Positions 1 through 34,236 of a stretch of 34,236 bases of DNA are shown in pieces (the stretch's first letter is position 1; each line of letters opens with the position of its first letter). A program made the translations under genes and the position numbers. The notes beneath the pieces are model-generated. The model ran no database searches. It saw only the letters and a list, made by a program, of their open reading frames with translations, and was not told the DNA's origin. The stretch is from an uncultured Phycisphaerales bacterium. Its GTDB lineage: Bacteria; Planctomycetota; Phycisphaerae; WQYP01. The stretch spans positions 1-34,236 of the forward strand of contig CAIPTQ010000049.1 of NCBI GenBank assembly GCA_903868035.1. The letters run 5' to 3'.

Positions 1-735
1 ATATTCCACAACTTAGGCTTCACCCCGCCTCCCGCTCCCACCACGCGCCCAATTACCAATTACCAATTACCAATCACCACCTCCTCCTACCTCCACCCCT
101 GGCTCCTCTCCCTCCAGGTCGCCCTCATCGCCACTTTCATCAACGCCCTCCTCGCCCTTCCCCTCGCCTATCTCCTGGCACGCCGGCGCTTCCCCCTCCG
201 CTGGCTCGTCGATTCCCTGGTCATCCTTCCCCTGATCCTCCCGCCCACTGTCGTCGGCTTTGCCCTCATGTACTTCATTGGCCGCAGCGGCCTCTACGGC
301 ATCCTCAGCGGCCACACCCTCCTCTTCACGCGCTTCGCCGCCGTCTTCGCCAGCAGCGTCGTCTCCTTCCCCCTGCTGGTCCTCCCCCTGCGCGCCGCCT
401 TTGCCGCCACCCCGCGCGAATACCACGAGGAAGCCCGCATCGCCGGCCTCTCGCCCCTCCAGCGCTTCCTGCATGTCGCCATCCCCCTGGCCCGCGGCGG
501 CATCCTCTCGGGCCTCCTCCTGTGCTTCGCCCGCGCCCTGGGCGAATTCGGCGCCACCCTCATGCTCGTGGGCACCGGCGAAAAAACCCGCACCCTCCCC
601 ATCCAGATTTACTACGATGCCGGCCAGTTCGCCGACTATTCCGCCGCCTGGCCCGCCGTCGTGGCCCTGGCCCTGACCTCCCTAGCCGTCATCCTCATCG
701 CCAACCGCCTCCGCTGGCTGGACAGCGAAAAATAA
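1..735 (+). CDS. modB: Molybdate ABC transporter permease (ModB), 5' end outside window
   Basis: Inner-membrane permease of the ModABC molybdate importer. The frame is open from base 1 to the stop at 733-735 and contains no ATG, GTG or TTG before the internal ATG at 268, so the true start lies upstream. Several hydrophobic segments are visible, beginning LLSLQVALIATFINALLALP. The cytoplasmic EAA loop that docks on the ATPase is clear (EEARIAGLSPLQRFLHVAIP), followed by the strongly ModB-like stretch FARALGEFGATLMLVG. Length (about 200 residues from the first helix) fits the family. The only oddity is an AATTACC heptad array at 51-78 read through as coding just before the first helix. A related sulfate or tungstate permease is possible, but the ALGEFGATLM motif favours ModB. 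Confidence 0.87.
   Translation: MFHNLGFTPPPAPTTRPITNYQLPITTSSYLHPWLLSLQVALIATFINALLALPLAYLLARRRFPLRWLVDSLVILPLILPPTVVGFALMYFIGRSGLYGILSGHTLLFTRFAAVFASSVVSFPLLVLPLRAAFAATPREYHEEARIAGLSPLQRFLHVAIPLARGGILSGLLLCFARALGEFGATLMLVGTGEKTRTLPIQIYYDAGQFADYSAAWPAVVALALTSLAVILIANRLRWLDSEK
51..78 (+). repeat. Heptad array, family A (AATTACC)
   Basis: Three perfect copies of AATTACC followed by AATCACC, period 7. It lies in the open modB frame immediately before the first transmembrane segment, encoding a short hydrophilic stretch. It could mark the junction with an upstream gene if the true modB start is misjudged. Confidence 0.85.
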
Positions 736-806
736 AGATTCGGATATGATGTCCGCCGTTGTCGAGGCAGTTATGGTGTCCTAAACGCCACATGACGGAG
801 ACAATC

Positions 807-1307
807 ATGATCAACTACGGATGCCCCCATTGTGGAACCCGTTTAGAGGCACCGGAATCTCTTGCAGGGCAAGACCATGTGTGTCCGCAGTGTCGTCAGC
901 GCACCATCGTCCCAGTGCCCATGGTACGTGTAGCCACTAGAGTACCCCCCTCACTTCCGTTCGATGAATCGCCAAAGGCTCCTGGGATTATCACGATCCC
1001 CTTGCTCATCTCGGCCATTATGAATTGTCTGGCTGCCGTCCTCTGGCTCTGCACATGTTTCGGCATCATATTCACCGCGCCTCTCGTGGTCCTGTCGATC
1101 TTTGAGTTCATGTTGTATGCCGATCTGAATAACGCGGCACGGATCGTACCGCCATCGAAAGTGAAGACCATTGCGATCTGCGAGATCGTAGCAAGTTTGG
1201 TCAGTTTGGCACCCCTGGTTTCGGGGATCATCATTCTGACGAATCTCGGTCAAGTCGACATAAACAAAGGCAAGGAGCGCAACATAACCGGCATGGTTGC
1301 GGACTAG
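807..1307 (+). CDS. Zinc-ribbon membrane protein, function unknown
   Basis: A 166-residue protein. The N-terminus carries a zinc-ribbon pattern: CPHC at about residues 5-8 and CPQC about 15 residues later, followed by a short linker and then at least two strongly hydrophobic segments (around residues 45-95 and 120-150) that should span the membrane. The ATG at 807 is chosen because GGAG lies six bases upstream; in-frame TTG (759) and ATG (792) would only add an unrelated-looking leader. It resembles the many planctomycete proteins with a cytoplasmic zinc ribbon attached to a small membrane domain, whose role is not known. Base composition is less extreme than in neighbouring genes. Confidence 0.72.
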   Translation: MINYGCPHCGTRLEAPESLAGQDHVCPQCRQRTIVPVPMVRVATRVPPSLPFDESPKAPGIITIPLLISAIMNCLAAVLWLCTCFGIIFTAPLVVLSIFEFMLYADLNNAARIVPPSKVKTIAICEIVASLVSLAPLVSGIIILTNLGQVDINKGKERNITGMVAD

Positions 1308-1481
1308 ATATCTGTTATGGCTGCAACCGTCGCCGTCACGCTTCAGGCGGGGCAACTTGTTCGGGTCATTTTCTCACCTGCAATCGCGGCGCATTGCATC
1401 CACGCCTTGTGTTTCCCAATCCGAGAGGTTATTCCGAGCCCGTTCCGTAGCGTCTTCCGTATCTCCCATGGAGGTTCAATC

Positions 1482-3047
1482 ATGCCCAATCGCCGCTTCT
1501 TGTCCTTGCTGTGCGCGCTGATCCTAGGTCTTGGCCTGCGCACCGGATTGGGCCAGACAACCCCCGCCGCCGCCGCGCCCGCGGATGGCGCAAAAGATGT
1601 TCCCGTAAACGTCACACTGTCGTGGCCCGCGGTGGAGGGGGCGAAGGGGTACGACGTGTACTTTGTGGAGTTGCCGCCGGTGGAGGACAGGCCGGTGATG
1701 CCGGCGTTCCAATGCCGGGTGGAGAAGCCGGTGTTCGTGCTGGAGACGTTGTCGGCGGGGAAGAACTATCGGTGGCGGGTGGACGCGGTGATGGGCGCGG
1801 GGGCGGAGGCGGAAACCAAGAAAGGGCCGATGCAGCAATTTACGACGGTGGTCAAGCCCGACCGCGACGCGATGTACGCCTGGCCCATCCGCATGGCCGA
1901 CACCATCCGCGGCCTCTACCCCACCCCCGACCGCGTCGGCGACTGGAACTACACCCAGGGCATGGTCTGCGACGCCCTGATCTCCATCGCCCTCCGCACC
2001 GGCCGCGACAAGGACCTCGACTTCGCCAAGGCCTGGGCCGATCGCTTCGTGCAGGCCGATGGCACCGTCGCCTGGACCACCGCCAATGGCGCCACGCAAC
2101 CCTTTGATGTGGCCCTGCACAGCCTGGACCGCATCCGCCCCGCCCCCGTGCTCCTCTGGCTCTACGACCGCACCAAGGACGAAAAATACAAAAAGGCCGC
2201 GGCCTTCATGGCGGGATTGCTGGATCAACAGCCCAAAACCACCGACGGCGGCTACTGGCACCGCCAGACCTACCCCAACCAGATGTGGCTCGACGGCATC
2301 TACATGGCCGACGTCTTCTCCGCCGAATATGCCGCCATGATGAAGCAGCCCAAATACTTCGACGAAGCGGTGAAACAAATCCTGCTCATCGCCAAGCACA
2401 CCCGCGACGACAAGACCGGCCTGTTCTATCACGGCTGGGATGAAACCAAAACCCGCCCCTGGGCCAACAAGGACACCGGCGCCTCCCCCGAATTCTGGGG
2501 CCGCGCCATGGGCTGGTACGGCATGGCCATGGCCGACATCCTCGAATGGCTCCCCGCCGACCACCCCGGCCGCGCCGCCGTCCTCAAAACCTACCAGGGC
2601 TTCTGCCAAAGCGTCGCCAAAGTCCAGGACCACGACACCGCCATGTGGTGGCAAATCCTCGACAAGCCCACCGCCGCCAAAAATTACGTGGAGACAAGCT
2701 GCTCGATCATGTTCTCCTATGCCCTGGCCAAAGGCGCCCAACGCGGCTGGATCGACGCGTTCTACCTGGAAACCGCCCGCCGCGGCGCCCGCGGGGTGCT
2801 CAACAAGATGGTGGATATCAAGGCCAATGGCCGCGTGGATATCCGGGGTACGGTGACGGTGGGGAGTTTGGGGGGCGTAGGGAGCGTAGGTGGGGCTGCC
2901 GCTGGTTCTTACGAATATTACGTGGGCGTGGGGCAGACCCTCAACGACCAGAAATCCCTGGGCGCCATGATGTACCTGAGCCTCGTCCTCAGCGAAACCG
3001 CCAACGACACCGGCAACGTAAAGCCGCTCCCGCGCCAAGGGCCGTGA
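1482..3047 (+). CDS. Secreted GH105 unsaturated rhamnogalacturonyl/glucuronyl hydrolase
   Basis: A 521-residue secreted enzyme. The ATG at 1482 has GGAGG seven bases upstream and begins a signal peptide (MPNRRFLSLLCALILGLGL). Residues about 30-115 look like a fibronectin-III-type domain (PVNVTLSWPAVEGAKGYDVY); the rest is the alpha/alpha-barrel of GH105. Hallmarks: QMWLDGIYMADVF, which holds the acidic residue equivalent to the catalytic Asp of YteR, and FWGRAMGWYGMAMADILEWL. GH105 enzymes remove the 4,5-unsaturated uronic acid left on oligosaccharides by polysaccharide lyases, which fits the PL11 lyases later in the window. Near the C-terminus a Gly-rich loop (around 2865-2905) replaces the usual short loop before GSYEYYVG. 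The stop codon TGA is the first three bases of a heptad array. Codon use flips from G-ending (about 1620-1850) to C-ending (1870-2850). Confidence 0.88.
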   Translation: MPNRRFLSLLCALILGLGLRTGLGQTTPAAAAPADGAKDVPVNVTLSWPAVEGAKGYDVYFVELPPVEDRPVMPAFQCRVEKPVFVLETLSAGKNYRWRVDAVMGAGAEAETKKGPMQQFTTVVKPDRDAMYAWPIRMADTIRGLYPTPDRVGDWNYTQGMVCDALISIALRTGRDKDLDFAKAWADRFVQADGTVAWTTANGATQPFDVALHSLDRIRPAPVLLWLYDRTKDEKYKKAAAFMAGLLDQQPKTTDGGYWHRQTYPNQMWLDGIYMADVFSAEYAAMMKQPKYFDEAVKQILLIAKHTRDDKTGLFYHGWDETKTRPWANKDTGASPEFWGRAMGWYGMAMADILEWLPADHPGRAAVLKTYQGFCQSVAKVQDHDTAMWWQILDKPTAAKNYVETSCSIMFSYALAKGAQRGWIDAFYLETARRGARGVLNKMVDIKANGRVDIRGTVTVGSLGGVGSVGGAAAGSYEYYVGVGQTLNDQKSLGAMMYLSLVLSETANDTGNVKPLPRQGP

Positions 3048-3149
3048 AATCTCAAATCTGAAATCTCAAATTCCTCCTGCCCGCCTCTGTGCTCCCTGTG
3101 CCCTCGGTGTTCTCTGTGTCGAAATCGTCGTGCCGTCGTGTCGTCGTGG
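3045..3149 (+). repeat. Three consecutive tandem repeats of unit 7, 9 and 8
   Basis: Block 1 (3045-3072) is four heptads of the TGAAATC/TCAAATC type (family B), and its first TGA is the stop codon of the GH105 gene. Block 2 (3083-3118) is four 9-mers ending in TGTG or GGTG. Block 3 (3126-3149) is three 8-mers of CGTCGTGN. Different unit lengths lie side by side directly behind a gene. Confidence 0.8.
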
Positions 3150-3174
3150 TTCCCTTTGGAATCCCCCGGAAATG

Positions 3175-3210
3175 AAAAAAAAAGAGCCGAGAGGGGGGGC
3201 TCTCGGCTCT
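3175..3210 (-). terminator. Rho-independent terminator on the minus strand
   Basis: Eleven-bp perfect stem AGAGCCGAGAG / CTCTCGGCTCT (3183-3193 and 3200-3210) with a six-base loop, followed on the minus strand by nine T residues (the A-run at 3175-3183). There is no T-run on the plus side, so it works for leftward transcription only. Confidence 0.8.
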
Positions 3211-3374
3211 GGAGGGGGATCTGAGGAAGGCCTTGGGGAGGAGCTTCCTCAGATGGGAGAAGGACACAGTATATGGAACAATGGGCAATTCACGCTTCGT
3301 GCTTCCGTCTCTGTTTCACACAACTTTTTCAGTATGCCTTAAGCCGCACTCGCCGGCACTGTTCCCAATCGATG
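3175..3374 (-). ncRNA. Candidate small RNA with C-rich hairpin loops
   Basis: Reading the minus strand from about 3374 to 3175 gives a roughly 200-nt transcript bounded by a sigma70-like promoter (3381-3409) and a strong terminator. Visible structure, 5' to 3': GGAACAGTG (3358-3366 region) can pair with CATTGTTCC near 3270-3280; inside it CACG-AAG-CGTG forms a small stem; then an 11-bp perfect stem (3244-3254 with 3219-3229) whose loop contains CTCCTCCCC; then the 11-bp terminator stem with a six-C loop. C-rich loops of this kind can pair with Shine-Dalgarno sequences in known regulatory RNAs. No convincing minus-strand ORF occupies the region. There is no match to a named family that I recognise; 6S RNA was considered but its long bulged rod is not evident. 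Confidence 0.42.
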
Positions 3375-3380
3375 CATAAC

Positions 3381-3409
3381 AATATGCCCGATTTATCCGC
3401 GCTTGTCCA
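3381..3409 (-). promoter_or_regulatory. Sigma70-like promoter for candidate minus-strand RNA
   Basis: On the minus strand TGGACA, a 17-bp spacer, then CATATT. The -35 box matches five of six consensus positions and the -10 box four of six. The start would fall near 3374, pointing away from the U32 gene and into the hairpin region. Confidence 0.42.
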
Positions 3410-4441
3410 GTCCCCGCGCCCAATTTTTTGCAAGTATTTTTCTGCCCCGGACTTAGTGTGGCCCTGCCCATCGGCCCCCTGATTATCCGCCCTCTCCCGC
3501 GCTGCAAACAAACGCCGCCCGATGAAACCCGCGCCCGTCCTCCCCTCCCCCCGGCATCCGCCGCCCAAACCCGCTATACTATTGGCGTTTCCCGCACCGG
3601 AGCTTTTTCCATATGCCCGTCCCCGCAGAACTGCTCGCCCCCGCCGGTGACTGGGACGCCCTCTGCGCCGCCGTCGCCAACGGTGCCGATGCCGTCTACT
3701 TCGGCCTCGATCAGTTCAATGCCCGCCATCGGGCGAGTAATTTTACTCCCGAACAATTACCCGCCGTCATGCACTATCTCCGCGCCCATAATGTCCGCGG
3801 CATCGTCACCTTCAACACCCTCATCTTCTCCGATGAACTCCCCGCCGCCGTCGCCTACCTCGCCCTCTTCGCCCGCGCCGGCGTGGACGCGGTCATCATC
3901 CAGGACCTGGGCATCGCCCGGCTTCTGCACCAGCTTTGCCCCGATCTGCCCATCCACGCCTCCACCCAGATGACCCTCACCGAACCCTCGGGCATCGAGT
4001 TCGTCCGCCAGTTCGGCATCACCCGCATCGTCCTCGCCCGCGAGCTGGGTATCGCGGACATCGCCCACATCACCCGGGCCACGGACATGCCTATTGAGGT
4101 CTTCGTCCACGGCGCCCTGTGCGTGGCCTACTCCGGCCAGTGCCTCACCAGCGAAAGCCTCGGCGGACGCAGCGCCAACCGCGGCCAGTGTGCCCAGGCC
4201 TGCCGCCTGCCCTACGCCCTCATCGTCGATGGCCGGCCGCGTGACCTGGGCGACAAGGCTTATCTCCTCAGCCCCAGTGACCTGGCCGCCTATGACCTCA
4301 TCCCCGACCTGCTCCGCGCCGGCGTGACCGCCTTCAAAATCGAAGGCCGCCTCAAAAGCGCCCACTACGTCGCCGCCGCCTGCCAAACCTATCGCGCCGC
4401 CCTCGACGCCGCCACCGGAACCGCGACCAAAATCGCCATCG

Positions 4442-4466
4442 GAGCCGCGACCGTAAGGGAGCGACC
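4442..4466 (-). repeat. Interspersed 25-bp repeat, copy 1 (inside U32 gene)
   Basis: The 25 bases beginning GAGCCGCGACCGTAAGG match the complement of 11222-11246 at 24 of 25 positions. It sits in the inserted linker of the U32 gene and is read in frame as ATVRERP-like residues. In the other orientation the repeat encodes SLPYGRGS-like peptides. Confidence 0.8.
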
Positions 4467-4517
4467 AGACGCTGCTGCTGATACTCATGATCATGCCGAA
4501 AAATCTCCCGCCCACTC

Positions 4518-4627
4518 CAATCTCAAATCTCAAATTTCAAATATTTCAAATTTCAAATCTGAAATATCTGAAATATCTGAAATCTCAAATCTCAAATCTG
4601 AAATCTCAAATCTCAAATTTCAAATCT
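4518..4627 (+). repeat. Long heptad array, family B (TCAAATC/TGAAATC), inside U32 gene
   Basis: About 110 bp of 7-mers of the type TCAAATC, TCAAATT and TGAAATC, with a few 9-mers (TGAAATATC). Same family as the block behind GH105 at 3045-3072. It is AT-rich in a very GC-rich gene and reads through in frame as a Ser/Asn/Lys/Ile-rich linker, so it lengthens the protein without stopping it. Confidence 0.9.
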
Positions 4628-4806
4628 CCCCTGCCCAGCGCCACGACCTCGAACAAACCTTCTCCCGCGGCTTCACCCACGGCTTCCTCACCGGCGTCAA
4701 TCACCAGCAACTCGTCGCCGCCCGTTTCCCCAAAGCCCGCGGCACCCGCGTCGGCACCGTCCTCCGCACCACCCCCCGCGGCGTCATCATCCGCCCCGAC
4801 CCGCTG

Positions 4807-4827
4807 GAAACTCGAAACTCGAAACTC
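4807..4827 (+). repeat. Heptad array, family C (GAAACTC x3), first frameshift site
   Basis: Three perfect GAAACTC units followed by TCCTC. One unit encodes the expected LET-L junction; two extra units (14 nt) move translation from frame 1 to frame 3. Confidence 0.93.
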
Positions 4828-5417
4828 TCCTCAAGCCCGGCGATGGCATCGTCTTCGACGAAGGCCACCCCGAGCAGGACGAACAGGGCGGCCGCGTGTT
4901 CCTGACGCGGGCCCGCGCGAATGAAATGGAACTCGAGTTCCGCCCCGACGACGTCAACCTCGCCTACATCAACCCCGGCGCGCTCGTCTGGAAAACCGAC
5001 GACCCGGCCCTCAAGCGGCGGCTCGAACATTCCTTCTCCCGTGAAGGCGTGGCCCATCGCGTACCCGTCGATTTTGTCGTGCGGGCGTGCGTTGGCGAGT
5101 TCCTCGAAATCCGCGCCTCCGCCCAGGGCCGCGCCGCGGCGGCACGCTGGGAGGAAAAGCCGCTCGAACTGGCCGCCAAATACCCCCTCACCGAAACGCT
5201 CGCCCGCGAACAACTCGCCCGCCTCGGCGACACCCCCTTTGAACTCGCCACCCTCACGCTCGATACCGACGGCCAGGCCATGGTCCCCAAAAGCATCCTC
5301 AACGACCTGCGACGCCGCCTCTGCGCCGAACTGCTCGCGGCACGAACGCGTGAATACACCATCGCCGATCCCGAAGCGCTGGAACACCTACGGGCCAAAC
5401 TCCCCACCCCGCCACTT

Positions 5418-5438
5418 GAAACTCGAAACTCGAAACTC
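5418..5438 (+). repeat. Heptad array, family C (GAAACTC x3), second frameshift site
   Basis: Same three perfect GAAACTC units and the same TCCTC flank as the array at 4807. Two extra units shift the frame from 3 to 2. The two sites are 611 bases apart in one gene. Confidence 0.93.
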
Positions 5439-6286
5439 TCCTCGTCCTCGTCCGCACCCTGGACCAACTCGACGCCGCCCTCGCGTTCTCCACCCCCCTC
5501 CGCCCCGCCATGCTCTACGTGGAGTTCGAGGACGTCCGCCGCTACCCCGAAGCCGTCCGCAAATGCCGCGCGCAGAACATGCCCGTCGGCCTGGCCACCA
5601 TCCGCATCGTCAAGCCCGGAGAGCAAGGCTTCCTCAAGCAGGTCGGCGATTGCCACCCCGACGCCATCCTCGTCCGCAGCCTCGGTGCCGTCGGCTATTA
5701 CCGCCAGCATGCCCCCGGCATCCCCCTCATCGGCGACTACGCCCTCAACGTCGCCAACGAGCTCACCGCCGGCATCTTCCTCCACGCCGGCCTCCAGCGC
5801 CTCACCCACAGCTACGACCTCAACTGGAAACAGCTCGCCGCCATGGCCGCCCGCCTCGACGCCGCCCGCCTCGAATGCGTCATCCACCAACATATGCCCA
5901 TGTTCCACATGGAGCATTGCGTCTTCGCCCACACCCTCTCCACCGGCACTGACTTCCACAACTGCGGCCGTCCCTGCGAACGCCACCGCGTCGAGCTCCG
6001 CGACCGCGTCGGCGAAGATCACCCCCTCCTCCCCGACGTCGGCTGCCGCAACACCCTCTTCAACGCCGCCGCCCAGACCGCCGCCGAGTACCTCCCCGAA
6101 ATGCGCCGCCTGGGCATCCGCCACTTCCGCATCGAACTGCTCCGCGAAACCGCCGCCCAAACCACCCGCCTCCTCGACCGCTACGCCCGCGTCCTCGCCG
6201 GCCTCGAGTCCCCCGCCCAAACCCTCCGCAGCCTCCGCGCCCTCAACCAACTGGGCGTGACCCGCGGCACGCTGGTCCATGAGTGA

Positions 6287-6641
6287 ACTGTATAGGCGTG
6301 AACCGGCCCCCGGTATTAATCAATATTAACCCAGATACCCTAAATAACGTGTTTTAACACGAAGATGCAAGCCTTTTTCCCTGTTTTTATCGTGGAATAA
6401 GGTTGGGTTGAGCCGGGTGCGCAAGACAGGGTATTTCGCTTTTCCCGCCGGCCTTGGAAAGGCGATGAAAGTTACCGGACGGCGGCCCCAAACACCGCAC
6501 GTAACCCATTGTATGACAAGCACTTACGAACGCGCAAGAATAATTTGACATTTCCCATTTCAATTTGCCGCCGGGCCGTTTAGGGGATACATTACACTCA
6601 GAATATATGAACCCAACCGTCGCTTCCGTCCGGAGCCCCCC
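6287..6641. other. Intergenic region, AT-richer, no gene seen
   Basis: Separates the U32 gene from a tiny ORF. It holds a small hairpin at 6348-6361 (CGTGTT / AACACG) and a weak promoter candidate, TTGCCG (6565-6570), 17 bp, TACATT (6588-6593), which would serve the ORF at 6642. An isolated TTGACA at 6546 has no -10 box at the right distance. Nothing else is supported. Confidence 0.5.
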
Positions 6642-6818
6642 ATGAAAAAATGCCTTTTTTCCTCGATTTTACTGCTTATTCTCGCCAGCGGCGCCTATGC
6701 GGAAGACACTCCCGTTCAGACCGCGACCGTCGGCGGCGGCCTGCAGAATCCCTGGCGCCCGCCCTACAAAACCGCGGTGGTCCTGGTACACAGTGAAACC
6801 GCTTTTAACAACCATTAA
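6642..6818 (+). CDS. Tiny ORF with signal peptide, 58 residues
   Basis: ATG preceded by GGAG a few bases upstream. The first 20 residues (MKKCLFSSILLLILASGAYA) are a textbook Sec signal peptide with an A-Y-A cleavage site. The mature part would be only about 38 residues, beginning EDTPVQTATVGGG, with no recognisable domain. It may be a genuine small exported peptide, or the surviving N-terminus of a longer secreted protein cut off by the stop at 6816-6818. A weak promoter candidate lies at 6565-6593. Confidence 0.4.
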   Translation: MKKCLFSSILLLILASGAYAEDTPVQTATVGGGLQNPWRPPYKTAVVLVHSETAFNNH

Positions 6819-6955
6819 GAGCCCGCGGGGTAAAGCGCGCCTCCTTCGTATGCCGGCAACTCCGGTGATCTGCCGTGATCCGCCCCGCCGCCGACCGTGG
6901 AGACATCCGCCCAGAACGGCCTTTCGGCGGCCAAACTGCGGTTCTTCCCCCACGC

Positions 6956-8923
6956 TCAGGGATTGGGCACCGTGGTGAGGCGGTTGTAGTCGTTCCAATG
7001 GGCGTTCATCACGTCGATTTTCTGCTTGAGCTGCGCCGCCAGATTGGGCCCCAGCCAGGTGATATCCTCTTGCTCCGGCGTGGGTGCCGTGTCAATCAGC
7101 GGGTCTTTGGATGCTGCCAGGAGCGCCAGCAGGGCGGCGGTGTTGTCGATTTCGCGGCGGGCGATTTCCAGGATCATTCGGCGATCCCAGGATTCCAGGG
7201 TGCCCAGGGGCGGGTCGGGGTCGGGGCCGGCGGGCTGGAGCTTGGCGCGCTGCTTTAGGTAGTCGAGGGCGGCCTGGAAATCGACGGCATCGCGGGTGTT
7301 GATGATGAGGAGTTGGTAGGCGGCGAGCTTGCGGTCGAGGAGGGTGAGCTGGGCGCGCTGGGCGGGGACGTTTTCAATGAGGGTGGCCAAACGGGTGCGG
7401 GCGCGTTTTATTTCGGGGTCGATGCGGTTGAAGACGTTGAGGACCCACATGCGGCCGGACCAGCCTTGGAAGAGGTGCATGGCTTGCATATCGACGAGGT
7501 CGTCGGCTTGTTTTTCCCCCTTTGCCGAGAGGAGGAAGGGACGCCAGGAGGCTTTGTCGGCAGGCGGTAGTTCCTCGGGGAAGGGGACGAAGGGGCGGAC
7601 GAGCCAGCGCTGGTGGACGCCGCCGAAAGCGGTGGGATAGGCGAATTTAAGCTGTGTGCCGAAGTCGTTGGCTTTGGCGAGGGCCTGCCAGACCTGTACG
7701 AGGTCCTCGGCATAGTTGGGGCCGACTTCCTGGATGGCGAGTTGGGTGAGGAGTTGGGCTTCTTCGACGGCGGTGCGCGGAGGGTTGGCGGTGACGAGGG
7801 TGAGGAGGCGGGCGTAGAGGTCGTCGTAGCCGCGGGGGGCGTTGAAGGTGAGGCGGGGGGAGGTGCCGGCGAAGGCGGCGCGGAGGGAAGTGAGGGCCTC
7901 GGCGGGGTTGGGGATGCCGCGGACGGGATAGAAGGAGGTGATGGCGGGATTGCCCCAGCCGACGGCGGCCATGTAGGGGGCGGGTTTGGGGAAGGCGGCA
8001 TTGGGCGTTTCGATGTTGCCGATGGCGGTGTGGGGGGGCATGAGGGCGGCAAGGGCGGCGGGGTCGGGGAAGGTGGGGATCATCCATTCTTCGGGTTCGA
8101 TGGGGGCGATGCGGATTTCGATTTTTGGGCCGGCGTCCGTCGCGCCCGCTTGGAGGGTTTCGAGGAAGCCGCGGACGCGGTCGGCCAGGGGGCGGTTTTT
8201 GCAGGCGGCGGGGCCGTTCTGGCCAGGGTAGAGGCTCGCCGTCCAGCAGAAACCGCTGCCGGCGTCGGTGGTGACGAAACGAAACATGTCGATTTGTGGA
8301 CAGCGTTTCAGCATGTTGGCGATGGATTCGCGATAGAGGGCGAGGACTTCGGGCTGGTCAACGCAGGGGGCGAAGTGCGGGGTTTTGGAGCGGTTGGCCT
8401 GATCGACGCGCGGACCGCGCCACAGGGGGTGATCGGTGAAGACGGCTTCGGGGAGGACCTGGGGTTCGTTGGCCTGGAAGAGGCCGCGGAGGTTGTGTTT
8501 GGCGAGAATGGCGGAGCGCTGGGCGAGGATGGCGGAGGCCTGGGCGGCGTAGTCCTGGGGAAGGTATTTTTGCAGCGCGCTGGGGGTGAAGAGTTTGAGG
8601 AGGCTGGGGCGGTAGTCGTACCAGGCGGGGTAGGGGTCGGCTTGGGTGCCGCCCGCGGCTTCGTATTCCCACTTGGCGCGGGGGAGGTTGTCGTTGATGA
8701 CCATGTGGGTGGCGCCAGCGGCTTGGGCCTGGGCGGCGGCACGGTCGAAGGCTTCCAGAGAGTAGGTTTCATCGGTGGACCAGACGAGGGCGGTGAAGGT
8801 GCGGGGGCCGGGTGGGGTGGGGAGGCTTGCCGGGGTGGGCGCGGTGGGGGGGATAACGGGTGTCGGCACTACGGTGGCGCAGGCGCTGACGAATAACAGC
8901 AACAGGACAAGCGCGGGTTTCAT
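6956..8923 (-). CDS. Large lipoprotein of unknown function, glycosidase-like
   Basis: A 655-residue exported lipoprotein. Start chosen at 8923 because GGAGG lies seven bases upstream and because it opens a lipoprotein signal (MKPALVLLLLFVSAC, lipobox Cys at residue 15); the longer TTG-initiated frame would bury this signal. A Pro/Thr-rich tether (residues about 18-40) is followed by a region that reads like a TIM-barrel glycosidase: FTALVWSTDE, THMVINDN, LRGLFQANEP, FRFVTTDAGSG, and acidic residues at strand ends. The C-terminal third is helical, as in some alpha-glucuronidase and GH20-like proteins. I do not recognise the family and claim no substrate. It is divergent from the DUF362 gene and has its own promoter. 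Confidence 0.72.
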   Translation of the reverse strand: MKPALVLLLLFVSACATVVPTPVIPPTAPTPASLPTPPGPRTFTALVWSTDETYSLEAFDRAAAQAQAAGATHMVINDNLPRAKWEYEAAGGTQADPYPAWYDYRPSLLKLFTPSALQKYLPQDYAAQASAILAQRSAILAKHNLRGLFQANEPQVLPEAVFTDHPLWRGPRVDQANRSKTPHFAPCVDQPEVLALYRESIANMLKRCPQIDMFRFVTTDAGSGFCWTASLYPGQNGPAACKNRPLADRVRGFLETLQAGATDAGPKIEIRIAPIEPEEWMIPTFPDPAALAALMPPHTAIGNIETPNAAFPKPAPYMAAVGWGNPAITSFYPVRGIPNPAEALTSLRAAFAGTSPRLTFNAPRGYDDLYARLLTLVTANPPRTAVEEAQLLTQLAIQEVGPNYAEDLVQVWQALAKANDFGTQLKFAYPTAFGGVHQRWLVRPFVPFPEELPPADKASWRPFLLSAKGEKQADDLVDMQAMHLFQGWSGRMWVLNVFNRIDPEIKRARTRLATLIENVPAQRAQLTLLDRKLAAYQLLIINTRDAVDFQAALDYLKQRAKLQPAGPDPDPPLGTLESWDRRMILEIARREIDNTAALLALLAASKDPLIDTAPTPEQEDITWLGPNLAAQLKQKIDVMNAHWNDYNRLTTVPNP

Positions 8924-8949
8924 GTTCAACCTCCAGGGAACCAAGGCAG

Positions 8950-8977
8950 AGTATAGGTGCGGTGTTATTCCTTGCAA
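8950..8977 (-). promoter_or_regulatory. Promoter of the lipoprotein gene
   Basis: Minus strand TTGCAA, 16-bp spacer, TATACT. Transcription would begin near 8943, leaving a leader of about 20 nt that contains the GGAGG ribosome site. Confidence 0.5.
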
Positions 8978-9118
8978 CCAACGTTCCGATAGTTCCGATC
9001 CTCGATCAATCAGTACGAGCGGGCGTCGAATTGTGAGGTACTCCGTCCAATAGCTATGTAAGCCCGCAGTGCATGGAAAAATTCACAATAACAGTAATTG
9101 CCATATTGCTGAAGTAAA

Positions 9119-9147
9119 TTGACTTATTTGTCCGCATTTCCTATAAG
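9119..9147 (+). promoter_or_regulatory. Promoter of the DUF362 gene, with leader hairpin
   Basis: TTGACT, exactly 17 bp, TATAAG: five of six matches in both boxes. Directly downstream, at 9157-9174, a perfect 7-bp stem CGCCTGC-GATT-GCAGGCG would form at the 5' end of the transcript. Confidence 0.65.
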
Positions 9148-9197
9148 TCGTTTAACCGCCTGCGATTGCAGGCGAAATCGCGTCTTTAGTTGCAGGT

Positions 9198-11120
9198 GTG
9201 GTTGTGCAAGACACAAAATCTTCCCCCCGGCGGTATCACTGGTTTCGCTTCGTCGGGCCGCTGGTGGGGCTGGCGGCACTGATCTGGTTTTTGCTCAAGG
9301 TGATCCCCAAGCCCAGCCGGGCGAGTTATCCGTGCCAGCGGCTGGCGTTTCCCATCGCCAGTTCGTTTGTGATCTGGATCGTGGGGGCCGCGGCGTGGGT
9401 GACGGGCGTGCGGTTCATCGGCAAACGCATGCACCGGCATAAACCGGTGGCGCTGGGGGTGATGCTGCTGACAATTCTCGGGGTGACGGTGTGGACGGTG
9501 CAGAGCCTGCCGGGCGTGAGCGAGGCGGGGCCAGTGGCGGATATCACGCACTGGGCGTGGAAGCCGCAGGCGGCCAATACGCCCATCGGCATCGCCCGGG
9601 GCATCAATCCGGGGCGCGTGGTATGGACGCGCGATCCGCTGGCGACCCAATGGGCGGGCAACTGGCAGACGAACAGCGACCAGTGGTGGGCCGAGAAGAA
9701 CACCGATCAATCGCGCGTGGATGCGATGGTCAGCGCTACGCTGCGGAAGCTCACCAGCGCGGCCAGCGATGAGGCGGCCTGGCAGGCGCTGTTCAACTTC
9801 TATCAGCAGGCCCGGGGGTTTGAGGTGAAGGGCTATCAGCCCGGCGAAGTGGTGGCCGTCAAGATCAACCTGAACAACAGCGCCGCCAACAAGGCCGACA
9901 ACCTGATCGACGCCTCGCCGCACATGGTGCTGGCGATGGTGCGGCAACTGGTGGAAAAGGCCCACGTGGCGCCGAAGGACATCCTGGTGTACGACGCCCG
10001 GCGCCCCATTTATCCGGCGCTGCTGACGCAGGTTTGGGCCGTCTATAAGGATGTGCGGTTCCTGCAGCAGGACGCGCCGACGGCCCAGCAGAAGACGCTG
10101 GGGAAGAGCGATCCGCTGCCGCTGGAGGGCGCCAAGTGGGTGCCGGGGATGACGTATTCGGTCAACAACCCCACCTTTGTCCTGGCTAAGAATATTCCGC
10201 AGCAGATCATGGACGCCAAGTACATCGTGAACCTGGCGCTCTTGAAGCTGCACGCCTATCCGGCGATGGCGGAGTATCAGTACATGGAGAAGGGGGACGA
10301 CGGGCAGATCGCGCTGACGATGGCGGGGAAGAACCACTTCGGATCGATCCAGGGGACGAGCGAGTTGCACGTGCCGATCAACACGATGCAGGACGGCAAG
10401 CCGGGGGCGTATTCGCCGCTGGTGGACCTGGCGGCCAGCCCGAACCTGGGGGCCAAGACGGTGTTGTACATGCTGGACGGGTTGTATGCGGGGCGGCGGT
10501 GGAAGTCGTATCCGGTACACTTGCCCAATCCGCCGTTCAACAACAAGGTCGAGCCGTACGCCAACCCGGAATGGCCGGCATGCGTGCTGGCGTCGCTGGA
10601 CGGGGTGGCGATTGACTCGGTGGGCCTGGACATCATGAACTCGCAGAGCAAGAACAATTTGCTGCCCAACTCGACGATTTCGCGGATATTGATCCGCGAG
10701 AATGCGGATGATTATCTGCATGACATGGCCGTGCCGGAGAAGGCGCCGTCGAAGGTGGTGTACACGCAGGACGGCAAGCCGATCACGAGTCTGGGCACGC
10801 ATGAACATTGGGATGGCAACCTGACGCGGAAGTATTCGCGGAACCTGGATCATGTCAACGGCAAGGGGATCGAGCTGCTGTACCTGCCGCTGAATGAGGC
10901 GGGGACGGCGGCGCCGACGGTGACGGTGGCGGGGAATGCGGTGACGTTGGCAAGCGCGACGAAGGGCGCGCGGATTTTCTACACCGTGGACGGCTCGGTG
11001 CCGACGGAGCAGTCGAAGTTGTACGTCGGGCCGGTGACGGTGGCGGCGGGGGCGGTGCTCAAGGCGATGGCGGTAAGCGATGACCTCAAGGACAGCGAGG
11101 TGGTGACGGCGGGGAAGTGA
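9198..11120 (+). CDS. Membrane-anchored DUF362 protein with C-terminal FN3-associated domain
   Basis: About 640 residues. The N-terminus has three hydrophobic helices (around residues 17-35, 50-70 and 82-98), then a soluble part containing a DUF362-type domain (roughly residues 180-540; VVAVKINLN, YIVNLALLKLHAYPAM, KNHFGSIQG). DUF362 proteins are often linked to iron-sulfur or cofactor chemistry, but the CxxC ferredoxin clusters seen in some members are absent. The last 60 residues (GARIFYTVDGSVPTEQS...) match the small FN3-associated/chitobiase C-terminal fold seen on secreted carbohydrate-active proteins, implying that this part faces outward. GTG at 9198 is the earliest start after the promoter; GTG at 9204 is possible, and neither has a strong ribosome site. 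A perfect terminator follows. Confidence 0.75.
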   Translation: MVVQDTKSSPRRYHWFRFVGPLVGLAALIWFLLKVIPKPSRASYPCQRLAFPIASSFVIWIVGAAAWVTGVRFIGKRMHRHKPVALGVMLLTILGVTVWTVQSLPGVSEAGPVADITHWAWKPQAANTPIGIARGINPGRVVWTRDPLATQWAGNWQTNSDQWWAEKNTDQSRVDAMVSATLRKLTSAASDEAAWQALFNFYQQARGFEVKGYQPGEVVAVKINLNNSAANKADNLIDASPHMVLAMVRQLVEKAHVAPKDILVYDARRPIYPALLTQVWAVYKDVRFLQQDAPTAQQKTLGKSDPLPLEGAKWVPGMTYSVNNPTFVLAKNIPQQIMDAKYIVNLALLKLHAYPAMAEYQYMEKGDDGQIALTMAGKNHFGSIQGTSELHVPINTMQDGKPGAYSPLVDLAASPNLGAKTVLYMLDGLYAGRRWKSYPVHLPNPPFNNKVEPYANPEWPACVLASLDGVAIDSVGLDIMNSQSKNNLLPNSTISRILIRENADDYLHDMAVPEKAPSKVVYTQDGKPITSLGTHEHWDGNLTRKYSRNLDHVNGKGIELLYLPLNEAGTAAPTVTVAGNAVTLASATKGARIFYTVDGSVPTEQSKLYVGPVTVAAGAVLKAMAVSDDLKDSEVVTAGK

Positions 11121-11138
11121 TTGTAAGAATGCATTGAC

Positions 11139-11171
11139 AAGGAGGCGCGTGTGCCACGCGCCTCCTTTTTT
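11139..11171 (+). terminator. Rho-independent terminator after the DUF362 gene
   Basis: Perfect 11-bp stem GGAGGCGCGTG / CACGCGCCTCC (11141-11151, 11155-11165), three-base loop, then six T. Confidence 0.93.
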
Positions 11172-11221
11172 CATTGGCGTTAAATCGGGATGACTCGCGG
11201 GAGTCAAGCGGGTGACAACCC

Positions 11222-11246
11222 GGTCGCTCCCTGACGGTCGCGGCTC
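11222..11246 (+). repeat. Interspersed 25-bp repeat, copy 2 (upstream of mutL)
   Basis: Complement of 4442-4466 with one mismatch. It belongs to a longer repeat-like region (about 11185-11300) that also has small inverted repeats, including CCTGCCCC / GGGGCAGG at about 11270-11287. It lies between the DUF362 terminator and the mutL start. Confidence 0.78.
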
Positions 11247-11334
11247 TGAAAGTCAAAGGCAATCGCCCTGCCCCCCGGGGCAGGGGATCGTTTCCCTGCA
11301 TTGCCATGCCGGGCTGGGGGGATATGATGCGTCG

Positions 11335-13296
11335 ATGCGCCAGAAGATCCAAATCCTGCCCGAATCGCTGATCAACAAAATTGCCGCCGGCGAGGTGGTG
11401 GAGCGGCCCGCGTCGGTGGTGAAGGAACTGCTGGAAAACGCGCTGGACGCCGGGGCGCGGCGGATCGCCATCACGGTCGAGGAGGGGGGGCGCACGCTGA
11501 TCCGCATCGCGGATGACGGCACCGGCATACCAGCGGAGGAGGCGGTGCTGGCGTTCGCCCAGCATGCGACGTCGAAGATCCGGACGGCCGACGACTTGTT
11601 CGCCATCGCCACGATGGGGTTCCGCGGCGAGGCGCTGGCCTCGATCGCGTCGGTGAGCCACGCGACGATGGTGACGCGCACGGCGGATTCCCAGCAGGGC
11701 GTGCGCATCGAGGTGAAGGATTCGATGCTCGGGCCGGAGGGCGGCGTGCCCTGCGCGGCGCCGGTGGGGACGACGGTGGAGGTGCGGGACTTGTTTTATT
11801 CCGTGCCGGCGCGGCGGAAATTCATGCGCACCGATGCGACGGAGTTTTCGCACATCCACGAGATGGTGCTGCGGAGCGCGCTGCCGAACCCGGGCGTGGC
11901 GTTTACCTTAACGCACAATGGGCGGAAGGTGCTGGAACTGCCGGCGACGGCCGATGCGCGCCTGCGCGTGGCCGAGGCGCTGGGCGGCGGCGGCCAGGAG
12001 TCCAAGGATTTGTACGCCGGGCTGATTGAGATTGACTTTGAGGAGCGCGGCATCAAGGTCTGGGGATACGCCGGGCAGCCGGCGATGGCCCGGCCCACGG
12101 CACGGTATCAATATTTGTTTTTGAATGGGCGGTATATCCGGGACCGGTCTTTGTTCCATGCGCTGAAGGAGGCGTATCGCGGGCTAATTGAGCCGGCTTC
12201 GCAACCGGTGGCGATTTTGCGGCTGGACATGGAGCCGGCGCTGTTCGACGTGAACGTACACCCGCAGAAGACGGAGGTGCGGTTCCGCGACTCCGGCGGA
12301 GCGTACCGCGCGGTGCTGGCGGCGTTGCGCGAGAAACTGCTGGCCAGCGATTTGACGCCGCAGGTCAAAACCGCCGGGCGCGTGGTGGCGGGTCCGGGGC
12401 CGGTGGCCAATGGTCAGTGGTCCGTGGCGCCGAACGCCCGGCAGCAGGAGTTGTCGCCGCTGTCCACTGGGGAGACGCGGGATGTGATCGCGGAGTTTTT
12501 CAAGCAGGGCGGGGGCGCGGTGCAGGGGCGGATCGCCTTCGGGGTGGAGACGGGGCCGAGCGTGGTGGATGATCCGTCGCGGATCACGGTGGGGCGTGAA
12601 GAGGGTATAGGGTATGGGGTTCAGGGTATGGGAGCGGACATCCATACGCCTCCCAGTGCCGGCGAATCACTCCCGGACTCCGCACTAAACCCTAAACCCT
12701 CTACCCTGGACCCTCACCGCCCGTTTGTGCAGGTACACGACACGTATATTGTTGCCGAGACCAGTGATGGTCTGGTGATCATCGATCAGCACGCGCTGCA
12801 TGAGCGGATTATTTACGAGGAACTGTTCGCGCGGGCCACGCGCGGGGCGCTCGAGGGGCAGCATCTGCTGATCCCCGAGGTGCTGGCCGTGAATCCGCGG
12901 CAGGCGGCGGCGCTGGAGACGGTCAAGCCGATGCTGGTGAAGTTGGGGATGGAAGTTGAGGATTTCGACGGCGGGAGCGTGGCGGTGCATACTTTCCCCA
13001 GTTTGCTCTCGAAGGTGTCGCCGCGGGAGTTTTTGCGCGACCTGCTGGACCGCCTGATGGAATACGGCGGCGCCGGCGGCGGCAAGCTCACCCCTGAGGA
13101 ACTGCTGCACGAAGTGCTCGACATGGCCAGTTGCAAGGCGGCGGTGAAGGCGGGGTATCCGCTATCGCAGGATGAAATTGCGGCACTGTTGCAGCGCAAG
13201 CAACAGGTGGAGCGCTCCAGCAATTGCCCGCATGGCAGGCCCACGACGCTGCGGCTGACGCTGGGGGATTTGGAGCGGCAGTTCAAGCGGAAATGA
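11335..13296 (+). CDS. mutL: DNA mismatch repair protein MutL, endonuclease type
   Basis: A 653-residue MutL. The ATG at 11335 gives the usual N-terminus (ILPESLINKIAAGEVVERPA); the upstream open frame runs into a repeat and is not used. GHKL ATPase motifs are all present: ENALDAG, DDGTGIPAE and GFRGEALASIASVSH. The C-terminal domain has the intact metal-binding endonuclease motif DQHALHERIIYE, plus ACKAAVKAG and CPHGRP, so the protein should nick DNA itself as in bacteria without MutH. The flexible linker (about residues 350-460) has been extended by three heptad arrays (12404-12431, 12603-12630 and 12685-12712) that keep the frame. Neighbours are unrelated; it is convergent with the fucosidase gene. 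Coding-strand codons are strongly G-ending. Confidence 0.95.
   Translation: MRQKIQILPESLINKIAAGEVVERPASVVKELLENALDAGARRIAITVEEGGRTLIRIADDGTGIPAEEAVLAFAQHATSKIRTADDLFAIATMGFRGEALASIASVSHATMVTRTADSQQGVRIEVKDSMLGPEGGVPCAAPVGTTVEVRDLFYSVPARRKFMRTDATEFSHIHEMVLRSALPNPGVAFTLTHNGRKVLELPATADARLRVAEALGGGGQESKDLYAGLIEIDFEERGIKVWGYAGQPAMARPTARYQYLFLNGRYIRDRSLFHALKEAYRGLIEPASQPVAILRLDMEPALFDVNVHPQKTEVRFRDSGGAYRAVLAALREKLLASDLTPQVKTAGRVVAGPGPVANGQWSVAPNARQQELSPLSTGETRDVIAEFFKQGGGAVQGRIAFGVETGPSVVDDPSRITVGREEGIGYGVQGMGADIHTPPSAGESLPDSALNPKPSTLDPHRPFVQVHDTYIVAETSDGLVIIDQHALHERIIYEELFARATRGALEGQHLLIPEVLAVNPRQAAALETVKPMLVKLGMEVEDFDGGSVAVHTFPSLLSKVSPREFLRDLLDRLMEYGGAGGGKLTPEELLHEVLDMASCKAAVKAGYPLSQDEIAALLQRKQQVERSSNCPHGRPTTLRLTLGDLERQFKRK
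12404..12431 (+). repeat. Heptad array, family E (TGGTCAG/TGGTCCG), in mutL linker
   Basis: Four 7-mers: TGGCCAA, TGGTCAG, TGGTCCG, TGGCGCC. Same family, opposite strand, as the array at 32481-32515. Confidence 0.72.
12603..12630 (+). repeat. Heptad array, family D (GGGTATA/GGGTATG), in mutL linker
   Basis: Four 7-mers: GGGTATA, GGGTATG, GGGTTCA, GGGTATG. In frame with mutL. It forms a loose inverted pair with the CTAAACC array 55 bases downstream, and shares GGGTATA and GGGTTCA with the array at 32375-32402. Confidence 0.85.
12685..12712 (-). repeat. Heptad array, family D on the opposite strand (CTAAACC), in mutL linker
   Basis: Four 7-mers: CTAAACC twice, CTCTACC, CTGGACC. This is the complement sense of family D (GGTTTAG). 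Read in frame as a Pro/Leu/Asn-containing linker just before the dimerisation domain. Confidence 0.85.
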
Positions 13297-13344
13297 TCGC
13301 AAGGTGACGGCATATGTTGAAACGGCGTCACGACAGTATCAGCG

Positions 13345-15036
13345 TCACGGCAGAATCGGATTTCCATCCTTCGTCGCCGTGTCCGCGTTCATCTTCAACC
13401 CTGTGATCTTCAGCGCATACGCATACCGGCACGGCGCGGTGGCCGGCGCCGTCACGTGCAGCCCGCTGGCGTCCTGTGTGAACTTCAGCTCGCCGGTATT
13501 GCCCAGCATCGTCACCGACTTGATCGTCCCCTCCGGCGCCTGGCCCTGGGCCAGCGCGGCCACGTTGATCGTCGCCGGGTAGTTGCCCACGAAAATCGCG
13601 TACAGCACGTCGCCTTTCACGGTGAACCGGATGTTCCCGCCGCCGCCCGCGCCTCCGCGGCCGCCGGCGCCGTCCTGGAATTTGATCCAGTTGTGCGTGC
13701 CGTAGATCGCCTCGCCGTTGACGCCCAGCCACTCGCCGAGGCCCAGCAGGGACTGCTGCTGGTTGTCGGGTATCGTCCCGTCGGACTTGGGCGAGATGTT
13801 CAGCAGATACGTGCCGTTCTGCGAGACCACATTGATCAGCCGCCCCACCAGCGCCTGCGCCGAGGACACGGTCATGCCGTCGGCATAACCCCAGTTCGAC
13901 CCGATGGGGTCGTCCACCTGCCACGCCCCCGTGCGGATGCCCGCCGGCGAGCGCCCTCCGATTTTCTCAAAATCTATGATCGAGCCGATCGTCTTGATGT
14001 TGTCCCCGCCCGGCGCGTACGCCGCCTTCTTCGTCGAGATCGACACTTCCTTCTTCCATTCCGCCGCCCGGTTGTAGTAATACGTCGCGACCCACAGCTT
14101 CAGCGGATCGAGGAACCGCTGGTCCACCCCGTTGTCGAACCACAACATGTCCACCTGATACTGGTCGATCAGTTCCACGTTCCGCGCCACCCAGTTCACC
14201 AGGAACTTCTGGCACGCCGCGTCCGAGCGGTCGGCGGCATTGTAGAAATCCTTCCACTTCGGGTCATACACATCCGCCTGCGCCGCCTGGAGCTGGGCCT
14301 TTACCTGGGCGTTGGGCTTGACGAACTCAAACGCCTCAATGCCGTGGTTCGACACGCCGAACTTGAGCCCTTGCGCCCGCACCGCCTTGGCCATCTCGCC
14401 GATGAGGTCGCGCTTGGGCCCCATGGCCTTGGCGTTGATGGGGTTGGCCTTGCTGTCCCAGAGGGAAAAATTGTCATGATGCTGGGCCGTGGGCACCACG
14501 AACTTCGCCCCCGCCTTCTTGAACAGCAGCGCCCAGGCCGCCGGGTCGTACTTGTCGCACGTGAACAGCGGGATGAAATCCTTGTAGCCGAACGTCGTCA
14601 GCGGCCCGTATTTCTGCGTATGCCACGGCAGCGTCGCCCCGCCGCCGTACAGGTGCGTGATGTACCATTCCGACGCCCCGCCGTCCCGGTACGCCGGCAC
14701 GGTGTACAAACCCCAGTGCATGAAGATGCCGAACTTCGCCTCCTGGAACCATGCCGGCACCTTGTAGTTGGCCGCCAGCGACTCCCACGTCGGCTGGAAC
14801 GGACCCTCAGGCAGTTTCTCCGGGATCGCGGCCACCGCCGCCTTCACCACCGTCTCATTGGTGTTGGGCGCCATGTCGATCCCGGTCGGCGCATTGCCCC
14901 CCGAGGCGATCTCGGCGGCATTCGGCGCGGCCGCGGCACCGCCCCGCTGGGCCAGGGCCGGTCGAATGGTGAGCGTGCTGGCGACGGCCACGCCCAGCGC
15001 GGCGGCAACGAGTGACTGGGACAAGGATGACGACAT
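13345..15036 (-). CDS. Secreted GH29 alpha-L-fucosidase
   Basis: A 563-residue secreted enzyme that hydrolyses terminal alpha-L-fucose. The ATG at 15036 has CGGAG upstream and opens a signal peptide (MSSSLSQSLVAAALGVAVAS, then ALAQ). The GH29 barrel is clear: WFQEAKFGIFMHWGLYTVPA near the start, FVVPTAQHHDNFSLWDS, and MLWFDNGVD, which holds the catalytic nucleophile Asp. LLNISPKSDGTIPDNQQ closes the catalytic domain, followed by a Gly-rich linker and a C-terminal beta domain. The acid/base residue of GH29 is poorly conserved and cannot be assigned here. It lies 128 bp downstream of the prepilin gene on the same strand and may share its transcript; it is convergent with mutL. Fucose decorates some pectin side chains, so it fits the lyase and GH105 genes. 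Confidence 0.9.
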   Translation of the reverse strand: MSSSLSQSLVAAALGVAVASTLTIRPALAQRGGAAAAPNAAEIASGGNAPTGIDMAPNTNETVVKAAVAAIPEKLPEGPFQPTWESLAANYKVPAWFQEAKFGIFMHWGLYTVPAYRDGGASEWYITHLYGGGATLPWHTQKYGPLTTFGYKDFIPLFTCDKYDPAAWALLFKKAGAKFVVPTAQHHDNFSLWDSKANPINAKAMGPKRDLIGEMAKAVRAQGLKFGVSNHGIEAFEFVKPNAQVKAQLQAAQADVYDPKWKDFYNAADRSDAACQKFLVNWVARNVELIDQYQVDMLWFDNGVDQRFLDPLKLWVATYYYNRAAEWKKEVSISTKKAAYAPGGDNIKTIGSIIDFEKIGGRSPAGIRTGAWQVDDPIGSNWGYADGMTVSSAQALVGRLINVVSQNGTYLLNISPKSDGTIPDNQQQSLLGLGEWLGVNGEAIYGTHNWIKFQDGAGGRGGAGGGGNIRFTVKGDVLYAIFVGNYPATINVAALAQGQAPEGTIKSVTMLGNTGELKFTQDASGLHVTAPATAPCRYAYALKITGLKMNADTATKDGNPILP

Positions 15037-15164
15037 GGTAATACTCCGGTATCCGAAACGTATATCTGGCCGAACATCTGGTTGTTCAATAATTGCCATG
15101 ATTTCTGGGCGAAAGTTGTCTCACGGAGCATCATACTCCGCCTGCGGGAAATGCCCCCGCTCAC

Positions 15165-15971
15165 TTAAGGATCGGTCTGGCCCGCCGGCGCGGCTCCTGG
15201 ATCCGGAAACGCATGGGCCATGGAATGGGCATACTTGCGCGTGACGTTCTCCGCGTGCCCGTCCACAAAAGCCACATTCCCCTTCGCGTTGGGATTCGGC
15301 AGCGGCAAGGGCACGTTGCCCCCCGTGCCGTCATTCTGTTTGGCGTGTTCCCGGTCGTGGTTGGTCGCCAGCAGATTGAGGTAGTTGAAAGTGCCGTTGG
15401 GCTGCATGATCGACCCGTTGCCATCGTCGATGGTGGCGAAAGATTCCTCATAATACCAGATGCATTCCTGCGGCCGTTTGACCTGCGATTGCCGCTGGGC
15501 TTTTTCCGACGTCGGGTTGGCGTTGCTGTTGCCCGCGACATACCAGTTCAGGGTGTAGCTCAACGGATATTGTGGCGAGTGGACATGCAAGGTGACGTCG
15601 TCCGATGGGCACACCAGTATCTTGTAATTGTAGGGTGTCACCTTGATGTATGGGCCAATCCCGATCGTGCCGATGTTGGAGGTCGTGCTGGTGTTGATGC
15701 GTCCGGGGTGCCAGGCGATCCAATCCAGCGGATCGGTGCTGTTGGTTTGTGAGGAGTCGGGGAATCCCCAGTTATTCTCCTGCAGATAGACGCACGAGCC
15801 CAGCCCCACTTGCCGCAGGTTGTTCACGCACGAAACCCGCTTGGCGTTTTCCCGCGCCTTGCCCAGGCTCGGCAGCAGAATCGCGATGAGCAGGGCGATG
15901 ATGGCCACAACCACCAGCAGTTCAATGAGGGTGAAACCGCGGCGTGGCGGGCGATTTTGGTTACGACTCAT
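15165..15971 (-). CDS. Type IV prepilin-like protein with H-X9-DG-type tail
   Basis: A 268-residue protein. The ATG at 15971 (AGGATC about six bases upstream) gives a short basic leader, then the prepilin peptidase site [21 protein letters not shown], where cleavage after Gly yields a methylated Phe and the helix anchors in the membrane. The C-terminal part contains [19 protein letters not shown], the H-X9-DG-type motif of the large planctomycete family of pseudopilin-like proteins. These are exported to the cell surface or periplasm; their role, whether structural, secretion or binding, is not settled. It is upstream of the fucosidase and divergent from an AraC regulator, suggesting coordinated control with polysaccharide use. 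Confidence 0.88.
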
Positions 15972-16113
15972 GATGGATCCTAATGAATAATGAACAACCC
16001 GTGTTAAATGCCGATGCCGCAAGTACCGGCGCGCGCATCACGCAGGCCAGAACGGTAAACTGATGGCGTGGACATGACGAAGAACGGCACTGCGAACATA
16101 TTAATTGTAGCGG

Positions 16114-16143
16114 TTGCGTGGGGGGGGGGGACATGGCTAAAAT
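16114..16143 (+). promoter_or_regulatory. Candidate promoter of the AraC gene with an 11-G spacer
   Basis: TTGCGT (16114-16119), 18-bp spacer that begins with eleven consecutive G (16120-16130), TAAAAT (16138-16143). The -35 box is weak (three of six), the -10 good. The G-run also lies upstream of the divergent prepilin gene, where TACAAT on the minus strand (about 16103-16108) is a possible -10 box. Confidence 0.4.
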
Positions 16144-16213
16144 TGATAGGCACATGGCATTTTTTGACTTTTGTTAGTAAATGCTGCCGGGGCGCTGGAA
16201 AAGGGTTGATATC

Positions 16214-17122
16214 GTGAAACGGAACAGCTTACAGGCGGTTGCGGGGCCGGCGAACGGGAAGGAGCCGGAGTTCTTTTCGCATCAGATCACCGGGGCGCGG
16301 CGGTTCTTTTTGCAGCTCAATCCGCCGTGGACCGAGCCCCTGATGGTGGTGTGCGGCGGCAACGAACATTGCGCCCCGGATTACCACATCACGCGGACGG
16401 ATTTCCCCTATTATGCCGTGGAATTCGTGGCCCGGGGGCAGGGGACGCTCCAACTGGGGGGCACGTGTTTTCACCTGATGACGGGGGCGGTTTTTGTGTA
16501 TGGGCCGGGGATTCCGCATGATTTTCGCAGCAGCGTGGAACGGCCCATGGAGAAGTATTTTCTGAACATCGCGGGCGCGGAGGCCAAAAAGCGGCTGCAG
16601 GCGTCGATTCCCCGGCCCGGGGAGATCGTGCAAAGCGCGGCGCCGGAAGATGTGTTGCAGTTATTTGAATTGTTGATTGACGCGGGGCGGCGGGAGACGC
16701 CGTACCGGGCGCGGATTTGCCGCTCGATCATGGAGCATTTGCTGCTGCGGATCGCCGAGTCGGCGGTGCCGCTGGGGACGATCGGGACCGAGGCCTTTGA
16801 GACCTTTCAGCGGTGCCGGGAGTGGATCGAGGCCCACTACCGGCAAGTGGGCTGTTTGTCGGAGATCGCCCTAAAGTGCGATGTGGACGCGGCTTATATC
16901 TGCCGGCTGTTCAAACGCTACGCCCACCAAAGCCCGTGGCAGTATGTCCTGCGGCTCAAAATGCGCGACGCCGCCCAGCGGCTGCAATCCCACCAGGTGC
17001 TGGTGAGCGAAGTGGCGTACGAGTTTGGATTTCACGATCCGTTTCAGTTTTCACGGACGTTCCGGCGGGTGTTCGGGGTCTCACCGCGCACCTTTGTGCA
17101 GTTGCAGCGGCGGCATGCATAG
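16214..17122 (+). CDS. AraC family transcriptional regulator
   Basis: About 302 residues. The N-terminal half is a cupin-like AraC ligand-binding domain (residues about 35-115: YYAVEFVARGQGTLQLGG, FVYGPGIPHDF). The C-terminal 100 residues hold the double helix-turn-helix: LSEIALKCDVDAAYICRLFK and VSEVAYEFGFHDPFQFSRTF, ending FGVSPRTF. GTG at 16214 is preferred because AAGGG lies eight bases upstream; ATG at 16181 in the same frame has no ribosome site but cannot be excluded. AraC proteins with this architecture usually sense a sugar and control adjacent catabolic genes. It is divergent from the prepilin-fucosidase pair and 0.3 kb upstream of the PL11 lyases, so both are plausible targets. Confidence 0.88.
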   Translation: MKRNSLQAVAGPANGKEPEFFSHQITGARRFFLQLNPPWTEPLMVVCGGNEHCAPDYHITRTDFPYYAVEFVARGQGTLQLGGTCFHLMTGAVFVYGPGIPHDFRSSVERPMEKYFLNIAGAEAKKRLQASIPRPGEIVQSAAPEDVLQLFELLIDAGRRETPYRARICRSIMEHLLLRIAESAVPLGTIGTEAFETFQRCREWIEAHYRQVGCLSEIALKCDVDAAYICRLFKRYAHQSPWQYVLRLKMRDAAQRLQSHQVLVSEVAYEFGFHDPFQFSRTFRRVFGVSPRTFVQLQRRHA

Positions 17123-17253
17123 AAAAACGCGAACGCGATGTGTGGGAAATTGGATGACAAAAATTGACTTTGGTGGACGCGGTGGCACGAGCGAAGGCGC
17201 GTTTTTGCACGGTGCCCGCGCCGCGTTCGCCGCATCTAATCAGGATTCCCTTT

Positions 17254-17339
17254 GATTCTCGCGCCCCTCACGCCCAGGGATTGCAATCCCTGGGCCTACG
17301 CGCTCGATCCTGTGTGGCGCGGCATTCATTTGGGTTCCG
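17254..17339 (+). repeat. 86-bp interspersed palindromic repeat, left copy
   Basis: Begins GATTCTCGCGCCCCTCA and ends GGGTTCCG. The core at 17272-17295 is a perfect 24-bp palindrome (GCCCAGGGATTG plus its complement). The complement of this whole unit recurs at 24578-24663 with few differences, so the two copies bracket the lyase/PEP-CTERM block in inverted orientation. Confidence 0.92.
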
Positions 17340-17385
17340 TATAAATGGGCGTATGTGGGTGTTATACGAGTTTTTCATTTTTATT

Positions 17386-17414
17386 TTGACCAAAGGTGCT
17401 TTTAATGGTAGTTT
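17386..17414 (+). promoter_or_regulatory. Candidate promoter of the first lyase gene
   Basis: TTGACC, 17 bp, TAGTTT, followed by TAAG. The second lyase has a similar arrangement at 20277 (TTGACA, 16 bp, TAATTTTAAG), which supports both. The leader would be under 20 nt. Confidence 0.42.
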
Positions 17415-17438
17415 AAGATGTACACGTAGGAGGACATG

Positions 17439-20222
17439 ATGCCAGGGCAGTTGTTACATCCGGTGCGGCAGCGCCGGCGTCCGTATTGGCGCGCTCTGGA
17501 ACAACTCGAAGCGCGGACGCTGCTGGCGGCCACGATTGTGCCGGTGGTGAAAGCCGGGGCGGCCGTGCCGGCGGCGGCCACGACGGCCCCGCGCATCATG
17601 GAAAACCTCGGACGCGGCGTGGCGGTGGTGCATGCCTCCACGTCGCAGGCCCTCGTGAGTTGGCGGTTGCTGGCCCTGGACCCGGCGGGGATTGCGTTCA
17701 ATGTGTACCGCTCGGCCAACGGCGGGGCCTTTACGCGGCTCAACGGCAGTCCGCTCACGGCGGGCACCGACTACCTCGACACGACGGCCAATTTCACGAT
17801 CAGCAATGTCTACCATGTGCGGCCCGTGATCAACGGCGTGGAGCAGGCCCCCAGCGGCGCCTTCACCCTCAAGGCCAACACGGCGGTCGAGCCGGTGATT
17901 CGGGTGCCGCTGCGGACACCGCTCCCCGGCTACTACACGAAATTTGTCTGGGTCGGCGACCTCAACGGCGACGGCGAATATGAGTTCGTCATCGACCGCC
18001 TGGCCCCCGGCGACCTCAACGACAGCCACCTGGGCACGGGCAACCAGTTCCTCGAAGCGTACCAGCGCGACGGCACGTTTCTCTGGTCCGTCGATATGGG
18101 GCCTACCAGCACCAATATCTACAACATCGAGCCGGGGGCGGCAACCATCGACATGGGCCACTATGACGGCGTCACCGTGGCCGACATGGATTGCGACGGC
18201 AAGGCCGAAGTGCTGACCCGCGCCGCCAACGGCACCGTCTTCGGCAACGGCGAAGTGCTGGCCGCGGGCACGAACATCCAATTCGTCTGCGTGCTCGACG
18301 GCATGACCGGCGCCTGCCGGGCGCGCCTGCAATGGTCCACCGATTATCTGTCCGACGGCCCGATGGGATGGCAGGTGGGCATCGGCTACCTCGACGGCGT
18401 CCACCCCAGCTTCGTGATCAACGCCAAGAATCGCATCGGCAGCGGCGCCTTCAACGAAACCGTCGCCGCCTACCGTTTCGACGGCACGAACCTCACGCGG
18501 CAATGGAAGTGGAACCGGGGCAACCAAAACTGCCCCGACGGCCACCAAATCCGCATTGCCGACGTCGATGGCGACGGCAAGGATGAAGTCATCCCCATGG
18601 GCTTCGTCCTCGATCACAACGGCACGCTGCTCTACTCGCTGGCCATCACCGGCGGCGTGGTGCATGGCGACCGCTTCGACATCGGCGTGTTTGATCCCAG
18701 CCGCCCGGGCCTGCAGGGCTACGCCATCCAGCAGGGCAATCCCAGCGGCTTGTATGACTGCTACTACGACGCGTCCAACGGACAAATGATCTGGCAGCAT
18801 TTCAGCGCCACCCCCGTGGACGTGGGCCGCGGCATGGCCGCAGACATCGATCCCAACCATCCCGGCTATGAAGTCTGGGCCTTCAACGGCCTGTGGAACG
18901 CGGCCACCAATACGCAGATCGCGACCACGACGCCCTATCCGCAATTTGGCTGCTGGTGGGATGGCGATCTGCTGGGCGACAACCTCAACGATGGCAAACT
19001 CGATGGTGCGGTCGGCGGCCGTGAGGTCACGATGTACAAGTTCGACGGCGGCGGGAACGGGTCGCTGCCGCTGTTTGTCGGCGATATCTGGGGCGACTGG
19101 CGCGAAGAAATTGTCATGATCAACGGAGCCCAGAACTCGCTGACCATCTTTTCGACCGACAAGTTCACGAACTACCGCATCTACACCCTGGCGCAGGACC
19201 CGTACTATCGCAACTGCATGACGACCAAGGGTTACTACCAGACCAACTATGTCGATTACTATCTGGGCGCGGGCATGGCCACGCCCCCGGTGCCCAACAT
19301 CGTGTACGCCGGCACGCAGCCGGTGACGCAGACTCTTGGATATCAGGCAGAGGCGGCGCTGCTTGCCGGCGGCGTCACCATCGACACGAACCATTTGGGA
19401 TACAACGGCACGGGGTTCGCGAACCTGCCAACGACGGGCGGATCGGTGCGGTGGAACAACGTGGACGGCGGCGCGGGCGGGTTCACGACGATTCGGTTGC
19501 GTTATTCATTGGGCACCACGACGACCCGGACGGGGCGGCTGACGGTCAACGGGGCGGCGCAGAATGTGACGTGCGAGAACACCGGCACGTGGGACGATTG
19601 GTTATATCTGTCGGTGAGCGTGCCGCTGACCGCGGGACGGACGAACACGATCCTGCTCGAATCGACGGGGCAGGATTTTGGGAATGTGGACGAGCTGCAG
19701 GTGGACGCGATTGTGCCGGCGGCTCCGGCGCTGCGCAGCCTCATGGTCAACGACGGGAGCGCCCAGCGGTCGATGGTCAAGAGCATCACGGTGACGTTCG
19801 ACCAGGCGGTGAACCTGGGGAGCGGGGCGCTGGCGCTGACGCGCGGGGGCAGCGCCGTCACGCTGGTGCAGACCAATCCGTCGGGGGACGGGCGGGTGTG
19901 GGTGCTGACCTTCACGGGTGCGGGAATCGTGGGCGGTTCGCTGGCGGATGGGCTGTACGATTTGCAGCTCACTCCGGGCGCGATCACCAGCAACTTCGGC
20001 CAGACGCTGACGGGCGGAGTGGTACACTTCGGCGTGCATCGGCTGTATGGGGATTTTGACGGAGACCGGGACGTGGACGCGCTGGACCTGGCGAAGATGT
20101 CGCCGGCACTGAATACGGCGTCAAAATTCAATGCGCTGTTTGATTACAACGGGGACGGGCGGGTGGACGGCATGGATTTGCTGGAGTTTAAGAAGCGGTT
20201 GAACAAGGCGTTTGTGCCATGA
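17439..20222 (+). CDS. PL11-like rhamnogalacturonan lyase, LEPR-XLL and dockerin-like, divergent core
   Basis: A 927-residue surface or secreted enzyme. AGGAGG at 17428-17433 is five bases from ATG 17439 and only two from ATG 17436, so 17439 is chosen. Order of parts: LEPR-XLL-like N-terminus (LEQLEARTLLAA); FN3-like PL11 N-domain (RIMENLGRGVAVVH, SWRLLALDPAGIAFNVYRS); a beta-propeller with calcium-type blade motifs (DLNGDGEYEFVI, DMDCDGKAEVL, DVDGDGKDEVI) to about residue 630; a CBM35/CBM6-like beta sandwich (YQAEAALLAGG ... VDELQVD); an Ig-like module; and a C-terminal pair of EF-hand loops (GDFDGDRDVDALDLAKM, DYNGDGRVDGMDLLEFKKRL) resembling dockerin. Unlike its neighbour it lacks the classical KDNSQ...NIRAGAHYTQF core of PL11, so activity or specificity may differ. 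Confidence 0.83.
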   Translation: MPGQLLHPVRQRRRPYWRALEQLEARTLLAATIVPVVKAGAAVPAAATTAPRIMENLGRGVAVVHASTSQALVSWRLLALDPAGIAFNVYRSANGGAFTRLNGSPLTAGTDYLDTTANFTISNVYHVRPVINGVEQAPSGAFTLKANTAVEPVIRVPLRTPLPGYYTKFVWVGDLNGDGEYEFVIDRLAPGDLNDSHLGTGNQFLEAYQRDGTFLWSVDMGPTSTNIYNIEPGAATIDMGHYDGVTVADMDCDGKAEVLTRAANGTVFGNGEVLAAGTNIQFVCVLDGMTGACRARLQWSTDYLSDGPMGWQVGIGYLDGVHPSFVINAKNRIGSGAFNETVAAYRFDGTNLTRQWKWNRGNQNCPDGHQIRIADVDGDGKDEVIPMGFVLDHNGTLLYSLAITGGVVHGDRFDIGVFDPSRPGLQGYAIQQGNPSGLYDCYYDASNGQMIWQHFSATPVDVGRGMAADIDPNHPGYEVWAFNGLWNAATNTQIATTTPYPQFGCWWDGDLLGDNLNDGKLDGAVGGREVTMYKFDGGGNGSLPLFVGDIWGDWREEIVMINGAQNSLTIFSTDKFTNYRIYTLAQDPYYRNCMTTKGYYQTNYVDYYLGAGMATPPVPNIVYAGTQPVTQTLGYQAEAALLAGGVTIDTNHLGYNGTGFANLPTTGGSVRWNNVDGGAGGFTTIRLRYSLGTTTTRTGRLTVNGAAQNVTCENTGTWDDWLYLSVSVPLTAGRTNTILLESTGQDFGNVDELQVDAIVPAAPALRSLMVNDGSAQRSMVKSITVTFDQAVNLGSGALALTRGGSAVTLVQTNPSGDGRVWVLTFTGAGIVGGSLADGLYDLQLTPGAITSNFGQTLTGGVVHFGVHRLYGDFDGDRDVDALDLAKMSPALNTASKFNALFDYNGDGRVDGMDLLEFKKRLNKAFVP
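19335..20222 (+). repeat. C-terminal module, direct repeat copy 1
   Basis: The CBM35-like, Ig-like and dockerin-like coding region (888 bp) is closely matched by 23007-23891 (885 bp), with long stretches identical at the nucleotide level (for example around 19860-19940 against 23525-23605). The catalytic regions upstream are far more diverged. Confidence 0.85.
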
Positions 20223-20276
20223 GTGTTATTGTGGGATTGAATCCTGGAGGCCGAGAATGTTTATAGGAAGATATTT

Positions 20277-20304
20277 TTGACAAGCGTGATTTTCGGGGTA
20301 ATTT
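20277..20304 (+). promoter_or_regulatory. Candidate promoter of the second lyase gene
   Basis: Perfect -35 TTGACA (20277-20282), 16-bp spacer, TAATTT. About 90 nt upstream of the ATG at 20394. Resembles the candidate at 17386-17414. Confidence 0.48.
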
Positions 20305-20393
20305 TAAGGGGGCGTGACGCGACGGCGAATTTTTTGGCAGGCAGTGGCAGGCCCGGATGAGCGCAACGGCTCCCGGGAAGAAAGGCATCGGGC

Positions 20394-23300
20394 ATGATAA
20401 AACGCGGACGACGCAAAACCTGGACGCCGTTCCATCACCTGGAGCGGCTGGAGCCGCGGCGGCTGTTGAGCCTGACGCATTTGTATACGTTTAATGACGG
20501 GACGGCGAACGATGGCGTGGGGACGGTGAATGGGACGTTGTACAACGGGGCGGCGGTGTCCAACGGGCGCTTACAGTTGCAGAACGCGGGGATCACCAGC
20601 GGGGGGACGGTGCAGTATGCGCGGCTGATGGGGACGCTGCTGCCTGCGAGCGGCAGCGCGACGATCTACGCGTGGTATTACACGGACAGTTCGACGCCCA
20701 ACGCGATGCGGGTGTTTGATTTCGGGAACGGCCCGACGGGGTCGTATGTGAGTTACACGCCCAAGAGCTCGAGCAACAATGCGCGGGCGTACTTTGACAC
20801 GACTACGGCGGCGGAGGTGAATGCCGGCTCGCCGATTGGGACGACGGCGGCGCAGGGGTATCGAAATTTTGTGGCGGTGGTGGTGGATGCGACGGCGAAT
20901 ATGATGTCGCTGTATCTCAACGGGGCGTTGAGCGGGACGGCGGCGCTGGGCGGGGCGAACATCGGGGCGATCAACGAGGCGAGCGCGTATCTGGGGCGGT
21001 CGCAGTTCACGGCCGATGCGGGGTTCTCGGGGTCGATCGACGAATTGCGGATCTATGACGAGGCGCGGACGGCGGAGCAGATCGCGGCGGATGATGTGAC
21101 GGGGCCGGCGTTCGCGGCGGCCACTTCGACGCCGGCCAGGCAGGTGGAACGGCTGGACCGGGGGATGGTGGCGCTGCCCGCGACGGCGGCGGGGGGGATC
21201 TATGTAAGCTGGCGGCTGCTGGGAACCGATCCGGCGGGGACCGGGTTCAATTTGTACCGCTCGGCGAACAATGGGGCCTTTGTGAAGCTCAACGGCAGCC
21301 CGATCATGGCGACGACGGATTACCAGGACACGGGGGCAAACAAGACGTATGTGAATAAGTATTATATCCGGCCGGTGATCGGCGGGGTGGAGCAGGCCCC
21401 CAGCGAGACGTATGTGTTCACGGCGGGATTCGCCAGTAGTTATTTGAGCATACCGCTGCAGATTCCGGCCGGGGGGCACCTGCCCGGCACGGCGGACACG
21501 ACCGAACATGATTACACGTACAGTGCCTGCGACACGAGCGTGGGGGATGTCGACGGCGATGGCCAGTATGAGTTCATTGTGCGGTGGGATCCCTCCGATT
21601 CGAAGGACAACTCCCAGGACGGCTACACCGGCAACGTCTATATTGACTGTTACAAGATGAACGGCACGATGCTCTGGCGCATCGACCTGGGGGTGAACAT
21701 CCGTGCCGGCGCCCACTACACCCAGTTCCAGGTGTACGACCTGGACGGCGACGGCAAGGCGGAAGTGGCCATGAAGACGGCGCCGGGCACCATCGACGGG
21801 CAGGGGCATTATGTGCTGCTGGGAACGGACAGCCCCACCGCCGATTACCGCACGGACCAGGGGTACATTCTGTCGGGGCCGGAATATCTGACGGTGTTCA
21901 ATGGCCTGACCGGGGCGGCCATGGCCACGGCGGCCTACACGCCCGACCGCGGAACCCTGAGCAACTGGGGCGACACGTATGGCAACCGCGTGGACCGCTT
22001 CCTCGCGGCGGTGGCGTATCTCGACGGCGCGCGGCCCAGCCTGATCGAGGCCCGCGGCTATTACACGGGCTCGAGCGGGGCGCGCAACGAGATCACGGCC
22101 TGGAATTACCGCAACGGCCAGCTCACGCGAATCTGGTGGTTCAAAGCCGACCTGAGCAACAACAACAACATGAACAGCAATTACGCCGGGCAGGGCGCCC
22201 ATGCCATCGAAATCGCCGACCTGGACCTGGACGGCAAGGATGAGATTGTGTACGGCGCGTGTGCCATCGACGACGACGGCCGGCCCATGTGGTCCACGGG
22301 GCTGGGGCATGGGGACGCGATTCATGTGTCGGATATGGACCCCACGCGGCCGGGCATCGAGATTTTCCAGGCCCATGAGGGCGGATCGCAGGCCATGGGC
22401 GCGGACTTCCGCAGCGGCATCACCGGCGAGGTTTACTTCGGCATCGACTCGGGCGCGGCCAGCGTCGACGTGGGCCGCGCCATGGCCGCCGACATCGACC
22501 CGCGCTACCTGGGCTACGAGGTCTGGGACTCGGCCAACGGCAGCCTGTTCAGCGCCCAGGGCGTGGCCATCGGACCCAAGCCCAGCAGCCAGAACTTCGG
22601 AATCTGGTGGGATGGGGATTTGGGCCGCGAACTGCTGGACGGCACCAAGATTGACAAATGGAATTATGCCGCCGGCACGACGACGCGGCTGGTCACGGGA
22701 TCGGGCGTTTCGTCCTGCAACGGAACGAAGGCCACGCCGTGCCTGTCGGGGGACATCCTGGGCGACTGGCGCGAGGAAGTGGTGTGGCGCACCACCGACA
22801 GTTCCGCTTTGCGTATTTATTCGACGACCACGCCGGCGACGAACCGCATCTTTACGCTGATGCACGATATAGAGTACCGCGAGGCGATCGCCTGGCAGAA
22901 TTCCGCCTACAACCAGCCGCCCAATCCCAGTTTCTTCCTGGGCTACGGCATGACCACGCCGGTGGCCAACGTCTATTATGCCGGCACGGTCGTGGCGACC
23001 GCGACGCTCGCCTGGCAGGCCGAGACCGCCGTGCTCGCCGGCGGCATGTACGTCGAGAGCAACTGGACCGGCTTCAATGGCACGGGGTTTGTTAATTTCC
23101 CCACCACGGGCGGTTCGGTGCGCTGGAACAACGTGGACGGCGGGGCGGGCGGCCTGACCACTATCCGCTTCCGTTACGCCCTGGGCAACACGGCGCGCAC
23201 GGGACGGCTGACGGTCAACGGCCTGGCGCAGGATGCGACGTTTGCGACGACTACGACCTGGGACAATTGGTCGTACCTGACGGTGAGTGTGCCGCTGACG

Positions 23301-23891
23301 GCGGGACGGACGAACACGATCCTCCTGGAATCGACCGGGCAGGATTTGGGAAATGTGGACGAGCTGCAGGTGGATGCGATCGTGCCCGCGGCACCGGCGC
23401 TGCAGAGCGTGATGATCAACGATGGCACCGCGCAGCGGTCGATGGTCAAGAGCATCACCGTGACGTTCGACCGGGCGGTGAATATGGGTGCCGGGGCGCT
23501 GGCGCTGACGCGCGGGGGGAGCGCCGTCACGCTGGTGCAGACCAATCCGTCGGGGGACGGGCGGGTGTGGGTGCTGACCTTCACGGGTGCGGGAATCGTG
23601 GGCGGTTCGCTCGCGGACGGGCTCTACGATTTGCAGATCAATCCGGCGGGGGTGCGGGACAACTTCGGGCAGGCGCTGACCGGCGGGGTGACGCACATCG
23701 GGTTGCACCGGTTGTATGGGGATTTCGACGGGGACCGGGACGTGGACGCGCTGGACTTGGCGAAGATGTCGTTGGTGCTGAATACGGCGTCAAAATTCAA
23801 TGCGATGTTTGATTACAACGGGGACGGGCGGGTGGACGGTTTGGATTTGCTGGAGTTTAAGAAGCGGTTGAACAAGGTGTTTGTGCCATAA
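20394..23891 (+). CDS. PL11 rhamnogalacturonan lyase with LamG, CBM35-like and dockerin-like domains
   Basis: An 1165-residue enzyme cutting the rhamnose-galacturonate backbone of rhamnogalacturonan I by beta-elimination. Order: LEPR-XLL motif (LERLEPRRLLSL, residues about 15-28); LamG-like concanavalin domain (residues about 28-235, ending GSIDELRIYDEARTAEQIA); FN3-like PL11 N-domain (VERLDRGMVAL); the classical PL11 propeller (DVDGDGQYEFIVRWDPSDSKDNSQDGYTGN split across blades, NIRAGAHYTQFQVYDLDGDG, LSGDILGDWREEVVWR) to about residue 865; CBM35-like domain; Ig-like module; dockerin-like EF-hand pair ending NKVFVP. The first lyase ends almost identically (NKAFVP). Only 36 bp separate its stop from the PEP-CTERM-like gene, so these two are probably one transcript. 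Codons are G-ending in the N- and C-terminal parts and more C-ending in the catalytic core. Confidence 0.92.
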   Translation: MIKRGRRKTWTPFHHLERLEPRRLLSLTHLYTFNDGTANDGVGTVNGTLYNGAAVSNGRLQLQNAGITSGGTVQYARLMGTLLPASGSATIYAWYYTDSSTPNAMRVFDFGNGPTGSYVSYTPKSSSNNARAYFDTTTAAEVNAGSPIGTTAAQGYRNFVAVVVDATANMMSLYLNGALSGTAALGGANIGAINEASAYLGRSQFTADAGFSGSIDELRIYDEARTAEQIAADDVTGPAFAAATSTPARQVERLDRGMVALPATAAGGIYVSWRLLGTDPAGTGFNLYRSANNGAFVKLNGSPIMATTDYQDTGANKTYVNKYYIRPVIGGVEQAPSETYVFTAGFASSYLSIPLQIPAGGHLPGTADTTEHDYTYSACDTSVGDVDGDGQYEFIVRWDPSDSKDNSQDGYTGNVYIDCYKMNGTMLWRIDLGVNIRAGAHYTQFQVYDLDGDGKAEVAMKTAPGTIDGQGHYVLLGTDSPTADYRTDQGYILSGPEYLTVFNGLTGAAMATAAYTPDRGTLSNWGDTYGNRVDRFLAAVAYLDGARPSLIEARGYYTGSSGARNEITAWNYRNGQLTRIWWFKADLSNNNNMNSNYAGQGAHAIEIADLDLDGKDEIVYGACAIDDDGRPMWSTGLGHGDAIHVSDMDPTRPGIEIFQAHEGGSQAMGADFRSGITGEVYFGIDSGAASVDVGRAMAADIDPRYLGYEVWDSANGSLFSAQGVAIGPKPSSQNFGIWWDGDLGRELLDGTKIDKWNYAAGTTTRLVTGSGVSSCNGTKATPCLSGDILGDWREEVVWRTTDSSALRIYSTTTPATNRIFTLMHDIEYREAIAWQNSAYNQPPNPSFFLGYGMTTPVANVYYAGTVVATATLAWQAETAVLAGGMYVESNWTGFNGTGFVNFPTTGGSVRWNNVDGGAGGLTTIRFRYALGNTARTGRLTVNGLAQDATFATTTTWDNWSYLTVSVPLTAGRTNTILLESTGQDLGNVDELQVDAIVPAAPALQSVMINDGTAQRSMVKSITVTFDRAVNMGAGALALTRGGSAVTLVQTNPSGDGRVWVLTFTGAGIVGGSLADGLYDLQINPAGVRDNFGQALTGGVTHIGLHRLYGDFDGDRDVDALDLAKMSLVLNTASKFNAMFDYNGDGRVDGLDLLEFKKRLNKVFVP
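23007..23891 (+). repeat. C-terminal module, direct repeat copy 2
   Basis: Partner of 19335-20222. One codon shorter (LGNTARTGRL against LGTTTTRTGRL). The near identity ends sharply at the boundary with the propeller, as expected from module copying or gene conversion. Confidence 0.85.
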
Positions 23892-23927
23892 GGTATTTTT
23901 TTGGTTTTTAGGCGAGGAGAAAATAGC

Positions 23928-24575
23928 ATGAATAGACGTGGAATATGGTGTATGGCATTAGGCGCGGCACTGGCGGGGGGGCTGCCCTGCGCCCGTGCGG
24001 CCGTGGAGTTTACGTATGTGACCGACAAGGCGGCGTATGCGGGGGCGCCCACCTCGGAGGTGGAGGTAAAAGTGTCGCTGCGCGAAACCGTGACGGGCGC
24101 GGACACGTCGCTGCTGGTGAGTGAAGGGGGAATTTTTGGGGCGGATGTGCAGGCTAGCACGACGGGCACGGCGACGATCACGGGGATGACGGACAATACG
24201 GGGCTGTTTACGCAGTTGCTAAGCGCGGCGACCGATCCGGAGACGCTGCCGGCGGGGGGCGTGTCGACGGGCGCGTTTTCGATGTTGGCGTTGGACGACC
24301 CGGGCCCGATGGGGACGCTGGCGGGGAACACGCGCACGCTGTATCTGGGGTCGTTTACGATTGACGTGGGGGACGTGATCGGGCGGGTCAGCACGTTCAT
24401 TGTGTCGGACTGGCCGGGGGGCACGAACACGTACACGAACCGTGGTACAGCCCTGGATTCGCTGATCCAGCCGGCGAGTTTTACCGTGACGGTGCTGGCG
24501 CCCGAGCCGCTGACGGCGGTGCCGGTGGCGGCGGGGGTGTTGGGGCTGCTGCTACGGCGGCGGCGGCGGGCATAA
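23928..24575 (+). CDS. PEP-CTERM-like surface protein with unidentified beta-sandwich domain
   Basis: A 215-residue protein. The ATG at 23928 follows GAGGAG and begins a signal peptide (MNRRGIWCMALGAALAGGLP). The tail EPLTAVPVAAGVLGLLLRRR is a PEP-CTERM-type sorting signal: a Pro-Glu-Pro motif, a hydrophobic helix and an Arg cluster, recognised by exosortase for surface attachment. The body of about 165 residues (VEFTYVTDKAAYAGAP, SEVEVKVSLRETVTGADTSLLVSEGG) looks like an all-beta domain; its opening and spacing recall cohesin-like or Ig-like domains, but this is only a resemblance. Being 36 bp behind a dockerin-tailed lyase it is a candidate scaffold or anchor for that enzyme. It is convergent with the ABC permease; the 86-bp palindromic repeat lies between. 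Confidence 0.75.
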   Translation: MNRRGIWCMALGAALAGGLPCARAAVEFTYVTDKAAYAGAPTSEVEVKVSLRETVTGADTSLLVSEGGIFGADVQASTTGTATITGMTDNTGLFTQLLSAATDPETLPAGGVSTGAFSMLALDDPGPMGTLAGNTRTLYLGSFTIDVGDVIGRVSTFIVSDWPGGTNTYTNRGTALDSLIQPASFTVTVLAPEPLTAVPVAAGVLGLLLRRRRRA

Positions 24576-24577
24576 GG

Positions 24578-24663
24578 CGGAACCCACATGAAGCCTGCGC
24601 CACACAGGATCGAGCGCGTAGGCCCAGGGATTGCAATCCCTGGGCTTGAGGGGCGCGAGAATC
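24578..24663 (-). repeat. 86-bp interspersed palindromic repeat, right copy
   Basis: Inverted copy of 17254-17339, with the same perfect 24-bp palindrome at 24622-24645. It fills the gap between two convergent genes, and its last two bases fall in the permease stop codon (24662-24664). It could act as a transcript-ending hairpin for both sides. Confidence 0.92.
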
Positions 24664-25930
24664 AGCCGGCGCGGAGGGCTTCGATGGGGTTGGTGCGGGC
24701 GGCCTGGCGGGCGGGCCAGAGGCCAAAGAGGATGCCGACGATGGAGGAGATGACCAGGCCCAGGGCGATGGAGTACCAGGAGATGATGGTGGGCCATTGG
24801 GCGTAGAAGGAGATGATGCGGGCGAGGGCGTAGCCGAGGCCGACGCCGGCGAGGCCGCCGAGGGTGGTGAGGGTGGCGGACTCCATGAGGAACTGCCAGA
24901 GGATGTCGGCGCGGCGGGCGCCCAGGGCGCGGCGGGTGCCGATTTCCTTGCGGCGGTCGTAGACGTTGGCGAGCATGATGTTCATGATGCCGATGCCGCC
25001 GATGAGCAGGGAGAGCCCCGCGATGGAGGCCATGACGATGGTGAAGATGCGCTGGGTGGCGGCCTTCTGGCGGAGGAGCTCGTAGGGGACGAGGAACTGG
25101 TAGTCCTTTTGTTTGTGGGTCTGGGCGAAGTAATTTTCGAGGCGGGCGGCGACGGCGGGGACGAGATTCGAGTCGGGGAGCTGGAGGCTGATGGCGTCAA
25201 GTTCGACGCTGGTGAGTTCGCGCTGGCCGGAGGAGGCCTGGATGGCGAAATCGCCGACCTGGATGCGGGCGGTGGCCAGGGGGATGAAGATCTGGTTGTT
25301 GATGTCATCGCCGCCAGCGTCCTTGAGGGCGGCGGCGTTGTCGAGGATGCCCACGACGCGGTAGAAGACCTCGCCGATGCCGATGGTTTTGTCGATCGGG
25401 TCGGTGTAGCCGAAGACTTTCTGGGCGGCCTGGCTGCCGAGGACCGCAACCTGGCTGTAGCGGGACTGATCGAGGGCGTTGAGGAAGCGGCCGCGCTGGA
25501 TGCGGGAGCGGGTGAGGGGGAGGTAATCGGGTTCGGTGGCGATGATGGTGACGTCGAGTTCGCGGCCGCCGGGGGTGAAGACCTTGGTGCGCATGTTGCG
25601 GGAGCCGACGACGTAGCGGGAGTCGATGCACTGGCGGAGGTGTTCCAGGTCGCGGCGCAACAGGCCGTACTGGAGGATGTAGCTGCGTTCGCTCTGGGCG
25701 CTGTTGCCGGCCTGGGCGGCGGAGTTGGGTTTGAGCGAGCGGATCATGATGTTATCGACGCCCAGGACGGTAATGCGCTGGAGGGCCTCGGAGCGGGCGC
25801 CTTCGGAGATCGAGACCATGGCTTCGACGGAGGCGACGCCGATGATGATGCCCAGGGCGGCGAGGGCCGAGCGGAACTTGTGCATGGCCAGGTCGAGGAG
25901 GGCGATGCGGAAGGTTTCGTAAAGCATCAT
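24662..25930 (-). CDS. ABC transporter permease, MacB/FtsX type
   Basis: A 422-residue inner-membrane protein, without the ATPase that is fused in E. coli MacB. One N-terminal helix (ALAALGIIIGVASVEAMVSI), a large periplasmic MacB-type domain (residues about 45-285), then three C-terminal helices with the FtsX signature region (IGGIGIMNIMLANVYDRRKEIGTRRALGARRADI). MacB-type permeases do not import; they use ATP to drive mechanical movement that expels periplasmic substrates through a partner channel. The start ATGATG overlaps the ATPase stop by 4 nt, showing translational coupling. Last gene of the secretin-led operon. Confidence 0.9.
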   Translation of the reverse strand: MMLYETFRIALLDLAMHKFRSALAALGIIIGVASVEAMVSISEGARSEALQRITVLGVDNIMIRSLKPNSAAQAGNSAQSERSYILQYGLLRRDLEHLRQCIDSRYVVGSRNMRTKVFTPGGRELDVTIIATEPDYLPLTRSRIQRGRFLNALDQSRYSQVAVLGSQAAQKVFGYTDPIDKTIGIGEVFYRVVGILDNAAALKDAGGDDINNQIFIPLATARIQVGDFAIQASSGQRELTSVELDAISLQLPDSNLVPAVAARLENYFAQTHKQKDYQFLVPYELLRQKAATQRIFTIVMASIAGLSLLIGGIGIMNIMLANVYDRRKEIGTRRALGARRADILWQFLMESATLTTLGGLAGVGLGYALARIISFYAQWPTIISWYSIALGLVISSIVGILFGLWPARQAARTNPIEALRAG

Positions 25931-26601
25931 GGCAGGAGCACTCCGTCGCGCATGTTGAGCACGCGGTGCGTGCGGGTCTTGTAGGCGGCGTTGTGGGTGA
26001 CGAGCATCAGGGTCTGGCCGTCGCGGACGAGGCGGTCAAAGAGGGCCATGATTTCCTCGCCGGTTTTTTCATCGAGATTGCCGGTGGGTTCGTCGGCCAG
26101 GAGGAGCGGGGGGCTGTTGGAGAGGGCGCGGGCGATGGCGGTGCGCTGCATTTCGCCGCCGGAGAGCTGGCGCGGGCGGTGGTCCAGGCGGTGGCCGAGG
26201 CCCACGAGGTCGGCGAGATATTCGGCGCGCTGGGCGGCCTGGCCGCGGGGGACGCCGGCGTACATCATGGGGACGGCGATGTTGCCGGCGACGTCGAGCT
26301 GGGGGAAGAGGTTGAAGGACTGGAAGATGAAGCCGATGTGGAGGTTGCGGTGATAGGAGAGGTCGTCGTCGCTGAGGCGCGAGACGTTTTCGCCGGCGAG
26401 GATGTAGTCGCCCTCGTCGGGGACGTCCAGAAGGCCCAGGAGGTTGAGGAGGGTGCTTTTGCCCGAGCCGGAGGGGCCCATGATGGCGACAAACTCTCCG
26501 GGCTGGATGGTCAGGGTGATGCCCTTGAGGACGTGGATATCGCGGTCGCCCAGGGAGTAACGTTTTTGGAGAGCGCGAAGTTCGACGATCGGCTGGGCCA
26601 T
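25927..26601 (-). CDS. ABC transporter ATPase, MacB/LolD type
   Basis: A 224-residue ATPase. Walker A GPSGSGKST (about residue 42), Q-loop FQSFNLFPQLD, signature LSGGEMQRTAIARAL, Walker B LLLADEPTGNLD, and the switch His in LVTHN are all intact. Closest in type to LolD and the nucleotide-binding part of MacB, which pair with FtsX-fold permeases. It starts six bases after the membrane fusion protein stop and overlaps the permease start by 4 nt. Confidence 0.93.
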   Translation of the reverse strand: MAQPIVELRALQKRYSLGDRDIHVLKGITLTIQPGEFVAIMGPSGSGKSTLLNLLGLLDVPDEGDYILAGENVSRLSDDDLSYHRNLHIGFIFQSFNLFPQLDVAGNIAVPMMYAGVPRGQAAQRAEYLADLVGLGHRLDHRPRQLSGGEMQRTAIARALSNSPPLLLADEPTGNLDEKTGEEIMALFDRLVRDGQTLMLVTHNAAYKTRTHRVLNMRDGVLLP

Positions 26602-26607
26602 GGTGGG

Positions 26608-28428
26608 TCACTTCATGAGGACGGGAGCGGTTGCCGGTGCGGTTTGGGGGGCGGAGGGCGTGGTAGCGGGCAAGGTAGCGGGCAAGGTGTCAGGATTAGT
26701 GCTGGAAGTTGCCGGTACGGTTGTGGGGAGCGGTTCGGGGGGCGGGGCGACGGCCTCGACCAGGTCGCGGTAGTTCTGGGGTGTGACGAAGGCGGGGGGG
26801 CGTGAAAGCAGGATGTTGTCGGCTTCGGTCAGGCCCTTGCGGATTTCGACGGAGTGGTCGTTGGTCTGGCCGGTGAGGACGGGCCATTTTTCGGCGAAGC
26901 CTTTGCCGGCGGCCAGGCGCCATTGGAAGACGACGGTCTGTCCGCCCTCGTTGAAGACGGCTTCGATGGGCGTGTGCAGGACGGCGGGGAGTTCGGCGGT
27001 GATGATTTCGACGCGGACGGTCATGCCCTGGACCATGCGGGGATCGGAGGCGTCGAGGTTGATGGTGGCGTCGTAGAATTGGGGCGAGGCGCTGTCCCAG
27101 GAGGTGCGGCTGCGGGCGACGGAGGCGATGGAGGCGAGGGAACCTTTGAGCGTCAGACCGGGGACGGCCTCCACGGTGATGGTGGCGGTCATGCCGGGGG
27201 TGACGCGGCCGCGATAGACCTCGGCGATGGGGACGGAGACCTGGAAGGAGGAGATGTCGGGGATGGTCATGATGGGTTCATTGGAATACCACTCGGCGCC
27301 GACGCGGATGCGGCTTTCGATATCGCCGCCGTAGCGCATCATGTCTTCGCTGCCGTAGTAGACCAGGCCGTCGGCGGGGGAGAAGGCGCTGCACTTGGCG
27401 AGGTTTTCGTCGAGTTGCTTGATTTCACTGGCGTAGCGGTCCACGGAGTTCTGGGCTCTTTTGACCTCGGCTTCCTTCTGGAGGGCATCGCCGGCGGCTT
27501 TGATCTCGGCTTTATTCACTTCGAGCATGGAATTATCCACGGCCTGCTGCTTGGCTTTGAGATCCTGGGGATAATTATAGGCGCGGAAGAGTTTGCGCTG
27601 GTTTTCCAGCGTGGTCAGGGATTTTTCCATGGACGCGATGGTCTGTTTCTGAAGATCGATCTGCTGTTCGATGCTCTTTTTTTCGGTGCCTTCCTCGAGG
27701 AGTTTTTCATCGAGCTGGGCCTGGGTTTCGGCTTTTTTCTTCTGGGCGTCGGCCAGTTTGTTGCGGGCCTCGGTGAGCTGACTTTCAAAATCACTGAGTT
27801 TTTTGGGCACATCGATGGCTTTGTACTGTTTGAGGCCCAGGGCCGCCTCTTCGGCACGGGTCTTGGCCGCGGCCACCGCCGCCGTCCCATCGGAGCGGGC
27901 GATGGGAACGGCCTGCTGGGCGACGGCCAGGGCGGCTTTCTGGGTTTCCAGCTCGGTCAGCAGGGAGGTTTTGCGTTGTTCATATTCCGTTTTATCGAGG
28001 GTTGCCACCAGATCGCCTTTTTTGACCTTGGAACCAGCGGGCGCGAGGAAGGTGATTTTGCCGTTGGTGCCAAAGGTGATGGCGTGGCTTTTGACGGCGC
28101 GGAGCTTGCCCTGTTCGTTGATGGCGATGCGCAGGGGGCCGCGTTTGACGGTGTAGGTTTGAATGTCGAGGGGCTGGTCGGTATTTTTTTCGCCGGTGAT
28201 CAGGAGAATTTGATTCCAGAGAGCTTTGCCGTACATGCCGACCACGGTGCCGGTGGCGCCCAGGAGCAGCAGGAGGACGAGGCGTTTGCGCCAGCGGGCC
28301 TGGTCGGAGCGGCGGCGGCGCGGGGAGATGGGCGGGGCGTCGGCGAGACTCTGCAGCGCGCGGGCCTGCGGCGGGTTCTTGGGTCCATCGCTTCCGTGCG
28401 CCTCATGCGGGTCGGTCTTGAGGGTCAT
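26608..28428 (-). CDS. Membrane fusion (HlyD/MacA-like) periplasmic adaptor
   Basis: A 606-residue adaptor, much longer than MacA (about 370). A cytoplasmic N-terminus (about 48 residues) precedes a single helix (LVLLLLLGATGTVVGMYG). The biotinyl-lipoyl half motif ITFLAPAGSKVKKGDLVATLD is followed by a long coiled coil (residues about 155-345, rich in Lys/Glu/Gln) and the second half motif (CSAFSPADGLVYYG). Beta-barrel and membrane-proximal domains follow, then a Pro/Thr/Ala-rich tail from about residue 555. Such adaptors bridge an inner-membrane transporter to an outer-membrane channel. Its start overlaps the secretin stop by 4 nt (ATGA). Confidence 0.88.
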   Translation of the reverse strand: MTLKTDPHEAHGSDGPKNPPQARALQSLADAPPISPRRRRSDQARWRKRLVLLLLLGATGTVVGMYGKALWNQILLITGEKNTDQPLDIQTYTVKRGPLRIAINEQGKLRAVKSHAITFGTNGKITFLAPAGSKVKKGDLVATLDKTEYEQRKTSLLTELETQKAALAVAQQAVPIARSDGTAAVAAAKTRAEEAALGLKQYKAIDVPKKLSDFESQLTEARNKLADAQKKKAETQAQLDEKLLEEGTEKKSIEQQIDLQKQTIASMEKSLTTLENQRKLFRAYNYPQDLKAKQQAVDNSMLEVNKAEIKAAGDALQKEAEVKRAQNSVDRYASEIKQLDENLAKCSAFSPADGLVYYGSEDMMRYGGDIESRIRVGAEWYSNEPIMTIPDISSFQVSVPIAEVYRGRVTPGMTATITVEAVPGLTLKGSLASIASVARSRTSWDSASPQFYDATINLDASDPRMVQGMTVRVEIITAELPAVLHTPIEAVFNEGGQTVVFQWRLAAGKGFAEKWPVLTGQTNDHSVEIRKGLTEADNILLSRPPAFVTPQNYRDLVEAVAPPPEPLPTTVPATSSTNPDTLPATLPATTPSAPQTAPATAPVLMK

Positions 28429-29678
28429 GGCTGCCTCGTAACTGGAGCGTCCTTGGTCGCCGGTGGGGTGGCCGGTTGGGTATCCGGGGTGAACTGCTGC
28501 ATACCTTCGCCAGGGTTATGGAGGCGCACGGCACCGGGCATGCCCTCGGGGAGGATATGCACGCGGAGGAAGAAGATGAGCTGGGTTTTGTTTTTCGTGA
28601 GGCGGCGTGACTGGAAGAGCACGCCGGCGTTGGGGATATCCTGCAGGCCCGGGATGCCGCGGGTGGTGAGGTTGCTGTCATTCTGGAGGAGGCCGCCGAT
28701 GGTGAGAACCTCGCCGTCCTTGAGGCTGACGGTGCTGCTGACGTTCCGCAGGGAGATGATGGGATTGGAGACGCCGGAACTGACCTCGGTGTAACCGGTG
28801 ACGGTGGAGACCTCGGGGTTGATCTCAAGGCGGGCGGTGTCGCTGGTGAGCTGCTGGAGGGAGACGCGGAGCTTGATGCCGACGCGTTTGAAGACGGTGT
28901 TGGTGGTGAGGCTGCCGGAGACGACGGTGGTGGACTGGATGGGGACTTCCTCACCGGTGATGATGGAGGCCTCGGTGCCGGGGGCGACGATGACATTGGG
29001 GCTCGAGAGGATGTTGGCCTTGCCCTTGGTTTCCAGCAGGCGGATGAAGTTGTCGAGCTTGATGTCGGCGCTGGCCCAGGGGCGGATATGAAGTTCGGCG
29101 CCCTGGTTGGCGGTGGGCGTGCCGGGGACTTTGAGGGTGATGTCGGAATTTTGGAAAAGAGCGCCCGGTGAAGTGGGGATCGAGAGGGTGTGGGTGATTT
29201 CATATTCCAGGTCGTCAGTGAGGGTGACTTCGACGACGCGGGCCTCGACGAGGAGTTGGGGCGTGGGGATGTCGAGGGTTTGCAGGACCGTGAGGATGTT
29301 ATCGATGATGTCGGACTGGTCCTGGATGATCAGGGCGTTGAGCGGGGTGGAGTCCTGGATGGTGCCGTCGGGATTCAGCAGGCCGCTGATGGCGTCGCGG
29401 AGGACCGTGGTGCGGGCGTGGCGGGCGGTGTAGACGAGCGTGGATTTTTCGCCCTGGGGGATGATTTTGGGTTCGGGCGGGGGTGCCGGCGGTTCGGCGG
29501 AGCGGGCGTTGATGAGGTCGGCGATGGAAGGCCCGAAGATGCTGGCGAAGCCCGATTCGCCGAGGTTGGGCGGGGGGGTGGATTGGCAACCGGTCAGGCC
29601 TCCCCAGCCGGACGCGAGCAGTGCCATGGCGGCGAGAACATACCGATAGCGTCCGATGCAACCCCTGGTCAACGCCAT
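28425..29678 (-). CDS. Secretin-family outer-membrane channel lipoprotein (GspD/PilQ-like, short)
   Basis: A 417-residue secretin. The ATG at 29678 (GGGAG eight bases upstream) opens a lipoprotein signal ending in the lipobox LTGC, so it can reach the outer membrane without a pilotin. Only one N-domain of the secretin_N type is present (LVYTARHARTTVLRDAISGLL ... LNALIIQDQ), then the conserved beta-barrel secretin domain: VGIKLRVSLQQL, VSLKDGEVLTIGGLLQND, GIPGLQDIPNAGVLFQS, LIFFLRVHILPEG. It is much smaller than GspD (about 650). No other type II or type IV pilus gene is adjacent; instead it leads an operon with a MacAB-like exporter, in the place TolC would normally fill. Confidence 0.88.
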   Translation of the reverse strand: MALTRGCIGRYRYVLAAMALLASGWGGLTGCQSTPPPNLGESGFASIFGPSIADLINARSAEPPAPPPEPKIIPQGEKSTLVYTARHARTTVLRDAISGLLNPDGTIQDSTPLNALIIQDQSDIIDNILTVLQTLDIPTPQLLVEARVVEVTLTDDLEYEITHTLSIPTSPGALFQNSDITLKVPGTPTANQGAELHIRPWASADIKLDNFIRLLETKGKANILSSPNVIVAPGTEASIITGEEVPIQSTTVVSGSLTTNTVFKRVGIKLRVSLQQLTSDTARLEINPEVSTVTGYTEVSSGVSNPIISLRNVSSTVSLKDGEVLTIGGLLQNDSNLTTRGIPGLQDIPNAGVLFQSRRLTKNKTQLIFFLRVHILPEGMPGAVRLHNPGEGMQQFTPDTQPATPPATKDAPVTRQP

Positions 29679-29768
29679 GTTCACAACTCCCTCGCTTTCG
29701 GTAAGCAAGTCTGTAGAACTCTGTTGCGCGAGCCCCGACCACCACGCCAAGGCCCCTCTGAACTCATG

Positions 29769-29797
29769 AATGTAAGTACGCGTGCGGGGAATGGCAA
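29769..29797 (-). promoter_or_regulatory. Promoter of the secretin-ABC operon
   Basis: Minus strand TTGCCA, 17 bp, TACATT: five of six and four of six matches. Start near 29761, giving a leader of about 80 nt before the secretin ATG. Confidence 0.55.
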
Positions 29798-29905
29798 TGA
29801 AAAAACCATTATTTTGTCTTTTATCACATGGGTATGACCACTGGCCGCAGTCCCAGGGCGTTCGGCGTCGTCGGTGGTGCGGGTTGCGGGTGAGCGCGTC
29901 ATAGT

Positions 29906-30049
29906 AATAGGTAATGTAAGCCCGAGGGGCGGGCGGGGACAGCGGAAGGGAAGATTATTCGGATTACAGTTGATTGCTCCGGCGGCGAGAACACTTTTTT
30001 CCGGGGGGGGGTATGTCCCCTCCCCGGTCCCGGGCTTACACTACCTATT
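29906..30049. repeat. 144-bp element with long terminal inverted repeats
   Basis: The ends AATAGGTAATGTAAGCCCG (29906-29924) and CGGGCTTACACTACCTATT (30031-30049) are inverted repeats with one mismatch in 19; the similarity continues inward, less exactly, to GGGGACA on both sides (about 38 bp per arm). The interior holds a nine-G run (30003-30011). It has no coding capacity. It could be a miniature transposable element or a large cruciform/hairpin; the right end touches the sigma factor start codon. Confidence 0.72.
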
Positions 30050-30949
30050 GTGATCACTTTCTCTTCCCCACCAACATGCACGGACGCCGAACTGCTCCGG
30101 ATTTTTGCCGCCACGCGTTCCGCCGAGGTTTTCCGGCGACTGGTCGAGCGGCACCTGCCCACCATACACAGCGCGGCCCGACGCATTTTGCATCCGGGGT
30201 TGTCCCAGCACGCGGAGGACATCGCCCAAAGCGTGTTCATTCTGCTGGCGCAAAATGCCGGGAAAATTCCGGCACACACGCCGCTGATCGGCTGGCTGTA
30301 CCAGGTGACGCACTACGCGTGCGCCAACCTGCAGCGCCGGGAGCGCAACCGCCAGCGTCACGAGCAGGAGACCGCCGCCATGCGCTCCGAGATATCCGCG
30401 TCCCATGCCGTCACTGATGCCGAAGCGCTGCTCGATCCGGCGCTGCTGTCGCTGGGGGTTGACGACCGCCAGGTACTGCTGCTGCGGTATGCGCAGGATC
30501 TGTCGGTGGCGGAGATCGCGCTGGCGACGCATATGCCGGCGGAGACCGCCAAGAAGCGCCTGCAGCGCGCCCTGGAGAAGCTGCGGAAATACTTTGCCGC
30601 CCATGGCCTTCCGGCGGCGATGCCCGGGGCGCTCCAGGCCCTCACCCCGATTCCTTCGGCGGTATTGGCATCCAAGGTCACGGCCATCACGTGCGTGGCG
30701 CTGGCCCCGATCGCGTCGGCCGGCAGCGCCACCAGCGTGCTGATCGCCAAAAGCGTCGCGCATATGATGCACGTATGGCATCTTGCGAAGATCGCCGCCG
30801 CCGTCACGGCGGTACTCGTTCCGGCGGTGATCGCCACGGTCCTGTTACTCAAGGCCGCCGCGCCCGCGACCGCCGTGCCGGCGACTGGCGGCGCACCTTT
30901 CGAGCCCACCGGAACGCAGGCGGTGCCGAGCGTGGAAGAAATAAGATAG
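30050..30949 (+). CDS. ECF RNA polymerase sigma factor with C-terminal membrane helix
   Basis: A 299-residue sigma70-family protein. Region 2 is recognisable (residues about 20-105: FRRLVERHLPTIHSAARRIL, AEDIAQSVFILLAQNAGKI, GWLYQVTHYACANLQRRERNR), as is region 4 (LGVDDRQVLLLRYAQDLSVAEIALATHMPAETAKKRLQRAL). After residue about 190 comes an Ala/Val-rich extension with one strong transmembrane helix (AAVTAVLVPAVIATVLLL) and a short outer tail. No anti-sigma gene is adjacent, so the extension may itself tether and control the factor. The start is uncertain: GTG at 30050 directly abuts the inverted-repeat element and has no Shine-Dalgarno sequence, which would fit leaderless or poor translation. 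Confidence 0.88.
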   Translation: MITFSSPPTCTDAELLRIFAATRSAEVFRRLVERHLPTIHSAARRILHPGLSQHAEDIAQSVFILLAQNAGKIPAHTPLIGWLYQVTHYACANLQRRERNRQRHEQETAAMRSEISASHAVTDAEALLDPALLSLGVDDRQVLLLRYAQDLSVAEIALATHMPAETAKKRLQRALEKLRKYFAAHGLPAAMPGALQALTPIPSAVLASKVTAITCVALAPIASAGSATSVLIAKSVAHMMHVWHLAKIAAAVTAVLVPAVIATVLLLKAAAPATAVPATGGAPFEPTGTQAVPSVEEIR

Positions 30950-31127
30950 AGCCATTGCCAGTCCTGCCCTTGGGGCTTCAATAATGGGGGGGGCGATAAT
31001 GGGGCGGTTTTGGGAGAATAGTCCCACATTGCCCCCCCCAACCTTGTATGTGAGTATAATGACATGGACGCGGCGGACATGCATGATTGCGCCGCATTAT
31101 GCAATGGTATTCACAGGAGAATTGCCC

Positions 31128-31373
31128 ATGACCGTGCTGCAACTCACCTCACATACGGATGGGGAAGGCGCGCTGCGATTGGAGGTTGGCGTGCCCAACG
31201 CCACGGTGCGGGCCACCCTGGTGGTCGAGACGGGGGAGCCTGCAAAAACCGATGAAGAACGCCGCCTGGAGTGGGAGCAATTTGTGCGGCGCACGGCCGG
31301 CAGCATCACGGACCCGAAATTCCGCCGCCATCCGCAGGGCGAGTTCCCCAAACGGGAAAGTGCGCACACCTAA
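31128..31373 (+). CDS. Small antitoxin-like protein without a partner toxin
   Basis: An 81-residue protein. ATG 31128 follows AGGAGA by seven bases; longer in-frame versions start inside a G/C-run-rich leader and are not used. An N-terminal beta-rich half (TVLQLTSHTDGEGALRLEVGVPN) is followed by a charged helix and a tail with FVRRTAGSITDPKFRRHPQGEF. This layout resembles the small antitoxin-like proteins that precede PIN-domain toxins in planctomycetes and cyanobacteria, in which the C-terminal PPQGEF-like tail is typical. No PIN or other toxin gene follows: eleven bases on, a convergent transporter gene ends. The upstream leader (30950-31127) contains a G8 and a C8 run that could pair, and TATAAT at about 31054-31059 without a clear -35. 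Confidence 0.55.
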   Translation: MTVLQLTSHTDGEGALRLEVGVPNATVRATLVVETGEPAKTDEERRLEWEQFVRRTAGSITDPKFRRHPQGEFPKRESAHT

Positions 31374-31383
31374 TGTGTAATTT

Positions 31384-32367
31384 TTACGGTAGATGCCACG
31401 TATCGGGATTCAGGTTGTGCAGGTCTTTGATCACGTACAAACTGACGGCCAGGAACATGAGCGCTCCGGCGGCGAGGCGGCGGAGCAGCACGCGGCGGGG
31501 GCTGTGCGGCTCCATGTGGTGATGGCCCCAGTGGATGAGGAGCGAGCCGATGAGGATGGAGATCAGGCCGCGGGTGGATTGGAGGATGGCGCCCAGGAGG
31601 GGCCCGACTTCGGCGAAGCACCAGAACAGGAAGAGCATGCCGGCGAACCAGGCGGCGGCGAAGGGGGCGGCATCCAGCCAGTCCCGGGGTTTGCGCGTGC
31701 CCCAGAGGGGGGCCAGGGCCAGGGCGGGGAGGGCGGCCAGCACGTAACTCAGGCCGACGTTGAGGAAGGAGACTTGCAGTTTGGAGGCGGTGGGGAGGGC
31801 GTGGGCGATGGCGACATTGGCGCGCTGGATGTTCCAGTCGGAGATGGTGAAGGCCAGGCAGGCCAGCAGAATGGCCGCCACGGCGCGTTTGCGCAGGGCG
31901 GCGCCGGCATAATTGAGGGCGATGGACGCGACGACCGAGAGAATGACGCCAGCCCATTGCAGGGAGGTAAGCCCCACCACGGGGGTGGCGGCGGCGGCGA
32001 CCTGGGGCTGGGGGAGGTAGGACGCGAGGCCGGCGAGGAAGATGATCTTGACGCCCATGAGCGGCGAGACGCGGCTGGGTTCGGCATGGCGGAGGGCCAG
32101 GATCATGCCGAGCTGGCCGATGAGGTAGAAAAGGGTCATGAGGAGGACGGGTTGGCGGACGTCCCAGATCCAATGCCAGCCTTGCCCCTGGGGCCAGGCA
32201 AGCAGGAGCACGACGGCGGCGAAGAGGCCCATCCAGAGGTGGCCGAAGACCAGGAGCTGGCGCGTGGCGTTTTGGGGCCGCGAGTGGGTGAAATGGCGCG
32301 TGCCGAGGTAGGAGAGGGACTGGGTGAGCGCGGCGGCGAGGCCGGTGAAGAGGCCGGTGAGCATCAT
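31384..32367 (-). CDS. EamA/DMT family membrane transporter
   Basis: A 327-residue protein with about ten hydrophobic helices arranged as two five-helix EamA repeats (GLAAALTQSLSYLGTRHF at the start; GPLLGAILQSTRGLISILIG near the end), typical of drug/metabolite transporters. Substrate cannot be inferred. The ATGATG start at 32367 directly follows, on its own strand, a family D heptad array, which occupies the place where a Shine-Dalgarno sequence would be; no ribosome site is visible. A terminator separates it from rpsJ upstream, so it needs its own promoter, which I do not see. Confidence 0.85.
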   Translation of the reverse strand: MMLTGLFTGLAAALTQSLSYLGTRHFTHSRPQNATRQLLVFGHLWMGLFAAVVLLLAWPQGQGWHWIWDVRQPVLLMTLFYLIGQLGMILALRHAEPSRVSPLMGVKIIFLAGLASYLPQPQVAAAATPVVGLTSLQWAGVILSVVASIALNYAGAALRKRAVAAILLACLAFTISDWNIQRANVAIAHALPTASKLQVSFLNVGLSYVLAALPALALAPLWGTRKPRDWLDAAPFAAAWFAGMLFLFWCFAEVGPLLGAILQSTRGLISILIGSLLIHWGHHHMEPHSPRRVLLRRLAAGALMFLAVSLYVIKDLHNLNPDTWHLP

Positions 32368-32374
32368 GATGATA

Positions 32375-32402
32375 GGGTATAGGGTTTAGGGTTCAGGGGA
32401 TA
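32375..32402 (+). repeat. Heptad array, family D (GGGTATA/GGGTTTA), in the EamA leader
   Basis: GGGTATA, GGGTTTA, GGGTTCA, GGGGATA, period 7. Same units as in the mutL linker. It ends eight bases before the transporter start codon on the minus strand. Confidence 0.88.
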
Positions 32403-32437
32403 GGGGGAGAAGCGCAGGGCATGAAATTCCGCGCAAC

Positions 32438-32473
32438 AAAAAAACGGCGGCCTGCATTACTGCAAGCCGCCGT
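32438..32473 (-). terminator. Rho-independent terminator after rpsJ
   Basis: Minus strand stem ACGGCGGC-TTGCA / TGCA-GCCGCCGT with one mismatch, four-base loop and seven T. It ends the rpsJ transcript before the EamA gene. Confidence 0.9.
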
Positions 32474-32480
32474 CATTATT

Positions 32481-32515
32481 TCCACTGGCACGGGCCACGG
32501 ACAACTGACCACTGA
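32481..32515 (-). repeat. Heptad array, family E (TCAGTGG/TCAGTTG/TCCGTGG), behind rpsJ
   Basis: On the minus strand TCAGTGG, TCAGTTG, TCCGTGG and two degenerate units, period 7. It sits between the rpsJ stop and its terminator. Same family as 12404-12431 in mutL. Confidence 0.75.
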
Positions 32516-32522
32516 TTTCTCA

Positions 32523-32837
32523 TCACGCCTTGATCTTGACGAAGACGCCGGCGGGGACGACGAGGCGGTTGAGGGCTTCGATGGTGCGGGGGGTGGGTTC
32601 CATGATGTCGATGATGCGTTTGTGGGTGCGAATCTCGAACTGTTCACGGCTCTTTTTGTCGATGTGCGGGGAGCGGAGGACGGTGAATTTTTCGATGCGG
32701 GTGGGCAGGGGGATCGGCCCGCGGACCTTGGCGCTGGTGCGTTTGGCGTGATCGACGATTTCCTTGGCGGACAGGTCCAGGGCACGGTGATCATAGGCTT
32801 CCAAACGGATACGGATTTGGGGGGCGCCTGCTGCCAT
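32523..32837 (-). CDS. rpsJ: 30S ribosomal protein S10
   Basis: A 104-residue S10 (uS10): [50 protein letters not shown] and a C-terminal VEIKI-like end (VFVKIKA) are all conserved. S10 sits in the 30S head and also, as NusE, binds NusB in antitermination. GAGGAT precedes the ATG by about seven bases. It has its own strong promoter and its own terminator, and neither tuf nor rplC is next to it, so it is a single-gene unit detached from the usual S10 operon. Confidence 0.97.
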
Positions 32838-32984
32838 GGGAGAATCCTCGAAAATGGTTGGGCGGGGATGCCGCCGTGTGTACTTGTATGCGCCGCCGTT
32901 GCGCGGGATGCCCGCTGCGGAGGGCGGCCTAGGCCGCCGGTCGTCGCCCCACGTGCCGGACGATCGGCAAGTGGCAAGACCAGA

Positions 32985-33013
32985 ATGATACAGAATTGGG
33001 GAATGGGGGTCAA
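32985..33013 (-). promoter_or_regulatory. Strong promoter of rpsJ
   Basis: Minus strand TTGACC, exactly 17 bp, TATCAT (five of six in each box). Start near 32978, giving a long leader of about 140 nt that includes a perfect 16-bp palindrome, GGCGGCCTAGGCCGCC (32923-32938), able to form a strong hairpin before the ribosome site. The rest of 32838-33250 shows no gene; an isolated TTGACA at about 33214 on the plus strand lacks a -10 box. Confidence 0.68.
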
Positions 33014-33250
33014 TCGGGCGTGATAATGTTTTCTACCAGGTCGCAGGCTTCTCGATTCTGCCGCCGGTGCCGTCTTCAATAACGGCAGGAAGTTGTGAGT
33101 GCTTCAACAGGTGGGCCGGAAGGCGCTTCTCCACATGTGCGGTGGTCCTACACAACGAAGGCATTTCTTGACGGATACGGGGCGGGTGGTTAGGCTTTTT
33201 TACCTAAAGGTTATTGACATCCGAGTTCCCCTGGCTAAGGAGCACACAAC

Positions 33251-34236
33251 ATGCGCTCATGGTTTTCGCGGTCCGGTTCCAATCACGACACATCGGTATC
33301 TGTTGATAAAAGGCGGCGGCGCGCGCGGCGGGCGGTGCCGGGGTTGGAGAATTTGGAATCGCGGGTGTTGCTGTCCGGGCTGTCGATCACCGGGGGCTTT
33401 ACGAACGCCAGCAACTATACGCTGAACCTGGCGTCCGACGATGCGGGCATCGCGGCCAATGGGACCATCTTTGTATCCTTTGGCGACGGCAGCGGGGTGG
33501 TGGTGCAGGGGACGCAGAACCCGGTGTCGCATGTGTACAACGACACGACGCAGGCGTACGCCATCACCGCATATGTTGCCGATACACTGACGATTGGTGA
33601 CACCCAGACCGTGACCTTCGACGACACGGGCAAGAGCGTGTGGCTGCTGAAGAGCCTGGACATTGCCACGGACACCAACGGCGATCCGCTGGGGACGCTG
33701 GATTTGACAAATCGGGACATGATCATTCAGTGCGATTCGACGGCCGCGGCGGCGGCGACGCTGGCGCAGATCAGTAGCTGGCTGCATCACGGCTACAATG
33801 ACGGCACGTGGACCGGCACGGGCGTGCAGAGTTCGGCGGCGGCGAACCTGACCGTGCAGGAATTGGGGATCGTCAACACGGACGCCAACGGCGCGCCGAT
33901 TTACACGTATTTCGACGGGGTGCCGGTGGATGCGAATTCGGTGCTGCTCAAGTACACCTATGCCGGCGACGCGAACCTGGACGGCGTAGTGGATTTTTGG
34001 GATTACATCCAGATCGACTCGGGCATACAGGATAACGGCACGCGATATTACCTGGGGGATTTCAACTACGATGGCGTCATTGACTTCTGGGACTACATGA
34101 TGATCGACTCGGCCTTCCAGGACCAGGGCGCGCCCATCGCCAGTCCCTCGGGGGCGCCCAAGGCGCTGGCGACGAGTGAGCCGGTGCGGACGGATGCGTT
34201 GGGGGTGGAGATCGCGGGGGCGGAGGCGGGGGAAGC
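33251..34236 (+). CDS. LEPR-XLL protein with PKD-like and dockerin-like domains, 3' end outside window
   Basis: At least 328 residues, open at the window end. ATG 33251 has AAGGAG about eight bases upstream. The basic N-terminus leads to a LEPR-XLL-like motif (GLENLESRVLLSG, residues about 33-45). Residues about 55-135 resemble a PKD/Ig-like domain (IFVSFGDGSG, VSHVYNDTTQAYAITAYV). Two EF-hand-like loops with nearly repeated sequence follow (GDANLDGVVDFWDYIQID and GDFNYDGVIDFWDYMMID), a dockerin-like pair with Trp at a matching place in both loops. An Ala/Pro-rich region then runs off the window. No catalytic domain is visible in the part present. Probably a large surface or secreted protein of the same export class as the two lyases. 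Confidence 0.8.
   Translation, partial: MRSWFSRSGSNHDTSVSVDKRRRRARRAVPGLENLESRVLLSGLSITGGFTNASNYTLNLASDDAGIAANGTIFVSFGDGSGVVVQGTQNPVSHVYNDTTQAYAITAYVADTLTIGDTQTVTFDDTGKSVWLLKSLDIATDTNGDPLGTLDLTNRDMIIQCDSTAAAAATLAQISSWLHHGYNDGTWTGTGVQSSAAANLTVQELGIVNTDANGAPIYTYFDGVPVDANSVLLKYTYAGDANLDGVVDFWDYIQIDSGIQDNGTRYYLGDFNYDGVIDFWDYMMIDSAFQDQGAPIASPSGAPKALATSEPVRTDALGVEIAGAEAGE

Follow-up and report, generated by a model that had tools for sequence, protein, structure and literature searches.

Among the tandem heptanucleotide repeats dispersed over bacterial genomes, the STRR repeats are those of the heterocystous cyanobacteria. Other dispersed heptads have been reported from Xanthomonas (unit GGGAATC) and Nostoc (unit GGGGA(T/C)T; PMC4692102) and from Beggiatoaceae (unit TAACTGA; PMC4679880), and Calothrix is a further genus with reported tandem heptanucleotides (PMC4692102). 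According to these two papers, heptameric repeats are the over-represented class among the longer simple sequence repeats of bacteria and the families studied are mainly intergenic (PMC4692102, PMC4679880), the intergenic share being 89% and 93% in two xanthomonads (PMC4692102). A four-unit heptad element of Geobacter metallireducens, with the consensus GGACCGG, is described at 49 places within and between genes (PMC2700814). A heptad in coding sequence is that of neuO in E. coli K1, where (AAGACTC)n was recorded in 64 genomes with 3 to 53 units, most often with 20 (PMC13001214).

We analysed a stretch of 34,236 nt, referred to as the window, in which a U32 gene is split over three reading frames (Table 1). 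The parts follow one another in the order of frames 1, 3 and 2, and each is an uninterrupted part of one U32 protein. Pfam assigns PF01136 (Peptidase_U32) to the first part, PF12392 (DUF3656) to the second and PF01136 again to the third. By translation, the last 32 residues of the first ORF, from position 4807, begin in array B and are off the ancestral frame. The second and third segments, with 195 and 281 codons, contain no further stop. If both sites had a single unit, the read-through protein would have 881 residues (2674 nt minus 28). The figure of about 881 residues that the original prediction gave for the three fused frames is borne out arithmetically, and so is its reasoning on the frame: a 7-bp unit shifts it with every copy, and reading would go through with either one unit or four.

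Residues 162, 170 and 177 of the U32 protein make up the motif E-x7-C-x6-C, and the E/C/C residues at those positions are reported as essential in TrhP (PMC6599085). PF01136 together with this motif marks the U32 RNA hydroxylases at the family level, and the window gene carries both. On the NCBIfam TrhP model, the first ORF scored 201.9 bits against an equivalog cut-off of 534; the intact relatives P0010 and P0003, with 231 and 241.6 bits, also fell below it. From its domains and motif, the window gene is a U32 gene akin to those of the RNA hydroxylases RlhA and TrhP and likely encodes an RNA-modifying enzyme, in agreement with the kinship assumed at the outset; identity as TrhP itself is unsupported by the score. 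A search of solved structures with a 42-sequence profile returned no match at E 0.001.

Table 1. Coordinates of the split U32 gene and of the heptad arrays in the window.
Feature	Position	Strand	Basis or remark
Broken U32/DUF3656 gene, three frames	3613..6286	+	ORFs, translations, Pfam PF01136 and PF12392, NCBIfam TrhP score
First ORF, 430 aa, frame 1	3613..4905	+	N-terminal U32 domain, E162-C170-C177, array A
Second segment, frame 3, DUF3656 domain	4830..5414	+	ORF, Pfam
Third segment, C-terminal U32-like half in frame 2, uninterrupted up to its stop	5441..6286	+	ORF, Pfam
Array A, in frame, about 15 units of the AAATCTC/AAATTTC type with 83% matches	~4515..4628	+	Encodes NLKSQIS...NLKFQIS
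Array B, GAAACTC x3, linker before LKPGDG	4807..4827	+	Frame 1 to 3
Array C, GAAACTC x3, linker before C-terminal U32 half	5418..5438	+	Frame 3 to 2
Weak array in frame in mutL, 4 heptad units of the AGGGTAT type with 71% matches	12600..12629	+	
Short heptad array, CTAAACC type, in frame in mutL	12685..12707	+	
Heptad array (TGAAATCTCAAATC) containing the stop codon of the GH88 gene 1317-3047	3045..3071	+	

When both strands of the window were searched, GAAACTC was found in six copies, all on the plus strand, at 4807, 4814, 4821, 5418, 5425 and 5432. Arrays B and C are thus both exactly 21 nt, each is followed by TCCTC as originally described, and they are identical through 26 nt. Shuffled windows held a mean of 2.5 single heptads and 5 of 100 reached six, so the count of GAAACTC alone is weak. 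Exact self-matches of at least nine positions gave a different picture of the periods: eight at period 7, five at period 6, two each at periods 9 and 12, and none at periods 4, 5, 8, 10 and 11. In a tolerant scan of periods 4-13, period 7 likewise yielded the most arrays in the window (10). What is beyond chance is the tandem arrangement of the heptads rather than their number, and the tandem unit of seven bases is that of an STRR-like repeat.

The two weaker arrays in mutL (ORF 11212-13296, Pfam MutL_C) are in frame, and so is the longer array A of the U32 gene, which the original prediction does not mention; arrays B and C are not. The unit CTAAACC is also that of plant-type telomere repeats, a match that is presumably due to chance. 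Further heptad arrays of the window, of the types CCAATTA and ATAGGGT, lie at 49-79 and 32372-32405. Gene ends inside heptad arrays were seen for the GH88 gene of the window and for several genes of the related genome G003 described below. Elsewhere in the window, two adjoining rhamnogalacturonan lyase genes (family 11; 17436-20222 and 20394-23891) each carry a CBM6 domain and a C-terminal dockerin.

In named genomes, the U32 relatives closest to the window come from Phycisphaerales MAGs (L001-L004), and the best named MutL matches are from Phycisphaerae. No second allele of the species was present among the best 120 matches listed for each protein search (read-through U32, first ORF and MutL). 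The best full-length identity among the matches listed was 72% for U32 and 78% for MutL, with one partial MutL match at 84%, and nothing above 75% besides the window's own protein appeared in the best 120 of each U32 search. In L001, L002, L004 and L013 the U32 gene is intact, and no exact period-7 run was found in those loci at the scan threshold. In L003 (MAG Emb289P4bin17), a heptad array at 6043-6062 occupies the homologue of site B, in frame and with the gene open, and a second array, at 6772-6791, lies in frame in a loop slightly downstream of site C. The locus L010, from a Verrucomicrobiaceae genome, also has a heptad array in frame at site B. At the protein level, P0010 and P0123 have heptad-like peptides at site B, and P0003, P0029 and others have them at site C, ahead of the LVRT motif, where they are often altered by substitutions; P0023-P0028 have LEARNARLES at site B, which resembles the peptide encoded by GAAACTC.

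The linker lengths bear on the direction of the change. At site C, the linker has 15 to 56 residues in relatives (98 of 120 measurable by pattern), and in the window it would come to 12 for a single unit and 19 for four; a length of exactly 19 is found in 7 of the closest 28 relatives. The linker lengths at site C therefore make four units the likelier in-frame ancestor, with the present three one too few, and array C probably lacks one unit instead of carrying two in excess. At site B, where 64 of the 120 relatives were measurable, the linker ranges over 5-33 residues, with 7-10 in 36 of the 64, and the window would have 8 with one unit and 15 with four, both inside the range of the relatives. 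Here an ancestor of one or of four units is possible, and by length one would fit the relatives as well or better. The idea that two units were gained at each site is consequently disfavoured at site C, where a four-unit linker fits and one unit would have been lost; site B is compatible with gain or loss. In a structural model of P0010 (mean pLDDT 76), site B is flanked by the strands 328-333 and 354-358, and site C by the helix 532-540 and the strand 555-560; both lie in low-confidence blocks, with a mean pLDDT of 60-66 and a short helix in each.

The segments beyond the breaks were examined for constraint through protein distances. The mean ratio of segment 2 to segment 1 was 1.60 in the window against 1.53-2.26 (mean 1.88) in 28 relatives, and that of segment 3 to segment 1 was 1.10 against 0.99-1.44 (mean 1.22). 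Only one relative for segment 2 and three for segment 3 lay below the window, which ranks second and fourth lowest of 29, the 28 relatives including six near-identical ones (P0023-P0028) and thus not being independent. Neither the distance ratios nor the stop codons gave a sign of relaxed constraint or of further disabling changes in the U32 gene, and by these measures all three segments look equally constrained. Since segments 2 and 3 are no faster, the break is either very recent or absent from the cell.

The same class of arrays was then viewed across related genomes. We scanned for period-7 arrays in 661 kb of G003 (the genome of L003) and 225 kb of G002 (the genome of L002) and compared the frame on either side of each array by codon bias and open frames. 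The scan returned 204 arrays in G003, mostly in picked stretches, and 34 in G002. Merging gave 180 arrays in G003, divided into 36 in frame inside an ORF, 7 called shifted, 4 in the same frame with an internal stop, 16 lying between opposite strands, and 117 flanked by coding sequence on a single side or on none. One of the 36, at L167, turned out to be a C-run and was dropped, which left 35 heptad arrays in frame, spread over 19 ORFs. In G002, 6 of the 33 merged arrays were in frame in 4 ORFs and none was shifted. Within the G003 and G002 stretches, therefore, all 41 callable intragenic heptad arrays and all 23 ORFs that carry them keep the frame, the arrays in one ORF being non-independent; most of the 213 merged arrays of the two genomes still lie at gene ends or between genes.

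Several calls that might have been taken for broken genes were set aside. The 7 shifted and the 4 same-frame-with-stop calls of G003 were judged by eye to be gene ends or intergenic gaps. The single shifted call of G005 sits between two genes that we take to be hisH-like and hisA-like. An array in L189 (G282) lies in noncoding sequence or shadow frames, as judged by eye only.

Removal of 7 or 14 nt in silico from each in-frame array turned 42 of 42 calls into shifts, so the caller would have detected breaks at such places; this control covers arrays that the caller had placed in frame beforehand. Breaks may stay hidden among the opposite-strand or one-sided calls, as happened with array B. Applied to the window, it called array C shifted and assigned arrays A and B to a reverse-strand shadow frame, and the frame reading of these two consequently rests on translation.

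A Pfam run over G003 ORFs placed a known domain in 17 of 18 heptad-bearing ORFs (the U32 gene is not among the 18), L113 being the one that had none. The domains include CPSase, MutS, AIRS/PurS (PurL-like), shikimate dehydrogenase, PdxA and DAHP_synth_1, as well as PriA, DNA polymerase X-like and Mur ligase. The 23 ORFs with in-frame arrays include those of MutS, CarB, PdxA and PriA. Single genes with two to four in-frame arrays of differing unit types were seen in G003 at L117 5550-6707, L128 1998-4319 and L172 222-2501. Arrays of AGAAGCC in G003 are often paired with an inverted GGCTTCT about 17-36 nt away, near gene ends (for example L114 6196-6279, L117 4772-4864 and L118 1027-1124). Such paired inverted arrays could form long hairpins and are candidate terminators.

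The 40 G003 stretches comprised 30 picked for GAAACTC, one for the U32 gene and nine unpicked. The nine unpicked stretches (180 kb) held 9 arrays, or 5.0 per 100 kb, with none in frame within genes, and period 7 was not enriched there (10 against 11 for period 8); some of the nine had a lower GC content, of 0.50-0.55. The stretches L173-L181 have a GC content of 0.50-0.57 and few arrays, and L111-L130 and L163-L172 one of 0.56-0.60 and many. The G003 bin may be mixed, from two organisms, or the repeat may be patchy. Ten unpicked G002 contigs (145 kb) gave 28 merged arrays, 5 of them in frame in genes, with one contig being a 2-kb run.

Many copies scattered over the genome were found in the window and in the G002 and G003 stretches. 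Matches to GAAACTCGAAACTC number 60 in G003, some of them overlapping, and 3 in G002, with none in G001 or G004, and the sequence is present in 3 of 28 genomes of that family. Of 392 genomes sampled across the phylum, 9 contain three tandem units. Among the loci retrieved from that sample, L188 (G307) has a three-unit array in frame within an open stretch. The reversed control, CTCAAAG in three units, gave 43 matches in a single genome of the phylum (G143), which marks another genome with its own heptad type in bulk. In Calothrix sp. NIES-3974, 65 period-7 arrays were found in 400 kb, and none of the 64 merged arrays was called in frame inside a gene. Among the literature matches listed, a coverage that leaves most subscription journals outside, we found no report of heptad arrays in Planctomycetota genes.

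The reading that we prefer, with a probability of roughly 0.55, is that the gene is a recently inactivated U32 allele in which in-frame heptad arrays have recently changed. On this reading, arrays B and C belong to a dispersed tandem-heptad repeat comparable to the cyanobacterial STRR repeats, which in this Phycisphaerae-related lineage sits between genes and also in loops of conserved proteins, the intragenic arrays normally being of frame-keeping length and presumably held so by selection. The ancestor would have had in-frame arrays of about four units at both linkers, and one unit would have been lost from each, through polymerase slippage or through gene conversion between the near-identical arrays. 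The outcome would be an allele that yields just the 430-aa N-terminal piece. Loss of the enzyme would probably be tolerated, as an E. coli strain without all four U32 paralogues was constructed (PMC6599085), and regulated switching would not be required to explain the broken gene. In favour of this reading are the in-frame arrays or heptad-like peptides of relatives at the two linkers, the in-frame arrays of the MAG stretches, the linker lengths at site C and the distance ratios of the segments. Against this reading, two equal-size and very recent breaks in one gene are a coincidence that needs coupling. The linker lengths at site B, the unpicked G003 stretches with no array in frame inside a gene, and the breaks that the caller can miss also weigh against it. 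As the arrays are identical over 26 nt, the equal changes may indeed be coupled, either by gene conversion in the cell or by a 7-nt loop in the assembler.

The second of these routes is the core of the rival that survives best, an error of copy number in the assembly of a gene that is intact in the cell, which we regard as a genuine though lesser possibility. If each site truly had four units, about 33 nt in a row would be identical between the two loci, and a graph assembler with a word of 21 would close the tandem loop into exactly 21 nt, or three units, at both sites. This is the length of both arrays, whose identity extends through TCCTC, and such an error would account at once for the two equal breaks. 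The conservation of the three segments to the degree seen in intact relatives speaks in its favour as well, as do the related MAG stretches, where no frame-breaking intragenic heptad array was found. Against it, the G003 assembly keeps exact runs of at least 28 nt (28 of 125 runs of at least 18 nt), and 28 nt is no obstacle to assemblers that step up to longer words. The window has no run of at least 28 nt among its five, a figure that is not telling in this comparison.

A broader view, which we hold to be rather unlikely, takes the heptad repeat as an active resident of coding genes that is seeded in loops of housekeeping proteins and made uniform across nearby sites, with selection alone keeping it in frame. 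The U32 gene, caught with both arrays one unit off, would then be in a true and reversible off-state within a natural population. If this were true, every gene carrying arrays would be one slippage from off. Two arrays of G003 have the same unit, counting either orientation and up to one mismatch, in 27 of 41 pairs less than 200 bp apart, in 17 of 57 pairs at 200-1000 bp and in 3102 of 15547 pairs between loci. By these figures, the sameness of the units of B and C at about 590 bp is only weakly unusual as a sign of copying.

The original prediction had raised the possibility of a contingency locus. In such a locus the number of GAAACTC units at B and C would slip at a high rate and toggle the U32 enzyme. 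The ON state would need both arrays at one or four units, comparable to AAGACTC in neuO of E. coli K1. In favour of it are a heptad in coding sequence, where every unit changes the frame, the pure and uninterrupted form of the arrays, the intact gene body, and a precedent of the same arithmetic in neuO (PMC13001214). However, there are just three units, and ON would be rare when two independent arrays must both be right. The U32 gene is neither a surface nor an antigen gene, and no allele with another copy number was present among the matches listed. Moreover, the intragenic arrays of the relatives, many of them in housekeeping genes, are in frame, and the repeat is therefore no switch per se. 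With the arrays of the relatives in ordinary genes, and 41 of 41 in frame, a contingency locus specific to the U32 gene is not supported, and we consider toggling of this gene decidedly unlikely.

Very improbable, in our judgement, is a gene that is expressed as it stands, either by programmed frameshifting, with the same -1 shift at both sites, or by fission into chains that start internally at GTG 4896 and ATG 5510. The breaks do demand an identical shift, but no X_XXY_YYZ heptamer is found at either array, the sole one being TTTCCCC at 4725, about 80 nt before array B, and the two-frame overlaps hold no A or T run of at least 5. As for fission, U32 proteins are able to work as two chains, as UbiU and UbiV do, and GTG 4896 overlaps the end of the first ORF with AGGG about 8 nt before the start. 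Yet the ORF from 4896 leaves the ancestral frame after array C and runs to 6260, no purine-rich site precedes ATG 5510, and the aligned full-length relatives are single chains. An old pseudogene with the arrays as one symptom of its decay, the other possibility raised at the outset, could point to two frame breaks in one gene, but it hardly survives the lack of any other stop in the 195 + 281 downstream codons, the pace of segments 2 and 3, no faster than that of segment 1, and the retained E/C/C motif.

Whichever route led to the broken U32 gene, the repeated presence of in-frame heptad arrays inside conserved genes of a Phycisphaerae lineage seems to be new. Heptads have been reported mainly outside coding regions, where the gain or loss of a unit breaks no frame, and in-frame arrays in MutS, CarB, PurL-like, PdxA and PriA proteins indicate that they are able to settle as protein linkers. 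The lineage is thus a natural test of how frequently slippage breaks genes. For metagenome contigs, frame breaks at heptad arrays must be checked against the reads before the gene concerned is declared dead or switchable.

The protein and the repeat each have described counterparts. RlhA and TrhP are like the window gene in the PF01136 domain and in the E/C/C motif at 162/170/177 (PMC6599085), whereas the window gene scores under the TrhP and UbiU equivalog cut-offs and consists of two U32 halves flanking DUF3656, with about 840 aa in its relatives. With neuO the U32 gene has in common a heptad in coding sequence and a frame that is open for one in three copy numbers, and by this analogy phase variation is possible. 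In neuO, however, there is a single 5' site with measured switching (PMC13001214), and the U32 gene, known from its sequence, has three units at each of two internal sites, where B and C form a frame-changing repeat. The element of Geobacter metallireducens is one GC-rich family, described as predicted regulatory RNA elements (PMC2700814), in contrast to several AT-richer unit types in the window lineage, for which no regulation is proposed. The STRR-type repeats stand closest in form, with short tandem 7-nt arrays scattered genome-wide and several unit types possible per genome. Their host is a heterocystous cyanobacterium, which the window host is not, its relatives being Phycisphaerae and Phycisphaerales MAGs. 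STRR-type repeats are mostly intergenic, whereas many of the Phycisphaerales arrays lie in frame inside conserved genes.
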